Assembly: GCF_000702325.1 (NCBI RefSeq)
Contig: NZ_KL370891.1
Span: 1 to 64,000, forward strand
Reading direction: 5' to 3'
DNA length: 64,000 nucleotides
From: Thiomicrorhabdus sp. Milos-T2
GTDB taxonomy: Bacteria > Pseudomonadota > Gammaproteobacteria > Thiomicrospirales > Thiomicrospiraceae
The stretch's first letter is position 1; every line of letters starts with the position of its first letter. This document shows, one piece after another, positions 1 to 64,000 of this stretch. The position numbers and the translations under genes are program-made. The notes under the pieces were generated by a model. That model had not been told where the DNA came from. It saw only the letters and a program-made list of their open reading frames with translations, and did no database searches.

Positions 1-2
1 CG

Positions 3-3000
3 CACACAGTCGAGTTGTACTCATTCGATGAAAATGGAACTGAAATTCCAGTGGAGGTGCCAGCAGGCGAAACCGTGACGGTAACGATTGGCTACAACCA
101 AGACGGTACGGACACAGCGGGATCAGGAGACTACACGCAAGATACGAGTGTGACGATAGGTGCAGGTCAAAGCACAGGGACAGTGAGTGTTGCGACGGAT
201 GATGACGTGTTCGATGAAAACAACGAATTCTACACAGCGACCTTGACAGGCGTGGGCACAGTGAATGACAGCTTCGAAGCGTTGGTGATTGACACAGCCG
301 CGGATGAAGTAACAGGAACGATCAGTGATGATGATTACTCACCTATTGGTGTTGATGACTCGGTTTCTGCGACTGAAGGGTCAACTTTAAACTTTACTAC
401 GGTATTAAATAATGACTCAGATGGTGACAACGATCCACTAAGTGTTGGTTTTGTCAAAGATGGTTCTAGAACTGAACAGCTAGTTTCTGGGCCTGTGACA
501 TTCACAACTGTCTTAGGTGGTACAGTCGTTATGCAGTCTGATGGATCTTATACTTATACTGCTCCCGTTCGAAATCACAGTGATGCTGTACCAGATGTAG
601 ATAGTTTTGAATATAAGGCATCTGATGGCACTAATCTATCTGAGTGGTCTACAGTTACAATCAATATTACTGACACTGAACCAACAGCATTAGCGGATAG
701 TCAGACGTTGACTGAGGATGCTGTTAGTTTGGCTGGTAATGTGGTTGAAGGTATTAATGCAACTAAGGATGCCTTAGGTGCGGATGATGCGACTGTGACA
801 GGTGTGCAGTTAAATGATCCAGGCACTGCAGAAATTACAACAGGTTTAAATACTCCAATAGCGGGTACTTATGGAACTTTGACGCTTCAATCTGATGGTT
901 CTTATGACTATGTATTGAATGCAAATGCTCAGACTCTGCAAGATACTGAAACTGGTGTTGACACCTTTAGCTACACGTTAAAAGACAGCGATGGCGACTT
1001 CTCTAACACAACGGTAACGTTTAATGTTACAGGAAGTAATGACAACCCTACTATTGATAATATTAATGTCATTGCTGCGGTTTCTGAGGAAGGTTTAGCA
1101 TCAGGTATTGCAGATACTACTGGTGAGAATGCTGGAGATGATACTACTGATAGTGCTATTTATACGGGTACTTTAGGATTAAGTGATGTTGATGGTGATG
1201 CATTGACGGTTAGCTTGTCTAATCCAACTGAAGTGATAACTTCTGGTGGAGTACAGGTTGTATGGAACAGTGTAACCAATACTGATGGTTCGGCAACTCT
1301 AACCGGTACGGCGGGTGCAGGTGGAAGCCTAGTGGCAACCATCAATGTAGCCACTACAGGGGCTTATACCGTGACATTACATGCGCCAGTTGACCATCCT
1401 ACTAATTCTGTTGAGGATGTTTTATCGTTCAACTCTAGCGTGACAGTTACTGATGGCAATGGTGGTTCGGCTCAGACTAATCTAGCTGTTCGTATTGAAG
1501 ACGATATGCCAACGGCAAACGATATTGTTCAAGAAGTTATTGTGCCGCTTACCAATTCTAATGTCATGGTGATGTTGGATGTATCCGGAAGTATGGGGAT
1601 TGTTGATACGGGCGTCTTTGATTCGAGCGGTAACGAGTTGTCGCGTTTAGATGTTGCTAAGCAGGCAATTAGTGAAATGCTTGATAACTATGATGCTATG
1701 GGAGAGGTGCGTGTTCAGGTTGGTGTATTCTCTGATACTTTAGATACAAATATAGTCTGGATGTCTGTAGCTGATGCAAAAACCTATATAGACACGCTTA
1801 CTGCAGGTGGTGCAACAAACTATGACTATGGTTTAGATGGCCTTGAAACTATGTTTGGTACCTCTGGCAAGTTGGTCGATGGTCAAAACATCAGTTATTT
1901 CTTCTCAGACGGTGTACCAACTGTTTCTGACTACGCGCCAAATTATAATCAAGACTATCAGAGCTTAGATGATCCAAATGTCACGGTTACTCAGAATGGT
2001 GGTACCACCCAAACAGAACTTGGCGATGGTATTAGCGCAACAGAAGAAGCGGCTTGGATAGATTTCTTAACGCTGAATGATATTAATTCATACTCTGTTG
2101 GATTAGGTGCTAATGTTCCTGAGACTTATTTAAACCCGATTGCTTATGATGGAATTAATGCTGTAGACACTAATGCGTTGGTGATTGCTGATTATGCAGA
2201 CCTTGCAGATAGTTTAGTCGTTACTGTACCTGCTCCATTAACGGGTGACCTATTAACAGGAAACTTCAACACAAGCGGATTTGGTGTAGGTGCTGACGGA
2301 GGCTATGTTAGCGAAATCTTATTAGATGGTAATACTTATACCTTTGATGGTACTAATTTAACTATAACCGGTTCGGGTAATGGCTCTTATAGCTTTGATA
2401 GCACAACCAATACATTAACTATCAACACAGTTAAAGGCAGTAAAATTGTTGTCGATATGGATGGTGGTGAATATGAGTTTAACGCTAATCCATTATTGTT
2501 ATCTCCATATAACGAATATGCTAACTTTACCCTAGTTGATAATGACGGTGACCAAGCTAGTGGAGAAGTCACTTTCAATGTCATTCGTGAAGGCTATACT
2601 GGTCCGATTATTCAGAACCTAGACCCTGTTAGCTATGTTTCTGAGGAAGGTTTAGTTAATGGTATCGTCGATGCAGATGGCTTAAATGCTGGTGATGACA
2701 CCACTAATCTAACCATTGCGTCGGGTAATTTAGGATTATCAGATCCTGATAATGATCCTTTAACAGCCACTTTAGTTGCACCTACAGAAACCTATACTTC
2801 AAATGGTCAAGCCATTACCTGGACAGGTGACGGTATAGGCACTCTGGTTGGCTCAGCAAATGGTATTGATGTCATGACGGTTACTCTTAATAATAATGGA
2901 GATTACACGGTCACGCTGACAGGCCCCGTCGATCACCCAAATACTGCAGGTGAAGATGTTCTTAATGTGAATATTGGCATAGCGGTTTCTGATGGAACCA

Positions 3001-5189
3001 ATGTGGCGACTACAGAGCTTACTGTTAAGGTTGAAGATGATGCGCCAGTGGCGGCAGATGTTTCTAAAGATGTTGTTATGGGAACTCAAAACTTTAATGT
3101 CATGCTCATTTTAGACTTATCTGGAAGTATGAAAGGTCAGAACTTAGTTGATATGAAAGAAGCGGTTGTGAACACGCTGAATTTATATTCAGCGTTAGGT
3201 GATGTTGCGGTTCAAATCGTTAATTTCGCAACCCGAGCAGAAATCGAAAACGATGGCGGTTGGGTTACTGCCCAAGATGCCATTACATATATCGAAAATC
3301 TAACCGATGCGGTTTTAGATGGCGATAGCTTGAGTAATATGACCAACTATGATGCGGCTTTAGCGGAAGCGATGACGGCCTATGCAGAAACAGCTGGAAA
3401 AATTACAACCACAGGTGTTCAGGATATTTCTTACTTCTTATCGGATGGTTCACCAACAGCAAGTGATGGTACAACGGGTCAATTAATTTCAAACAATGGT
3501 GTAACTGATGTTAATGAAGACGAAGGTATTGATACAACTGAAAAAAGTTTTTGGGAAAACTTCTTAGTAACTAACCAAATTGACTCTTATGCCGTTGGCT
3601 TCGGTGGTGCAGCATTAGCAGAATTAGAACCGATTGCATTTGATGGTGAAAACAATGTTGAACGTCCTGCCATTGATGGTGCTAGTGGTTTGGATGCCGC
3701 TTTAGCAGGTACAGTTCCACCTGCACTAAGTGGTGATTTAATAACCGGAAACATTCAAGACAGTGGATTTAGCATTGGCGCCGATGGAGGCTTTGTAAGT
3801 ACCATTTCCGTAGGCGGTGCGACTTACTTATTTGATGGCTCTACGGTGACGGCACAAGGTAATGCTAATTACAGCTTTGATGCTAACAGTAAGACTATTT
3901 ACATTACTACCGCTAAAGGCAGTTCGTTGATTGTTGACTTGGATGATGGGGACTACACCTTCAATGGCAACCCTTATAAGTCTGAGCCTTATACCGATAG
4001 AGTCTCTTTTGAAGTATCCGATAATGATGGTGATACAGCGGGTGCTTTAGTCGCGTTTAATGTCTCTAAACAAGGTTACTCAGGCCCAAGTACGGTGGAT
4101 GAAGTGAATATGGTCACCTCTCAAAATCCATCAAAAGTGGTGTCTGGTACAGTGCTGGATAATATTGACTTTGGTCCAGATGGAGCAGGTCAAATTGACT
4201 CTATTGCCTATAATGGCGCTGTCTACAATGCTGTGGATTATCCTGCTGGAACAACTACTATCTCAATGACGAATGGAGGCTCTTTATTATTTGATTTCAC
4301 AACAGGAAGTTATACGTTTGACAACGCCGCAGGCACAGCTTCGGCTAATGAAATATTTGTTGTAACAGCAAGTGACAGTAATGGTGATAGCCAGTCGTTG
4401 AACTTGAAACTGAGTGCCGCAGGAATTGAAAATATTCCAGCAATTAATTATTCAGAAGATTTAACTAATAGTGTTACAGGTTGGGGAAGTCAAGTTAGCG
4501 CTACTACAAATGGCATGTTGATTGAGCAGGACGAAACAGCTTCTAAGACTTTTAGTTTTGGTGCAGAGAGTGCAGGAAGAGTTGTGACTATAGACTTTAA
4601 CCTGACTGTTGTAAATGCATGGGAAGATGCCACTCAAAATTATACGGATTATTTCAATGTATTAGTAAATGGCGAAAGTCAATATAGTGATTCATATACA
4701 GGTGGGACTCACCCTTATTCTTTTGATGTAGTCTTGGATGAAAATGGAGAGTTTAATCTTACTCTTGCAACAAATACTACAGCAGGGAATGAAGATGCAT
4801 GGATTAATGACTTTGCTATTACAGCACCAGATTCTAGTGTAAATCTAGGTGATTTCCTATATGGCAATTACGGTGAAACTGAGCAGTTTATTATTAATTC
4901 TGATGAAGATGTGACTCTAATTGATTTTGATCCTTATGATGACGTACTAGACTTAAGCGAGGTCATTACTGATACCGATGCAGAAGTTACCGCCAATAGC
5001 TTAGCGGAATATCTAGATTTTGCACTGGTTGATACGGATGGTGATTCTGTTGATGATTCGACTCAAATCAATATTGATTCAAATGGCGAGTCTGATGCCG
5101 GTGGAACAGTCACTTCAGTGATTATTCAGGATCAGTTATTAGATGAAAATGATATCAATGATATGAATATCGACTTCCAAAACGATTAA
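3..5189 (+). CDS. Giant type I-secreted adhesin with two VWA modules (5' end outside window)
   Basis: Extracellular repeat adhesin of the LapA/RTX-like class, probably exported by a type I secretion system and used for surface attachment. The frame is open from the first bases, so the N-terminus lies upstream; about 1,728 residues are visible. In order: a Calx-beta-like repeat (to ~110), cadherin/VCBS-like repeats (~110-345), then two tandem modules of ~500 residues (~345-865, ~865-1360). Each module has an Ig-like repeat starting VSEEGL, a von Willebrand A domain with a MIDAS motif (LDVSGSM near 520, LDLSGSM near 1035) and a T1SS-143-type repeat. The last ~100 residues are very acidic and contain DPYDDVLDLSEV, typical of type I secretion target domains. 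No transporter genes lie in the window. The first ~340 bases are visibly richer in G+C than the rest. The class is secure; the ligand is unknown. Confidence 0.88.
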   Translation, partial: HTVELYSFDENGTEIPVEVPAGETVTVTIGYNQDGTDTAGSGDYTQDTSVTIGAGQSTGTVSVATDDDVFDENNEFYTATLTGVGTVNDSFEALVIDTAADEVTGTISDDDYSPIGVDDSVSATEGSTLNFTTVLNNDSDGDNDPLSVGFVKDGSRTEQLVSGPVTFTTVLGGTVVMQSDGSYTYTAPVRNHSDAVPDVDSFEYKASDGTNLSEWSTVTINITDTEPTALADSQTLTEDAVSLAGNVVEGINATKDALGADDATVTGVQLNDPGTAEITTGLNTPIAGTYGTLTLQSDGSYDYVLNANAQTLQDTETGVDTFSYTLKDSDGDFSNTTVTFNVTGSNDNPTIDNINVIAAVSEEGLASGIADTTGENAGDDTTDSAIYTGTLGLSDVDGDALTVSLSNPTEVITSGGVQVVWNSVTNTDGSATLTGTAGAGGSLVATINVATTGAYTVTLHAPVDHPTNSVEDVLSFNSSVTVTDGNGGSAQTNLAVRIEDDMPTANDIVQEVIVPLTNSNVMVMLDVSGSMGIVDTGVFDSSGNELSRLDVAKQAISEMLDNYDAMGEVRVQVGVFSDTLDTNIVWMSVADAKTYIDTLTAGGATNYDYGLDGLETMFGTSGKLVDGQNISYFFSDGVPTVSDYAPNYNQDYQSLDDPNVTVTQNGGTTQTELGDGISATEEAAWIDFLTLNDINSYSVGLGANVPETYLNPIAYDGINAVDTNALVIADYADLADSLVVTVPAPLTGDLLTGNFNTSGFGVGADGGYVSEILLDGNTYTFDGTNLTITGSGNGSYSFDSTTNTLTINTVKGSKIVVDMDGGEYEFNANPLLLSPYNEYANFTLVDNDGDQASGEVTFNVIREGYTGPIIQNLDPVSYVSEEGLVNGIVDADGLNAGDDTTNLTIASGNLGLSDPDNDPLTATLVAPTETYTSNGQAITWTGDGIGTLVGSANGIDVMTVTLNNNGDYTVTLTGPVDHPNTAGEDVLNVNIGIAVSDGTNVATTELTVKVEDDAPVAADVSKDVVMGTQNFNVMLILDLSGSMKGQNLVDMKEAVVNTLNLYSALGDVAVQIVNFATRAEIENDGGWVTAQDAITYIENLTDAVLDGDSLSNMTNYDAALAEAMTAYAETAGKITTTGVQDISYFLSDGSPTASDGTTGQLISNNGVTDVNEDEGIDTTEKSFWENFLVTNQIDSYAVGFGGAALAELEPIAFDGENNVERPAIDGASGLDAALAGTVPPALSGDLITGNIQDSGFSIGADGGFVSTISVGGATYLFDGSTVTAQGNANYSFDANSKTIYITTAKGSSLIVDLDDGDYTFNGNPYKSEPYTDRVSFEVSDNDGDTAGALVAFNVSKQGYSGPSTVDEVNMVTSQNPSKVVSGTVLDNIDFGPDGAGQIDSIAYNGAVYNAVDYPAGTTTISMTNGGSLLFDFTTGSYTFDNAAGTASANEIFVVTASDSNGDSQSLNLKLSAAGIENIPAINYSEDLTNSVTGWGSQVSATTNGMLIEQDETASKTFSFGAESAGRVVTIDFNLTVVNAWEDATQNYTDYFNVLVNGESQYSDSYTGGTHPYSFDVVLDENGEFNLTLATNTTAGNEDAWINDFAITAPDSSVNLGDFLYGNYGETEQFIINSDEDVTLIDFDPYDDVLDLSEVITDTDAEVTANSLAEYLDFALVDTDGDSVDDSTQINIDSNGESDAGGTVTSVIIQDQLLDENDINDMNIDFQND

Positions 5190-5206
5190 TTTTTGAGGTA
5201 GAGTTA

Positions 5207-5235
5207 AAGGGCACGAATTAAGTGCCCTTTTTTTT
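5207..5235 (+). terminator. Rho-independent terminator of the adhesin gene
   Basis: Perfect 8-bp stem AAGGGCAC/GTGCCCTT with a 7-base loop, followed by a run of T. It lies 18 bases after the adhesin stop codon. Confidence 0.9.
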
Positions 5236-5246
5236 AATTCTGTTTT

Positions 5247-5274
5247 TTAGAAGAGCTTTGTTACGCGTTATAAT
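5247..5274 (+). promoter_or_regulatory. Possible sigma-70 promoter for the kinase gene
   Basis: A consensus TATAAT -10 box at 5269-5274 with a weak TTTAGA 16 bases upstream, 38 bases before the kinase start and after the adhesin terminator. Only the -10 is convincing. Confidence 0.4.
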
Positions 5275-5311
5275 GTAAAAAGCCTGTAGAAAATTATGGA
5301 GAAAAGACAGT

Positions 5312-6676
5312 ATGTCTGATGAGGTTTTGCCTATATTAGAACAACAACCTGATTTAAGTAAGATTAAGCTTATTAGTAAAGGCTCGATTGCATCTGTCTA
5401 TAAGGTTAAACAAACTACTGAAAAGGGCGAGCGTAAACAGTTTTTGCGTGTAATGCATGATATTCGTAATTATCAAGCGATTAAGCGTGAGAAAGATCTA
5501 CTGCACTACTTAAATCAGTTTCCTGAATTTATTCATTTTAATGAGATTCGTAAGGTTGGATACAGCTATTTACAGTTCTTTGATTTTGCTGGTAAGCGAA
5601 ACTTAAAGCAGACCATCAAAAAGTCAGGCTCTTTGTCTGCTAGGGCCACTAAAAAACTTTTGGAGGACATGGTTGCTATTTTAGAGCGTGTTCACTCTGT
5701 GGGTTTTGTTCATGGAGATATTGAACCAAGCAACATTGTTATGGGTAAAAAACAGGCTTATTTAGTCGATTGGAGCCATTCGATTCCATCATTAAGTTCT
5801 TTTGACACCGAGATGATAAAAGGCGATAAAAAATATTGCCCACCGGAACGTTTAAATGGTCAACTTGATGAAGCGGGTGATGTTTACTCTTTAGGTTGTA
5901 CACTTTATTTTGCATTAACTGGCAAGCATATTTATCGGTTAGATAAAGAAAATGATGAAGATAAACAGCTTTGGGCACATGTTCATCACACGGTTCATAA
6001 GATGAATAAACTGCCTATTTTTTGGCGTTATTTAATATTTTGGATGACACAAAAAGACCCAGCAAAACGACCAGGCCTGGTTGATTTAAAACAGTGGTTG
6101 GAAGACCTGACTGTGCCAGAATGGGTTAGGCAAATGAGTGTTAGGGTTGATAAATCTTATCCCGAAGAACCAATGACGGTTTTGGCAGATGAGCATTACA
6201 TGTACCCGATTTTTAAAAAAGCGTTGGAAAGTGAAAACTCAGGTGATTTAGATACGGCATTTAACCTTTATGAAAATTGTGCATTTAGAGATTATTCACG
6301 TGCAGAAAATAATTTAGGACGTATGTATGAGCAAGGGAAACCGGTAAGACAATCATACGCTATGGCGGCTAACATGTACCAACAAGCTTTTGAAAAGGGT
6401 AATCCTTATGCGGCTTATAATCTTGGGCGTTTGTTTGAAAAAGGTTTGGGGATGCCAAAAAATGTAGAACATGCCTTTAAGCTCTATCGTTTTGCCGCTA
6501 TTCGAGGCAATTTACAAGCCCAAAACGCATTAGCAATGATGTATTTAGATGGTCGAGGTACTGTAGCCAATATTGCACAAGCGCGATCATGGCTGGGATT
6601 GGCAGCACAGTATGGTCATTCTGACGCTAAGAAAAACATACGCATGTTGTTAAAAGAGTCTAAAAGAGTGCTTTAA
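5312..6676 (+). CDS. Ser/Thr protein kinase with C-terminal Sel1 repeats
   Basis: Hanks-type protein kinase domain (about residues 18-270) followed by about three Sel1-like helical repeats (~300-454), a scaffold type used for protein binding. A glycine-rich loop (KGSIASVYKV), the catalytic loop HGDIEPSN (~133) and the PPERL APE-like motif are present. Two key positions deviate: the usual ATP-anchoring lysine of strand 3 reads Arg (FLRVM, ~46), and DFG is replaced by DWS (~153). Activity may be weak or absent. No membrane segment is seen, so it is probably cytoplasmic. It lies 122 bases downstream of the adhesin with its own likely promoter, so a link to the adhesin is only positional. A CCAGGCCTGG palindrome at 6071-6080 encodes PGLV. 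Confidence 0.82.
   Translation: MSDEVLPILEQQPDLSKIKLISKGSIASVYKVKQTTEKGERKQFLRVMHDIRNYQAIKREKDLLHYLNQFPEFIHFNEIRKVGYSYLQFFDFAGKRNLKQTIKKSGSLSARATKKLLEDMVAILERVHSVGFVHGDIEPSNIVMGKKQAYLVDWSHSIPSLSSFDTEMIKGDKKYCPPERLNGQLDEAGDVYSLGCTLYFALTGKHIYRLDKENDEDKQLWAHVHHTVHKMNKLPIFWRYLIFWMTQKDPAKRPGLVDLKQWLEDLTVPEWVRQMSVRVDKSYPEEPMTVLADEHYMYPIFKKALESENSGDLDTAFNLYENCAFRDYSRAENNLGRMYEQGKPVRQSYAMAANMYQQAFEKGNPYAAYNLGRLFEKGLGMPKNVEHAFKLYRFAAIRGNLQAQNALAMMYLDGRGTVANIAQARSWLGLAAQYGHSDAKKNIRMLLKESKRVL
6071..6080. repeat. CCAGGCCTGG palindrome inside the kinase gene
   Basis: Exact copy of the iterated palindrome, read as Arg-Pro-Gly-Leu-Val at the end of the kinase domain. Confidence 0.85.
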
Positions 6677-6698
6677 GGGAATTTTAAAATCCCTTTTA
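6674..6698 (+). terminator. Possible terminator of the kinase gene
   Basis: AAGGG and CCCTT arms around an AT-rich centre, overlapping the kinase stop codon, followed by a T-rich stretch (ACTTTTTATT). The stem has one bulge. A moderate candidate. Confidence 0.5.
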
Positions 6699-6711
6699 AG
6701 ACTTTTTATTA

Positions 6712-6923
6712 GAGACCTTTGCACCCAAGGGCATAAACACGAGATAGGTGCGAAAGAAAAATGAGGGAAAATTTGCCTGATTCTCGACTTACCCCTTCAG
6801 GCGTCGAGTTCTTCGTTTGCGGCGGAAAATGTAGGGAATAGCTAGCTATTCGCAAGTTTTTCAACAAAAATTCGGGTGAATTTTAACCATTTTTACTCGT
6901 GCATACTCTCGTGCAAAGGCCTC
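6712..6923. repeat. MITE-like element, copy A
   Basis: 212-bp non-coding element with inverted ends GAGACCTTTGCAC/GTGCAAAGGCCTC. It is flanked by a perfect 5-bp direct repeat TATTA (6707-6711 and 6924-6928). It contains the central palindrome GAATAGCTAGCTATTC shared by copies B-E. No coding capacity. This copy has a short extra segment (CCCAAGGGCATAAACAC) just inside the left end. Confidence 0.85.
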
Positions 6924-6936
6924 TATTAGTTGAATC

Positions 6937-6954
6937 TTTACCAGGCCTGGTAAA
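6937..6954. repeat. Intergenic CCAGGCCTGG palindrome, 18 bp
   Basis: Perfect 18-bp palindrome TTTACCAGGCCTGGTAAA between two convergent genes (kinase and the unknown gene at 7039-7446). It may act as a bidirectional terminator hairpin. Confidence 0.85.
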
Positions 6955-7013
6955 TATTATTTAATTGGAAAGAGCTTTGTCTCACGCCGTTGGTGTAAAG
7001 CTTTTATTATCTT

Positions 7014-7032
7014 GAGACCTTTCAAAAGTCTC
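7014..7032. repeat. Minimal GAGAC/GTCTC inverted repeat
   Basis: 19-bp imperfect palindrome GAGACCTTTCAAAAGTCTC just downstream of the minus-strand gene at 7039. It resembles the joined ends of the MITE family and may serve as that gene's terminator. Confidence 0.5.
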
Positions 7033-7038
7033 ATCTTG

Positions 7039-7446
7039 TTAACGCTTTTTCTTAAGTTGTTTGGCAAAAGTGTTTAACCATTCACTAAAAACGGGATATT
7101 CTTCCGCAGACATCTCAATTACCTCTTTTACCGAATAAACATTCAGTGGTAAGCCAATACTTGAACAGGCGGCTTTCATTAAGTAAAGCAACTCTTCTTT
7201 ATTAAAGTTAGGGTTGGGTAAAAAATAAGTGGTTTTTGCTAACAGTGTGGCATTAAGAATGTCTGGCCATAATGTAATAGGAACATGATGTTCATTTAAC
7301 AAGGCGGTATCAGGATCATTTGCTTGTTGCATTAAAAGCAATTGGTTTAATGGTGTAAGAGTTAATAGATGTTCAGCAATATCTCTTGCATGCGGCGGTA
7401 ATTTTAAGAGCCCAGCCGTTTCATATTTATTTTCTAATAAGTGCAT
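7039..7446 (-). CDS. Unknown 135-residue protein
   Basis: Not recognised. The product is a soluble, mainly helical-looking protein with no signal peptide or membrane segment. It starts MHLLENKYETAG and ends in a basic tail KQLKKKR. It contains one Cys (AACSSIG) and a central stretch rich in Leu and Asn. It is transcribed alone, convergent with the kinase gene and divergent from apt. Composition matches its neighbours, which supports a real gene, but nothing visible indicates function. Confidence 0.6.
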   Translation of the reverse strand: MHLLENKYETAGLLKLPPHARDIAEHLLTLTPLNQLLLMQQANDPDTALLNEHHVPITLWPDILNATLLAKTTYFLPNPNFNKEELLYLMKAACSSIGLPLNVYSVKEVIEMSAEEYPVFSEWLNTFAKQLKKKR

Positions 7447-7681
7447 AAGGAAGTTTGCCGATTAACTTTTGGTTTATTAGGTCTATAATAGCATCGTTAA
7501 TTAATAGAGACCTTGACACAAGGTTATAAGTAAATAAAAAAGTTCGCTTTTTTCAATTGTCTTTGATTCGTGCTGAGGTTACTAGTAAAGTGGTTAGAAT
7601 AATCATTTATTACCTTAGAGTAAAGATGGATTGTCCTGTTTTTTAACCCGCAAACATAATGTATATAGTTATAGGAAAAGT

Positions 7682-8200
7682 ATGGCCCAACATCCATTAG
7701 CACAATATTTAGATGCCGTTCCCGATTTTCCCAAACCTGGGATTCTTTTTAGCGACATCTCTCCTCTTTTAAAAACCCACTTTACAGAAACAATTGATGC
7801 CATGAGTGCCCTATATACTGAAGCAGAGTGGGCGGAGATTGATTGTTTAGCGGGGATAGAATCACGTGGTTTTATTTTTGCTGCAGCTTTAGCTTACAAG
7901 CATAATAAAGGCTTTATTAAGGTAAGAAAACCTGGCAAGTTACCTAATGTTGCCGCTTCTATCGAATATGGTTTGGAATACGGTACAGATCGCTTAGAAA
8001 TGCAAAAAGGCGATGGAAGTAATATTGTTTTATTGGATGACTTAATTGCCACAGGTGGCTCAATGGGAGCGGCTGCTGAGTTGTGCGAAAAGGTTGGCTA
8101 TCATGTTTATGGCATGGCTTGCTTAATTGATTTAGCAAGTTTAAACAGTTTTAAATATAACGATATGCAGGTTCGTTCAGTTATACAATTTAATGATTAA
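7682..8200 (+). CDS. apt: Adenine phosphoribosyltransferase
   Basis: Salvages adenine with PRPP to give AMP and pyrophosphate in the cytoplasm. The PRPP-binding motif VLLDDLIATGGSM is intact, and FPKPGILFSDISPLL near the N-terminus and IESRGFIF are typical of Apt. The start is set at ATG 7682 (MAQHPL), preceded by AGGAAAAG; the in-frame TTG at 7631 would add 17 residues unlike the family. Product about 172 residues, the normal size. A GGDEF gene follows 23 bases downstream and may be co-transcribed. Confidence 0.95.
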   Translation: MAQHPLAQYLDAVPDFPKPGILFSDISPLLKTHFTETIDAMSALYTEAEWAEIDCLAGIESRGFIFAAALAYKHNKGFIKVRKPGKLPNVAASIEYGLEYGTDRLEMQKGDGSNIVLLDDLIATGGSMGAAAELCEKVGYHVYGMACLIDLASLNSFKYNDMQVRSVIQFND

Positions 8201-8223
8201 TTTATTCAGACAGGATGTTTTGA

Positions 8224-9609
8224 ATGCAGATTCCTAGGCTCACCAAAAGTATTTTTTTAGATCAGTTTCTCTACATGCAAATGATTGGAGTGATCATTGG
8301 ATTATCATTTCCACTCATTCTTGTTGGGTATGGTTTTCCTGAAAGAGAAGTGCTTACTTGGCAGTTTTTCTTAATAACCCAAGTGGCTGGACAAATGGTT
8401 GGATTAATCAGCTACGTCATGATTTCGATGGTTATTCGTCCGCATTTAAAACAATTAGCCATGAAAATGCAGGATATTGCAAACAGCCTACAAGATAAAG
8501 ATTTTATAGATTATTCCGTAAAATGCCATCATCAACTTTGTAATATGGACGTTATATCAAACGATGAGATTGGAGTAAGCGCTCATGCCTATAATCAGTT
8601 GTTAGAAGCGCTGATTGATTCGCATGAAAGTGAAGAAGTCTTTAATAAATTTACCAAAGTCATGTCTGCAAATCTTGAGGTTAGCACGCTTTCTGAAAAG
8701 ACCATTGAGTTACTTGTTAAGTCTACTAAGATTGAGGCTGCTGCCATATTACTGTTTAAACATGGTGAAGTTAAAGTCGAAGCCACGCAAGGTATCTTGC
8801 ATCCAGAGAGTTTAACGGAACATAGCAGTATTCTAGATGCGGTAGTCAAAGGTAAAGCACAAAGAATTACCTTGCCTAAACAAATACAATTAGACGGGGT
8901 TTTAACGCACTTTACGCCCTCAGAAGTCTTTGTTGAACCTATTGAGTTTAAAGGCTCACATTTAGGCGTTTTAGTTGCTGCAACGGGAGCTAAGACAGCG
9001 GATGATAGAACCAACTCGACCTTACATTTATTTGCAAGAAGCATGGGGCTTGCCTTAAATAACGCCTTAATTCACACAAAATTCCAAAGACTTGCTGCTT
9101 ACGACGGTTTAACCAATGTTTATAATCGTCGCTTTGGCATGACACGTTTAAAAGAAGACTTTGCTCGTGCATCAAGAGAGCAATCTCAACTCAGTGTCAT
9201 GATGGTAGATATTGATCACTTTAAGAAGATTAATGACAATTATGGTCATTTAGTTGGAGATAAAGCCATTAGATTGATTGCCTCTATTCTTAAAAATACC
9301 TTAAGAGACGGAGATATTGTGATTCGCTACGGTGGCGAAGAATTCTTAATGATTTTGCAAGGTGCAAACACCAAAGATGCATTACAAGTCAGTGAAAAAA
9401 TTCGACACCAAGTTCAAGACACTATCTTTAGTGAAGGTGAGCAACAAATTAGCCTTACCATCAGTGTAGGAGTTTGCGGTTTTCCAGAAATTCAAGTAGC
9501 AGATGAAGTCATGTTAATTGATAAGGCTGACCAAGCGCTATATCAAGCTAAACAGTCTGGGCGCAATAAAGCCATAGCCTACGGCAGTTCATTAGAAAAT
9601 TCTGATTGA
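8224..9609 (+). CDS. Membrane GAF-GGDEF diguanylate cyclase
   Basis: Makes cyclic-di-GMP from two GTP. Two hydrophobic segments near residues 18-38 and 50-75 anchor the N-terminus. A GAF-like sensory region covers about 140-285, and a GGDEF domain about 300-455. The active site reads GGEEF (RYGGEEFLMIL), a competent variant, and an inhibitory RxxD site (RDGD) sits exactly five residues upstream, so product feedback is likely. Metal and substrate motifs DIDHFKKIND and GHLVGD are present. It follows apt by 23 bases. The GAF ligand cannot be read from the sequence. Confidence 0.92.
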   Translation: MQIPRLTKSIFLDQFLYMQMIGVIIGLSFPLILVGYGFPEREVLTWQFFLITQVAGQMVGLISYVMISMVIRPHLKQLAMKMQDIANSLQDKDFIDYSVKCHHQLCNMDVISNDEIGVSAHAYNQLLEALIDSHESEEVFNKFTKVMSANLEVSTLSEKTIELLVKSTKIEAAAILLFKHGEVKVEATQGILHPESLTEHSSILDAVVKGKAQRITLPKQIQLDGVLTHFTPSEVFVEPIEFKGSHLGVLVAATGAKTADDRTNSTLHLFARSMGLALNNALIHTKFQRLAAYDGLTNVYNRRFGMTRLKEDFARASREQSQLSVMMVDIDHFKKINDNYGHLVGDKAIRLIASILKNTLRDGDIVIRYGGEEFLMILQGANTKDALQVSEKIRHQVQDTIFSEGEQQISLTISVGVCGFPEIQVADEVMLIDKADQALYQAKQSGRNKAIAYGSSLENSD

Positions 9610-9620
9610 TTTTACAAACC

Positions 9621-9634
9621 TACCAGGCCTGGTA
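9621..9634. repeat. Intergenic CCAGGCCTGG palindrome, 14 bp
   Basis: Perfect 14-bp palindrome TACCAGGCCTGGTA, 11 bases after the stop codon of the preceding GGDEF gene and upstream of the next one. Confidence 0.85.
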
Positions 9635-9757
9635 AATTTCACTCAACAATCTATTTAACAGCCTTTTAAAAGAGCCAAAGCTACAAATAGGTGTCAACAT
9701 TCATCTATGATTGCTATGATTAAAAACGTTTATTAAAAAAGGTTATTGAATTTTATA

Positions 9758-10963
9758 ATGGCAGACTCAAAACAAAAATCGCTAAACAACCTTTTAATTA
9801 AGTCGATTTTATTTGCACTTTTCAGTTCAATCACCGCCATTATCCTGATTATTTTTTTCTGGGGAAGTAATACCCTAACCAGCTATTTAAAAAAAGACAG
9901 TAGCATCAATTCCCAGCTAGTCTTTACCAGCATGCAAGAATTAATGAAAAAAGGCACCAACTCTGCTGAACTGCAAAATTATGTCAATAAATTAAACATC
10001 TTTTTTCCTGACCGCCATGTCACTCTCAAAACCGAAGACTTCCAAATTATTAAAGATGTTGAAGTGATTGAAGAAAATGACCATATCAAGCTCGCTTATC
10101 CACTAAAAGTAGAGCAGTCTTGCTTGGCTTGTCACACTGATGCTAAAGTGGGGGATTTAAAAGGCGTAATTGAATATCGCTACCCAATCAAAGATGTGTT
10201 CTTTTCATTGCAAGATGTCTTGTTGTTACTGGTTATTTTCGCCATGACCGGTTTTGTGATTATTTTTATAATGCTATTTTTATCGGTGCATCGTTTGATT
10301 GCCAAACCCCTAATGGATTTACAAGGCGTGATGGACAAGGTCTCAAGTCACAACGATTTACAAATCATTCCTACCCCTTCTCCCGTTCATGAATTAGAAG
10401 GCATCAGAATCGCCTTTAACCGCATGAGTGAAAAGCTTTCAAAATCTTTTACTGAAGTAGTCTCGGCAGCTGAAACAGACACTTTAACCGGCTTAAGAAA
10501 CCGTCGAAATTTTGACCGAGTGATAAAGCGAGAATTAATCAAAACCAAAGAAAATGAAACCCACCTCGCTTTGGTGATGCTCGATTTAAACCGCTTTAAG
10601 CCGATTAACGACACCTATGGTCACCAGGTGGGTGACCATGCGTTAAAACATTTTGCCGCTATTTTAGAAAAAAGTTTCCGCAAAGAGGACTTGATTTTTA
10701 GAACCGGTGGGGACGAATTTATGTTAATTCTGCCTAACATCTCCAACCAGGCCGCTTCTCACGTGTTAGACACCCTAAGCAAAAACCTCACGTGCGTGCC
10801 TTTTAAAATAGATGAAGAACACCAGCTGTATTTATCTTGTAGCATGGGCTTTGCGATTTACCCATTGGATGGCACAGATTGTGACCAACTCATAGAAACT
10901 GCCGACCAAATGATGTATGTTCAAAAGAACAAAAACCATGGAGAAGATAGCACGGAAAGTTAA
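9758..10963 (+). CDS. Diguanylate cyclase with periplasmic CxxCH heme-type sensor
   Basis: Membrane sensor that makes c-di-GMP. A first membrane segment (~14-36) is followed by a periplasmic domain (~37-148) with a c-type heme attachment motif CLACH (~122-126), in the DUF3365/Tll0287-like style. Then come a second membrane segment (~150-175), a HAMP-like linker and a GGDEF domain with intact GGDEF and an RxxD inhibitory site (RKED) five residues before it. The likely input is redox state or a gas ligand at the heme (inference). Start chosen at ATG 9758; a TTG at 9746 is in frame but too close to the AAGG box. The gene is convergent with the broken tlpA-like gene. Confidence 0.88.
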   Translation: MADSKQKSLNNLLIKSILFALFSSITAIILIIFFWGSNTLTSYLKKDSSINSQLVFTSMQELMKKGTNSAELQNYVNKLNIFFPDRHVTLKTEDFQIIKDVEVIEENDHIKLAYPLKVEQSCLACHTDAKVGDLKGVIEYRYPIKDVFFSLQDVLLLLVIFAMTGFVIIFIMLFLSVHRLIAKPLMDLQGVMDKVSSHNDLQIIPTPSPVHELEGIRIAFNRMSEKLSKSFTEVVSAAETDTLTGLRNRRNFDRVIKRELIKTKENETHLALVMLDLNRFKPINDTYGHQVGDHALKHFAAILEKSFRKEDLIFRTGGDEFMLILPNISNQAASHVLDTLSKNLTCVPFKIDEEHQLYLSCSMGFAIYPLDGTDCDQLIETADQMMYVQKNKNHGEDSTES

Positions 10964-11029
10964 GCGCCAACGCTGGTTTTGTTCATCAGGCTCTCTTCAT
11001 CCGCTTTATTTATTCCCTTTATTTATTCC

Positions 11030-11384
11030 CTAAGGCACTTCTTCTGAAATTATTTGACGAATGATGTGCTTAATTTCCGCATCATCCCATTCTATGGCTG
11101 TGTTTACCGACTTAGACAACCTGCCCTCTGCATTAATTAAGAAAGAGCTGGGAAAAGCAAAAATTTCATATTCGTTAGACACCTTGCCATCTTGATCAAT
11201 TAATACCGGAAAATCGACTTGCGCTTGCTTTAAAAAACGCAATGATCTTGGGCGTTTCCTTAAAATTAACCGACACAATTTCAAAATCCTCGGCATTAAA
11301 TGACGTTGCTAAACGGTTCATCGAAGGAATTTCTTTTACACCAGGTGGACACCAACTTGCCCAATAATTCAGCAAATTCTCCAC
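11030..11384 (-). pseudogene. Broken TlpA/ResA-like thiol-disulfide oxidoreductase
   Basis: Remnant of a thioredoxin-fold protein; the order WASWCPP...EIPSMN...FPVLIDQDG...FAFPSSFLI is typical of TlpA/ResA. Three kinds of damage are visible. The 5' end, including any signal peptide, is missing and is replaced at 11374-11411 by an IS110 end fragment. The frame shifts at a six-T run (11232-11237 on the minus strand), where the second half continues as LKQAQVDFPVL. The active site reads CPPG instead of CPPC, losing the second catalytic Cys. The only start available is a GTG supplied by the IS fragment. It is very unlikely to make a working enzyme. Confidence 0.85.
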
Positions 11385-11411
11385 TTCTGGAGAACACTTT
11401 CAATATATAAG
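11374..11411 (-). mobile_element. Left-end remnant of the IS110-type element
   Basis: 38 bp identical, apart from one base, to the left end of the complete IS110-type element at 13423-13460. It ends at the same CT core, which is joined to a degenerate target palindrome (TACCAAGC on the minus strand). The rest of the element and the 5' part of the tlpA-like gene are gone, consistent with a deletion starting inside an old insertion. Confidence 0.8.
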
Positions 11412-11423
11412 GCTTGGTAGGTT

Positions 11424-12125
11424 TTATTTTTGCCAGATAGAGTCAATCTCTTTTTGGCTTAAACATCGATATTCTCCCGGTTGCAAAGCCTCTTCCAAAA
11501 CAATGTTTCCAATTGACTCTCTATGCAGTTGTTTTACTCGATTGCCAATGGCAGAAAACATACGTTTTACTTGATGGTAGCGACCTTCGTAAATGGTTAA
11601 TTTACAAAGTGTTGGGGTTAATATTTCTATTTCAGCAGGACTAGTGGTGATGTTTTCATAGGCAAAATAAATCCCTTTTTTGAATAACGCTTCAGTTTCA
11701 GGTGAAATGGAATATTGAGTTTTAACCCGATAGGTTTTGGGTATCTTTTGCTCAGGCTCGGTAATGTGGCGTGACCATTTACCGTTATTGGTTAAAATTA
11801 ATAAACCGGTTGTTGCTCGGTCTAAACGGCCAGCAATATGCAAGTCACTCCGATAAGCTTCATCGATAAGCTCTAATGCTGTTTTATGCTCAGAATCAAT
11901 CGTGGCACTTAAAATACCCGCAGGTTTATTCATTAAAAAATAACGAGCAGGCTTATGCAATTCTAACAATTGACCTTCTATGTGTATTTTAGAAAAATCA
12001 CTAACGGATTGATCTCGTGAAAAGCAGGTTTTTCCATCCACCTTAATTTGTCCAAGATGCAATAAACGCAAAATAGATTTACGGCTTAATCCGGCATATT
12101 TGCTTAAGTAGCGATCTAAATGCAC
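11424..12125 (-). CDS. rsuA: 16S rRNA pseudouridine synthase, RsuA family
   Basis: Isomerises a uridine of small-subunit rRNA to pseudouridine. An S4 RNA-binding domain (~2-60, MHLDRYLSKYAGLSR) precedes the catalytic domain with the signature GRLDRATTGLLILT, whose Asp (~103) is the nucleophile. The C-terminal GRYHQVKRMF motif is also typical. 233 residues, close to the 231 of E. coli RsuA. The exact target uridine is inferred from family resemblance. The gene is transcribed in the same direction as the IS110 transposase and argH but is separated from them by a terminator. Confidence 0.88.
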   Translation of the reverse strand: MHLDRYLSKYAGLSRKSILRLLHLGQIKVDGKTCFSRDQSVSDFSKIHIEGQLLELHKPARYFLMNKPAGILSATIDSEHKTALELIDEAYRSDLHIAGRLDRATTGLLILTNNGKWSRHITEPEQKIPKTYRVKTQYSISPETEALFKKGIYFAYENITTSPAEIEILTPTLCKLTIYEGRYHQVKRMFSAIGNRVKQLHRESIGNIVLEEALQPGEYRCLSQKEIDSIWQK

Positions 12126-12175
12126 CTAATATTCTCTTTCTTTAGAATCTCTTTTTTCAGATTCTATTTATTCAA

Positions 12176-12211
12176 TAAAAAAGCCGCTAATACTTTAATT
12201 ATTAGCGGCTT
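12176..12211 (-). terminator. Strong terminator upstream of rsuA
   Basis: 12-bp perfect stem AAGCCGCTAATA/TATTAGCGGCTT with a 7-base loop. On the minus strand it is followed by TTTTTTATTG. It stops transcription coming from the IS110/argH side. Confidence 0.9.
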
Positions 12212-12249
12212 AAGCTCAAGTTACCAGATACCGTGTTTGATTTTCATAG

Positions 12250-13200
12250 TCAAGCACCAATCTTATATTCTGGATCAAAGGGTTTACCACTCTTCAGAAT
12301 AGCATAAACCAGATGAATTAATTTGCGCATTACCGCGGCAACTATCTTCTTACCTGCAACCCCTCTTTTTCTCAGGTTGTCTGCAAAGGCTTTTAAGACA
12401 GGGTTGTATGCAATACTATTTACCGCAGGCATGTAGAGACACTTCCTTAAATTCGCATTGCCCATTTTGGAAAGCGATGAGCGATTTAAACTACTACCCG
12501 ATTGCTGTATTTGTGGAACAAGACCAGAGTAACAGGCTAAGGCCTTTGCATTATCAAAACGATAAATGTCTTTGATATGAGTGATGAGTTCAATCGCTGT
12601 TTTTTCACCCAGTCCTTTAATGGACGTTAATAATGCCATCTGCTTAGCCAATTCAACATCCTGTTGAACGCAGCCTTTCATTTGAGATTGAATCTTTTCA
12701 ATCTGCTTTTCTAACTGTTTAATCTGAGCTATTTGAATTTTCTGTACTTCAATTTCTGTCAAACTTTGCATTTGGTTTTTAATGCGGGTTTTTGTTTGAA
12801 TTAACAAGGATTGAAGTGCTGAGAACTCTTGTAGCTTAGCGATAATCGGACTGTCAGGCTGCCAAGGTTTGAGTTTGTGTACTTCACAAAAATCTGCGAT
12901 GAGCTTAGCATCTTCACTGTCGGTTTTAACACGCTTTAGTTTGGATTGAGCATAATGTTTGATTTTAAATGGGTTGATCACATACACAGGGTATTCTTGT
13001 TCATAAAGATACAAGGCTAATCCTAAATAGTATTTGCCTGTGGCTTCCATTGCGATGTGTGGAGAATCAAAAACACTAAGCCACTTGATAAACTTTTTAA
13101 ACCCCGCTGGGGTGTTATTAAAAGTGACACTTTGCTTTTGAGTTGAAACCGCCACGTCAAAGGTGTCTTTACTGATGTCTATGCCGATGTATATTTTCAT
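12250..13200 (-). CDS. IS110-family DEDD transposase/recombinase
   Basis: RNA-guided site-specific recombinase of the IS110 type. The N-terminal RuvC-like DEDD domain shows GIDISKDTFDVAVS, MEATGKYY and KTDSEDAKLIADF. A coiled-coil stretch (~130-190) leads to the C-terminal Tnp_20 domain with SIKGLGEKTAIELI and LVPQIQQSGSS, which carries the serine region. 316 residues and apparently full length. The stop codon lies only 22 bases from the element's right end, and the long 5' non-coding region is where IS110 elements encode their bridge RNA. Confidence 0.95.
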   Translation of the reverse strand: MKIYIGIDISKDTFDVAVSTQKQSVTFNNTPAGFKKFIKWLSVFDSPHIAMEATGKYYLGLALYLYEQEYPVYVINPFKIKHYAQSKLKRVKTDSEDAKLIADFCEVHKLKPWQPDSPIIAKLQEFSALQSLLIQTKTRIKNQMQSLTEIEVQKIQIAQIKQLEKQIEKIQSQMKGCVQQDVELAKQMALLTSIKGLGEKTAIELITHIKDIYRFDNAKALACYSGLVPQIQQSGSSLNRSSLSKMGNANLRKCLYMPAVNSIAYNPVLKAFADNLRKRGVAGKKIVAAVMRKLIHLVYAILKSGKPFDPEYKIGA

Positions 13201-13244
13201 GTTCGAAATACCTATTTTATGCTAGGATTTAATTTCGTTTAGTA

Positions 13245-13425
13245 AGTTCACACTATGGCTATACTAACCTTATGAATACAGGCTAGGAGTCTTGTCCTGC
13301 CTAAGATACCGTTCAGTTTATAGTGTGTGGGGATAAAGGTCTTAATCTGATAACCTGGATCACTCTGGGTGTCATTGGCCTGGTAGCAAGATCTCTTTAT
13401 CCCTTTACTAAGCGTCCTTAATAAA
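13245..13425 (-). ncRNA. Candidate bridge RNA of the IS110 element
   Basis: Non-coding region between the element's left end and the transposase start, read on the minus strand; the limits are approximate. Four guide-like segments occur in the order known for IS621. Left target guide TACCAGGCC (13377-13385) is identical to the target. Right target guide GTTATCAG (13347-13354) pairs with CTGGTAAC with one G-U. Left donor guide CGGTATCTTA (13302-13311) is identical to the right end-CT-left end junction. Right donor guide ATAAG (within 13269-13274) pairs with CTTAT of the left end. That all four match in order makes chance unlikely. Any short reading frame here is not taken as a gene. Confidence 0.8.
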
Positions 13426-13521
13426 TTCTCCACTTCTGGAGAACACTTTCAACATATAAGGCCTGGTAACTTGAGGTTTAACGTAAATTACGCATATCTT
13501 TATAAGATTTTTATAACATAG

Positions 13522-14910
13522 TTACAAGATTGTTTTAGCTCTAGCAACGGCTGCTCTTACTTGATTAGGGGCTGTTCCTCCTAAATGGTTACGAGCAGCA
13601 ACAGAGCCTTCTAAAGTGAGTACTTCAAAAACATCATCCGTAATTTTGTCACAGAAACCTTGTAAGGTTTCTAAGGACATTTCAGAAAGATCTTCACCGG
13701 TTTGAATACCGTGAGCAACCGCTAAGCCAACGACTTCGTGAGAATCACGGAAAGCCAATCCTTTACCAACTAAATAATCCGCTAAATCTGTTGCCGTAGA
13801 AAAACCTCGTTTAGCTGCAGCATAAGTCATTTCACGTTTAACTTGAATAGCAGGCACCATATCAGCAAAGGCTTTTAAAGAGCCTCTAACGGTATTTACC
13901 GTATCAAATAGTGGTTCTTTATCTTCTTGGTTGTCTTTGTTATAGGCTAATGGCTGAGATTTCATTAAGGTTAACAAACTCATTAAGTGACCATAAACAC
14001 GTCCAGTTTTACCACGTATAAGTTCTGGAACATCGGGGTTTTTCTTTTGCGGCATAATTGAAGAACCGGTACAAAAGCGATCAGGCAAATCAATAAACTG
14101 AAATTGTGCTGAAGACCATAAAACTAATTCTTCAGAAAAGCGCGACATATGCATTAATAAGGTAGCGGCAAAGTGAGTAAATTCAATCGCAAAGTCTCGG
14201 TCAGATACGCCATCTAAAGAGTTTTCCGAGATACGTTCAAACCCAAGTAGTTCAGCAGTATATTCACGCTCAATGGGGTAGGTTGTTCCGGCTAAGGCGG
14301 CTGAACCTAATGGCATGGTATTTACACGTTTACGGCAGTCTTGTAAACGTTCTACATCACGTTTAATCATTTCAAACCAAGCCAACATGTGATGTCCAAA
14401 GGTAACCGGCTGCGCAGTTTGTAAATGCGTAAAACCAGGCATGATGGTATCCGCTTCACGCTCAGCTATTTCTACTAAGCCAACTTGCAAACGCTTAAGC
14501 TCCGGTAAGATGGCATCAATTTCGTCACGAATATATAAACGAATATCCGTCGCAACTTGGTCATTACGAGAGCGACCGGTATGCAGTTTTTTACCGGTAA
14601 TACCAATTAGGCTGGTTAAACGAGCTTCAATATTCATATGAATATCTTCTTGTTTGATTGACCACTGAAATTCACCGGCCTCAATTTCTTGTTGAACTTG
14701 AGTTAAGCCACCAATAATGTCGTTCAGTTCTGCCTCATTTAAAATGCCCACTTTGGTTAACATTTTTGCGTGCGCAATAGAGCCTTGAATATCTTGCTTA
14801 TACATGCGGTTATCAAACTGAATAGAAGCGGTAAAAGCTTCTACAAAGGCATCGGTTGATTCACTAAAACGTGCACTAGATAGTTTTTCTTGGTTGTGTT
14901 GATTACTCAT
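13522..14910 (-). CDS. argH: Argininosuccinate lyase
   Basis: Last step of arginine biosynthesis: splits argininosuccinate into arginine and fumarate. The fumarase/aspartase superfamily signature [12 protein letters not shown] is intact, and [13 protein letters not shown] and [10 protein letters not shown] are also present. 462 residues, the usual length; cytoplasmic homotetramer in the family. It appears to be a single gene. Its downstream palindrome has been split by the IS110 element. Start at ATG 14910, preceded by a short leader holding a small inverted repeat. Confidence 0.97.
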
Positions 14911-14944
14911 TCTTGTCTCAAACTTTATTTAATTTATTTTTATT

Positions 14945-15014
14945 GAGAGCTTTGCACAATTATAGATTTCGCGTAAAGCTTTCATTTATGCAGTCACTTT
15001 GTGCAAAAGTCTCA
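14945..15014. repeat. Short 70-bp element with MITE-type ends
   Basis: Imperfect inverted ends GAGAGCTTTGCAC and GTGCAAAAGTCTC, 70 bp apart, lacking the usual MITE centre. The right end supplies the TGA stop codon of the thioredoxin-fold gene at 15012-15572. No 5-bp target duplication is seen, so it is probably an old or deleted copy. Confidence 0.6.
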
Positions 15015-15572
15015 CTTTGGCAATGCAAGATTGTTCTGTGTGGCTTGCGACTGAATTTCTAACTGTTCAGGCGTAGCCGGAATTTGTTTTTTAAGCCCCA
15101 TATTTTTGTAGGCAATATTAATATGCTGATGAATCACACTCGCATATAAGGTAATTTCAGAAATACCCACGATACGAGGAGCTACTTCTCTACCAAACCC
15201 GTCAAAGAAGAGCATAGTAGGGGTTAAGTCTGCATTGAGTTTATAAGCCCATTTGTCTTTTTTTATGGGTTTTCCATACCAATCAATCAAAGGCTTTGGC
15301 TCATCCACACCAACATGTCGCATAAATACGACTTTACCTTCATACAGGCCATTGTAAGTCATGGGGTTTAATACCTCTTCATTAAGAAGATGGCAGTAAT
15401 CACACCATTCAGCACCAAACATTAACATGATTGGCAGCCCTTGCTGTTTTGAACGCTCAGCTAAATTCTGCAGATTGGTGAGCTCTTTATATGAAGCATT
15501 TGCACTGACCCATGTTGGCATAAATTCCAATATGGCAAGTATTAGCAAATAGACAAAGGGTTTCTTTGGCAT
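15012..15572 (-). CDS. Periplasmic thioredoxin-fold protein (CDYC)
   Basis: N-terminal signal peptide (hydrophobic ~5-22, cleavage near VSANA) followed by a thioredoxin-like domain with the redox motif WCDYC (~56-60) and the cis-Pro region LTPTMLFFDG. The likely role is thiol-disulfide exchange in the periplasm; in sulfur oxidisers similar proteins (SoxW type) accompany sulfur metabolism, but no sox gene is adjacent here. The last ~25 residues (PATPEQLEIQSQ) are polar and likely disordered. The TGA stop comes from a repeat end. The start is followed by a basic MPKKPF. Confidence 0.75.
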   Translation of the reverse strand: MPKKPFVYLLILAILEFMPTWVSANASYKELTNLQNLAERSKQQGLPIMLMFGAEWCDYCHLLNEEVLNPMTYNGLYEGKVVFMRHVGVDEPKPLIDWYGKPIKKDKWAYKLNADLTPTMLFFDGFGREVAPRIVGISEITLYASVIHQHINIAYKNMGLKKQIPATPEQLEIQSQATQNNLALPK

Positions 15573-15611
15573 GGTAAGCTCCTTCTAAGCGTTTTGCAAA
15601 GGTCTCTTTTA

Positions 15612-15851
15612 GAGACCTTTGCACTAGATAGGTGCGAAAGAAAAATGTGGAAAAATTTACCTGATTCTCGACTTACCCCTTCGAGCGTCGAGTTCTTCGT
15701 TTGCGGCGGGAAACGTAGGGAATAGCTAGCTATTCGCAAGTTGTCGCCCAACGGAAGTACCCTTGGGGTACAACAAAAATCAGGTGAATTTTTACCCTCA
15801 AGGGGCACCTAGAACCATTTTTACTTGTACATACTCTCGTGCTAAGGTCTC
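15612..15851. repeat. MITE-like element, copy B
   Basis: 240 bp, the longest copy, with ends GAGACCTTTGCAC/GTGCTAAGGTCTC and a perfect 5-bp direct repeat TTTTA at both sides (15607-15611, 15852-15856). It has the central GAATAGCTAGCTATTC and the extra CAACGGAAGT/CTTGGGGTAC block also found in copy D. A further end-like sequence TTTTGCAAAGGTCTC (15592-15606) abuts it head to head. The rest of 15573-16102 shows nothing else but the leader of hemC. Confidence 0.85.
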
Positions 15852-16102
15852 TTTTAATGTAAAAAATTACAATAAAACTCGTAAAAACATCACAATCAGC
15901 TATAAAGCATTAACTTAAGCCCTTATTTTAACGAAAACTTTAAGAGGATTTTCAGTAAAATGGGGGAATTAATAAATGAACACAAAAGATTATCGTAACC
16001 CGCATCTTTCAAAAAAAATAGCATTGAGCTTTAAACGCTGAGTTTATCGCTTCTGTATCAAATGCCTTTATTTGAAAATGGTGCGGACAATTGGAAGCCA
16101 GT

Positions 16103-17047
16103 ATGAAAAAAACCTTAAGAATTGCTACTCGCAAAAGCCCTCTAGCCATGTGGCAAGCAGAATTTGTTAAAGCGGAATTAGAAAAAGCCCATCCAGGTTT
16201 AGAGATTATCTTGTTACCCATGGTGACCAAAGGCGACAAGATATTAAACGTACCCTTGGCAAAAATTGGCGGTAAAGGTTTATTTACTAAAGAGTTAGAA
16301 GACCGCATGATGGAAGGCGAAGCGGATATTGCCGTGCATTCTATGAAAGATGTTCCCATGGAATTACCAGAAGGCTTTGCATTAGGAGCCATTTTAGAAC
16401 GCCACGCACCAACCGATGCTTTTGTATCTAATCAATATGAAACATTTGATTCTTTACCGCAGGGTGCGATTTTAGGCACCTCCAGCCTACGTCGTAAAGC
16501 GCAATTGTTAGCGCAAAGACCCGATTTAGATGTGCGTGACTTGCGTGGTAATGTAGGGACTCGTTTAGGTAAGTTAGATGCAGGTGAGTATGATGCGATT
16601 GTGTTGGCGACCTCTGGATTAATGAGATTAGAGCTGGATGAGCGTATTCGTCATGAAATTACTCCAGAAGTTTGTTTGCCTGCGGTGACTCAAGGTACCT
16701 TAGGGATTGAATATTTTGCAAAAGATACCGATACTTTAGAGATTATTAAAGTACTTAACCATAGCGAAACTGAAATTCGTACCATTGCGGAACGTGCAAT
16801 GAATCATCACCTAGAAGGTGGGTGTCAAGTTCCCATTGGTGTTTATGCTGAATTAGACGGTGATGAGTTATCTATGCGCGGTTTAGTGGGAGCTTTAGAT
16901 GGTTCTGAAATTTTAACCGCTAGTATTGAAGGTAAAGCAAATCAAGCGAAAGAGCTTGGTGTTAATTTGGCTAAAAAACTTTTAGACCAAGGTGCAAAAG
17001 CTATTTTAGATGAAGTATATGCTAATGATGAGCACCATAAAGGCTAA
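16103..17047 (+). CDS. hemC: Hydroxymethylbilane synthase (porphobilinogen deaminase)
   Basis: Condenses four porphobilinogens to hydroxymethylbilane in heme synthesis. The start is set at ATG 16103 ([18 protein letters not shown]), preceded by GGAAG, matching the family start. The cofactor-binding Cys is in EGGCQVPIG (~241). VHSMKDVP and [12 protein letters not shown] are typical. About 314 residues. It is the first gene of hemC-hemD-hemX-hemY; hemD follows after 28 bases. Confidence 0.97.
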
Positions 17048-17075
17048 CAATTGAATGGGATTTTAAGGTAATTTA

Positions 17076-17921
17076 ATGAACGCTAATAATGGAATAGATG
17101 ATCTCTCCGATTTTACGTTGTTAAATACCAGGCCTGCTCATCAGGCTAGCCAATTGTCAGCTTTATTTGAATCTTATGGTGGGCAGGTTATTTCTTGCCC
17201 CTTGATAGAAATTGAATGGTTAGATTCTGCTTTCTTAAATTTAAATATAGAATCAAACAATAGCCTAACGTTTGATAAAGTGATTTTTACCAGCGCCAAT
17301 GCGGTTGAAGGCTGGTGTCGCTTAAAACCATCGTCAGGTCAAACATCAGGTCAAACGTTAAGCCAGGAATATAAACGTTGTTTTTTAAATGCTGATTTAT
17401 TTGCCATTGGCAGAGCAACACAAGCAAAAGGAGAGACATTGGGTTTAACGCTTAAATCCTTGTCTCTCAAACAGTTTGATAGTGAACACTTTTTAGCGCA
17501 TACAGAAATGCACTCTGTTGATGGCCAACAAATTGCGTTAGTTAAAGGTGCAGAAGGACGAACCTTAATTGCAGACACCTTAACTCAGCGTGGTGCAAAT
17601 GTTCAGACTTTTGATGTTTATCAACGTCAAACTCGACCCTTTTGTGTTGACGCTTGGGAGCGATTTTTAGAATCTAAGAATCCCGTGTTACTCATTACCA
17701 GCTTAGACAGTTGGCATAAACTGTTAGCAGGCATTATTAAGCTCTATAATATAATTGATCAACAAATTATGGAAAATTCATGTTGGTCAAAAATTAGGTT
17801 AGTCGTTGTGATGAGTCAAAGAATTGCAAACCATATTCAGCAAGATGGGTTTAATCAACCTATCTCGATAGTTAAAAGCCAAAGTAATCAAGGCATTATT
17901 GAGGCTATCAATGATTATTAA
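17076..17921 (+). CDS. hemD: Uroporphyrinogen-III synthase
   Basis: Cyclises hydroxymethylbilane with inversion of ring D. Sequence conservation in this family is low, but LLNTRPAHQASQL at the N-terminus, KVIFTSANAVE, FAIGRATQA and LVKGAEGRTLIADTL follow the HemD pattern, and the position after hemC is canonical. 281 residues. A degenerate palindrome at 17128 encodes TRPA at the conserved N-terminal motif. Confidence 0.93.
   Translation: MNANNGIDDLSDFTLLNTRPAHQASQLSALFESYGGQVISCPLIEIEWLDSAFLNLNIESNNSLTFDKVIFTSANAVEGWCRLKPSSGQTSGQTLSQEYKRCFLNADLFAIGRATQAKGETLGLTLKSLSLKQFDSEHFLAHTEMHSVDGQQIALVKGAEGRTLIADTLTQRGANVQTFDVYQRQTRPFCVDAWERFLESKNPVLLITSLDSWHKLLAGIIKLYNIIDQQIMENSCWSKIRLVVVMSQRIANHIQQDGFNQPISIVKSQSNQGIIEAINDY
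17128..17136. repeat. Near-match CCAGGCCTG in hemD
   Basis: Nine of ten bases of the palindrome, read in the third frame as Thr-Arg-Pro. The TRPA motif is conserved in HemD, so this copy could be coincidental. Confidence 0.5.
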
Positions 17922-17988
17922 ATTGATTGTAATTTTAAATGAATCACCATAAGTGTGAATTACAGAGTGTTTTAAATTAGGTGAAAAA

Positions 17989-19467
17989 ATGTCTGAACGT
18001 ATAAAACCCAATGCTGAACATCGCATTGTTGATGGTGAAGTGATTCCAGAGAATTTAGCCAGTATTGATGAAAAAATTGAACGTGCTAAGGCCTATTCAG
18101 AGCAGAAAGCTGAAGAGGCAAACCTTGATAAAGAGGTTTCTCCAGAAGATGTAAATGACTTAGGAGGCGATATTGATCCACAGGCACCCATTTCTGAGGG
18201 GATTGAGTTAGATTCAGAAACTCATCCTGATAAAGTTAGCTTTTTAAGCAGACATAAAACGACATTATTATGGTTGTCGGTCATTTTAGCGGTAGTGGTA
18301 ACGTTATACTTTACTCGTCCAGACATGAGCTGGCAGATACAACGTATTAATGAATTGCAAAACCAGGTAGCACAACTCCGACAAGATAATAACGCGCTTG
18401 ATGTAAGAATTAAGGAGCAGCAACAAATCATTGCTGACAGCGTTAAAAGTGAAGTTAAAAAATCTCTTCAAGACCCAGAAAATGCACCTGCGGTCACTCA
18501 AGCCGATTTGTCACAAATTCAGCAACAAACACAACAACAAATTAAGCAGCTTAAGGAAACGGTAGCCCAGTTAGGCGGACAGAGTAGTGAGCAATTAGAT
18601 CAAGCGCTCAAACAACTACAAAGCATGACTCAAAAGGCACAACAAGAGCTACAGCCTAATGATGCGCAACTTAAAGCCTTAGCCGACTTAGAGAAAAACT
18701 TACAAAATCAAATTAATGGTTTTGCTAAAAAGTTAAGTGAGTTGTTCTTATTTAAAGAAGAGCAGCAAGTCTTAACGAAACAACCCCCTGTTTTAAAGCT
18801 AGATATGCCGTTAGATAGTTTACAAATCCAACAGTGGATTGTTGAGATAAATACCCAATGGATTTTAAATGGTCGTGTTGATAAAACTCAAAAACAGTTA
18901 CTAGCCTTAGAGCAAGCGGCAAGTTTAAGTGATTTCTCTCATACCACGGCGTTAGCAAGATTAATCGGTCAAGATTTAGGCTATTTAAAACAAGTAAAAG
19001 ATAAACAAAACAAGCCATCACAAATATCGACAGATGCACTTAAAGAGGCCGTAAATCAATTAAGTGCTAAAAACTTGTTTACAGCCTCACAGCGTGAGAT
19101 TGACCAAGCTAACGCCGAGAGTCAGTCAGAAAGTGGTTTAGACAAACTGATGACTAAATTTAGTCAAATGATTAGTATTAAAAAGCGCTCTGAAAATGGG
19201 GATGTAACGCCTGTCGATGACTTGCTTAAAAATGATGTGCTATTACAACGATTGAGTTTATTAGTTGACCGTTTAGACTGGGGGATGCAAACTCAGTCGG
19301 TTGCTACGGTTAAAGAAGCCAGTAACGCAATTAAAGCTTTTGTAAAAGCGCATTACGCTAAGTCGTATTCAGAATTTAATCTGTTATTAACGCCCTTTGA
19401 AAATGTTGAGTTTGAAAGTAAGAAACCACTATCAATCTTAAAGTTAGACCAAGAGGTAAATAAATAA
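17989..19467 (+). CDS. hemX: HemX-like membrane protein of the heme operon
   Basis: Homologue of the HemX protein encoded behind hemCD in gammaproteobacteria. A cytoplasmic, acidic N-terminal ~84 residues precede one membrane segment (~86-105, TLLWLSVILAVVVTLYF), then a long Gln-rich coiled coil (~112-240) and a C-terminal helical domain. It has often been annotated as a methyltransferase, but no SAM-binding motif is visible here. The role is probably scaffolding of heme enzymes with HemY (inference). 492 residues. It lies 67 bases after hemD. Confidence 0.88.
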   Translation: MSERIKPNAEHRIVDGEVIPENLASIDEKIERAKAYSEQKAEEANLDKEVSPEDVNDLGGDIDPQAPISEGIELDSETHPDKVSFLSRHKTTLLWLSVILAVVVTLYFTRPDMSWQIQRINELQNQVAQLRQDNNALDVRIKEQQQIIADSVKSEVKKSLQDPENAPAVTQADLSQIQQQTQQQIKQLKETVAQLGGQSSEQLDQALKQLQSMTQKAQQELQPNDAQLKALADLEKNLQNQINGFAKKLSELFLFKEEQQVLTKQPPVLKLDMPLDSLQIQQWIVEINTQWILNGRVDKTQKQLLALEQAASLSDFSHTTALARLIGQDLGYLKQVKDKQNKPSQISTDALKEAVNQLSAKNLFTASQREIDQANAESQSESGLDKLMTKFSQMISIKKRSENGDVTPVDDLLKNDVLLQRLSLLVDRLDWGMQTQSVATVKEASNAIKAFVKAHYAKSYSEFNLLLTPFENVEFESKKPLSILKLDQEVNK

Positions 19468-19537
19468 TGAGGGTTCTATTTAAAGCTAACGATTTTAGTT
19501 TAATGCTTCAATGTAATAGCAATGAGATAACCTGATT

Positions 19538-20713
19538 ATGCGTTTAATTTTAATACTCGCAGCGGTCTTTTTTGTAGCAACGTCTTTAACTACCATGTTG
19601 CTTTATGACAATGGTCAAGTCTCCATGGTTTGGGGAGATTGGGTTTTACAAACTAGTGTCAGTTTTTTAATTGCCGCTTCAATTATTGGTTTTATTCTAA
19701 GTTATGCGTTGATTCGCCTTTTACTTAATATTTGGCATCTTCCTCTATTCTGGCGAAAACATCGTCGTTTACGTCAGTACAGTAAAGCAGAAACAGCTAT
19801 GGCAAAGGGAATGATTGCACTTGAGTATGGGGATTGGCAAAAAGCAGAAAAAGAGCTTATTAAAAGTGCTAAAAACAGTGAATCTGGTTTGGTGCATTAT
19901 TTAAGTGCAGCAAAAATGGCACATAACCAAAAAGCCTATTCACGCAGAGACAATTATATTGATCAGGCTCGAGACGTGTATCCAGAAGAGTACATAACCA
20001 TTGGTCTAGTCGAAGCTCGTTTACTTGCCGAAGATAAGCCCAAAACGGCTATAGCAGTTCTAGAAGCTTTACATGAACAACAACCTAAAAACCCAACGAT
20101 ATTAGCGGAGTATGCTTTAGGTTTGAAACAGTTAGGCTATTGGGAAACCTTGGCTGAATTACTTCCAGATATTAAAAAAACACGCGCCTTAGAGCCGGCT
20201 GAGTATGAACAGTTAGAGCAACAATTTTGGGCAGGTAAGTTAGCTTCGGCCGTGGATAGTGATGCCCTTCAGTTTATTTGGAATAATTTAACTAAAAAGC
20301 AGCAGATGGCACCAGAAATTCTTGCCGAATATGTTGAGCAAAGGATAGGTTGGAAAGATGAAGTCACTTTAGAAATGTTGTTAACTAAAGCGATTAAAAA
20401 ACAGTGGAATGATAGGCTAGTTTATCAGTATGGACGTTTAACATTAGGCCCAGCCTTTGACAGGCTTAAAACTGCAGAGAAGTGGAAAACGGTGCAAGGT
20501 GATAGTAACCCGGTATTACTTCTAACACTAGGGCGACTAGCCTGTCAGAGCCAACTATGGGGGCTGGGACAAAGCTATTTAAAACAAAGCTTACAACTGA
20601 GAGCAGAGGTGGAAACGTTTCATGCTTTAGCGCAATGTTATGAAGCAGAAGGCAAGGAAAATCAAGCGGCTTTAACTTATAAAGAAGCTATTTTACAATT
20701 AGAAAAGAAGTAG
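19538..20713 (+). CDS. hemY: HemY-like TPR membrane protein of the heme operon
   Basis: Partner of HemX. Two N-terminal membrane segments (~4-22 and ~40-63) are followed by tetratricopeptide-type helical repeats (~90-391), e.g. AKGMIALEYGDWQKAEKELI and FHALAQCYEAEGKENQAA. This is the gammaproteobacterial HemY of the hemCDXY operon, not the Bacillus protoporphyrinogen oxidase of the same name. Last gene of the operon, followed by a palindrome and a terminator. Confidence 0.9.
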   Translation: MRLILILAAVFFVATSLTTMLLYDNGQVSMVWGDWVLQTSVSFLIAASIIGFILSYALIRLLLNIWHLPLFWRKHRRLRQYSKAETAMAKGMIALEYGDWQKAEKELIKSAKNSESGLVHYLSAAKMAHNQKAYSRRDNYIDQARDVYPEEYITIGLVEARLLAEDKPKTAIAVLEALHEQQPKNPTILAEYALGLKQLGYWETLAELLPDIKKTRALEPAEYEQLEQQFWAGKLASAVDSDALQFIWNNLTKKQQMAPEILAEYVEQRIGWKDEVTLEMLLTKAIKKQWNDRLVYQYGRLTLGPAFDRLKTAEKWKTVQGDSNPVLLLTLGRLACQSQLWGLGQSYLKQSLQLRAEVETFHALAQCYEAEGKENQAALTYKEAILQLEKK

Positions 20714-20740
20714 CCATCTCTTTAAAATTTTAATAAACAT

Positions 20741-20762
20741 AACCTACCAGGCCTAGTAGGTT
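20741..20762. repeat. Intergenic CCAGGCCTAG palindrome, 22 bp
   Basis: Palindrome of 22 bp with one mismatched pair (AACCTACCAGG/CCTAGTAGGTT) between convergent hemY and the GGDEF-like gene. A slightly degenerate copy of the iterated palindrome. Confidence 0.75.
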
Positions 20763-20875
20763 GTTTAAGTTTTCTTCTCTTCTCTTTAGGCATACCTGTA
20801 ACTGAAGTTATTTTGTTTTCTGTAATAAAACTCTATAAAGCTTACCTAAAAACATTTGCTATAAAATTTAGGTAT

Positions 20876-20903
20876 AAAAAAACCAACTCTAAGGCTGGTT
20901 TTA
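20876..20903. terminator. Bidirectional terminator
   Basis: Stem AAAACCA/TGGTTTT with an extended inner match and flanking A and T runs on both sides, between convergent genes. It can serve either strand. Confidence 0.75.
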
Positions 20904-20929
20904 ACTATTTAATTAGCGTGATTGTTTAA

Positions 20930-22297
20930 TCATTCTAGTTGGGATTTTTTCTGATTAGAAGGCGGATAGCGCCCAGTGATTTCTTCAGAATCACGCATTT
21001 TTACTACAGCTTCTTTTAGCAAGTCTTTGGCGGTTTTATCATCACCCGTATAAGTGGCATGCCCAATTTGAATCGTAAATTCATATTCAGGTCGCGCAAT
21101 TTTACGTTGCTCATCTTGAGGTACTTCACTATTAATTAGGCGGTTATAGATATCTTTTTTAACCGTTTCAATGCCTACTTCATCTGTTTCAGGCGTGACG
21201 ATAGCAAAGATGTGTTCTTCTAATCTAAAGGCCATGTCTGTTTCACGAGTGTCATTATGCAGGATTTCTCCAAACACCATAAATTTTGAACCAGGAGCCT
21301 CTATTTCAATGTTTTTGGCAGTAGAATTCAGAACCTTAACATTAACAAGTTTAATCAATAATAAAGAGAATGCATGTTGGTAACGATGGCTTCGGAAAAG
21401 CTCATATTTCATGACTTCATTAAAACGTTCTTTATGGAAAAGTCCCGTTTCATGTTCGGTGACCACTAAAGCATCTAACTTATCGTAAATACCTTTTATG
21501 GTATTGATATGGGCTGAAATACTTTCGTCAATTTGATCTATTTCAATCATCTTTTGGGGAGTCCGCTCCCAATCAATCTCCTGTTCATGGCTACTTAAAC
21601 GTAAACGTTTAACGCGTTCATTAAGGCCAGATAAAGGAACCAGTAAGTTCATCTGAACTAATCGATTAGTAATAATGGTGGCTACAATAATAAAGATTGT
21701 TAAAAACACGATAAAAAATAGAATGATTGAGCTTGCTGAAACTTGGTTAATTGACATTGGAACTTGTAGAACCATTGTTCCCGCTAAAGCTCCAGCGTAG
21801 ACCTGACCTGTTTTAACCTCTTGAGAGTGACAGACTAAACATTGGCTTTGAAACTTAATGGGGATAGCCGCATTGATTGTGCTACTAATAATATTGGTTT
21901 CTATTACAACACGTTCGTTACGCTCAACATCTCTTATTAGGCGTTGAAATGTTGCGGTAGTTGGCGTAGATGGATCGACAACATCATCAACTTCGGGGTC
22001 TAAAAATTCAGGAGCTTTTTGTAGGAAGAGTGCCGCGCCAGGCATTTTTTCACGAATTTGCTGGTAAACTTTATCAATATTGTATGGCTGCCAACCTGTA
22101 TTTAGGTATTCATGCACGGCTCCATAACTTTCTTTTTCTAAGTTCTTAATATCGGAATCAACCGCATGGTTTAGTGCAAAAAATGCAGGAATAGCTGTTA
22201 AAGGCAAACTAATTGCAAACGCGACTGCAATAGCAATAAAAAGTTGGTGTATGAGTACCGATTTGAATGTGTATTGTTTAAAGTTAATTTTTGCCAT
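20930..22297 (-). CDS. Membrane CxxCH heme-type sensor with degenerate GGDEF domain
   Basis: Two membrane segments (~20-45, ~185-210) enclose a periplasmic region with a c-type heme motif CLVCH (~151-155), the same layout as the cyclase at 9758-10963. The C-terminal GGDEF-like domain has lost its signature: the position of RxGGDEF reads RLEEHIFAIV, and the metal-binding Asp region is altered (LLLIKLVNVKVLN). It should not make c-di-GMP; a role as receptor, regulator or partner is inference. It ends in a polar tail. 455 residues, apparently monocistronic. Confidence 0.8.
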   Translation of the reverse strand: MAKINFKQYTFKSVLIHQLFIAIAVAFAISLPLTAIPAFFALNHAVDSDIKNLEKESYGAVHEYLNTGWQPYNIDKVYQQIREKMPGAALFLQKAPEFLDPEVDDVVDPSTPTTATFQRLIRDVERNERVVIETNIISSTINAAIPIKFQSQCLVCHSQEVKTGQVYAGALAGTMVLQVPMSINQVSASSIILFFIVFLTIFIIVATIITNRLVQMNLLVPLSGLNERVKRLRLSSHEQEIDWERTPQKMIEIDQIDESISAHINTIKGIYDKLDALVVTEHETGLFHKERFNEVMKYELFRSHRYQHAFSLLLIKLVNVKVLNSTAKNIEIEAPGSKFMVFGEILHNDTRETDMAFRLEEHIFAIVTPETDEVGIETVKKDIYNRLINSEVPQDEQRKIARPEYEFTIQIGHATYTGDDKTAKDLLKEAVVKMRDSEEITGRYPPSNQKKSQLE

Positions 22298-22449
22298 GAT
22301 TGTCTTTTAAAGTTTTTTCACATTTGCATTATAGTCTAGGAAATAAAGGTTTTTCAGGCATTTAAACAACAATAAATTAATAAGGGTATTAATGACTTCT
22401 GATTATCTTTTAATGCTAGTCACTAATACTTATTAAACTGGGCTGATTC

Positions 22450-23139
22450 TTAATGTATTAATTTATCTTCTGGCAGTCCGGCATCGTAAAATGCCTGCTT
22501 GGCAGTTTGAATCATTGGCCAAGGGCCACACATATAAACGGTAATTTTATCAAGGCTAGGGTGTTGTTTTAAAACAATCTCATGAACTAAACCGGTTTCA
22601 CCATTCCAGTTTTCAATACTCTCTGATAAGACGGGGACGTAATTGATATGTGGGTGCTTTTGAGTTAAATCAACTAACCAATTATGCATGTATAAATCTT
22701 CAACTGAGCGAGCTCCCCAATAAAAGGTAATAGGAACTTCAATTTGTTGACGTAGTGATTCAATTAGCAAGGCTCGCATAGGTGCAAATCCAGTGCCACC
22801 GGCTACAAAAAGTATTGCATCATGCGCTGAATGTAATGCCATTTGCGCTTTTGGCCCCTGCATAACAAGGGTATCGCCTGCTTGTGTTGTAAACAGCTTT
22901 TCCATCCAATCGCTGTCGGATTGTTTACGAATGTGGCACTCAATTAAGCCGTCTTCTCTAGGTGCATTAGCAATAGAGAAAGGTTTAAGTTCAGCGGTAT
23001 CAAAACCTAGCATGACATAATCACCAGAAGTATAGGTGATTGGATGTTCTGGTTGAAGAAGCAATTGAATAATTTGCGGTGCAAGTGAGTTAGCTTGTAT
23101 GACTTTCATTACATGCGTTTGTTCTGCAGTCGTTGGCAT
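22450..23139 (-). CDS. Ferredoxin-NADP reductase-type flavin reductase
   Basis: Fre/LuxG-like oxidoreductase. A FAD/FMN-binding beta-barrel has the motif KPFSIANAP (~52-60), and a NAD(P)-binding half has VAGGTGFAPM (~114-123) and the C-terminal MCGPWPMIQ. There is no ferredoxin domain; 229 residues is the size of free flavin reductases. Electrons flow from NAD(P)H to flavin; the final acceptor is unknown. It starts 9 bases after xthA stops, so the two are very likely co-transcribed. Confidence 0.85.
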   Translation of the reverse strand: MPTTAEQTHVMKVIQANSLAPQIIQLLLQPEHPITYTSGDYVMLGFDTAELKPFSIANAPREDGLIECHIRKQSDSDWMEKLFTTQAGDTLVMQGPKAQMALHSAHDAILFVAGGTGFAPMRALLIESLRQQIEVPITFYWGARSVEDLYMHNWLVDLTQKHPHINYVPVLSESIENWNGETGLVHEIVLKQHPSLDKITVYMCGPWPMIQTAKQAFYDAGLPEDKLIH

Positions 23140-23148
23140 GGTGCTTCC

Positions 23149-23970
23149 TTAAAGTTTAAATTCAGTCCAAATCGGCGCGTGATCAGAAGGTTTTTCCATT
23201 GCTCTAATGTCATAGCCAACTTCACTTGCAACGGCTTTGTTATTTAGAGATTCAGTGGCTAAAACCGTGTCAATTCTTAAACCTCTTCTTGGTTCACGAT
23301 CAAAACCTTTAGAGCGATAATCAAACCAGCTAAAAATATCATTGGTATCAGGGTGAATCGTTCTAAACGTATCGATTAGCCCCCAGTCTAAAAGACGCTG
23401 CCACCATTCACGTTCTTCTGGTAAAAAACTAGTTTTACCATCACGCAACCAGCGCTTACGATTAGGTTCCCCAATACCAATATCTAAGTCCGTGGGTGAA
23501 ATATTAAAGTCGCCAATAACCGCTATTTGTTGGCTTGGGTCACAATCTTGTTGTAAATACGCCATTAAATCTTGATAGAACTTCTCTTTTGCAGGAAATT
23601 TTACAGGATGGTCACGGCTTTCGCCTTGTGGGAAATAGCCATTAATCACTTTAACGGATTCACCATTTTCAAATTTAAAGTCGCCAATCACCATGCGTTT
23701 TTGAGCGGTTTCATCATCCGTTTTCCAGCCAAGTTGCGAGTTAACTAACTCAATGCCTTTACGGTATAAAAGGGCAACACCATAGTGGGTTTTTTGGCCC
23801 ATAAAAATAGCGTTGTAACCCATGGCTTCAATATCTGCTAATGGGAATTCATGGTCCTGAACCTTGGTCTCTTGTAAACCGATAATATCTGGTGCAATTT
23901 GATCTGTTAGAGCTTGAAGTTGATGTAAGCGTAATCTAACGCTATTAGTATTGAATGAAACAATTTTCAT
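23149..23970 (-). CDS. xthA: Exodeoxyribonuclease III (AP endonuclease)
   Basis: Base-excision repair nuclease cutting at abasic sites, of the exonuclease III/EEP fold. Motifs: MKIVSFNTNSVR, GLQETKVQ (metal-binding Glu), GDFNISPTDLDIG, RIDTVLAT and the catalytic SDHAPIW. 273 residues, full length. First gene of a pair with the flavin reductase. Start at ATG 23970. Confidence 0.95.
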   Translation of the reverse strand: MKIVSFNTNSVRLRLHQLQALTDQIAPDIIGLQETKVQDHEFPLADIEAMGYNAIFMGQKTHYGVALLYRKGIELVNSQLGWKTDDETAQKRMVIGDFKFENGESVKVINGYFPQGESRDHPVKFPAKEKFYQDLMAYLQQDCDPSQQIAVIGDFNISPTDLDIGIGEPNRKRWLRDGKTSFLPEEREWWQRLLDWGLIDTFRTIHPDTNDIFSWFDYRSKGFDREPRRGLRIDTVLATESLNNKAVASEVGYDIRAMEKPSDHAPIWTEFKL

Positions 23971-24318
23971 GAAAACAAGAAGCCTTTACAATGTATGTTT
24001 TTTTAATTTAGTGAATTACCGAAATTATAACGAATTTGGTTAATTAAACTTGCTTTATATTTAGTGAGATCCTTTTGTGAATCGATGAATGTACAAAAAA
24101 ATCTATAATTTTGTGTTATCAGCCTAAAACCCTCACGTAACAGTCGCCTGATATATCGTTTTTTAGACTAAATCTCAAGAATTTGTTCACTTTTTTACAT
24201 CACCAGAACAGTCAAGGGCCTTATAGAAAAAGGCTTTAAACAGAATTTTTTTTTGGCATTTGATATTATGAGTTAACAAAAAATAAACACGTTTAAATTA
24301 TTAAGGAATTTCATTGCT
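23971..24318. other. Divergent intergenic region xthA/purU
   Basis: 348 bases without a gene, AT-rich, holding the promoters of two divergent genes. A TATAAT is present at 24104-24109, but no properly spaced -35 box was found. No palindrome or repeat family member is present, in line with all other divergent gaps in this window. Confidence 0.5.
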
Positions 24319-25176
24319 ATGAGCCATGTATATCGACTCGTTATTTCTTGTCCTGATCAAGTTGGGATTGTTGCCAAAGTGGCAAAATATATTGCTGAAC
24401 AGGGTGGGTCAATTGTGGAAGCAAACCATCATACAGATTCAAGTAATGGCTGGTTTTTTATGCGCCACGAAATTTTGGCTAGCTCCTTATCATCTTCGTT
24501 AGCGGAATTTGAAAAAGGCTTTGAAGTCATTGCTAAAGAGTTTGAAATGCAATGGTATATTTCAGATTCTGAAAAGCCTAAAAAGATTGCTCTATTTGCT
24601 TCCAAAGAATCGCATTGTTTAGCCGATTTACTGCATAGATGGCATGAAGGTGAATTACCGGGTGAAGTGGTTTGTGTGATTGCGAATCATGATGATTTAC
24701 GCTCAATGGTAGAGTGGTATAAAGTCCCTTTTCACCATATTCCGGTTACGCCCGATACTAAGCCTCAAGCATTTACAGAAGCAGAAGTGACCGCTGCTAA
24801 ATATCAGGCTGATGTGATTGTACTGGCTCGTTATATGCAAATATTACCACCCAAAATGTGTCGTGATTATGCGGGGCAAGTCATTAACATTCATCACAGC
24901 TTTTTACCTTCTTTTGTTGGGGCAAAACCTTATCATCAGGCAAGTGAACGAGGTGTGAAATTAATTGGCGCAACCTGTCACTATGTAACAGAAGATTTGG
25001 ACGAAGGCCCGATTATTGAACAAGATGTGATTCGCGTTAACCACTCTAAGACCATTGACGACCTTAAACGTTTAGGGCGCGATGTAGAAAAAACCGTATT
25101 AGCACGTGGGTTACGTTATCACCTAGAAGACAGAGTGCTGATTCACGGTAATAAAACCGTGGTTTTTGACTCTTAA
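24319..25176 (+). CDS. purU: Formyltetrahydrofolate deformylase
   Basis: Hydrolyses 10-formyl-THF to THF and formate, balancing one-carbon pools and feeding PurT. An N-terminal ACT domain (~5-80, CPDQVGIVAKVAKYI) is a regulatory site; the C-terminal formyltransferase fold has NIHHSFLPSFVGAKPYHQA and EDLDEGPIIEQD with the catalytic Asn, His and Asp. 285 residues, normal. A perfect 24-bp palindrome sits 17 bases after the stop. Confidence 0.96.
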   Translation: MSHVYRLVISCPDQVGIVAKVAKYIAEQGGSIVEANHHTDSSNGWFFMRHEILASSLSSSLAEFEKGFEVIAKEFEMQWYISDSEKPKKIALFASKESHCLADLLHRWHEGELPGEVVCVIANHDDLRSMVEWYKVPFHHIPVTPDTKPQAFTEAEVTAAKYQADVIVLARYMQILPPKMCRDYAGQVINIHHSFLPSFVGAKPYHQASERGVKLIGATCHYVTEDLDEGPIIEQDVIRVNHSKTIDDLKRLGRDVEKTVLARGLRYHLEDRVLIHGNKTVVFDS

Positions 25177-25192
25177 TTATGAGTGTATGTAT

Positions 25193-25216
25193 CAAGTTAC
25201 CAGGCCTGGTAACTTG
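25193..25216. repeat. Intergenic CCAGGCCTGG palindrome, 24 bp
   Basis: Perfect 24-bp palindrome CAAGTTACCAGG/CCTGGTAACTTG between convergent purU and tmcA. The same extended arms occur in the IS110-interrupted copy at 12215/13475. Confidence 0.9.
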
Positions 25217-25304
25217 GATATTTTGTTTTTCAAGAAGCCGATGTATTTATTGATGCATTGGCTTTTTTATAAAAGTATACAAGCGAATTCTTTAGTCTAG
25301 CTAT

Positions 25305-27590
25305 TTAATAGTGTCTGGCAGACCGGCCAAAACTTTGATTTTGATTGGCAATTTTATTCTTTGGAATCCAATTTGCAATCATTTCTTTGAGCGCGTCTTC
25401 AACCCCTTTTCGACCACTTAAATGATGTTGATGAGCAACTGTTTGCCAACTCTCTTTTTTGAGAACTTTATCGCACCAAATGGCTTGCTCGCTAATCGAG
25501 GCGTTACCAATGGTATGGGCAGACTGAATGCTCCATTCCCATATTTTTCCACTGATGGATTCATATGGGCGGGTATTGTTTTGATAGTTGATTAAAGCTT
25601 TATTTAAACCTTGATTACGCTTTTTAAAGCGGAAGGTATTAATGATTTGCCAGACTTGAGTGGCGGGTAAGTGTGGTAAGGATTCTAATAATATATGTGG
25701 AAACTGCTCCTGAAAACGCGATTGTATCAAGGCTAAAGCTTGTCGTGCCATTGCCGTTAGCGGTTTGGCGACCACTAAATTATGGCTGCCACTCGCTTTG
25801 TCTCGTTTAACGCCAACATGTAGGGGCCAAAAGTGTTGTTCAAACCAAAAAGGAAGTAATTCTTCACTTGCTCCAAAGCTACTGCTTAGGTAGTCAATAC
25901 CGGCTAAAGTGGCTAGTTTTTCTACCTCTTGCAATAAGTGTTGACCAATACCATTGCGTTGATACGCAGGGTGCACAGCAATGCGCATGATTCGCCAGGT
26001 TGAAAGTAGTAAAAAATCGTTTTGAGCGTAGTTTTTTGTGAGTAGTTGCGGAACTAAATGCCCATGTGAACGGGTTTGTGTCGGGTTTAATTTACCTTCT
26101 TCTATACATAGTACCGCTCCAATGATATGCATCTGTTCAGCTTGCTGTAGACAAGCGACTAAAATATGAATGTTAGGGGCATTAAGCAGTTGCTGTAGAT
26201 CATTTGGACTAGTTTGATAATGTGCTTGAACCAACAGGCCAAAAAGCGATTCTAGCATTGCACGATTATCTAGAAGTTCACTGGTCTCGATTTTTTCAAA
26301 GTTTAAATCTAATGGGGTAATGGTATCAAAAACTTCAGATTCATCAATGTCAGCAAAGCTTGCATCCAGTAACAGTGCATGATTGATCGCAAGCTCTAAC
26401 GGATCATTTTCTGCCCAGCGTATCGGTTCTTTTAAGTGGCAGGCTTTCCAATTAGGTGTAAGTATATCGAGTTGTTTTTTAAAACGTAATTCAAACCCTC
26501 TACCCGAACCTTCGTAACCATGCTGTGTTGTGGCAAAAGCCAAACGATGATGGCGCATGAGTAGATCGGTTAATAAAGGGGTTGGCAAATGTGCCGCTTC
26601 ATCAACCAATAATAAGTCTGCGGCAGTAGGGTTTAAAATCAAATAGTCGGGTGCAATAAACTCAAACGTTTTTAGTTCATTGTTATATTTAAAACTGACC
26701 AGGCCTGGTTTATTGTGAATAATTTCAACTTCCAAACCTTGTTCTGGGTTGTAAATCGTTTCTAAGTGGGCTACAGCATGTTTAAATGCCGCTTTGGTTT
26801 GATCTAGTCTGCTAGCGGTGATGGCAATATGGTGTTTACCATTGAGTAAGCAATCAATTGCAGCAATACCTAAAGCACTACTCTTGCCACGACCTCGATC
26901 TGCAGTAATAACTAGTGGGCGTTTACGGTGTCCAAAAGCTACGGAATGAATGGCTTTAATGGCATGAGTTTGATCTTCTGTAGGAAGCATTTGATGATAA
27001 ACACTGTCGACCGAATGACTAAGGTTATGACTAAGGTTATGACCATGGTTTTGATTAAGGCGGCGAGTCGATGCGTCGCTATTTTCTTGCTCAAGCCAGA
27101 TAATATTTGAGTTTTTCCAGCTTTGAATTAGATGGTCTGTAAAAGTATTTTTAGCATCACTAAGCGTAAATGGGGTGTTTAAAAATCGACTGTTTTCGGG
27201 ATTATTTAATGAAGCCCACTCTTTAAGGTTTGGCGTTAGTAAAATGAGTAGTCCGCCAGACTGAATCATGCCGGATACAATGCCTAAGGTATCCGCGCTT
27301 AAACCTTGTTTAACGTCAATCACCGCTCCAGATATTTCTTGTCCTAGATAATAGGGTAAACGTTTAGCTTCTATGCATTCAAAATGATGTTTTAAAAATT
27401 CGTTAGGTATGCAAATAGCTTCTTGAATGTCGTTTTCAGTTAGGGATGAGGCAACCCAAAAAACGGTTTCGTGGCTTTTATAGAGCGATTCTATTTGTTG
27501 ATTTTGCCAGTCAGAATCCCCGCTTAAAATCACTAGAGCTCGGTGGCGTTCGTTAACCAGGTTTTTACGGAGTTCAATAAGGTCGGTCAT
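25305..27590 (-). CDS. tmcA: tRNA(Met) cytidine acetyltransferase
   Basis: Acetylates C34 of elongator tRNA-Met using acetyl-CoA and ATP. An N-terminal domain leads to a helicase-type ATPase with Walker A DRGRGKSSALG (~230-240) and Walker B LLVDEAAHLP, then a GNAT acetyltransferase with IAVHPAYQRNGIGQHLL (~525-545), and a C-terminal tRNA-binding region. 761 residues, somewhat longer than E. coli TmcA. A palindrome at 26699 encodes KPGLV. It lies 71 bases behind the GGDEF/EAL gene and may share its transcript. Confidence 0.93.
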   Translation of the reverse strand: MTDLIELRKNLVNERHRALVILSGDSDWQNQQIESLYKSHETVFWVASSLTENDIQEAICIPNEFLKHHFECIEAKRLPYYLGQEISGAVIDVKQGLSADTLGIVSGMIQSGGLLILLTPNLKEWASLNNPENSRFLNTPFTLSDAKNTFTDHLIQSWKNSNIIWLEQENSDASTRRLNQNHGHNLSHNLSHSVDSVYHQMLPTEDQTHAIKAIHSVAFGHRKRPLVITADRGRGKSSALGIAAIDCLLNGKHHIAITASRLDQTKAAFKHAVAHLETIYNPEQGLEVEIIHNKPGLVSFKYNNELKTFEFIAPDYLILNPTAADLLLVDEAAHLPTPLLTDLLMRHHRLAFATTQHGYEGSGRGFELRFKKQLDILTPNWKACHLKEPIRWAENDPLELAINHALLLDASFADIDESEVFDTITPLDLNFEKIETSELLDNRAMLESLFGLLVQAHYQTSPNDLQQLLNAPNIHILVACLQQAEQMHIIGAVLCIEEGKLNPTQTRSHGHLVPQLLTKNYAQNDFLLLSTWRIMRIAVHPAYQRNGIGQHLLQEVEKLATLAGIDYLSSSFGASEELLPFWFEQHFWPLHVGVKRDKASGSHNLVVAKPLTAMARQALALIQSRFQEQFPHILLESLPHLPATQVWQIINTFRFKKRNQGLNKALINYQNNTRPYESISGKIWEWSIQSAHTIGNASISEQAIWCDKVLKKESWQTVAHQHHLSGRKGVEDALKEMIANWIPKNKIANQNQSFGRSARHY
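26699..26708. repeat. CCAGGCCTGG palindrome inside tmcA
   Basis: Exact copy, read on the minus strand as Lys-Pro-Gly-Leu-Val in the ATPase region. Confidence 0.85.
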
Positions 27591-27661
27591 GTCTTTTAAG
27601 AATTCTCTGGGCTAATTTTGTTTGCTTGCTTGTTTTATGTATATGAAAAAGCAAAGTTAAT

Positions 27662-29668
27662 TTAATATAGCCATTCAGTTAACGGTTTAGGCTTACCTAG
27701 ATAATACCCTTGCCCATAAGTAATGCCAATACGTGTTAATTCTTCTACATCTTCTTTTGTTTCAACGTATTCTGCTACGGTTTCTTGGTTTCTAAGCGTG
27801 CTAATTTCTTGAATGTAGCGAATAACCATTTTGTCACTTGGATCTTTGTGCATGTCTTTTACAAAACTGCCGTCTATTTTAATAACGTCAAAAGGTAAAC
27901 ATTTAAGGTATTCAAATGAAGACATTCCTGTTCCAAAATCATCTAAGGCTAAACCAATGCCAATCTCTTTTAACCAATTAATAAATTCATGTGCTTGGCT
28001 AAAGTTACCAACGGCAGAGGTTTCTGTTAATTCAAGTTCTAGTTTATGCCATGGAAAGTTAAAAGTTTGAATCGCTAGTTTTAGCTTAGACTGAAAGTCA
28101 GGATGATTTAAGGATGACCCTGCAAGATTTATATGAACGACGTGAAGTTGATTAATATGTTCAGGGTATTGTGTGATTAAAGTAAGGTATTCCCAAAGTA
28201 CATAGGCATCTATATCGGCCATCATTTGATAGCGTTCAGCGGTGGGTAAAAAACTATCTGGTGAAATGAAGTTTTGGTTTGAATCCCATAGTCGCAATAA
28301 AATTTCGTAGCTGACCTTGTCAGTTTTATATTGTAAGGGTTGAATTAATTGTGCATGCAATTCAAAACGCGAGTTTTCTTTTGCTAAGGCCCCTTTAATA
28401 AAGCCTGCCGTTATGACTTCTTGATTTAATCTCTCAGCTAAATTGTCATCAGGCTGAAAGATATGTAGCTTATTTTTGCCTTGAGATTTTGCAATATGTA
28501 GCGCATTTTCTGCCGATTTAGTTAGCTCTTGCAGGCTATGGCTAAAAGCCTGAAAGCAAACAAAACCGATTGAAGCCGAAACTGAAAATGCTTGGCCTTC
28601 CCATGAAAAACGAAAATCATTTAACTGCTTTAATAAATCGTTGGCGTAAGTTAACCCTTTTTCTTCAGAAAAATCTTTTAATAAGATGTAAAAATCATCA
28701 CTTTCCATGCGAGCAATAATGGATTCTTCTGGTAAATGATTATTGAGACTGCTCGCAATCATTTTGAGTAATTCATCTCCAGATTCATGGCCTACGGTAT
28801 CGTTGATGATTTTAAATTGATCAATATTTAGGTTGATAAGACTATGTGATTCGGTCTGTAGCTTGTCATTATGATGGTTTTTCTTGAGCAGTTTTTTGAG
28901 AGTGTTTTCCATGTAAAAACGATTAAAACAACCTGTAAGAGGGTCATGTTCTGCAATGTAGCGTAATTGCTGAGACGTATCAGAAATTTGATTCATCATC
29001 TGGTTAAAGCCATTAAACAAAACTTTGACTTCATTTTCTGAGGAGGTATTAAGTTCGGTGAACTCATTTTGAGTTGGTTTATTGACTCTCATGGCTTGCG
29101 CTAACTTCTCAAATGGTTGTGAGTAGAGACGGCTAAGCCTTAGGGTTAATAAAAAACCGATTAAGAGCTCAAGAGGAAATGCGATGATTAAGTAGAAGAA
29201 ATGTTCGTTTAATTGGGTGGTAAAGTCATGAATATCAATAATGTAGGCTACAGAACCAAATTTATGTCCATCGAGCTCAAGTGGAAGTTTGACATAAAGA
29301 TCTTCGCCACTAAATGAGGGTTTGCTTGTTGCCTGTTTAATGATTTGATCGTATTGGTTTGTGTTATTGCGGTTGTATTCATATACCGGCTGGTCACTTT
29401 CATCATAGAGAAAGACTTTGTCCACAGAGTTAAAATTAGAGAGTCTGAAAGATAAGTCGGAATAAATATCGGTTTCATTGCTTACCAAGGCGTTAAGCAT
29501 ATCGTGGCTCATGGCATTATTTAAGGTTTGAGAGAGCTCGATAGCGAGCTTTTTACGCTCTTGTAAATCTAAATAATAAGAAATTGAAAGGGTTGCTATA
29601 GTAAAGCCGAGCAACATCAGTGAAATCAAAACAAAGAGTTGAATTTGGATACTTAATTTACGCCACAT
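27662..29668 (-). CDS. Membrane GGDEF/EAL protein, likely c-di-GMP phosphodiesterase
   Basis: An N-terminal membrane segment (~10-30), a periplasmic sensor region (~35-150), a second membrane segment (~157-180) and a HAMP-like linker precede GGDEF and EAL domains. The GGDEF signature is replaced by MESDDF, so cyclase activity is unlikely. The EAL domain keeps its key residues: EILLR in place of EALLR, INLAGSSL, ELELTET, LALDDFGTG and KIDGSFVKD. It is therefore probably a phosphodiesterase, with the GGDEF domain perhaps sensing GTP. It starts 20 bases after the rhodanese gene stops, suggesting co-transcription. Confidence 0.88.
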   Translation of the reverse strand: MWRKLSIQIQLFVLISLMLLGFTIATLSISYYLDLQERKKLAIELSQTLNNAMSHDMLNALVSNETDIYSDLSFRLSNFNSVDKVFLYDESDQPVYEYNRNNTNQYDQIIKQATSKPSFSGEDLYVKLPLELDGHKFGSVAYIIDIHDFTTQLNEHFFYLIIAFPLELLIGFLLTLRLSRLYSQPFEKLAQAMRVNKPTQNEFTELNTSSENEVKVLFNGFNQMMNQISDTSQQLRYIAEHDPLTGCFNRFYMENTLKKLLKKNHHNDKLQTESHSLINLNIDQFKIINDTVGHESGDELLKMIASSLNNHLPEESIIARMESDDFYILLKDFSEEKGLTYANDLLKQLNDFRFSWEGQAFSVSASIGFVCFQAFSHSLQELTKSAENALHIAKSQGKNKLHIFQPDDNLAERLNQEVITAGFIKGALAKENSRFELHAQLIQPLQYKTDKVSYEILLRLWDSNQNFISPDSFLPTAERYQMMADIDAYVLWEYLTLITQYPEHINQLHVVHINLAGSSLNHPDFQSKLKLAIQTFNFPWHKLELELTETSAVGNFSQAHEFINWLKEIGIGLALDDFGTGMSSFEYLKCLPFDVIKIDGSFVKDMHKDPSDKMVIRYIQEISTLRNQETVAEYVETKEDVEELTRIGITYGQGYYLGKPKPLTEWLY

Positions 29669-29688
29669 TTTGTGTATATACTCGCCGA

Positions 29689-30564
29689 TTATTGAATTGG
29701 TAAAGTGAAGTCATTCCCCCATTCACTCCAGGAGGCATCATAGTTAGAGACATTGTATCCGAGTTCTCTTAAAGTTAGGTAATTGGTAGAAGAAATTCGA
29801 CCTATTGAGCAGTATAGAATAATTTTTTGATCTTTGGAAATTCCTGAATAGAGTGCTTTTAATTCTTCCGCAGACTTTAAAGTTGAAGCGGTTTCAGAGG
29901 TGATTAAATGATCCATAGCGGGAATATTAATGGCATTAATAATATGGCCATAGCGTGCGGCAGAAGAGATTTGTCCTTGATAAGCGGCTTTAGAGCGCGC
30001 ATCGATAATAACACTATTTGGGTTTTTAGTTGCGATTAGTGTGGTTAGTTTAGTTGCAAGACGGTTATGGTTAATGATGGGGACATAGTTGCTCGGTTTA
30101 ACAGAAGGCGTTAGGGCGTTTGATGGAAGCATTGCTTCGTTCCAAGCGTAAAATCCTTTATTAAGGACTTTTATATTTTCTATGCCATAAACTTCAAGAG
30201 CCCAAAAAACACGAGCTGCTTTTATCATTTTTCCCTGGTCATAGATAACGATAGGAGACGTTCTTTCAATACCAAGGCTTTGTAATAGGGGTTTAATTTG
30301 CGCAGGTTGTGCAATTCGACCATCTTTATTTCTATCAAAGTAAGTAAGTTCTTCTGGCAAATTAATCGCATTAGGAATATGCGATTTTGCATATTCTTCG
30401 GCTGAACGTGTATCTAATATCACCAGGCCTGGTAAGTTTAATTGTTGGTTTAATTCTTGAACGTTAATTCTTAAGGAAGAACTCGCCAGGGCAAGGCTTG
30501 ATAGGTTGAGTAGAACAATGAAATTTAAAAGTTGTAATCCAACGATAAGTTTATTGCGAATCAT
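29689..30564 (-). CDS. Exported two-domain rhodanese (sulfurtransferase)
   Basis: Tandem rhodanese domains behind a signal peptide. The start is set at ATG 30564 (MIRNKLIVGL), preceded by AGAGGAAA; the upstream in-frame start at 30609 lacks a ribosome site. Signal peptide ~1-28 (cleavage near SLALA). The first domain lacks the catalytic Cys (VIYDQGKM); the second has it in LYCSIGRISS. This is the usual arrangement of thiosulfate or 3-mercaptopyruvate sulfurtransferases; a periplasmic role in sulfur handling fits a sulfur oxidiser (inference). A palindrome at 30423 encodes LPGLV in domain one. Confidence 0.85.
   Translation of the reverse strand: MIRNKLIVGLQLLNFIVLLNLSSLALASSSLRINVQELNQQLNLPGLVILDTRSAEEYAKSHIPNAINLPEELTYFDRNKDGRIAQPAQIKPLLQSLGIERTSPIVIYDQGKMIKAARVFWALEVYGIENIKVLNKGFYAWNEAMLPSNALTPSVKPSNYVPIINHNRLATKLTTLIATKNPNSVIIDARSKAAYQGQISSAARYGHIINAINIPAMDHLITSETASTLKSAEELKALYSGISKDQKIILYCSIGRISSTNYLTLRELGYNVSNYDASWSEWGNDFTLPIQ
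30423..30432. repeat. CCAGGCCTGG palindrome inside the rhodanese gene
   Basis: Exact copy, read on the minus strand as Leu-Pro-Gly-Leu-Val. Confidence 0.85.
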
Positions 30565-30703
30565 GTGGTTTCCTCTTTTTAAGAGTGTGTAAAATTTAAT
30601 CGTAATCATGTGACGGGCGCATATTTTAAGACCTGTAGTTTTGCAAAAAATTTCGCTCAGTTCTGGTCTAATGCAAGCATTTATAATTTTAAAAACATTT
30701 ACA

Positions 30704-30862
30704 GAGACCTTTGCACGAGAGTATGCGCGAGTAAAAATGGTTAAAATTTACCCGATTTTTGTTGAAAAACTTGCGAATAGCTAGCTATTCCCTGCGTTTT
30801 CCGCCGCAATCAGGCAAATTTTACCTCATTTTTCTTTTGCACCTATCTCGTGCAAAGGTCTC
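30704..30862. repeat. MITE-like element, copy C
   Basis: 159-bp short form in the orientation opposite to A, B and D, with perfect ends GAGACCTTTGCAC/GTGCAAAGGTCTC and the central GAATAGCTAGCTATTC. The flanking 5-mers TTACA and TTATA differ at one base. A longer direct repeat TTATAATTTTAAAAAC lies on both sides (30681-30696 and 30863-30878), the right copy directly against the element. Confidence 0.85.
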
Positions 30863-30878
30863 TTATAATTTTAAAAAC

Positions 30879-31304
30879 TTATGCAGCGCTAAAGTCTAAA
30901 CTGGCTGAATTAATGCAAAACCTTAAGCCTGTTGGTTCGGGTCCATCGTTAAATACGTGACCTAAATGGCTGTGACAAACCGCACATTGCACTTCTGTTC
31001 GCGTCATTCCTAGCGTGGTATCAATTTTTTCAATAATCGCTTCTTTATTGATAGGTTGCCAGTAGCTAGGCCAACCGGAACCCGAATCATATTTTTCATT
31101 TGAAGAAAACAGCGGTGCTTGGCAACAGGCGCAAGAATAAATACCTGGTGTTTTTAAATCCCAGTATTTACCGGTAAAGGCGCGTTCAGTTCCTCCACAA
31201 CGACAAATATCATATTGTTCTGGGGTTAACTTTTCCTTCCAATCGTTCTCGGTTGGTAAGTTGGATGAATTTGGCTTGGTTAAGGTTTTATTATCTTCAT
31301 TCAT
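30879..31304 (-). CDS. msrB: Peptide-methionine (R)-S-oxide reductase
   Basis: Repairs oxidised methionine. Zinc-binding pairs CSCACC and CAVC, the substrate motif GSGWPSYW and the catalytic Cys in RFCINSASL are all present. 141 residues, cytoplasmic, full length. It is divergent from mnmC with only 61 bases between the starts. Its 3' end lies 16 bases from MITE copy C. Confidence 0.96.
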
Positions 31305-31365
31305 AGAAACTTCCTATCAGGCGTATAATGACCAATTTTGATAAAGCTTTGAATCCAAAATATAA

Positions 31366-33384
31366 ATGGCATTGAATAAACTCACTTTAGCACAAGTTAG
31401 CTGGACAGATGAAGCGGTTCCAAAATCGGAACAGTTTGGTGATTTCTATTTTTCGACTGATGGCGGCATGGCTGAGGTTGAACATACCTTTATTGAACCC
31501 AATCATTTGCCAAAACGTTTTATGGATTTAGCGGATAAATCCACTTTTAGAATTGCTGAAACGGGCTTTGGTTCAGGGTTGAATTTTTTAATGGCGACAA
31601 AGCTATGGCTCGCTTCTGCACCCAAATCAGCACAGTTACATTTTATCTCTTTTGAAAAATACCCTCTGCATCTCGACGATTTAATTAAAGCACATCAAGC
31701 TTTACCAGGCCTGGTAGAAGTGAGTCAGGTATTACAAGAAAACTATCCGTTTATTTTGCCTGGTTGGCACGATGTATGGATGTTTGATAAACGTGTGCGT
31801 TTAACCTTGTGGTTTGGAGATGTATTAAAAGGTTTGCCTGAGTGTGATGGAACCGATGTGAGCAAAGTCGATGCCTGGTTTTTAGATGGCTTTGCACCGG
31901 CCAAAAATCCAGATATGTGGCAGCCGGCGCTTTTTCAACAAATGGCACGTTTAAGTCATTTAAACACGACTTTTGCCACCTTTACCGCCGCCGGAGAAGT
32001 TAGGCGAGGCATTGAAAAAGCGGGTTTTGAATTGATTAAATCTTCTGGATTTGGCAAAAAACGCGAAATCTGTTCAGGCCAGCTTAAGCAACAACGAGCG
32101 CATAGTTTAAAGGCTCCTTGGTTTAGTCGGCCTCAACCACAAGAAAAAGCTGGTAAAGCCATTGTGATTGGTGCAGGTTTAGCTGGGGGCGCGGTGGTCA
32201 ATCAACTGGCTCAAACAGGCTGGTCTGTCACGGTCTTAGAGGCGCAAAATGAAATTGCCTCTCAAGCCTCGGGAAATTTAGCCGGGGCAGTTCATCCGTT
32301 AATTACCGCTGATTGGAACTTGCGCAGTCAATGGTATTTACAAGGATTTGAGGCAACCTTAAGAGCGGTATTACCTTGGTTTTCAGAAAGTTCAAATAAC
32401 TCTGAAAATACATTGGGTGATTTAACCGGCCTGGTTCAGTTAGCGGTTACGCAAACCAGCGACAAGCGAGTTTCTGAAGCCATCGAAAGAGTCGGTTTAC
32501 CACAAGACTTTGCACAATTAATTTCGCAACAGCAGGCAACCGATTTAATTGGCACTCAAGCCAGTGTTGCTGGCGTGTTGTTTCCAAGGGGAGGCTGGTT
32601 ATACCCTAAAGCATTAGTGGAACGTTGTTTACAGCATAATAATGTTAGCTTGATGACAAACCAAAATGTTACCGATATTTCTTTTGTAGATAAACAATGG
32701 CAAGTGATCACTCTAACACAAGGTTTTGAAGCGGATATTGTGGTGGTTGCAACAGGGAGTTTAGACAATAAACTTAATACCAAGCTGGGTTTGCCTATTC
32801 GTCCTGTAAAAGGACAGGTCAGCCATATTGCCCCTGAACAACAAAGCACATTTTTAAAAAAAGCGGTTACTCATGAAGGCTATTCAACAACGTGTGGACA
32901 AAATCAGGCAGTAACCGGCGCAACATTTGAAGCCCCTGATATGACTGAAGAAATGTCCTTGTCCAGCCATCAAGCCAATTTAGAGATTACAAACAAAGCC
33001 TTACCAGAATGGTTAAACGCTGATGCAAAAGCGCTTACAAAAGTGCTTAAAGGGCGCATTGCTTTTAGACCAACAACGCCTGATCACTTACCTATTGTTG
33101 GTGCAGTAGCGGATAGTGATTGGATAGAAAAAGCCTATTTATCACAATCGCATACTCATGCCGTTTATCGCTATGAAAAACAGCGTTATCAACCAGGCCT
33201 GTATGTTTCAAATGGCCATGGACCAAGAGGTTTAATGTCTGTATTTTTAGCCGCAGAAAGCCTAATTGCCGATATTATGGGGACAGCGCTACCACAAAAT
33301 TTGTCCTTGTATCATGCCAGTCACCCTGCGCGTTTTGCGATTCGTCGCTGGCGCAGTGGTGAGCAAGCTTTAAAAAAGACTTAA
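31366..33384 (+). CDS. mnmC: Bifunctional tRNA mnm5s2U34 methyltransferase/FAD oxidoreductase
   Basis: Completes the mnm5 modification of wobble uridine. The N-terminal methyltransferase half (~1-235) has GFGSGLNFLMA and DAWFLDGFAPAKNPDMW. The C-terminal FAD half (~264-672) has the dinucleotide fold IVIGAGLAGGAVVNQL and the late RGLMSVFLAAE. Both halves are complete, as in E. coli MnmC. Three palindrome copies (31705 exact; 32426 and 33193 near) encode LPGLV, TGLV and QPGLY. Confidence 0.95.
   Translation: MALNKLTLAQVSWTDEAVPKSEQFGDFYFSTDGGMAEVEHTFIEPNHLPKRFMDLADKSTFRIAETGFGSGLNFLMATKLWLASAPKSAQLHFISFEKYPLHLDDLIKAHQALPGLVEVSQVLQENYPFILPGWHDVWMFDKRVRLTLWFGDVLKGLPECDGTDVSKVDAWFLDGFAPAKNPDMWQPALFQQMARLSHLNTTFATFTAAGEVRRGIEKAGFELIKSSGFGKKREICSGQLKQQRAHSLKAPWFSRPQPQEKAGKAIVIGAGLAGGAVVNQLAQTGWSVTVLEAQNEIASQASGNLAGAVHPLITADWNLRSQWYLQGFEATLRAVLPWFSESSNNSENTLGDLTGLVQLAVTQTSDKRVSEAIERVGLPQDFAQLISQQQATDLIGTQASVAGVLFPRGGWLYPKALVERCLQHNNVSLMTNQNVTDISFVDKQWQVITLTQGFEADIVVVATGSLDNKLNTKLGLPIRPVKGQVSHIAPEQQSTFLKKAVTHEGYSTTCGQNQAVTGATFEAPDMTEEMSLSSHQANLEITNKALPEWLNADAKALTKVLKGRIAFRPTTPDHLPIVGAVADSDWIEKAYLSQSHTHAVYRYEKQRYQPGLYVSNGHGPRGLMSVFLAAESLIADIMGTALPQNLSLYHASHPARFAIRRWRSGEQALKKT
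31705..31714. repeat. CCAGGCCTGG palindrome inside mnmC
   Basis: Exact copy within TTACCAGGCCTGGTAG, read as Leu-Pro-Gly-Leu-Val. Confidence 0.85.
32426..32434. repeat. Near-match CCGGCCTGG in mnmC
   Basis: ACCGGCCTGGT differs from the palindrome at the third position and encodes Thr-Gly-Leu-Val, the same frame as the exact copies. Confidence 0.55.
33193..33201. repeat. Near-match CCAGGCCTG in mnmC
   Basis: Nine of ten bases, encoding Gln-Pro-Gly-Leu-Tyr in the usual frame. Confidence 0.6.
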
Positions 33385-33453
33385 TAATAAGGTATGATTA
33401 TCGATGAATAATTATTTAGATAGCGTTAAACAGGTATCATCATCGGGTTTTCA

Positions 33454-34335
33454 TTGAATTTTATTCAAAACGGGATATTAAAATTGACAATAATTAGAGA
33501 TAACGTCTTGATTACTTGGCAACATTTGCTGAAGGGTTTATTGACGATAGTGTTATTGAATATTTTTTTATTAAGCACTGTTCAAGCTCAAGAAATTAAC
33601 TCAAAAGTCGCCTCAGTAAAACAGCAGCCTTGGCAAGACATGATACAAACTCAGCCTGTTTACAAGGGGGTGTTCAATCAGAACTTGCGACAGGCCGTTT
33701 TAAACAAGTTGACGCTGCCTAAAATTTCAGCCGAGGATTTGGAGGATAAAACTAAATTATTGGCGTTATTACAGCCTAGACTACAGGAACTTGATAAAGA
33801 GCTCTCTAAATATGTTCGAGTGAGTGAAAGAGTTAGTCGTTTTGAGCAACTTAAACGTTTAATGCCTGCTTTGTACAATATTAATGAACGTAATTTGATT
33901 GAAGGTTTGCTAAAAAAACAGGGGGTTTCTGTACCCAGGATGCGTAATTCCAGATTAGTTAGATTTATTGATAAACGTATTAGCCTTTTAGCAAATGGTT
34001 TGATTTTTAATATGAAGGCACTGGTAAGAGAGCGCCGTGATTATGAGCCTGAACTGCTGAGAGCAATGGCGAGTAAAGGAATACGCTTTTCAGCACTTCC
34101 ACCCGATTTTATTTTAGATTACTCTCTAGTTGAAAAAACGTCTGAAAAAGAAGGGCAATGGTTGTTTGATGCGCATATTAGTTTACTTGGAAAATATGAA
34201 ATACCCATAGTAGAAGTTAGCGAAAACATAAGTGAAAACGCCACGAGTTTAGAGCAGGCACAAAGTAAATCGGTTGATTTACTCGCCAGTAAAGTGGTGG
34301 AGAAACTCAAAGAATATTTGGTTAAAAGAACTTAA
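33454..34335 (+). CDS. Unknown exported protein
   Basis: Not recognised. A hydrophobic stretch (LLTIVLLNIFLLSTVQA, about residues 30-46 from the TTG at 33454) ends in a signal-peptidase-like site, so the mature part is probably periplasmic or outer-membrane associated. The mature region is helical and charged, with DFILDYSLVEKT and WLFDAHISLLGKYEIP towards the C-terminus. The start is uncertain: no ATG precedes the signal peptide, and TTG at 33454 or 33508 are both possible. It is 9 bases upstream of the small membrane protein gene, so they are likely one transcript. Confidence 0.6.
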   Translation: MNFIQNGILKLTIIRDNVLITWQHLLKGLLTIVLLNIFLLSTVQAQEINSKVASVKQQPWQDMIQTQPVYKGVFNQNLRQAVLNKLTLPKISAEDLEDKTKLLALLQPRLQELDKELSKYVRVSERVSRFEQLKRLMPALYNINERNLIEGLLKKQGVSVPRMRNSRLVRFIDKRISLLANGLIFNMKALVRERRDYEPELLRAMASKGIRFSALPPDFILDYSLVEKTSEKEGQWLFDAHISLLGKYEIPIVEVSENISENATSLEQAQSKSVDLLASKVVEKLKEYLVKRT

Positions 34336-34344
34336 GGAAATGAC

Positions 34345-34578
34345 ATGAATTTGTTTGGAAAAATCAGCATTTTAATCTGGACGATTGTTTTTATTGCCGC
34401 AGCAATCATGTTTGATTGGTTTGGCAGTAGAGATATTGCCGAAAACCTTTTAGACTCATCACAAACGGCGGTTGAAAAACTCTCTGAGACGGGCGATTAT
34501 ATGCAAGACGCGATTGATGTCGTCAGTGAAAGCAGCGAACCCGTTCGAGAAGACGTTAAAGAAAAAGTTGCTGAATAG
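34345..34578 (+). CDS. Small single-span membrane protein
   Basis: 77 residues with one membrane segment (~7-26, ISILIWTIVFIAAAIMFDWF) and an acidic, helical tail. Preceded by AAGGAAATGAC, a good ribosome site, and only 9 bases after the unknown exported protein gene. Not recognised as a known family; a role with its neighbour is inference. Confidence 0.6.
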   Translation: MNLFGKISILIWTIVFIAAAIMFDWFGSRDIAENLLDSSQTAVEKLSETGDYMQDAIDVVSESSEPVREDVKEKVAE

Positions 34579-34692
34579 TGTTATCAAATAACTTTTATAT
34601 GTAAAAGCTTAGATTTAATCAGACAGTACAGCGATTGAGAAGCCTTTTAAAATATTACGCCTTTGCCTTAAATTTTGTCACTCAGGCTTCCC

Positions 34693-34722
34693 GTTACTTT
34701 TTGCAATTTGGCAAAAAGTAAC
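34693..34722. repeat. 12-bp stem hairpin GTTACTTTTTGC
   Basis: Perfect inverted repeat GTTACTTTTTGC/GCAAAAAGTAAC with a 6-base loop, at the start of a 623-bp gene-free stretch (34579-35201). It leads into the repeat block at 34724-34915. Confidence 0.8.
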
Positions 34723-34723
34723 C

Positions 34724-34915
34724 AAACGAAGAACTTGGCTGCAGAGACAAGAAAAAACAAACCCCACTCCATAAATAGGCAAGTTCTAAGCTTGTGAACT
34801 GAAAACGCTGAACTCGCTACGCTCAAACGAAGAACTCGGCTGTAGAGACGAGAAACAGCAGCGTTTTTTTACCGTTCACTATGCTAAGAACCTTGCACCA
34901 TTTATTACAAGGGGA
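34724..34915. repeat. Direct and inverted repeat block of unknown role
   Basis: Two ~31-bp direct repeats starting AAACGAAGAACT (34724-34754 and 34825-34855, three mismatches). They lie in or beside a long imperfect inverted repeat whose arms run about 34763-34810 and 34859-34915 (core GTTCTAAGC...AAAACGCTG against CAGCGTTTTT...GCTAAGAAC). No coding potential. It could be a mobile-element relic or a structured RNA. The remaining ~170 bases to 35090 show nothing clear. Confidence 0.6.
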
Positions 34916-35091
34916 CTTATTGCGTTTGCCCTAGCTTCAATATTAAGCATTCAAAAGTGAAAAATAATTCAAATCTCATTATTACTGGTTATTAAATTAG
35001 AATAGTAATTGACTGTTGTCCTGTCAGGTTAAGTTCAACTTTTTACAGTTTATAAAATAATGTTTATTATTTGAATGCCTTTGGATAATGA

Positions 35092-35136
35092 CCAGGCCTG
35101 GTAAACAGTTCTGGTAAACAGGTCTGGTAAATGTAG
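35092..35136. repeat. CCAGGCCTGG palindrome followed by tandem half-sites
   Basis: An exact palindrome (35092-35101) whose right half CTGGTAAAC is repeated with a 13-bp period at 35098, 35111 and 35124 (CTGGTAAACAGTT, CTGGTAAACAGGT, CTGGTAAATGTAG). It lies between convergent genes, 66 bases beyond the end of thiD. Confidence 0.8.
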
Positions 35137-35201
35137 GTCTTGGTTTAAACGTTATCGTTTTTCATTTTTCTGTATTCATCATCAACTATCCATTACTACA
35201 A

Positions 35202-36035
35202 TTAAATATCCACAAAATGATTCAAGCCTCCGTGACGTTCTTCGGAGGCTTTGTTGTATTTGGGTTGTGCTAAATGAGCCGTTTTTAACGTTTTAAAAAG
35301 GTAGCTTTTGGCTTCGTTTACCGCATCTTCTATTGAATGCCCTTTGGCTAATTGTGTGGCAATTGCAGAAGATAAGGTGCATCCAGTGCCGTGATTATGT
35401 TGTGCTTTTATTCTAGGAGACGCATAGTCTATTGCTTGGTTTTTTGCCGCTAATAGTAAGTAATCTATTGCTTGTTCTTCCTGGCTATGCCCCCCTTTTA
35501 ATAAGCAATTTGGCCATTTTTTTATTTTGAGTTGCTTTAAAACAAACTCGGGTTCTAGTGAACTTTTAGTTGCTTGATTGCTTTCTAAGTTTAGCAACTT
35601 AAGCATTTCAGGAATATTAGGGGTAATCAATGTTACCAATGGGAATAGCTTATTAACCATTACCTCCACGGCATTTTCTTCAAGTAGAGGTTTGCCGCTA
35701 CTACTTAGTAGCACCGTATCAAGGACGATTGGAACCTCTTGTAATGGTTTTAAACACTCAATCACCACCTCCATAATTTGCGCATTGGCTAACATGCCAA
35801 TTTTGATAGCCGCTATTTTATAATCTTCAATAATGGCATTAAGTTGCGCTTTAACTTGCTCAGCAGGTAGCGCATAGACTTGTTTAACGCCGTGGCTATT
35901 TTGAGCGGTCACAGCGGTGGCTACGGTTAAGGCATAGCCTCCATTAGCATGAATGCTTTTTAAATCTGCCTGAATCCCTGCCCCGGCAGAGCAGTCAGAA
36001 CCGGCAATAGTCAGGATGGTTGGAAGTGATTTCAT
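35202..36035 (-). CDS. thiD: Hydroxymethylpyrimidine/phosphomethylpyrimidine kinase
   Basis: Phosphorylates HMP and HMP-P for thiamine synthesis. Ribokinase-type fold with the N-terminal TIAGSDCSAGAGIQADLK and the anion-hole motif HNHGTGCTLSSAIA. 277 residues, full length, cytoplasmic. It stands alone; no TPP riboswitch-like sequence was recognised in the 159-base upstream gap. Confidence 0.95.
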   Translation of the reverse strand: MKSLPTILTIAGSDCSAGAGIQADLKSIHANGGYALTVATAVTAQNSHGVKQVYALPAEQVKAQLNAIIEDYKIAAIKIGMLANAQIMEVVIECLKPLQEVPIVLDTVLLSSSGKPLLEENAVEVMVNKLFPLVTLITPNIPEMLKLLNLESNQATKSSLEPEFVLKQLKIKKWPNCLLKGGHSQEEQAIDYLLLAAKNQAIDYASPRIKAQHNHGTGCTLSSAIATQLAKGHSIEDAVNEAKSYLFKTLKTAHLAQPKYNKASEERHGGLNHFVDI

Positions 36036-36194
36036 AACAAAATAGTAACAGAATTTGGTGAGTCAACTAGGATTAAACGCTTTCATTAAATAGAGTCTAT
36101 GATAAATTAACTCTTTAAATTCGTGCTTTTTTCATGGATTACTCTCGTGTTTATGTCTTTGGATGATACGGCTAAATAAAAGGAATTTGTCCTA

Positions 36195-36938
36195 ATGCTT
36201 AAAATTGGGTTGCTGATTATTGGTGATGAGGTATTGTCGGGGAAGCGCCAAGATAAACATCTTGCTCAAGCTAATTCATTATTACAGCCAAGAGGTTTGG
36301 CGGTTAATTGGGTAAAAATTGTAGGCGATGAACCGGATTTTTTAGTGCAAACGCTTAAAGAAAGCTTTAAGAGTGATACGGTGGTATTTAGTTTTGGTGG
36401 CATTGGCGCGACGCCAGATGATCGCACTCGCCAAAGCGCTGCGCAAGCGTTGAATTTACCGATTGAACGCCACCCTCAAGCCGTTGCTGAGATAGAAGCT
36501 CAGTTTGGTGAAGAAGCTTATCCACAAAGAATTCACATGGCAGAATATCCAAAAGGGGCTGAAATTATTCCTAATTTTTATAATCGTGTACCTGGCTTTT
36601 CAATTCAAAATCATCATTTTATGCCAGGCTTTCCCATGATGGCTAAACCAATGATGGAATGGGTGTTAAACCATTATTATTGTGACTATTTTCAAAGTCC
36701 AACCATAGAAAAAGGTATAAAAATTCAGAATGGACAAGAATCAGACTGGATAGAGTTTATGGAACTGTTTGAAAAGCAATTTCCCTCTCTTAGACTGTTT
36801 AGCTTGCCCAGTATTCATAAAGATGAAACTCGAACCATTGATCTAGGTGTAGAGGGTTTAGAGGTCGATGTGTTGCAAGGCTATAAAGCAATTATTGAAG
36901 AAGCGAATGCTAGAAAGGCTGATTGGAAACCTTTGTAA
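36195..36938 (+). CDS. CinA N-terminal-like molybdopterin-binding domain protein
   Basis: MoaB/Mog-fold protein resembling the N-terminal half of CinA: LLIIGDEVLSGKRQDKH, the FSFGGIGATPDDRT nucleotide-binding loop and PGFPMM. 247 residues, without the C-terminal CinA deamidase domain. Such stand-alone proteins are widespread; the substrate is unclear. Preceded by AAAGGAATTTGTCCT. It is followed by a tandem-repeat hairpin. Confidence 0.85.
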   Translation: MLKIGLLIIGDEVLSGKRQDKHLAQANSLLQPRGLAVNWVKIVGDEPDFLVQTLKESFKSDTVVFSFGGIGATPDDRTRQSAAQALNLPIERHPQAVAEIEAQFGEEAYPQRIHMAEYPKGAEIIPNFYNRVPGFSIQNHHFMPGFPMMAKPMMEWVLNHYYCDYFQSPTIEKGIKIQNGQESDWIEFMELFEKQFPSLRLFSLPSIHKDETRTIDLGVEGLEVDVLQGYKAIIEEANARKADWKPL

Positions 36939-36959
36939 ATAAGCAGATTGTTTTAATGC

Positions 36960-37138
36960 ACCACGAAGACACGAAGACACGAAGACACGAAGAGTTAGAA
37001 GGGTTAGAAGGGTTAGAAGGGTTAGAAGGGTTAGAAGGGTTAGAATATAAAAAAGTTCATCTAAAAAGTAAAAGCTATTTAATCGTTTTTTTGTCTTTCT
37101 TCTGTTTCAAAAACTTCGTGCCTTCGTGTCTTCGTGGT
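36960..37138. repeat. Hairpin element with 8-bp and 9-bp tandem repeats
   Basis: 25-bp inverted ends starting ACCACGAAGACACG (36960-36984) and ending TTCGTGTCTTCGTGGT (37114-37138), one mismatch. Inside the left arm are four tandem CACGAAGA units (36962-36993), followed by five GTTAGAAGG units (36994-37038) and a partial sixth. Any reading frame through it is just repeated Gly-Leu-Glu and is not taken as a gene. It separates the CinA-like gene from the flavoprotein gene. Confidence 0.85.
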
Positions 37139-37163
37139 CAAAATCAAAATTAAAAGAGTATGT

Positions 37164-38348
37164 ATGTCTAATACCCCTCAAAAGTGGGATGTCATTATTA
37201 TTGGCGCAGGGGCTTCTGGCCTAATGTGTGCGGCTACGGCTGGTTATCAGAATAAGTCTGTTTTGGTTATTGACCATGCACCTAAAGCGGCCGCTAAAAT
37301 TCGTATTTCTGGCGGAGGTAAGTGCAACTTTACCAATATTGAGGTTACTCCCAATCATTTTATTTGTCAGAATCCCCATTTTGTAAAATCCGCTTTATCG
37401 CGTTATCCATCTTCTGCTTTTATTGAACTGGTAGAACGCCATGGTCTAGACTTTGAAGAGCGCGAGCTAGGTAAGTTATTCTGTAAACAACGCGCTTCAG
37501 ATTTAATTCAAATTTTACGCACAGAATGCGACTGGGCGGGTGCGGAAGTTTTAACGCATTGTGATTTAAGCCAAGTAGAATTTATTAACAATCAATACCG
37601 CATCCATACATCGCAAGGTTGCTTTACGGCAGATAAACTTGTTGTTGCCACAGGAGCGCTATCGTTTCCTAAACTCAAAGCTACTGGGGTTGGATATGAT
37701 ATTGCCAAACAGTTTGATATAAACGTGATTGCCACTTCACCAGGCCTGGTACCTTTGGTGTTTGAGGGTAAATGGCAAGAGCGAATTAGTGCATTGAGTG
37801 GTTTGGCTTTAGAAGTAAATGTTTCATGTGAAACCCACGCCTTCAATGAAGCTATTCTGTTTACTCATAATGGATTAAGTGGGCCAGGCATATTACAAAT
37901 ATCTAACTACTGGCAACGAGGTAAAACCATTCAAATTGACTTATTACCAGGCCTGGTAGTCTTGGATGAACTTAAGGCATTAAAAAAATCAGGGCAATCA
38001 ATTCAGAAGTGGCTTAATCAATATTGGCCAAAACGATTTACCCAGGCCTGGTTAGAATGGTTTCCCATTGAAAATCAACTTTCAAATCTTACCGATGAAG
38101 CCCTTGCTGATTATGCAGAGCATATACAAAACTGGACACTTTACCCGAGTGATACCGCAGGGTATGACAAGGCCGAAGTGACATTGGGAGGGGTGGATAC
38201 TGATGAAGTATCGTCCAAAACCTTTGAATCCAAAAAACAACCAGGCCTGTTTTTTATCGGTGAAGTATTGGATGTTACGGGGCATTTAGGTGGCTATAAC
38301 TTTCAATGGGCATGGGCGTCTGCGGTGGCTTGTGGGTTGTCTTTGTAG
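37164..38348 (+). CDS. HI0933/YhiN-type FAD flavoprotein
   Basis: NAD(P)/FAD-dependent oxidoreductase of the BaiN/HI0933 family. N-terminal FAD fold IIIGAGASGLMCAATA, the family motif ISGGGKCNFTN and the C-terminal GYNFQWAWASAVACG. Start set at ATG 37164 (MSNTPQKWD), preceded by AAAAGAG; upstream codons belong to the repeat element. About 394 residues. The physiological substrate is unknown. It carries four palindrome copies (37740, 37947, 38042 exact; 38241 near). The last 52 bases are duplicated at 39392-39443. Confidence 0.92.
   Translation: MSNTPQKWDVIIIGAGASGLMCAATAGYQNKSVLVIDHAPKAAAKIRISGGGKCNFTNIEVTPNHFICQNPHFVKSALSRYPSSAFIELVERHGLDFEERELGKLFCKQRASDLIQILRTECDWAGAEVLTHCDLSQVEFINNQYRIHTSQGCFTADKLVVATGALSFPKLKATGVGYDIAKQFDINVIATSPGLVPLVFEGKWQERISALSGLALEVNVSCETHAFNEAILFTHNGLSGPGILQISNYWQRGKTIQIDLLPGLVVLDELKALKKSGQSIQKWLNQYWPKRFTQAWLEWFPIENQLSNLTDEALADYAEHIQNWTLYPSDTAGYDKAEVTLGGVDTDEVSSKTFESKKQPGLFFIGEVLDVTGHLGGYNFQWAWASAVACGLSL
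37740..37749. repeat. CCAGGCCTGG palindrome in the flavoprotein gene (1)
   Basis: Exact copy, read as Ser-Pro-Gly-Leu-Val. Confidence 0.85.
37947..37956. repeat. CCAGGCCTGG palindrome in the flavoprotein gene (2)
   Basis: Exact copy within TACCAGGCCTGGTA, read as Leu-Pro-Gly-Leu-Val. Confidence 0.85.
38042..38051. repeat. CCAGGCCTGG palindrome in the flavoprotein gene (3)
   Basis: Exact copy in a different frame, read as Thr-Gln-Ala-Trp. This shows the DNA sequence, not the peptide, is conserved. Confidence 0.85.
38241..38249. repeat. Near-match CCAGGCCTG in the flavoprotein gene (4)
   Basis: Nine of ten bases, read as Gln-Pro-Gly-Leu-Phe. Confidence 0.6.
38297..38348. repeat. 52-bp direct repeat, gene-end copy
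   Basis: The last 52 bases of the flavoprotein gene including its TAG. The same sequence with two mismatches recurs at 39392-39443, so the two copies bracket a 1.04-kb segment with the phosphatase gene. Confidence 0.85.
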
Positions 38349-38501
38349 ATGTGTGAAAAAACAATAAAGTTTGTCTGGTCATTGTGCCCAAAAACCAACA
38401 GCTAGAAGTCGAAGCCTTTTTCGAGAGTTTTTTATCTGCCTGCTATGATTCGTAATGTTGTACTATTAAAAACCGAAATTAACTATCAACTGGAACAGTA
38501 A

Positions 38502-39137
38502 ATGAAACCAAAAAGAATTATCTTGGTGAGACACGGGCAATCAGAAGGCAATGAAGATAGCCTTAACTATGAAACGGTTCCGGATTATGCCTTAAACCTA
38601 ACCCCTAAAGGTAAAGAACAGGCCATTGGTGCAGGAAAAGAGATTCTTTCAATTATAGGCGATGGTAAAGTTCAAGCCTACATATCGCCCTACTACCGAA
38701 CACGCCAAACCTACAATGGGATTGAATCGGTATTGCAAAAGAGAATATCTGGTTGCAATGAAGACCCAAGAATTAGAGAGCAAGATTGGGGACACCTACG
38801 TCATCCTGATGATAGTCGACTACTTGTCCAAGAGAGAAACCAATACAGCTTGTTTTATTACCGTATGAAAGACGGTGAATCGGGCGCGGATGTTTACGAT
38901 AGAGTTAGCGTTTTTTTTGAAACACTGTATCGAGATTTTAAGAAAGAGAATTACCCTGAAAACACCCTGTTGGTGACACATGGTATGACATTAAGAATAT
39001 TTTTAATGCGCTGGTTACATTGGACTGTTGAAGAGTATGAAAGTTTAGAAAACCCACATAATTGCCAAGTTTTAGTGATGGAAATGAGTGATGAAGGTAA
39101 ATATAAACTGATAACACCACTCAAGAAACGCCAATAA
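38502..39137 (+). CDS. Histidine phosphatase (phosphoglycerate mutase-like) protein
   Basis: Member of the histidine phosphatase superfamily: the nucleophilic His in IILVRHGQSEGNE (RHG motif, ~11-13) and the second catalytic His in LLVTHGMTLRIF. 211 residues, cytoplasmic. The substrate is not evident; family members act on phospho-sugars, nucleotides or proteins. It sits between two direct copies of the neighbouring gene's end, which suggests arrival on an inserted segment. Confidence 0.85.
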   Translation: MKPKRIILVRHGQSEGNEDSLNYETVPDYALNLTPKGKEQAIGAGKEILSIIGDGKVQAYISPYYRTRQTYNGIESVLQKRISGCNEDPRIREQDWGHLRHPDDSRLLVQERNQYSLFYYRMKDGESGADVYDRVSVFFETLYRDFKKENYPENTLLVTHGMTLRIFLMRWLHWTVEEYESLENPHNCQVLVMEMSDEGKYKLITPLKKRQ

Positions 39138-39245
39138 ATCTAATTGATTCTGCCTCCAAATTATTTTAATTTAAGAGTTAATGAAAAAAACAGGGGTCTG
39201 TTTTTAGGCCTCATTCATTTAATTTAAAGGGGGTCAGCTTAGAAT

Positions 39246-39390
39246 GAGTAAAAGGGGTCAGTACCCTTTAATTTATTTATTTCAGAGTAAAAGGGGTCAG
39301 TACCCTTTAATTTATTTATTTCATATAACGTATTGAAAATAAACAGTAAATGTAGTTTTTGGCAATCAAAAGGGTACTGACCCCTTTTAC
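39246..39390. repeat. GGGGTCAGTACCC repeat cluster
   Basis: Two direct 38-39-bp units starting GAGTAAAAGGGGTCAGTACC (39246-39284, 39285-39322) and one inverted copy (39367-39390), able to form a long hairpin. Similar GGGGTCAG repeats accompany REP-type transposases in other genomes (recollection, not checked), but no transposase is present. The rest of 39138-39574 holds only the 52-bp duplicated gene end and the leader of the next gene. Confidence 0.8.
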
Positions 39391-39391
39391 C

Positions 39392-39443
39392 TAACTTTCA
39401 ATGGGCATGGGCGTCTGCGGTGGCTTGTGGGTTATCCTTGTAG
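39392..39443. repeat. 52-bp direct repeat, distal copy
   Basis: Duplicate of the end of the flavoprotein gene (38297-38348) with two changes near the stop. It has no reading context of its own and looks like one border of an insertion. Confidence 0.85.
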
Positions 39444-39574
39444 GTAAAATTGGTGGTTTTTTAAAATTTCGAATTATCTGACTTTTTCTTGTCTAAATGG
39501 TCTTTAAATTTTTGTTTTACAAGACGTTATAATACAGCGACTTAAAATGAATTAATGATAGAAGCTTTATAACA

Positions 39575-40024
39575 ATGAACTTACTAAACTTAGATGTAGC
39601 ACAACGTGCCCCTTTTGCCAGAATTGCTGCAGGATTGATTCGCGATAAGGGAATTGACCCCCGTGAGATATTTTTAAACGTACTTGAAAGCCAAGAAGCC
39701 CCTGAGATGAACTATTGGATGACCATGGTATTGGTGCAAGAACATTTTGTTTCTGCTCAGCAAGAAGTTGCTAAAGATGCCGCCGGTGAAGTAGTAAAAC
39801 CGCTGCAAGCTGCTTGCTTAATGCAAAATGTGGGTATGGTTGCCGCTTTATTAGAACTGGGAGGGTTTAAAGGTAGCGTAACAGATAGAGAGTATCAGTT
39901 AACCGCTCGCATTGCTTCTCAACATGAAGATCAAGCTATATTGGGTTTATTAATGAAATACGCTCAAGATAAAGATCTACTAGAGCCTTTTATGCGTTCT
40001 TTGCAAGGTTCGACATTGCAATAA
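39575..40024 (+). CDS. Unknown 149-residue protein
   Basis: Not recognised. A soluble helical protein starting MNLLNLDVAQRAPFARIAAG, with no signal peptide. Repeated features such as VLVQEHFVSAQQEV and MVAALLELGGF suggest an all-helical fold. Transcribed alone upstream of the peroxiredoxin-glutaredoxin gene. The ribosome site is weak (GAAGC, ten bases upstream). Codon use matches the neighbours. Confidence 0.65.
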   Translation: MNLLNLDVAQRAPFARIAAGLIRDKGIDPREIFLNVLESQEAPEMNYWMTMVLVQEHFVSAQQEVAKDAAGEVVKPLQAACLMQNVGMVAALLELGGFKGSVTDREYQLTARIASQHEDQAILGLLMKYAQDKDLLEPFMRSLQGSTLQ

Positions 40025-40239
40025 AAGCAAATGGATTCATCCTTGGTTTACCTGCGCTATCTCACTTCTATTGCAGGCGAATTACTGATGATAGTTAAAA
40101 GCTATCAACTTGGTTAAAACAATCAATTTCCTTTATTAAAAAATATTCCGTAAACTAGTCAGCAAGTTAACGAACAACTCGTTAAAAAATTTAATCAACG
40201 ATTGAACAATGTGCAAACTTGTTCTTCTAGGAGTAAAAA

Positions 40240-40977
40240 ATGGCATTAGTAAATAAAGAAGGTCAAAACGTTCCAGCAGCAGTCTTCCGTACTCGTCAAA
40301 ACGATGAGTGGGTAAATGTAACAACAGATGAGATTTTTAAAGGTAAGACAGTCGTTGTATTCTCTCTACCTGGTGCATTTACACCAACTTGTTCTTCAAG
40401 TCACTTACCGCGCTTTAATGAGCTAGCACCGGTATTTGCTGCAAATGGCGTAGATGAGATTGTTTGTATGTCTGTAAACGATACGTTTGTTATGAATGCT
40501 TGGGCAGAAGATCAAGAGTCTGACAATGTTACCCTAATCCCTGATGGTAACGGAGAGTTTACCGATGGTATGGGGATGTTAGTTGACAAAACTGACCTTG
40601 GTTTTGGAATGCGTTCGTGGCGTTATTCTATGTTGGTAAAAGATGGTGTTATCGACAAAATGTTTATTGAACCAGAAGTTGACGGCGACCCGTTTGAAGT
40701 TTCTGATGCAGACACCATGTTGAACTACATTAACCCAGAAGCTAAACCTCCACGTTTTGCGACTATCTTCACTAAGCCTGGTTGCCCATTCTGCTTAAAA
40801 GCCAAAGCGCTATTATCAGATAACGGTATTAACTATGAAGAAATTACCATTTCTAATCACGGGCCAAGCTCTAAAACATTACGTGCAGTTGCTGCGGCAA
40901 ACACGGTTCCACAAGTGTTTATTGAAGGCGAACACATTGGTGGTTCAGATGATTTAGAAGTGTTTTTAGCGAAGTAA
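40240..40977 (+). CDS. Peroxiredoxin-glutaredoxin fusion (hybrid Prx5)
   Basis: Reduces peroxides with glutathione. The N-terminal Prx5 domain has the peroxidatic Cys in [16 protein letters not shown] (~51); the C-terminal glutaredoxin domain (~166-245) has CPFC (~182-185), TVPQVFI and GGSDDL. This hybrid is known from Haemophilus influenzae. Strong ribosome site AGGAGT. 245 residues. Glutathione reductase follows 150 bases downstream and completes the cycle, though a palindrome and a terminator lie between them. Confidence 0.95.
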
Positions 40978-41000
40978 TTGAGTGAATTTAAACACGCCGT

Positions 41001-41026
41001 AAAACTTACCAGGCCTGGTAAGTTTT
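41001..41026. repeat. Intergenic CCAGGCCTGG palindrome, 26 bp
   Basis: Perfect 26-bp palindrome AAAACTTACCAGG/CCTGGTAAGTTTT, 23 bases after the peroxiredoxin stop; among the longest uninterrupted copies. Confidence 0.9.
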
Positions 41027-41057
41027 AGGCTAGAATAATCTGCAATGATTATTTTAA

Positions 41058-41094
41058 AGAGCCGATAATGATAACTCGCTATCGGCTTTTTTTA
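41058..41094 (+). terminator. Rho-independent terminator before gor
   Basis: Stem AGCCGATA/TATCGGCT with a 12-base loop and then seven T. It ends the peroxiredoxin-glutaredoxin transcript, so gor needs its own promoter or readthrough. Confidence 0.85.
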
Positions 41095-41129
41095 TTAGTA
41101 TTAGACTCTTTTTGAGCAAAGGAAAAACC

Positions 41130-42485
41130 ATGAGTTTTGATTACGATGTAATTGCAATTGGTGCAGGAAGCGGCGGTTTGTCGGTTGTTGAACGTGCTGC
41201 TGAATATGGTAAAAAATGTGCGGTAGTAGAAGCGAAAAAATTAGGTGGAACCTGTGTAAATATTGGTTGTGTACCTAAAAAAGTAATGTGGTTTGGGGCA
41301 CACATTGCTGAAGCTCTGCGTGATGCACCAGACTTTGGTTTTGATATTGATCAAAAAGGGTTTGATTGGGCAACGCTTGTTGAAAAACGTGAACAATACA
41401 TTAGCAATATTACCACTTGGTACAACGGTTATATGTCTGATAAAGGCGTAGACGTTTTACAAGGTTGGGGAAGTCTGGTTGATAAAAATACGGTTTCAGT
41501 AGATGGTAAAACCTATACCGCTGAGACCATTGTGATTGCTCCAGGTGGTACGCCATTAATTCCACAAGAAACTGAAAATTCTGATTTAGGAATGAGTTCA
41601 GATGGCTTTTTTGCCTTAACTGAACAACCTAAAAAAGTTGCGGTTATCGGTAGTGGTTATATAGCGGTTGAGCTTGCAGGTGTGTTTCAAGCATTAGGTA
41701 CAGATACAACTTTGATTAGCCGTAAAGATTTAGTGTTACGTGGTTTTGATGACATGATTCGAGAAACCTTAACCGATGCTATGTTAGAAAGTGGAATTAC
41801 TAAAGAGTACCATTTTGCCGTTAAAAAGCTTGAACGTGCTGATGATGGCTCTTTGAGTATATACAGTACTGATGGTCAAGAAATTCATGGCTTTGATCAA
41901 GTGGTTTGGGCGGTGGGTCGTACAACATTAATTGAACCTTTAGCTTTAGAAAATGCGGGTCTTTCTGCCAATGGTAGAGGTTTTATTGAAGTTGATGATA
42001 ATCACAAAACGGCGGTAGATAATATCTACGCAATTGGTGATGTGACAGGTCAACCTCAATTAACGCCAGTGGCCATTCGTGCAGGACGTTATTTAGCTGA
42101 ACGTTTATATAATAATAAACCTCATCTCAAATTAGACTTGAGTTCGGTACCTACGGTTATTTTCTCTCACCCACCAGTAGGAACGGTTGGTTTAGCGGAG
42201 CATGATGCTCGTAAAAAATATGGGCATGATAATGTAAACGTCTATTCGTCAAGCTTTACACCAATGCGTTACGCTTTTACTAAGCACCAAATTAAAACCG
42301 CTTTAAAATTGGTGGTGGCCGGTGAAGATGAAAAAGTCGTGGGTATTCACATTGTGGGTGATGGTGCAGATGAAATGTTACAAGGTTTTGCTGTTGCTGT
42401 TCAAATGGGGGCGACTAAAGCCGATTTAGATGCCACTATCGCGATTCACCCTTCAAGTTCTGAAGAGTTAGTGACTATGCGTTAA
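41130..42485 (+). CDS. gor: Glutathione-disulfide reductase
   Basis: Reduces oxidised glutathione with NADPH. Redox motif [13 protein letters not shown] (Cys ~42 and ~47), NADPH-binding [15 protein letters not shown] and the C-terminal [15 protein letters not shown] with the catalytic His. Start at ATG 41130 (MSFDYDV), preceded by AAAGGA; the longer frame from 41112 adds six residues. About 451 residues, the normal length. It works with the hybrid peroxiredoxin encoded upstream. Confidence 0.96.
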
Positions 42486-42549
42486 TAACTAAAATATTTA
42501 GCGTAAAAACTAAGTTTTGTATACTTAGATTTATTGCATTCATTTTATA

Positions 42550-42586
42550 AAAAGGTCAAATACCGTTTGGTATTTGGCCTTTTTTA
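42550..42586. terminator. Terminator between gor and the GGDEF/EAL gene
   Basis: Stem AAAGGTCAAATACC/GGTATTTGGCCTTT with a short loop, then six T on the plus strand and A-rich DNA before it, so it can act for both convergent genes. Confidence 0.9.
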
Positions 42587-42626
42587 TTAGCTGAAGTTAG
42601 AGAAAGTTTTTATTTCACAGTATCAA

Positions 42627-44900
42627 TTATGTAGATTTTGTTTTGATGAAAGTTTCTAAATCGTCAAGGGAGAGTGGCTTTGAGAAGAAATACCCCTGAA
42701 ATAAGTCACATTCAAAATTTGAAAGTTGTTCAAGTTGTTCTTTTAATTCAACGCCTTCAGCCAAAGTATTCATACCAAACTCATTACCAATGTTAATAAT
42801 ATTTTTGACCAACGTTGAATCTTTAGAGTCATCTAAAATATCGTCAACAAACGCTTTGTCTATTTTGAGTTCTTGAATAGGTAGTTGTCTTAATAAACTT
42901 AATGATGAGTAACCCGTACCAAAATCATCTAAAGAGATTGAGATATCTTTTCTACGGAAATGTTCGAGCATTGAAAAGATAAAGTCCATATCTTCAATCA
43001 GAAGAGATTCAGTGATTTCGATGGTAATGTATTTAAAAGGAATGCCACTTTGTTCGATACAAGCTGTAAATTCTTCAAAAAACTGGTCTTGCATAAACTG
43101 TTTAATAGAGACGTTAATGGAGATTTGGAAGTGATGATTCAACCTTTTTTGCAGGACGGACATCTCAGTAAGAGCCATTTCGGTTATATGCTGGCCTAGA
43201 ATTGGCATCATACCAATGTCTTCTGCAACAGAGATGAATTCATCAGGCGGAACAAATCCTAGTCCTTTGCTGTTCCATCTTACTAAACATTCAACGCCAT
43301 GAAGTTTTCCATCTTTATTAACTTGTGGTTGGTAATTTAAATAAATTTCGTTGTTTTCAAGTGCTGTTCTTAGATTGTGTTCTATTTTAGAGACTTTCTG
43401 AGATTTGATTTGTAAATTTTCTGTAAAGACTTCTACCCAATTTTTTCGATTTTTGGCTTCATATAACGCTAAGTCGGCATGACTTAATAAGGTATTTAAA
43501 TTGCAAGAATCCGCGTTTTCTCTTGCGATTCCAATGCTGGCACCAATCGTAAAATTCATTCCATTTATTAAGTAACTTACGCTAAGTGTTTCAATGACTT
43601 GTTTTGCTATATTAAAATCTTGTGGGCTTTTATCAGCCATTACAATAATGAATTCATCGCCACCAAAGCGAATAATATGTAAGGCATGGGCCTTGAATGA
43701 CTTAAGCCTTTTGGAGACCTCTATAAGAAGTTGATCGCCGGTAGAGTGCCCAAAGGTATCATTAATATGCTTAAAGTTATCTAAATCAATAAACATTAGA
43801 CTAATTGTAGTAGCATTCGTTGGTATGCTCTGGTGAAATGCTTGTTTAAGGTAGTAACGGTTGTATAGACCTGTTAATGAGTCATGTTCAACTTGGTCTT
43901 TTAAATGTTTGCGCGCAGTAGATTCATTTATGTGGATACGTCTTACCAGTAAAATTAGCACGGTATGAAATAATATAAATAGAACAACGTAGGTAAGAAT
44001 AGCGTTAATAAAATCATTTCTTGTAGTTAAAAGGGTTTGTTTGACGACAATATAGAGATCATATTTTGAATTATAAATTAAGGCACCCACAATCGGCTCT
44101 TTGGTTAGAGTATCGATGGATTCACCGCTAATAGGAATATTGGGTATTTTAGTTTTAACTTGTTCTAATGTTGGGAGATGGGCGTTAAGTAGGTTTTTGT
44201 CGACTGATTTTCTAGCTTCTTTGGACATAGGTTCAAGATAAACTTTTGAAAATAAGGTTAGGTCAATACCGTTCACAAAGGTGCGATAGAAATTTCGTGC
44301 ATTGATAATGGTTAAGTTAGTCTCAGCTTGTTTTGAAATGCCAACTAATTTGTTTAAATCTTCTACTTTTACCCCAGTAGTCATTACGGCAACAGGGTTG
44401 CCTTGCTCATCACGTAAAGCTTTTCTTAAGGGAATAATCCATTCATTAATAGGTTCAAAATAATAGGTTCTACCGATAACCATATTATGACTGTTAAGAG
44501 CGGCTTGAAAGTCTTCTCTTGTTTCAGGAAGCTCTAAAAGATTGGGTAAATTGGGGACTTCTAAATTGCCACTTACCGCAATAAAATTCCCTTTTATATC
44601 CGCAAGCCCAAATCCCGCGAGGCCTGGTTTGGTTGTACGCATTTGTTTGAGAAGAAAGTGAGCGCGTTGTTTATTCTTATATAGGCCATTTTCAAGCAAA
44701 CGTGAGCCGAGAACATCAAGCAGGAGCTCGTTTTCAGTTAGGCTCGATTCAATACTCTTACTAGCCAGTTTAACATCGGCTTTATTTTTAAAAGACAGGT
44801 TCGTATAGAGCTGAGAATGTTTGGCATAGCCTAATCCCAGCAGCCCAATACAACTGATAAGGAGTATTAAATAATATACTGTCCAAATGTTTTTAGTCAT
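42627..44900 (-). CDS. Cache-GGDEF-EAL c-di-GMP enzyme
   Basis: An N-terminal membrane segment (~7-25), a large periplasmic Cache-like sensor (~30-295), a second membrane segment (~300-322), then GGDEF and EAL domains. GGDEF is intact (RFGGDEFIIVM) but lacks an RxxD inhibitory site. The EAL domain has ECLVRW, SINVSIKQF, IEITESLLI, SLDDFGTGYSS and KIDKAFVDD, so it also looks active. 757 residues. MITE copy D begins 12 bases before the start codon and must supply its leader. A near-match palindrome at 44618 encodes PGLA. Confidence 0.92.
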   Translation of the reverse strand: MTKNIWTVYYLILLISCIGLLGLGYAKHSQLYTNLSFKNKADVKLASKSIESSLTENELLLDVLGSRLLENGLYKNKQRAHFLLKQMRTTKPGLAGFGLADIKGNFIAVSGNLEVPNLPNLLELPETREDFQAALNSHNMVIGRTYYFEPINEWIIPLRKALRDEQGNPVAVMTTGVKVEDLNKLVGISKQAETNLTIINARNFYRTFVNGIDLTLFSKVYLEPMSKEARKSVDKNLLNAHLPTLEQVKTKIPNIPISGESIDTLTKEPIVGALIYNSKYDLYIVVKQTLLTTRNDFINAILTYVVLFILFHTVLILLVRRIHINESTARKHLKDQVEHDSLTGLYNRYYLKQAFHQSIPTNATTISLMFIDLDNFKHINDTFGHSTGDQLLIEVSKRLKSFKAHALHIIRFGGDEFIIVMADKSPQDFNIAKQVIETLSVSYLINGMNFTIGASIGIARENADSCNLNTLLSHADLALYEAKNRKNWVEVFTENLQIKSQKVSKIEHNLRTALENNEIYLNYQPQVNKDGKLHGVECLVRWNSKGLGFVPPDEFISVAEDIGMMPILGQHITEMALTEMSVLQKRLNHHFQISINVSIKQFMQDQFFEEFTACIEQSGIPFKYITIEITESLLIEDMDFIFSMLEHFRRKDISISLDDFGTGYSSLSLLRQLPIQELKIDKAFVDDILDDSKDSTLVKNIINIGNEFGMNTLAEGVELKEQLEQLSNFECDLFQGYFFSKPLSLDDLETFIKTKST
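44618..44627. repeat. Near-match CGAGGCCTGG in the Cache-GGDEF-EAL gene
   Basis: Eight of ten palindrome bases, read on the minus strand as Lys-Pro-Gly-Leu-Ala in the usual frame. Confidence 0.5.
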
Positions 44901-44911
44901 TTAAGCTTCTA

Positions 44912-45115
44912 GAGACCTTTGCACGAGATAGGTGCGAAAGAAAAATGAGGGAAAATTTGCCTGATTGCGGCGGAAAACGCAGGGAATAGCTAGCTATTCG
45001 CAAGTTGTCGCCCAACGGAAGTGCCCTTGGGGTACAACAAAAATCGGGTGAATTTTTACCCTCAAGGGGCACCTAGAACCATTTTTACTCGTGCATACTC
45101 TCGTGCAAAGGTCTC
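44912..45115. repeat. MITE-like element, copy D
   Basis: 204 bp, perfect ends GAGACCTTTGCAC/GTGCAAAGGTCTC and a perfect 5-bp direct repeat TTCTA (44907-44911, 45116-45120). It has the central GAATAGCTAGCTATTC and the CAACGGAAGT/CTTGGGGTAC block of copy B. It lies directly upstream of the Cache-GGDEF-EAL start. Confidence 0.88.
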
Positions 45116-45246
45116 TTCTAATTTGTAATTAAAATTAAATGCAAACCGCTTTCGATTATACAAAAAATATTTAAAATTATATATTAAGGTTTTTTTGCTT
45201 GAGAATAGTTTGAAGAGGGGAGGATATTGAGAGAAGGGGAGGCGTG

Positions 45247-45612
45247 TTATCCAGGTATTGTTTCAAAAAATTTCTTATATTCAACAGTCTTATTGGCAAT
45301 GCTACCACCAATATAATACTCAAAATCAACCTCATGACATGAGTGTACTTGCACCTTAAGGTTAACAGGAATCATGGTATTAGCCGATTTTCGTTCAAAA
45401 GTAATTTCGATTTGTTCATCAGCATTTAACGGAATGGCGGATAAAAAACCTATGCCACTTGATGAAAGATTAATAATGGTTGTGTAAACCGTATGGTCTT
45501 TTTGGATGAGTATGGATGGCAAATGAGCAGGAAGTCTAGCTTCTCTTCTACGATCTACGTAGTCTTTATTGTTATTAAGTGGTTGTAAAGGGTTATTTGC
45601 CATGAGCTTCAT
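45247..45612 (-). CDS. PilZ domain protein (1)
   Basis: Probable c-di-GMP receptor. Single PilZ domain with the binding motifs RRREARLP (RxxxR) and NLSSSGIGF (NxSxxG type), at about residues 19-24 and 49-57. 121 residues, cytoplasmic. It is paralogous to the next gene (45711-46052) and lies in the same orientation downstream of it, so both may be expressed together. The start may be three codons later (MANNPLQ). The output partner is unknown. Confidence 0.85.
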   Translation of the reverse strand: MKLMANNPLQPLNNNKDYVDRRREARLPAHLPSILIQKDHTVYTTIINLSSSGIGFLSAIPLNADEQIEITFERKSANTMIPVNLKVQVHSCHEVDFEYYIGGSIANKTVEYKKFFETIPG

Positions 45613-45710
45613 TAATCCAATGGTTAGTAATAATGAGTGAATAAACCAATATAGTTTAGCAAATCTAATTCAACATTATAATTAGTGAATAGACTTATTT
45701 ATCGATTTTA

Positions 45711-46052
45711 TTAAGCCGCCGTTAGTTGGTCAAATAATTTTAAATATTCTTGGCTAGGTTGTTCAATTCTAACACCAATATGACTTTCATTGCTGTAAGT
45801 AAAACAGTGTTTAATTTCAGCTTTAAATTGAAAGGGTTTCACTTCTTTATTTTCTTGGCTGCTTGGAATATCAAAGTGTATTTCAATGCGGCTGTGGATT
45901 TTTGGCATTTCGCTGGAAATAAAGCCAATACCATGACGAGAAAAATCTGTCATTGTTGCATAGATATTTTTATTATCAATAATCATTAGAACGGGTCTGC
46001 TAGAAGGTAAACGCAGGTTTTCACGTCTTTCTGCTTGATTGGCATTGGTCAT
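45711..46052 (-). CDS. PilZ domain protein (2)
   Basis: Single-domain PilZ protein with RRENLRLP (RxxxR) and DFSRHGIGF ([D/N]xSxxG), so c-di-GMP binding is likely. 113 residues. A tandem paralogue of the gene at 45247, 98 bases upstream of it. It is divergent from the gamma-carbonic-anhydrase-like gene. The two may answer c-di-GMP from the neighbouring Cache-GGDEF-EAL protein (positional inference). Confidence 0.85.
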   Translation of the reverse strand: MTNANQAERRENLRLPSSRPVLMIIDNKNIYATMTDFSRHGIGFISSEMPKIHSRIEIHFDIPSSQENKEVKPFQFKAEIKHCFTYSNESHIGVRIEQPSQEYLKLFDQLTAA

Positions 46053-46228
46053 ATATTATTCTCGTTAGTCTTAGCCTTTGAGTTTTTATTATAGGTTAAT
46101 TTTTTGAAAATTCTATATTTTGAAAATTCTAATAAATGGTTTTTGTTCTTTATTAATAAGTTTAGCATCTTACACATGCAAGTCATGAATCTATTATTAC
46201 AAGCTTAGTATCTATCCATAAGCTAGGC

Positions 46229-46234
46229 TATAAT
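46229..46234 (+). promoter_or_regulatory. Possible -10 box of the carbonic-anhydrase-like gene
   Basis: TATAAT 24 bases before the start codon; the -35 region (TTAGTA, 18-base spacing) is weak. Confidence 0.35.
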
Positions 46235-46258
46235 CAAAATAGATTAAAAGGAGTGTTA

Positions 46259-46792
46259 ATGATGGCAATTAGAAAATATAAATCGATTGAACCGCAATTA
46301 TCCGAAGGGGCTTGGGTTGATGAAAGTGCCGTGGTAATTGGTAAATGTGTACTAGGTGAGGATGTTGGAATTTGGCCCAATGCGACTTTACGTGGGGATG
46401 TGAACGATATTGTGATTGGTGATCGCTCAAATATTCAAGATGGCGCAGTGGTTCATACCACCCATGAAAGTGATATATCGCAAGGCTCAAAATGCATTGT
46501 GGGTAAAGACGTGACGGTTGGGCATAATGCCGTGTTGCATGGTTGCATTATTGAGGATGAGTGTTTAATTGGTATGGGTGCAGTTGTTTTAGATAATGCT
46601 GTTGTACAAAAAAACGTGTTAGTTGGTGCTAATAGTTTAGTACCGCCAGGCAAGGTTTTAGAAAGCGGTTATTTGTATGTGGGTTCACCCGTAAAGCAAG
46701 CTCGTCCGTTAAATGAAAAGGAGTTGGCGTTTTTTAAATATTCTGCTAACCATTATGTAAAACTAAAAAATGATTTCCAGGCCGAAGAGTGA
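46259..46792 (+). CDS. Gamma-carbonic anhydrase-like hexapeptide protein
   Basis: Left-handed beta-helix trimer of the YrdA/CaiE/gamma-carbonic-anhydrase group. Hexapeptide repeats run through about residues 30-130; candidate zinc ligands are His in VVHTTHE and VGHNAVLHGC. Carbonic anhydrase activity is possible but not certain for this subgroup. Start at ATG 46259 (or 46262) with the ribosome site AAAAGGAG; GTG at 46253 overlaps that site. About 177 residues. The DUF4010 gene follows after 27 bases, suggesting an operon. Confidence 0.88.
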   Translation: MMAIRKYKSIEPQLSEGAWVDESAVVIGKCVLGEDVGIWPNATLRGDVNDIVIGDRSNIQDGAVVHTTHESDISQGSKCIVGKDVTVGHNAVLHGCIIEDECLIGMGAVVLDNAVVQKNVLVGANSLVPPGKVLESGYLYVGSPVKQARPLNEKELAFFKYSANHYVKLKNDFQAEE

Positions 46793-46819
46793 TTTTAGAT
46801 TGAATAGCATGGAAAGACT

Positions 46820-48079
46820 ATGATTGCATTGCAACATGAGCTTTGGGCTCAATTGATACTTATTTTACTATTCAGTTTTTTAACGGGGTCTGAGTTAAGA
46901 GGCTATCAAAACAAGTTTCACGCGGACACGCAAGAATTGTCTTTGGGAACAGTAAGAACCCTGACTTTAACCGGGTTGATGGCAAGTGTGTTCTTTTTGG
47001 TTAACGAATGGCTGTACTTGTTGGGTTTTGCCGCTCTAGCGGTTCTTTTTTCACTGTTATATTGGCAACGTTTAAAACTTCAAAGCGGTAGTCTGCTGAC
47101 TTTTTTGGTGTGGGCGTTAACCTATAGTTATGCGCCTCTCGTTATGATGCAACCCTTATGGTTAGCTTCTGGGGTTTTTGTGGTGATTGTTTTATTGCTT
47201 AACTCTAAGCAAGTCTTAAATGATTGGGAGCAAAAGGTTTCTAATGAAGAGCTAAACACCTTAGCTAAACTGGTTTTGTTAAGTGTTGTTATATTGCCAT
47301 TATTACCTCAAGAGAACATTAATCAATGGCTTCCTGTTTCCCCGTTTAAAATTTGGTTAGCAGTGGTGGTGGTTTCTTCTGTCTCTTATTTAGGTTATGT
47401 CTCACAAAAGTTCTTTGTAAAAGACCAAGGGTTAATGGTAACAGGGATTTTGGGTGGATTATATTCTTCTACTGCAACGACCGTTGTTTTGGCTAAAAAG
47501 TCGATTGAATACCCGCGTTTAAGTTACAAAATGACGGCGGCTATTATTTCTGCAACGGGTTTAATGTATGTGAGGCTGTGGGTTATTGTCGCTTTATTTA
47601 TGTGGAGTGTCGCCCTTGAGCTTTTGCCAATTATGCTTGGGTTAAGTGTGCTTGCTTTTGGCTTGTCATTTATTTACATTCAGGTTGAAAAGCGCAATGG
47701 TGAGCATAAGCACGTTGATAGTAGTGCGGCGCAAAACCCATTAGAGCTTAAAGTGGCCTTTATTTTTGCCGGCTTGTTTGTGCTGATGGCGGTGGTTACT
47801 CAGTTTGTTATGAGTCAATATGGTGATACAGGGGTTCGATATCTTTCGGCTTTAGTGGGCTTTACCGATATTGATCCTTTTGTGCTTTCAATTTTAAATG
47901 GTCAGTATGAGGCTCAAAACACCGTCATAGCGGGGGCGATTTTAATTGCCGCAGGTTCCAATAATTTACTTAAAGCGATTTATGCAATTGTATTAGGTGA
48001 GCCTAAAGCAGGGCGTTACTCTGCATTTTGGTTAGTGTTACTTGGCTTGATTAGTATTACCATTGGATGGCAGTTGTAA
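46820..48079 (+). CDS. DUF4010 (MgtC/SapB-like) membrane protein
   Basis: Polytopic inner-membrane protein with about 11 hydrophobic segments. The N-terminal ELRGYQNKF...GTVRTLTLTGLM follows the MgtC-like domain pattern, and the second half with GLYSSTATTVVLAKKS is the DUF4010 signature. 419 residues. Function not established; a transport role is assumed for the family. Co-directional with and close to the carbonic-anhydrase-like gene. Its 3' palindrome is split by the IS4-family element. Confidence 0.82.
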   Translation: MIALQHELWAQLILILLFSFLTGSELRGYQNKFHADTQELSLGTVRTLTLTGLMASVFFLVNEWLYLLGFAALAVLFSLLYWQRLKLQSGSLLTFLVWALTYSYAPLVMMQPLWLASGVFVVIVLLLNSKQVLNDWEQKVSNEELNTLAKLVLLSVVILPLLPQENINQWLPVSPFKIWLAVVVVSSVSYLGYVSQKFFVKDQGLMVTGILGGLYSSTATTVVLAKKSIEYPRLSYKMTAAIISATGLMYVRLWVIVALFMWSVALELLPIMLGLSVLAFGLSFIYIQVEKRNGEHKHVDSSAAQNPLELKVAFIFAGLFVLMAVVTQFVMSQYGDTGVRYLSALVGFTDIDPFVLSILNGQYEAQNTVIAGAILIAAGSNNLLKAIYAIVLGEPKAGRYSAFWLVLLGLISITIGWQL

Positions 48080-48140
48080 TAGGATTGTCTTGCTTTGTGA
48101 GACCTTTGCACTGTTCTTAAATATAAACGACCAGGCCTGG

Positions 48141-49438
48141 CACTAGTGTCCGGAATAATATTTCAGTACCACAATTCATATACCAGCCTCCCATAGCGGA
48201 AGTTGGTATTTCTTAAACTCTTCCCGTTGTTGTTTTCGCCTAAAGTATTCACTCTGCTGAATAGGTCTTTCAAACAACCCATGAGCAAGCCGCCAAAACG
48301 TTACTCTCAACGGTTCTGCTGACTTATTTTTCATCTGTTCAAGCTTAATCAATAGATACACAATAAGGGCTGATAGCACTTGGATACGAACAGCATTACT
48401 GTTTTGGCCAATGAAGCTTTTGATTTTGAGGTGTTGTTTAATCCATTTAAAAAATAATTCAATTTGCCAGCGTTGCTTGTATAGATGGGCAATCTCTTGA
48501 GCTGAACGCTCGAAGTCATTGGTAATCAATACCAATTCACCTTTATTATCGTCACGTTTGACAACAACACGGCGCATCTGGAATTGACCAAGACGTTTTT
48601 TCTGGCTTGAACCACTAAACTCAATGCATTGGTCTTCAAGAATATGAGGGGCTTTTTCATCGAGTTCGTAGGATTGTATGACGGTAATTGCCGCTCTTTT
48701 TTTCAAACGACAGACCAGCTTGATTTTTTGGTCATTGAGCTTTTTCCACCAGAGGTAGTCTAAGTACCCTTTATCCATCACATAGGTTGAACCTGGTTCT
48801 AAATTCCACTCTCGTGCTTGAGTAATATCAGGAATATTGGCCTGTGTGATTTCAAAACAAACAGGGACTTGGTTGGATAGTTCTAGTTGCATATGCAGCT
48901 TAAAGCCTGTGACTCGAGAACCTTGTACTGCCCAGTCAAAACCTTTACCGAGCAGTTGAATTGGAGAAGAGTCTATTAGATAGGTAAAAGCGTGGAGTTC
49001 TTTTCGTAATTGTCGATTCACACCAGCCATGAGTTGTTGGCAAAGTGCTTGGTAGACATCAGCAGAGCGTTTACGGTTTGCTTCAGATAATGTGCTGCGT
49101 TTCAGCTCTTTTACGCCTAAGTGGTAGTGGTGAGAGGATTGGGCGTTAAACCCTTCAACCAACTGGCGTAATGATTTAGTGCCACTAAGTTGTGCGTACA
49201 TCATCGCGACTAATTGATTCCAGCTACTAAACCCTTTGGCGTGTTTATCGGTTTGATATTGATGAACAAGTGATTGAAAAGTGGTACGAATGGGTTTTAA
49301 AAATTGGGCAAATCGGGTAGAGTTAAACATAGCCGTAATCTCATTGTTTTTGAAGTCTATTTCGTGGTGGAAATACTTCTATCCTAGGAGTTACGGCTTT
49401 TTTGTCAAGGCTTTTAATATTTATTCCGGACACTAGTG
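48141..49438 (-). mobile_element. IS4-family insertion sequence in a CCAGGCCTGG palindrome
   Basis: 1,298-bp element with 18-bp perfect terminal inverted repeats CACTAGTGTCCGGAATAA, flanked by a 10-bp target duplication that is exactly CCAGGCCTGG (48131-48140 and 49439-49448). Excising it restores a longer hairpin with arms CTTAAATATAAA (48116-48127) and TTTATATTTAAG (49452-49463) between convergent genes. Outside this lie a MITE-type end GAGACCTTTGCAC (48099-48111) and a weaker partner near 49472. A GCCGTAA/TTACGGC pair followed by T at the transposase side may block outside transcription. Confidence 0.93.
48176..49330 (-). CDS. IS4-family DDE transposase
   Basis: Cut-and-paste transposase. 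DDE catalytic residues sit in YLIDSSPIQL, YVMDKGYLDY and the IS4 signature YKQRWQIELFFKWIKQHL (Y-2-R-3-E-6-K). An N-terminal DUF4372-like region, HAKGFSSWNQLVAMMYAQL, is present. 384 residues, uninterrupted, so the element may be active. Likely a single-copy insertion in this window. Confidence 0.95.
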   Translation of the reverse strand: MFNSTRFAQFLKPIRTTFQSLVHQYQTDKHAKGFSSWNQLVAMMYAQLSGTKSLRQLVEGFNAQSSHHYHLGVKELKRSTLSEANRKRSADVYQALCQQLMAGVNRQLRKELHAFTYLIDSSPIQLLGKGFDWAVQGSRVTGFKLHMQLELSNQVPVCFEITQANIPDITQAREWNLEPGSTYVMDKGYLDYLWWKKLNDQKIKLVCRLKKRAAITVIQSYELDEKAPHILEDQCIEFSGSSQKKRLGQFQMRRVVVKRDDNKGELVLITNDFERSAQEIAHLYKQRWQIELFFKWIKQHLKIKSFIGQNSNAVRIQVLSALIVYLLIKLEQMKNKSAEPLRVTFWRLAHGLFERPIQQSEYFRRKQQREEFKKYQLPLWEAGI

Positions 49439-49497
49439 CCAGGCCTGGTAATTTATATTTAAGTAAGAAATGTGCAAGGGTTACAAGTAAGGTGTTT

Positions 49498-50331
49498 TTA
49501 AACGAGAGTTTCTCTTACTTGTTTTATGATTGTTGCTGTTTCAGGTCTGACACCACGCCAAATATAAAATGCCTCGGCCGCTTGACCCACTAGCATGCCT
49601 AAACCATCCATGGTTTTACAGCTAGGTTGCGCTTGTTTTGCCCAATCCATAAAAATGGTTGGTTTAGCGCCATACATCATGTCGTAGACTAAGCTATCTT
49701 GACCAATAACGGTATCTGAAATTGGTGGCAGTTTACCCTCTAAACTTGCAGATGTTCCATTAATAATAATATCAAACGTGTGTTCTGGAATATCCTCCCA
49801 GCCACTTGCCGTAATGGGTGTTGGGGTTTTAAAACGCTCACCTAAAACTTGAGCCCGTTTAGCGGTACGATTTGCAATATGTACCAGGCCTGGTTGCTTT
49901 TCTAGCAACGGTTCTAAAATACCTTGAACGGCACCTCCTGCGCCTAAAATGAGTACTTTTTTATCTTTAAATGAGGTTTGACCATTGATTTCAATGTCAT
50001 TGACTAAGCCAATACCATCAGTGTTCTCACCAGAGATGGTTCCATCCTCATTAAATGTATAGGTGTTAACAGCGTGAGCTGTTTGTGCCCGGCTGCTTAA
50101 TTTATCAGCAAACTCAAACCCATCTAATTTGTAAGGGACGGTAATATTAAGGCCTTTATAGCCTTGGTTTTTAAGATTGGCCACTTCCCATCTAAAGGAG
50201 GTTTCTTCAGAATCGATTAAAATGGCTTCATAAACTAAATCTTGTTGAGTTTGTTCAGCAAATAACCGATGGATAAGAGGTGACTTTGAATGGCCAATTG
50301 GAAAACCAACGACTGCATATTTATCTGTCAT
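49498..50331 (-). CDS. aroE: Shikimate dehydrogenase
   Basis: NADPH-dependent reduction of 3-dehydroshikimate. Substrate motif GFPIGHSKSPLIH, catalytic Lys in NITVPYK, SGENTDGIGL and the NADP loop LGAGGAVQGI. Start at ATG 50331 (MTDKYAVVG), 5 bases after the hemB stop; the longer frame from 50364 overlaps hemB. About 277 residues. hemB-aroE form an operon. A palindrome at 49884 encodes QPGLV. Confidence 0.95.
   Translation of the reverse strand: MTDKYAVVGFPIGHSKSPLIHRLFAEQTQQDLVYEAILIDSEETSFRWEVANLKNQGYKGLNITVPYKLDGFEFADKLSSRAQTAHAVNTYTFNEDGTISGENTDGIGLVNDIEINGQTSFKDKKVLILGAGGAVQGILEPLLEKQPGLVHIANRTAKRAQVLGERFKTPTPITASGWEDIPEHTFDIIINGTSASLEGKLPPISDTVIGQDSLVYDMMYGAKPTIFMDWAKQAQPSCKTMDGLGMLVGQAAEAFYIWRGVRPETATIIKQVRETLV
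49884..49893. repeat. CCAGGCCTGG palindrome inside aroE
   Basis: Exact copy, read on the minus strand as Gln-Pro-Gly-Leu-Val. Confidence 0.85.
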
Positions 50332-50336
50332 TATGA

Positions 50337-51365
<1,029 letters not shown>

Positions 51366-51450
51366 TTATATATGGCTGTATTGGAGTGAATAGATTTTAT
51401 TGTGAAGCAAATGATACCTTTCACAGCATTAAAAATAAAGGAACCTGAGT

Positions 51451-51900
51451 GTGGATAATTTAATGGAATACGTTTTTTTTGATGAAAGTTTAGCCAAACG
51501 TTTTCAGCAGTATTGTAATGGATTAGGAATAAAAACTGACTTAGAAGCCGACGTGACTCATACGGATGATGATTCTTTTACCATTAAAATTGTAGAAGAA
51601 TTAAGTGAAGAGACGACTGAAAAAATAGAAGAAGAATATGGTGAAATGCTGTTTGGAGAACAAGCTTCGATGGTGGAAGGCAATGATGATGCTGGAGCCA
51701 TTGCTGATGCTTGCGGAGTTCAGGTTCAGCTTCAGTCAGGTCAATTTACCACAGTAGCGATTCACCCAGAGGTTATGAATAAAATTCTATCGGTACTAAC
51801 GATTGATGAATTGCAGCAATTTTTAAGTCAAGTGGCTGAAGATATTGAAAATCCAAAAATGGGGCCAATATGTTCTCGCAAAGACTTACCCACTACATAG
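51451..51900 (+). CDS. Unknown acidic 149-residue protein
   Basis: Not recognised. A strongly acidic cytoplasmic protein (EELSEETTEKIEEEYGEML) ending with a Cys-containing MGPICSRKDLP. No signal peptide or membrane segment. Start GTG 51451 with the good ribosome site AAAGGAA; ATG 51463 is an alternative. It stands alone between hemB and soxC. Gene reality is supported by the ribosome site and codon use. Confidence 0.65.
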   Translation: MDNLMEYVFFDESLAKRFQQYCNGLGIKTDLEADVTHTDDDSFTIKIVEELSEETTEKIEEEYGEMLFGEQASMVEGNDDAGAIADACGVQVQLQSGQFTTVAIHPEVMNKILSVLTIDELQQFLSQVAEDIENPKMGPICSRKDLPTT

Positions 51901-52154
51901 TGTGTTTTTAGGGTAAATTTTAAACATTATAGAAACTACACAAACACCTTATAAAAAAATTATATAAGAGAATCCTAATTTTTCTTGTGTTTGGACTTGC
52001 AGTTGTAAATTTTAATATTTATTATAGCTAGCCAGCAATAACTGTATTGGCTTGGTTGTTTTCAACTAATTGGCAATCAGGCTATTAAGATAATGTAAAC
52101 TCTTGAATCTGGGGTGTTACTTAATTAAGAAGTAAGGCCATCAAGGAGCAATAA

Positions 52155-53516
52155 ATGACAGATCAAATCGTAGAAAAGGTTGCAGTACAGACTGATGACA
52201 GTCGCAACCAAGGTCGACGCGCCTTTTTAAAAGGTAGTGCGGCTGTAGCTGGTGGTGTGATGTTCACTAAAGCAGCTAGTGCAGCAGAAGGTGCTGGTTA
52301 TGATGCTAAGAAAGCAGTAGCCCCTTATGCTGGTAAAGAAGAAATTACAACCGTATTACAAGATGGAGCGGCTCGAAAGTCTCTTGGTTTTGGTGTTCGT
52401 AAGTATCCATACGGAATGCCTTCTCCTTTTGAAAAAGAAGTTCAGCGTCGTACACTTGAGTGGTTAACACCAGATTCAATGGCGTCTATCACAATGTCTC
52501 CAATTCACCAGTTAAATGGTATTATCACGCCAAACGGTTTGCACTTTGAACGTTACCATGGTGGTGTACCAACTATTAACCCTGAAGAGCACCGTCTAGT
52601 TATTCACGGTCTTGTTGAACGTCCATTAATCTTTACTATGGATGATCTTAAGCGTTTCCCTTCAGTATCACGTATTCACTTCATCGAATGTCCTGCTAAC
52701 GGAGCATTAGAGTGGAAAGGTGTTCAGTTGAACTCAGTTCAGTGGACTCACGGTATGATGTCTTGTGTTGAATACACAGGTGTTCGTCTATCTGACCTAT
52801 TGAAAGAAGCGGGTATTAAGCCAGAAGGTAAGTGGATTATTCCTGAAGGTGCTGATGCATCTGGTATGTCTCGTTCACTTCCTCTTGAGTTAGCTATGGA
52901 TGATTGTTTCGTAGCTTATGCTCAGAACGGTGAAGCGTTACGTCGTGAACAAGGTTACCCAATTCGTTTAGTTGTTCCTGGTTGTGAAGCAAACATGTGG
53001 GTTAAATACCTACGTCGTATCATGGTTCACGATGTTCCTTTACAACACCGTGAAGAAACTTCTAAATATACAGAGTTAATGCCTGATGGAACTGCACAGC
53101 GTTTCTCATGGTATATGGAAGCAAACTCAGTAATTACCTACCCATCTCCGGACTTTAAAATGCAAGGTCCTGGTACATACTATATTCGTGGTATAGCTTG
53201 GTCAGGTCGTGGTAAAGTTGCTCACGTTGATGTTTCATTTGACGGTGGTAAAAACTGGAAAGAAGCTCACTTCACATCTCCTGTATTAGATAAAGCTTGG
53301 ACACGTTTCGAAGTTGAGTGGGAATGGGATGGTTCAGAAGCATTCTTAATGAGCCGTGTTACTGATGAAACTGGTTATGTACAACCTCCTATGCCGCAAA
53401 TGCGTAACTTAGAAGGTACTAACAACGTTTATCACCGTACAGCTATGGTTACATGGCGTGTGCACGCATGGGAAAATGGTAAAAGCGGAGGCATGGTAGA
53501 AAATGTTCAGTACTAA
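52155..53516 (+). CDS. soxC: SoxC, molybdenum subunit of sulfane dehydrogenase
   Basis: Molybdenum-cofactor subunit of the SoxCD complex, which oxidises the SoxY-bound sulfane sulfur in the periplasm. A twin-arginine signal (GRRAFLKGSAAVAGG, ~21-36) fits export of a folded cofactor protein. The sulfite-oxidase fold shows the cofactor-ligating Cys in FIECPANGALEW (~179), followed by SCVEYTGVRLSDLL and a C-terminal dimerisation domain. 453 residues. Strong ribosome site AAGGAG. It overlaps soxD by 14 bases. The Moco synthesis genes lie downstream. Confidence 0.93.
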   Translation: MTDQIVEKVAVQTDDSRNQGRRAFLKGSAAVAGGVMFTKAASAAEGAGYDAKKAVAPYAGKEEITTVLQDGAARKSLGFGVRKYPYGMPSPFEKEVQRRTLEWLTPDSMASITMSPIHQLNGIITPNGLHFERYHGGVPTINPEEHRLVIHGLVERPLIFTMDDLKRFPSVSRIHFIECPANGALEWKGVQLNSVQWTHGMMSCVEYTGVRLSDLLKEAGIKPEGKWIIPEGADASGMSRSLPLELAMDDCFVAYAQNGEALRREQGYPIRLVVPGCEANMWVKYLRRIMVHDVPLQHREETSKYTELMPDGTAQRFSWYMEANSVITYPSPDFKMQGPGTYYIRGIAWSGRGKVAHVDVSFDGGKNWKEAHFTSPVLDKAWTRFEVEWEWDGSEAFLMSRVTDETGYVQPPMPQMRNLEGTNNVYHRTAMVTWRVHAWENGKSGGMVENVQY

Positions 53517-54573
53517 AAAAACGTTAGTTGTAACTATGGTTACAGCATTATTCTCAGGTTCTGTTTTAGCTATGTCTGGAAATTCAGACACTAATGCAGC
53601 ATCGGGTGAAAAAATTGATGGTAAATACGCTGCAAATTATGAGCAAATCATTAAAGATGCAGACGGTAAATACCTTGATTCTCAAGTTATCGAAGCGATT
53701 CTTGGTAAAGATGCCGCTTACGGTCGTAATGGTTTAGAAGGTAAGTTAGATCCTGCTAACCCTTATTCATTTGAAGTTGAAGACAGTATCGATGGTGGTA
53801 ACCACGGTAATTCTCAATGTAAAGTTCCTGCGGCTTTCGTTGACGTGCATGATTCAGCTAATAAACACTTCCACAATGATTCTAAGTTTGTTGCCAAAGG
53901 GTTTGGTACGCCAATCGCTGAAGCAGCTTTATCAAAATGGAATATTAGCGTTGATGGTGATGGTAAAGGTTTACCTGATTCTAAAGTTGGTATGACTGTA
54001 GAAGAAGGTGGTAAGGTTTACGTTCAGTTCTGTGCGATGTGTCACGGTGAATTTGGTGAGGGAGCTAAGGGTTATTTAGCTTTAGCAGTAGATGAAGATT
54101 TAGTGACTTCAGATTTTACTGATCCAGCACCACAGAAAGCAGTAGGTAACTACTGGCCTTATGCTACGACATTGTTTGATTACATTCGTCGTACAATGCC
54201 ATTCTGGACACCAAATGCGCCTTACATCGGCGATGCTGGTTACATGGGCATGGTTGGTTACATTCTGCAGTCTAACTATGTTCCAATGGATGCAGAAGGT
54301 ACTGAATTAGAAGATGATACTTTCTTCAACGCTGACGTTCTTATGAAAATGAACAAATTCATGAAGAACCAAGGTAACTTCTTCTGTGATCACCGTCCAG
54401 TTATCCATAATGCTCGTTGTATGACGAACTGTGACGACGCTCTTGTTGGTAACGGTAAAGGTGATATTCACAGCTATCGTCAAGCACGTAAACTACCTGA
54501 TGGAACCCCTCAGTACAACGTTCCTCAGCGTTTACATGAAGATAAGCCAGGTGTAGGTCACGCCGGAATGTAA
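53503..54573 (+). CDS. soxD: SoxD-like cytochrome c subunit
   Basis: Electron-accepting partner of SoxC. Sec signal peptide ~1-23 (TALFSGSVLA). Only one c-type heme motif is found, CAMCH (~177-181, VQFCAMCHGEFGEG), with a possible axial Met later in the domain; classical SoxD of Paracoccus binds two hemes. The C-terminal part has extra Cys (FFCDHRP, CMTNCDD) without CxxCH. 356 residues. It overlaps soxC, so translational coupling is likely. No other sox genes are in the window. Confidence 0.87.
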   Translation: MFSTKKTLVVTMVTALFSGSVLAMSGNSDTNAASGEKIDGKYAANYEQIIKDADGKYLDSQVIEAILGKDAAYGRNGLEGKLDPANPYSFEVEDSIDGGNHGNSQCKVPAAFVDVHDSANKHFHNDSKFVAKGFGTPIAEAALSKWNISVDGDGKGLPDSKVGMTVEEGGKVYVQFCAMCHGEFGEGAKGYLALAVDEDLVTSDFTDPAPQKAVGNYWPYATTLFDYIRRTMPFWTPNAPYIGDAGYMGMVGYILQSNYVPMDAEGTELEDDTFFNADVLMKMNKFMKNQGNFFCDHRPVIHNARCMTNCDDALVGNGKGDIHSYRQARKLPDGTPQYNVPQRLHEDKPGVGHAGM

Positions 54574-54582
54574 TTTTTAAGC

Positions 54583-54694
54583 GGCTGAAAAGTCGCTTAG
54601 TACCGCAATCTCATCGTTAGAATCTAGTCACTGACCAATGTCAGCTCCTAGATTCTGCCTTGATCTTACGGTACTAAGACCCTTTCAGCTAGTT
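54583..54694 (+). other. Highly structured region downstream of soxD
   Basis: About 110 bases fold into one long hairpin: outer arms GCTGAAA...CTTAGTACCG and CGGTACTAAG...TTTCAGC (7 + 10 bp), and an inner perfect 9-bp stem AGAATCTAG/CTAGATTCT with a further TGAC/GTCA. It could be an RNA stabiliser of the soxCD transcript, a small RNA, or a repeat relic. Confidence 0.65.
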
Positions 54695-54710
54695 TAAAAA
54701 ACATTTTTTA

Positions 54711-54747
54711 AGAACCCGCTATTACTTTTGTAATTGCGGGTTTTTTT
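54711..54747 (+). terminator. Rho-independent terminator of soxCD
   Basis: Stem AACCCGC-ATTAC / GTAAT-GCGGGTT with loop TTTT, then seven T. Confidence 0.93.
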
Positions 54748-54777
54748 ATGTCTGCTGTTTCTGTATTCTTTTCTAAG

Positions 54778-54793
54778 TTACCAGGCCTGGTAA
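54778..54793. repeat. Intergenic CCAGGCCTGG palindrome, 16 bp
   Basis: Perfect 16-bp palindrome TTACCAGGCCTGGTAA after the soxCD terminator. Confidence 0.88.
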
Positions 54794-54831
54794 GATTCTA
54801 AATTCAATAAAAACAAGGTTTTAATTTAAAT

Positions 54832-54990
54832 GAGACCTTTGCACGAGAGTATGTACGAGTAAAAATGGTTAAAATTCACCTGCTTTTTGTTGAAAAACTT
54901 GTGAATAGCTAGCTATTCACTGCGTTTCTCGCCGCAACCAGGCAAATTTTCTCTCATTTTTCTTTCGCACCTATCTCGTGCAAAGGTCTC
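54832..54990. repeat. MITE-like element, copy E
   Basis: 159-bp short form in the same orientation as C, with perfect ends GAGACCTTTGCAC/GTGCAAAGGTCTC and the central GAATAGCTAGCTATTC. The flanking 5-mers TAAAT and AAAAT differ at one base. It occupies most of the soxD-moaA gap and lies 87 bases before moaA. Confidence 0.86.
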
Positions 54991-55077
54991 AAAATAAATC
55001 ATTGAACTCTAATGTAAATTTCGTGTAAAATGCGTTATTCCCTCTTGGCTATAACGCTGACGAAAAAAGATATAATT

Positions 55078-56079
55078 ATGCGTAAAGAATTGATAGATCC
55101 CTTTAACAGAAAAATTGAGTATGTAAGAGTTTCAGTAACGGATAAATGTAATTACCGTTGTGGTTACTGTATGCCTGAACAAGGTGTGCATCCAGATGGT
55201 ACACACACTGAATATCTGTCCTATGATGAACTTGCTAGAATTATTAAAGCGTTTGTTAATCTTGGTGTTGCTAAAGTTCGAATCACAGGTGGTGAACCTT
55301 TAGTTCGTAAAAATTTATCCAGTTTAGTTGAACAAATAAGCGAGTATGAAGGGTTAGAAGATATTGCGTTATCGACTAATGCGCATCACTTGGGACGAGA
55401 AGCTGAAGCTTTGACTAAAGCCGGAATCACTCGTTGTAATATTTCAATTGATTCGCTTAAAGTGGAGCGTTTTAACAAAATTACTCGTGGCGGTGATTTA
55501 GTTAAGGTATTAGCGGGTGTGGATAAAGCTTTAGAAGTTGGCATGAAACCGGTTAAATTCAATATGGTCGTTATGAAAGGTACCAATGACGACGAAATTG
55601 AAGCAATGGTGGATTACGGGTTAGAAAAAGGGGTGGAAGTCCGTTTTATTGAGACCATGCCAATTGGCCCTGCTGGCGTGAGCATGATGGATCAGCATTA
55701 TCCTGCAGATAAGATCTTAGCCAGAGTTAAAAAACATGTAGGAGCAGACTTAATTCCCTCTTCTGGTAAAAGCCATGATGGACCTTCCCGTAATTTTCTA
55801 ATATCGGGTACTAATACCAAAATTGGGGTTATTTCGGCGGTATCACAGCATTTTTGCGAAACCTGTAACCGTGTTCGGTTAACCGCAAAAGGCGTGTTAG
55901 CACTCTGTTTAGGGCAAGAAGATTCAGTAGATTTAAGAACGCCATTACGAAATGGTGTAACGGATGAAGAGCTAGAAAAAATCATTACTGATGCCATGCT
56001 TAAAAAACCAGAAAAGCACTTCTTTAATGAAAATGTTCACAATATAGAATTTAGACAAATGGTTCAACTAGGCGGTTAA
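55078..56079 (+). CDS. moaA: GTP 3',8-cyclase (MoaA)
   Basis: Radical SAM enzyme of the first Moco step, GTP to 3',8-cyclo-GTP. N-terminal cluster CNYRCGYC (~24-31), C-terminal cluster CETCNRVRLTAKGVLALC (~261-278) and the conserved C-terminal Gly-Gly. Start at ATG 55078 (MRKELIDPF); the frame from 55030 overruns the leader. About 333 residues. First gene of moaA-moaD-moaE, directly downstream of soxCD, whose SoxC needs Moco. Confidence 0.96.
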   Translation: MRKELIDPFNRKIEYVRVSVTDKCNYRCGYCMPEQGVHPDGTHTEYLSYDELARIIKAFVNLGVAKVRITGGEPLVRKNLSSLVEQISEYEGLEDIALSTNAHHLGREAEALTKAGITRCNISIDSLKVERFNKITRGGDLVKVLAGVDKALEVGMKPVKFNMVVMKGTNDDEIEAMVDYGLEKGVEVRFIETMPIGPAGVSMMDQHYPADKILARVKKHVGADLIPSSGKSHDGPSRNFLISGTNTKIGVISAVSQHFCETCNRVRLTAKGVLALCLGQEDSVDLRTPLRNGVTDEELEKIITDAMLKKPEKHFFNENVHNIEFRQMVQLGG

Positions 56080-56104
56080 CCGCAGTTTTGAATAGGAAAA
56101 TAAA

Positions 56105-56353
56105 ATGGTAAATGTATTATATTTTGCAAGCTTTAGAGAGATGTTAGGTAAAGCCAACGAGCAGATTGATGCGGAGCATAGCACGGTAGAATGTTTAATT
56201 GAAAGCCTAGCAACACGTGGCGAAAACTGGCAAAAAGCGTTACTAGAAAATAAGAATTTACAAATAGCGGTTAATCATGATGTAGCGCAAAGAGATACAC
56301 AGATTAAATCCGGTGATGAAGTCGCCTTTTTCCCACCTGTTACTGGCGGTTAA
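56105..56353 (+). CDS. moaD: Molybdopterin synthase small subunit
   Basis: Sulfur carrier of molybdopterin synthase with a ubiquitin-like fold; ends in the required Gly-Gly (FFPPVTGG), which is thiocarboxylated. 82 residues. 25 bases after moaA and 3 bases before moaE. Confidence 0.95.
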   Translation: MVNVLYFASFREMLGKANEQIDAEHSTVECLIESLATRGENWQKALLENKNLQIAVNHDVAQRDTQIKSGDEVAFFPPVTGG

Positions 56354-56356
56354 TCG

Positions 56357-56824
56357 ATGAGCGAATTTCCATACGTCAAAATCCAAGAAGAAGATTTTGA
56401 TTTAACTTCAGAAGTTGCCGCTTTAAGAAAAGGGCATAAAGATATCGGTGCTGTGGTGAGTTTTGTTGGAACCGTTAGAGATATAAATGAAGGTGATGAA
56501 GTTAGCATTTTAGAGCTCGAGCATTATCCCGAAATGACTGAAAAAGCGCTAGAAAAGATTAGACTAGAAGCACATCAACGCTGGGAGTTAGAATCGAGTC
56601 TAATAATCCATCGAATTGGCAAAATGTATCCAACGGACCAAATTGTGTTGGTTGCAGTCTCCAGTCGACATCGTGAAAATGCTTTTTATGCCTCACATTT
56701 TATAATGGACTATTTAAAAACTAATGCGCCATTTTGGAAAAAAGAAACCTTTCCTGATGGTGAAGAGCGTTGGGTTGATGCCCGAGTCACCGACAAAGAA
56801 GCTGAAAAACGTTGGATGAAATAG
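56357..56824 (+). CDS. moaE: Molybdopterin synthase catalytic subunit
   Basis: Inserts two sulfurs from MoaD into cPMP. GAVVSFVGTVRDINEGDEV at the N-terminus, HRIGKMYPTDQIVLVAVSSRHR and the catalytic Lys region PFWKKETFPDGEERWV. 155 residues. Third gene of the operon, followed by a clear terminator. Confidence 0.95.
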   Translation: MSEFPYVKIQEEDFDLTSEVAALRKGHKDIGAVVSFVGTVRDINEGDEVSILELEHYPEMTEKALEKIRLEAHQRWELESSLIIHRIGKMYPTDQIVLVAVSSRHRENAFYASHFIMDYLKTNAPFWKKETFPDGEERWVDARVTDKEAEKRWMK

Positions 56825-56872
56825 CTGGCTGAAATAGTCCAAACCCTATAAAAATTTATATAAACTTTATAT

Positions 56873-56898
56873 CTCCCTGCTTAAGCAGGGATTTTTTT
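56873..56898 (+). terminator. Rho-independent terminator of moaADE
   Basis: Perfect palindrome TCCCTGCTTAAGCAGGGA followed by seven T. Confidence 0.93.
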
Positions 56899-56922
56899 AA
56901 GAAAATATCTCCAAGGTATACT

Positions 56923-58128
56923 ATGAAAACATTTGATGAAGCGCTGCATTTTTTAATTACCCAAGCGACACCAACAAATCAAACGGAAACGATTTCGATT
57001 TTTGATGCATTAGGTCGAGTATTGGCTAAGCCCATTGTTTCACCAGTTAATGTTCCTCCGCATGATAACAGTATGATGGATGGCTATGCTTTGCATAGTT
57101 TTGATCTTGAGCATAATACCGATTTTGAAGTGAGTCAGCGAATCCCAGCGGGAACGACTCCCCAAGTGCTAAAAACTGGCACAGCCGCACGAATTTTTAC
57201 TGGCGCACCCATTCCAGAAGGTGCCAATATTGTTGTAATGCAAGAAGAGACAGAAGTGCTTTCTGATGATTATATAAAAATCACCGCCAAATCAACAAAA
57301 CTAGGGCAAAACATTCGAGTGATTGGGGAAGATATTCAAGAGAATGCCACCATTTTAAAACCGGGTCATAAACTACGTCCCCAAGATTTGGGTTTAATCA
57401 CCTCTATAGGCTTTGATAAAGTTACCGTTTATCAACCCTTAACCATTGCTACATTTACCACCGGTGATGAACTTTTAGAACCAGGTGAGGTAGCTCAACC
57501 AGGTAAAATCTATAATGCTAACCGTTATGTATTAGCAGGCCTGGTTCCTCAGTTAGGCTTTAAATTGGTTGATCTTGGAAGAGTTGAGGATACTATTGAA
57601 GCGACCATTGAAGCCATGAAAAAAGCCGCTTCACTTGCGGATGTTGTGATTACAACAGGAGGCGTTTCTGTTGGTGAGGAAGATCATATCAAGCCTGCCA
57701 TTGAACAATTAGGTTCATTGGATATGTGGAAAGTTAAAATGAAACCAGGTAAACCGATTGCCTATGGTGATATTCAAGGTACCCCATTTATTGGATTACC
57801 GGGAAATCCCGTTTCAGCCTTTGCAACCTTTAATCTATTTGCGCGCCCTTACCTGCTTAAAATGCAGGGATCGAATGTTCTTAAAGCTAAACCTATTTGG
57901 CTAGAGGCAGACTTTGAATGGTTAAAATCTGGCTTTAGACGTGAATTTGCTCGAGCAAAATTAATTAATAAAAACCAAAAAAGTGTTGTTGAAATTTATC
58001 CAAATCAAGGTTCTGGTGTATTAACCTCAACCGTTTGGGCCGATGGTTTTGTGGTGATTCCTGAAGAGACTCAAGTTCATAAAGGCGATAAAGTCGCGTT
58101 TTACCCTTTTAACCCAGTGGATGAATAA
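56923..58128 (+). CDS. moeA: Molybdopterin molybdenumtransferase
   Basis: Inserts molybdate into adenylylated molybdopterin. [48 protein letters not shown] and [25 protein letters not shown] are characteristic. 401 residues, full length. Its stop TAA (58126-58128) abuts the moaC ATG at 58130. A near-match palindrome at 57535 encodes AGLV. Confidence 0.96.
57535..57544. repeat. Near-match GCAGGCCTGG in moeA
   Basis: Nine of ten bases, read as Ala-Gly-Leu-Val in the usual frame. Confidence 0.6.
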
Positions 58129-58129
58129 A

Positions 58130-58609
58130 ATGTCAGATAACGTATTAACGCACCTTGATGAAAAAGGCCAAGCACGCATGGTTGATGTCAGTGAAAAAGC
58201 GCATACAGAGCGTTCAGCCACCGCTACAGCCACTATTTATATGCAGCCAGAAACCTTAAAGATGATTGTTGAAGGTAAACACAAAAAAGGTGATGTCATG
58301 GCCACCGCTCGCATTGCGGGGATTATGGCGGCAAAACGCACCCCCGATTTAATTCCCATGTGTCATCCGTTAATGATTACTTCGGTAAAAGTAGAATTAA
58401 CGCCAGATTTAGAAAACAGCTGTGTACTTATTAATGCGACTTGCAAAACAGTTGGTCAAACAGGCATCGAAATAGAAGCCTTAACCTCGGCTTCAACGGC
58501 AGCCTTGACTCTTTATGATATGTGTAAAGCGGTTGACCGAGGCATGGTGATTGACCAAGTGAAATTGTTAGAAAAAATTGGCGGAAAATCAGGCCATTGG
58601 ACTCGTTAA
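58130..58609 (+). CDS. moaC: Cyclic pyranopterin monophosphate synthase
   Basis: Converts 3',8-cyclo-GTP to cPMP after Moa[34 protein letters not shown] and [11 protein letters not shown] are family hallmarks. Start at ATG 58130 ([13 protein letters not shown]), directly after the moeA stop; ATG 58121 is a less likely alternative inside moeA. About 159 residues. Confidence 0.95.
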
Positions 58610-58863
58610 ATTCATCTGACCAGGCCTGGTATGTTTATTTACTGCGTTGTGCAGATAACAGCTTATATTGCGGTATAACAACGAATATTGAAAAACGTCT
58701 GCGACAGCACAATGGTGAATTAACAGGTGGTGCTAAATACACTAAAGCCCGTAAACCCTGCCAGTTAGTTTACTCGGAAAAAAGTGAGACAAGAAGTTCT
58801 GCATCAAAGCGTGAATATGAAATAAAACAGATGTCTAAAACAGCTAAAGAAGCGCTGTTTTAG
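58597..58863 (+). CDS. Small GIY-YIG nuclease-like protein
   Basis: Single GIY-YIG domain of the YhbQ/UPF0213 type: [20 protein letters not shown] with the two Tyr, then the catalytic Arg in IEKRLRQHN and a late Glu (KREYEIKQM). 88 residues. The only start is TTG 58597, overlapping moaC by 13 bases, so translational coupling is likely. The biological role of these small proteins is not settled. A palindrome at 58620 encodes DQAW just before the domain. Confidence 0.82.
58620..58629. repeat. CCAGGCCTGG palindrome in the GIY-YIG gene
   Basis: Exact copy within GACCAGGCCTGGTAT, read in the alternative frame as Asp-Gln-Ala-Trp. Confidence 0.85.
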
Positions 58864-58893
58864 ACAGAGGTATTTAGTGAGTTAAGTTGGTGG

Positions 58894-60186
58894 TTAAAGT
58901 TTAAAGAAATGAAAGAGCTGTACTGAAATACGATTATCTAATCCTTTTGCAGCAATATTGATTGGATGTGTTGAACTTTGATGTGGCGCTTCAAAGCTAC
59001 GCACTTCATAGTTAAATATCATTTTGCATTTAGGTGCATAGAACCAATTTAAACCAAGGGTTAGATTGTCAAAACGAACTTCTGTTGGTGATTCTGTATC
59101 GCGATAGGTTTGATCATATCGTGCTCTAACTTCAAAATCTTGATTGACTCGATACCCGATATCTCCCCACCAACCATTAGCTTTTGCTTCAGGTTTTATA
59201 TTAAAGGTAGCAATGTTTCCATCATTACCGACTGCACCAGGAATAGCTCCTCCATCTGTGCCAAAAGAAATCATACCATCGGCATTAATGTATTCTAAAG
59301 TGCTAGACCATTTGTCCCGTTTGTAAGTCATTCCTAACCCTTCGCGCATTCGATAGTAATCACCAGCATCTGAGGTGGTTAGAGTACGTTTACCATTGCG
59401 GTACCAAGCAAAGAGTTTTAAGCCTTGTCTTTGTTTGCCTTTGCCAGCAAAGATTTTTTCAGAAGACCAGTATAGATTGATGTCTTTGTCACTATTGTTG
59501 TCACTTCGCATCAAACCATTGCCATTACTAATCATCATAGCCCAAGTGTGTTCCCAGTCTTGACGTTGGTAAGAGTCAAAAAGCTGGACGCCAATATCAC
59601 GGAAGGTATCAACGGTTCCATTACGGTAGTTGGCATCGGTGGTTGAGGCGGGTAGGCCACTGCCATCAAAAAAGCTTTCTAGTACCAGCATGGCAGAAGG
59701 TAGAGCAAAGTTAGTGTAATCATATTTAGCTTGTTGCGCTTCTTCACTACTTGGATTTTTAAATTGACCAAATCGTAGGTTTGGCCCTAAATAATTAGTC
59801 GTCAGTGAGGCATCTAATGCCACAGCAAGCTTGTCTTCACTGCGAGTGATAACTCCGTTTCCAAATTCAACCAGGCCTGAATAATTCCAGTATTGGTTGA
59901 TTCGCCCGCGTGTTCCCAAGCGAGCTCTAAATATATTAATATTTGAACTGTCGCGGTTAGTTGGGCGAATCGTGTTACCAAAAGAATTTTGTCCTTGCCA
60001 GTTTCCGGCTGGAATTTTTGTACCGTCGGTCATTTGAAATTCAGGTTGAAACCAGGCAAATGTTTTATTAGTCACTTCTGTACCGGGCTTTTCTGTCCCC
60101 ATGATATTAATCCAGTTTACGGCATAGGCTGAAGAGCTAAAAGCGGTCAGAAGTAGATAGTATGGAAGTAACTGTGTATGTTTCAT
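58894..60186 (-). CDS. Phosphate-selective porin O/P-type outer-membrane protein
   Basis: Outer-membrane beta-barrel of the OprO/OprP type. The signal peptide starts at MKHTQLLPYYLLLTAFSSSAYA (ATG 60186), whose ATGA overlaps the upstream gene's stop. NIFRARLGTRGRINQYWNY, LRFGQFKNPSSEEA and many alternating aromatic strands fit the family. About 430 residues. The last residue is Leu rather than the usual Phe. Specificity for phosphate is family inference; its position behind a PhnD-like binding protein supports an oxyanion role. Confidence 0.8.
   Translation of the reverse strand: MKHTQLLPYYLLLTAFSSSAYAVNWINIMGTEKPGTEVTNKTFAWFQPEFQMTDGTKIPAGNWQGQNSFGNTIRPTNRDSSNINIFRARLGTRGRINQYWNYSGLVEFGNGVITRSEDKLAVALDASLTTNYLGPNLRFGQFKNPSSEEAQQAKYDYTNFALPSAMLVLESFFDGSGLPASTTDANYRNGTVDTFRDIGVQLFDSYQRQDWEHTWAMMISNGNGLMRSDNNSDKDINLYWSSEKIFAGKGKQRQGLKLFAWYRNGKRTLTTSDAGDYYRMREGLGMTYKRDKWSSTLEYINADGMISFGTDGGAIPGAVGNDGNIATFNIKPEAKANGWWGDIGYRVNQDFEVRARYDQTYRDTESPTEVRFDNLTLGLNWFYAPKCKMIFNYEVRSFEAPHQSSTHPINIAAKGLDNRISVQLFHFFKL
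59871..59879. repeat. Near-match CCAGGCCTG in the porin gene
   Basis: Nine of ten bases, read on the minus strand as Ser-Gly-Leu-Val in the usual frame. Confidence 0.55.
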
Positions 60187-62534
60187 TGAGGGTCTCCAGA
60201 GCTCGATTTTGGGGCTAAATATAATGCTGGATGTTCTTTCTGAGGTTTGTCTAGGTGATAGCCTTGTACCATATCGATACCTAGTTTTATACACTCTTGT
60301 AATATGTCTTCATTTTCCACAAATTCTGCAATGGTTTGTTTACCCAAGCCTTTCGCTACATTTACGATACTTTCAACAAATAATCGGTTCTCGAAAGAAG
60401 AATCTAAATCTTTAATAAAAGTGCCGTCGATTTTAAGTACATCTACATTGAGGTATTTAAGGTATGAAAAGGAAGCAAATCCGGTCCCAAAATCATCTAA
60501 ACAGATAGTACAGCCAATATTTCGTAACGATTCAATAAATACTCTGGCATCTTGAATATCACAAACGGTTTCGGTTTCTGTGAGCTCTATCAATAATCGT
60601 TCAGGTGGAATTTCATGGAGCTGCATTAATTCGTTTATATAGGAAGGTAAAGTGATGTCATCAAAAGACTTACCTGAAATGTTAATGGCGATAGAAGGCA
60701 TTTGAGGGTAAGAGGCTAATGTTTCAATAGCATGACGAATAACATAGCGATCAATTTCAAGGATTTGTCCACTCTTTTCAGCAACTGGAATAAATCGATC
60801 GGGGTAAATAAGTTGGCCTTCCAGCGCTTTGTCTTTTAATCGAATAAGGGATTCAAGGTGATGAATATCATTATTATCACAGTTATAGATACCTTGGTAA
60901 TGAATTTCAAAGCCACTGTTTTTTAATGCAAAGTCAATGCTATCTTTCCAAGATAGACGAGCAAATTCTTTATCCATATCAGAAGTCTCGGGATTGTAAA
61001 TACAGAATGTATTCTTTCCTCGTGCTTTAGCTTGGTACATGGCAATATCAGCATGTGATGTTAAGAGCTCAGGATCATGACTTGGTTCAGGGTAGTAAGA
61101 AATACCAATACTGGTAGTCAGGCGAATAGTATCTCCATTAAAATGATGGTAAGTCTCAGCCATGGAATCAAGGATTCTCTGGGCAAGTTCTTCTGCTTCA
61201 GATGGCGTATCAACCAGAGATAATAGAGCAAATTCGTCGCCACCTAAACGACATAACCACTCCTCTTCACGAATTAGGTTTTTAACGGTATTAGCAATTA
61301 ATATTAATGCCTCATCCCCTCTTGCGTGGCCATAGGTATCGTTAATGAGTTTAAATTCGTCAATATCAAAAAACAGCAATGCTAAAAAGTGACCACGACG
61401 TTTTGCATACGATGCCATGTGTTTGATTTCTACATTAAATGAGTGGCGATTGTATAGCCCTGTTAATGCATCATAAGCCGCCATATGATGTAACTCTTGT
61501 TGCATTTGACGCTCATTGGTAATGTCTTCATAGATCCACAAGTGACCATTACCAGCTTCTGTTTGATGAACTAGCATGTGAGACTCCAGCACAATTTTTC
61601 CATTACTCAAAAGGTATTCATGAAGCTCTTCATCAGTATTTGTTGGTTTTAGCTGTTTTCGTTTGACGATATTTAAAGGTGACTGATTAAGAACAAATTC
61701 CAGTGAAGTATTATGAATATTATCTTCAGTGTTTAAATGCCAAATAGAGCAGAAGGCCGAGTTGTAGTATTTAATATTTTTAGCTGAGGTTTCAAATAAC
61801 ACCCCTAAATGCATTGTATTTAGCAATGAACTTAACCTGTTTTGTTCTAATTGCAGTTCAGAGGTACGTTCTTGGATGGCCAGTCTCATATTATTAAAAC
61901 TTTGGGTTAATTGTCCGACTTCATCATCACGGGTAACGGGAAGATTTGCGGAATCATTGCCTTGACTAATCGCTTGACTGGCGATAGTCAGAGTTTTTAA
62001 CTCTTTGGTTAAATAACGCATAATTAGGCTAACCAGTAGAAAAGCCGCCAAAATCGCAATCACAAGAGAAATAATAATTTCAGTTTGAAGTTTTTGTTTT
62101 AACGCCTCATATCGATCAAATTTAAATGTGTACACAACACTGCCTACTTTTTCACCTGCTAAGTTAAGGTCAATTGTTGTACTTAATTCCTTTAATGCAA
62201 CCGGTGCTTCTTGTGCGGTTGAATTAGTATGGCTTTCCATATGAACAGCAGTATGACCGAAGGCATCCTGTACTTTAATGTTTTGGATTTCAGGATAATT
62301 TTTTTCTAGCTCTTTTAGAAGGTGTTGAGCTCTAGCAAAATCTTGAGAAAACAAAAGAGGCGAGAGGGATGCATTCAAAAAATCATTTATTTGCGTGATA
62401 TTACGATTTTCTTCTGTTTGAGAAAAATCATCTAATAAACTTGTTAAGTTGATAATTAGCAGTAAAGAAAGTGCTCCTAATACGGCACTTATACTTGCAA
62501 TAACTCGGTTGGATAATGACTTGAAACCTATCAT
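60183..62534 (-). CDS. HAMP-PAS-GGDEF-EAL c-di-GMP enzyme
   Basis: Inner-membrane protein with segments near ~12-32 and ~150-172, a periplasmic part between, a HAMP linker (~175-225), a PAS-like region (~235-345), then GGDEF (~350-505) and EAL (~525-775). GGDEF is intact (CRLGGDEFALL). The EAL domain keeps ESLIRL, AINISGKSF, LIELTETE, CLDDFGTGFASF and KIDGTFIKD, so both activities are possible. 783 residues. It overlaps the PhnD-like gene upstream and the porin gene downstream by ATGA, a tight three-gene operon. Confidence 0.92.
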   Translation of the reverse strand: MIGFKSLSNRVIASISAVLGALSLLLIINLTSLLDDFSQTEENRNITQINDFLNASLSPLLFSQDFARAQHLLKELEKNYPEIQNIKVQDAFGHTAVHMESHTNSTAQEAPVALKELSTTIDLNLAGEKVGSVVYTFKFDRYEALKQKLQTEIIISLVIAILAAFLLVSLIMRYLTKELKTLTIASQAISQGNDSANLPVTRDDEVGQLTQSFNNMRLAIQERTSELQLEQNRLSSLLNTMHLGVLFETSAKNIKYYNSAFCSIWHLNTEDNIHNTSLEFVLNQSPLNIVKRKQLKPTNTDEELHEYLLSNGKIVLESHMLVHQTEAGNGHLWIYEDITNERQMQQELHHMAAYDALTGLYNRHSFNVEIKHMASYAKRRGHFLALLFFDIDEFKLINDTYGHARGDEALILIANTVKNLIREEEWLCRLGGDEFALLSLVDTPSEAEELAQRILDSMAETYHHFNGDTIRLTTSIGISYYPEPSHDPELLTSHADIAMYQAKARGKNTFCIYNPETSDMDKEFARLSWKDSIDFALKNSGFEIHYQGIYNCDNNDIHHLESLIRLKDKALEGQLIYPDRFIPVAEKSGQILEIDRYVIRHAIETLASYPQMPSIAINISGKSFDDITLPSYINELMQLHEIPPERLLIELTETETVCDIQDARVFIESLRNIGCTICLDDFGTGFASFSYLKYLNVDVLKIDGTFIKDLDSSFENRLFVESIVNVAKGLGKQTIAEFVENEDILQECIKLGIDMVQGYHLDKPQKEHPALYLAPKSSSGDPQ

Positions 62535-63388
62535 TTGGACTGCTTTGCTTGTTGTATTGCATTTAGGTATTTATCAAGAGTTTTTAGGTCTTGAGGGGTT
62601 TTCTCTCGAGCACCTTTTAAACCCGTTTTTTTAAAATAGGTTTTGCCTGGTTGTGTATTTTGAAAGTTTAAAAAGTGCTGCTTTAACTGGCTTATCATTT
62701 TGCTTCCAAGCCGAGGATTTGCCATAACGGCAAACCCTGGAATGTTCTCTGATTGTGTGAGCTTAATAATGGTTTCTCGTCCTGGTGGTTTAAACTTTGA
62801 CCAAGTTGGTTTACCAAATGCAGCGATTGGTGTGAGATTATTTATGACAGCAAGCATTGCATTGTTGTGTGAATTTACTTCTTTAATAGTAATGTCGACA
62901 CTCGGCGTTAGGCCAGCTTCTTTGAGTTTATGGAGTGCAAGTTGATGAATAATCGCTGTTTTTGGAGGCAATGCGATTGTTTGGCCTTTAAAATCGGCAA
63001 GTGTTTTAGATTGGTTATTCTGTTTTACCGCAAACACCGCATAAGAGATATTTGATGTGAACCCCAACCATTGGTAGTTGGCTTGTTTTTCTGCAAGTCT
63101 TCCTAAATGTGGTGCTGTAATTAAGATGTCATACCAGCCATTTTTAGTGTTTTGTTTAAAGGTTTTAAAGTTTGCAGCAGAAAGCATCTGAATAGGTTCT
63201 GTAGTACATTCTTGAAAATAGTTTTTTAGGGGGCGGTGGAGCTTTGCTAGGTAGCCTGGATTAGCATAAGGGAAAACACCCAATTTTAAGATGTTATCTT
63301 GCGTATAGGCATTAAAAGGAATCAGCAGACAAAAGACAATCCAAAGTAATGCTTTAATGTGATTGTGCAATAATATAAGCAAATTCAA
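62531..63388 (-). CDS. PhnD-like periplasmic substrate-binding protein
   Basis: Periplasmic binding protein of the phosphate/phosphite/phosphonate (PhnD) type: LKLGVFPYANPGYLAKLHRP, YDILITAPHLGRLAEK and LADFKGQTIALPP. The start is set at TTG 63388 (NLLILLHNHIKALLWIVF), preceded by AGAAGG; the upstream frame to 63439 lacks a ribosome site. The signal peptide ends near NAYT. About 285 residues. No ABC permease or ATPase is adjacent; instead it overlaps the HAMP-GGDEF-EAL gene by 4 bases, so it probably acts as that protein's ligand-binding partner (inference). Confidence 0.83.
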   Translation of the reverse strand: MNLLILLHNHIKALLWIVFCLLIPFNAYTQDNILKLGVFPYANPGYLAKLHRPLKNYFQECTTEPIQMLSAANFKTFKQNTKNGWYDILITAPHLGRLAEKQANYQWLGFTSNISYAVFAVKQNNQSKTLADFKGQTIALPPKTAIIHQLALHKLKEAGLTPSVDITIKEVNSHNNAMLAVINNLTPIAAFGKPTWSKFKPPGRETIIKLTQSENIPGFAVMANPRLGSKMISQLKQHFLNFQNTQPGKTYFKKTGLKGAREKTPQDLKTLDKYLNAIQQAKQSK

Positions 63389-63529
63389 ACTAATGACCTT
63401 CTCTTGAAATAAATACCCTTTTAATTTTATAGTAAACAAACTTCAAATACTACAAAGGTCACACCTGATAAAAAAGTTTAATAATTGTCGAAAATTGGTA
63501 ATGTTGAATTTATTTATTGATGCCTTAAA

Positions 63530-63567
63530 CTAAAAAAGCCATGGATGATAAAACATCCATGGCTTTT
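63530..63567 (-). terminator. Terminator of the DEAD-box helicase gene
   Basis: 14-bp perfect stem AAAAGCCATGGATG/CATCCATGGCTTTT with a short loop; on the minus strand it is followed by six T. Confidence 0.92.
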
Positions 63568-63600
63568 GATTAACTCGCTCTTTTTAAGATTGAGAGTTGA

Positions 63601-64000
63601 TTAGCTACGCTTAGGTGCTCTACGTGGCTTACCTTTATCTTTTCCCGGAGCAGAAGATTTATTGCGTGATAGACGCTTACGTGGTTCACCACCTGCAGAT
63701 CCTGTGACTTCACGAATTTTAAGCTGTTGACCACAAACCCATGCTTTGCTTAGGTCTTCTTTAGAACCTTTAGGCATATCAGATGGTAAATCAACTGTGC
63801 TGAAAGTGTCTTCAATATTTAACTGACGAATAAATTCGCTGTCTAGGCCGGCTTCGTTTGCAATACAACCTACGATATTACCTGGGCGAACACCATGCTG
63901 ATTACCCACTTCAATGCGGAAACGTGTCATGCCTTCATCAGGTGTCGCTGAGCGTTGACGACGTGGTTTACGTTCTGAACGCTCACCACGACCACCGCGA
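63601..64000 (-). CDS. DEAD-box RNA helicase, C-terminal part (gene runs off the window)
   Basis: Carboxy-terminal end of a DeaD/CsdA-type helicase. An Arg-Gly-rich linker (RGGRGERSERKPRRQR) is followed by a DbpA-type RNA-binding domain (TRFRIEVGNQHGVRPGNIVGCIANEAGLD...IEDTFSTVDLPSDMP) and a basic tail. The helicase motifs lie beyond position 64000. The frame is open to the window edge; Met at 63930 is internal, not the start. Family identity is good; the exact paralogue (deaD or other) is not decided. Confidence 0.85.
   Translation of the reverse strand, partial: RGGRGERSERKPRRQRSATPDEGMTRFRIEVGNQHGVRPGNIVGCIANEAGLDSEFIRQLNIEDTFSTVDLPSDMPKGSKEDLSKAWVCGQQLKIREVTGSAGGEPRKRLSRNKSSAPGKDKGKPRRAPKRS

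Follow-up and report, generated by a model that had tools for sequence, protein, structure and literature searches.

In the 64,000-nucleotide stretch of Thiomicrorhabdus sp. Milos-T2 DNA analyzed here (the window), a binding protein of the PF12974 family and the membrane GGDEF-EAL protein encoded by the adjacent gene quite probably make up a single two-piece receptor, in which the former docks on the latter and tunes it, the ligand is unlikely to be a phosphate-like oxyanion, and the porin encoded next in the operon is a later addition. In the periplasm, the soluble binding protein would bind a small molecule and dock on the GGDEF-EAL protein at its periplasmic domain; the docking signal would travel through the second transmembrane span and the HAMP domain, and shift c-di-GMP synthesis versus breakdown. 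Receptor and docking domain would form a conserved module, which in relatives drives histidine kinases as well. The porin would be specific to the lineage, and may assist the entry of the ligand, or of some other nutrient, through the outer membrane. Docking and the synthesis/breakdown bias are proposed because of the analogy to the NspS-MbaA system discussed below; physical docking, response direction and both enzyme activities are what we infer. The features of the operon are listed in Table 1.

Table 1. Features of the receptor operon and of its surroundings, in window coordinates
Feature	Coordinates	Strand	Description and basis
PF12974-family periplasmic binding protein	62531..63388	minus	285 aa, TTG start; Pfam, AF2 fold, ortholog synteny
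GGDEF-EAL enzyme	60183..62534	minus	783 aa; Pfam, hydrophobic segments, active-site residues
Periplasmic docking domain of GGDEF-EAL enzyme	62067..62456	minus	residues 27-156; profile matches kinase partners
Outer-membrane porin-like protein	58894..60186	minus	430 aa; Porin_O_P match
ATGA stop/start overlap, receptor/enzyme	62531..62534	minus	read from sequence
ATGA stop/start overlap, enzyme/porin	60183..60186	minus	read from sequence
Terminator-like hairpin of upstream gene	63534..63567	minus	14-pair stem, T-rich tail

The source genome measures 2.66 Mb in two contigs, and the window covers contig 1 from its start to 64 kb. The arrangement given in the preliminary description, three genes joined by ATGA overlaps, was confirmed, all three genes lying on the minus strand. 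At the first junction (TCCAAATGATAGG) the stop TGA of the binding-protein gene overlaps the ATG of the GGDEF-EAL gene, at the second (CCTCAATGAAACAT) the TGA of the latter overlaps the ATG of the porin gene. Overlaps of this kind are usually read as a sign of joint translation, and both co-transcription and joint translation of the three genes are predicted from them. For the binding protein, the most likely start codon is TTG 63388, which follows AAGAGAAGG (judged by eye) and agrees with the end coordinate of the preliminary description; an alternative in-frame TTG is located at 63439. As the strong hairpin at 63567-63534 closes the upstream gene, the three genes appear to form a separate unit. 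The number of promoter-like sites does not exceed that of shuffled sequences (14 found vs. 15.6 expected).

The binding protein matches the Phosphonate-bd family PF12974 well above the Pfam cut-off (113 vs. 27 bits), and features an N-terminal signal segment spanning approximately residues 1-30. The fold of its AF2 model (pLDDT 88) matches those of PtxB (Z 25.2), XAC2383 (24.1), ArrX (24.1) and AioX (21.1), and also those of PhnD and HtxB, with PtxB, PhnD, ArrX and AioX within Z 20-25; PtxB is likewise the best match of the sequence profile. The protein scores below the curated cut-offs of both the PhnD model TIGR03431 (40.1 vs. 261.1 bits) and TIGR01098, the phosphate/phosphite/phosphonate binding subfamily (39.7 vs. 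112.05 bits).

PtxB, HtxB and PhnD, which share the fold of the window receptor, serve ABC transporters. The family name would fit an ordinary ABC binding protein, sharing its operon with a c-di-GMP enzyme gene by chance and working with a permease encoded elsewhere, as is possible for orphan binding proteins in general. Such a reading is extremely unlikely in view of the linkage conserved across genus and class and of the docking domain common to two kinds of partners, both described below, and of the results of a genome-wide search for PhnE-type permeases, none of which scores above cut-off (best 43.8 vs. 216.7 bits). This search agrees with the original view of a binding protein devoid of an ABC transporter, and addresses the possibility, raised at the same time against a sensing role, that a transporter encoded elsewhere uses the protein.

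The GGDEF-EAL protein is made up by a first transmembrane span (residues ~11-30), a periplasmic domain, a second span (~153-172), and HAMP (170-221), GGDEF (352-508) and EAL (534-764) domains, scoring 48, 152 and 210 bits, respectively, in Pfam. The GGDEF motif (G431-G432-D433-E434-F435) is intact. In the EAL domain, E561, N618, E650, D680, D681, K701, E737 and Q757, which we take to be metal-binding or catalytic, are invariant in all five sequences aligned, as are the GGDEF active-site residues, and what is presumably the inhibitory RxxD site reads REEE in the window. With both the motif and the EAL residues intact, the enzyme is likely bifunctional, the two activities being predicted from sequence. 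An AF2 model of the protein obtained from five sequences (pLDDT 55) was too poor for a fold search. GGDEF matches total 48 in the genome, two being pieces of one frame, and adjacency to a GGDEF gene is expected by chance for ~2% of the genes, assuming a total of ~2,500.

The search of 58 genomes identified six homologs of the binding protein in the genus, four close (47-51% identity) and two distant (30-32%), all overlapping by 4 bp with a partner gene that follows. In the four close homologs the partner is an ortholog of the GGDEF-EAL protein (52-54% identity), and the pair is again flanked by genes that, by size and N-terminus, are moaC-like and deaD-like. The partner in the two distant homologs is a protein of 634-636 aa (L042, 4275-6185; L044, 3138-5042). 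Pfam analysis of the L042 partner recognized EAL and no GGDEF, which suggests a breakdown-only version of the window-type sensor. A second pair of receptor and GGDEF-EAL genes resides at another recurring place in genus relatives (L052, L053, L055 and L056), its receptors being ~22-24% identical to the window receptor.

Linkage was monitored at class level with a profile made from eight receptors, which matched 103 of 369 genomes at E≤1e-15. Forty loci, all outside the family of the window organism, were taken from the top of the match list, and their neighbors sorted by BLAST, motifs and Pfam. The receptor adjoins a same-strand membrane signaling protein in 35 of these loci (15 c-di-GMP enzymes, with GGDEF and/or EAL, and 20 histidine kinases). 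The c-di-GMP partner lies upstream of the receptor in L095 and L099, and is separated from it by a HAMP-GAF protein in L100. A membrane signaling partner is missing in four of the 40 loci (L092, L097, L098 and L101), the receptors of L092 and L098 lying beside LysR genes; in L114 the receptor is next to a HAMP protein interrupted by the contig end. Two loci of similar rank outside the 40, L045 with a GGDEF-EAL partner and L043 with none recognized, bring the joint count to 36 of 42. In L119 one ABC ATPase is encoded upstream, at a distance of a few ORFs and on the receptor strand, whereas the ABC ATPases of L095 are on the opposite strand. Lack of conserved linkage with the GGDEF-EAL gene had been indicated as an argument against a sensing role; the linkage is conserved in the genus as well as in the class.

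The two kinds of partners were compared in the stretch between their two hydrophobic spans, from which docking segments were derived (L127 and L128 gave none and were dropped). A profile of 19 segments from c-di-GMP partners, the window one included, matches all 18 kinase segments, a set from which the kinases of L112 and L123 are excluded, with E values ranging from 6.6e-34 to 1.4e-13, the maximum for 180 shuffled sequences being 5.2 bits. The periplasmic domains of the c-di-GMP enzymes and of the kinases are homologous. A joint profile of 37 sequences (A5) was searched in 20 genomes chosen among those with receptors, and not as a survey of the class, and detected 52 docking domains, with 102 receptor matches (profile A4) in the same genomes. 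A receptor is located on the same strand at ≤3 kb from all 18 training and 22 of 34 held-out domains, vs. ~0.2 of 34 expected (about 0.5% per occurrence, as estimated from the average size of the genomes and the number of receptors). Looking from the receptor side, a docking domain is near 28 of the 30 best receptors, six of the next 30 and seven of the last 42, and the association is hence mostly a property of this receptor clade.

No receptor was found within 3 kb of the remaining 12 of the 34 held-out domains, so that the domain is also able to function by itself, or together with a partner encoded farther away. These cases are in line with the enzyme's own periplasmic domain sensing the signal, the binding protein having a modulatory role only, such as blocking the domain in the apo state. 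The paralogous partner in L052 scores with sCache_3_2 and CHASE8, the L112 kinase weakly matches sCache_3_2, and domains of the sCache/CHASE type often bind ligands themselves. Yet the domain is small, with 130 aa in the window protein, is very divergent, with one glycine invariant across 37 sequences, and mostly travels with the receptor, all of which makes such a reading quite unlikely. The two-piece receptor is favored, and the sensing role through the GGDEF-EAL protein put forward in the preliminary description is well supported by the conserved linkage, the shared docking domain and the lack of a PhnE above cut-off.

A maximum-likelihood tree with 54 receptor rows, its topology taken from a quick search with SH-aLRT support only, was used to examine the distribution of the two outputs. 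At least seven changes of output are needed among the 43 labelled rows, vs. a mean of 14.8 and a minimum of 10 in 200 shuffles of the outputs. Output type is therefore clustered, yet exchanged repeatedly; so the conserved unit is the receptor with its periplasmic dock, and the output is interchangeable. We tentatively suggest, with slightly less than even confidence, that these proteins form a large, as yet undescribed class of modular, two-piece periplasmic receptors, a PF12974 clade which lost the oxyanion site, binds other, probably less charged ligands, has a dock of its own, and repeatedly exchanged its outputs.

The available part of the AioX literature (PMC5908839) assigns Tyr88, Cys106, Tyr131, Ser161, Ser163, His192 and Asp210 to the AioX site, and Asn162 as the counterpart of Thr128 of PhnD. 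Positions 88, 106, 131, 161, 162, 163, 192 and 210 of AioX correspond to F, A, S, A, I, I, H and G in the window receptor, H192 being the only one of the eight residues kept in an alignment of distant proteins, in which single positions may be off. The S-x-S oxyanion motif is replaced by A-I-I, and the two tyrosines by Phe and Ser. The two oxyanion serines are kept together in none of 49 clade members, the histidine in 42 of them. PtxB retains an S-T-S site in the same alignment, and all eight residues are present in the AioX protein encoded by the same genome, which is the reference row of the alignment, residues having been picked by motif. The arsenite-binding Cys106 of AioX type is an alanine in the window receptor and a cysteine in the AioX of the same genome. 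The mature protein of the window has a single cysteine, which its orthologs do not conserve.

Arsenite was discarded as a ligand, the pocket having no cysteine, and a phosphate-type ligand was rejected on the pocket residues of the window receptor and the 49 clade members. As small or aliphatic residues replace the oxyanion cradle, phosphate, phosphite or arsenic oxyanions are improbable, and the ligand is probably none of them, judging from the residues lining the predicted pocket. A receptor that binds phosphate, phosphite, phosphonate or arsenate in the manner of PtxB, PhnD or ArrX, and reports through c-di-GMP, would agree with PtxB being the best match by both fold (Z 25) and profile, and with the histidine kept in the site. 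The replacement of Y88, C106, Y131, S161, N162, S163 and D210, and the lack of the complete serine pair in all 49 clade members, make it highly improbable. Sensing of phosphate, phosphite or arsenate, as initially suggested, finds no support, the oxyanion residues being lost.

Pairs of receptors and c-di-GMP enzymes are already known; the window pair belongs to a separate branch, the pocket of which lost the phosphate-binding residues. In NspS-MbaA of Vibrio cholerae, as in the window pair, a periplasmic binding protein acts through a membrane GGDEF-EAL enzyme: according to the part of the report available, norspermidine-bound NspS associates with MbaA and promotes its cyclase activity (PMC8967002). 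NspS binds polyamines. The NspS family is of the PotD type, and is distinct from PF12974. In Xanthomonas citri, the PF12974-family receptor XAC2383 is encoded along with a diguanylate cyclase, XAC2382, according to the available part of the source. XAC2383 structures 5ub3 and 5ub7 resemble the model of the window receptor (Z 24.1 and 23.2); XAC2382 is a cyclase by the title of the report, the window partner a GGDEF-EAL enzyme. The clade profile matches XAC2383 weakly (42 bits, vs. 129 for PtxB), hence XAC2383 seems to belong to another branch, and its assignment to the branch of the window receptor was set aside. The XAC2383 sequence gave no match in searches started from other relatives. Features of the NspS-MbaA and XAC2383-XAC2382 kind are found in the window, where receptor and enzyme genes are adjacent, co-directional and conserved, and the enzyme has two membrane spans, a periplasmic domain, and GGDEF and EAL domains with their catalytic residues.

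AioX-AioS-AioR, as ArxX and ArrX, resembles the window pair in that a signaling receptor of PF12974 fold is encoded with a membrane partner. Its output is a histidine kinase, unlike that of the window pair, and the arsenic-binding cysteine and serines of AioX, as given in the portion of the source available, are missing from the window receptor (PMC5908839). A PhnD-like domain is used for sensing also in the tetrathionate and thiosulfate kinases TtrS and ThsS (PMC5408782, in part); there the receptor domain is part of the kinase, whereas the window receptor is a separate protein. The accessible section of a review lists c-di-GMP enzymes among the receptors that binding proteins can stimulate (PMC9602780). 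Literature on PhnD and a diguanylate cyclase deals, in the parts available, with phosphate limitation in Pseudomonas. Stenotrophomonas BtsD was discarded as a lead, the available portion of its source describing no PhnD-like receptor. Searches of the open-licence literature, not all so aimed, retrieved no paper on the receptor clade or the docking domain, and none in that literature joined Thiomicrorhabdus with c-di-GMP.

Five PF12974 proteins above cut-off, the window receptor included, are encoded in the genome. Two of them are fused to outputs (GGDEF-EAL and LuxR-type HTH, respectively), and one is a lone protein. An AioX-like receptor is encoded with a histidine kinase and a sigma-54 regulator at L048 (contig 1, ~81450-88330), divergent from the aioBA genes, ~20 kb from the window operon; the aioBA arsenite oxidase was identified by TIGR02694 and TIGR02693. 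The L050 fusion (contig 2, 2327-6355 of the locus) is a 1342-aa protein in which the PF12974 receptor is associated with GAF, PAS, GGDEF, EAL and CZB domains, so that, by domain content, a comparable input and a comparable output are combined in one polypeptide. The L051 protein (contig 1, 4530-6473 of the locus; 647 aa) carries a TtrS-like PF12974 domain and a LuxR-type HTH, no kinase domain having been found, and is an apparent one-component regulator; its front part is similar to TtrS, scoring 178.5 bits against a cut-off of 750 for the whole-family model. Tandem NMT1/THI5-like and family-3 solute-binding domains are joined to GGDEF in an 824-aa protein at L150 (contig 1, 2656-5130 of the locus).

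The third gene product had been defined as a phosphate-type porin. The Porin_O_P match exists, just above cut-off (29.7 vs. 20.9 bits; the query carried one residue before the porin ATG in Pfam and later searches), and the label is weak, as the two related porins tested, L144 and L148, fail to reach Porin_O_P. No solved structure matches the porin by sequence at E≤1. Homologs are found in 29 of the 58 genomes searched, its own included, where a second copy, 40% identical, resides on contig 2. In four genus genomes, as for the own second copy and for G045, which hosts the best match outside the family (46%), the porin gene lies beside genes for small exported proteins and a gene pair on the opposite strand. 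The pair encodes an ECF-type sigma factor and a zinc-finger anti-sigma-like protein in L148, and a sigma factor was recognized in L144 (Pfam); other neighbors were judged by size and N-terminus. In L144-L149, the porin gene recurrently clusters with those for an ECF-type sigma factor, an anti-sigma-like protein and one or two small exported proteins.

A porin gene is beside the receptor/enzyme pair in none of 48 related loci scanned, and the six genus homologs likewise have none beside the pair. Since its relatives adjoin ECF sigma-factor genes, the window copy looks like an extra copy joined to the sensor operon, and a lineage-specific addition. The porin was rejected as a core part of the sensor on both grounds, and its role as an integral part, with the ligand admitted through it as earlier suggested, is not supported. 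The ATGA overlap with the enzyme gene would suit a working part of the circuit that lets the ligand in; set against the 48 loci, the association of genus porins with ECF sigma factors, and the second copy on contig 2, this is unlikely.

The signal is known for few c-di-GMP enzymes, and a dedicated soluble receptor, as the one predicted in Thiomicrorhabdus, lends itself to purification and ligand screening. As a homologous docking domain feeds both outputs, solving one complex and identifying one ligand would be informative for many systems, and the exchange of outputs would let kinase reporters read the inputs of such receptors.
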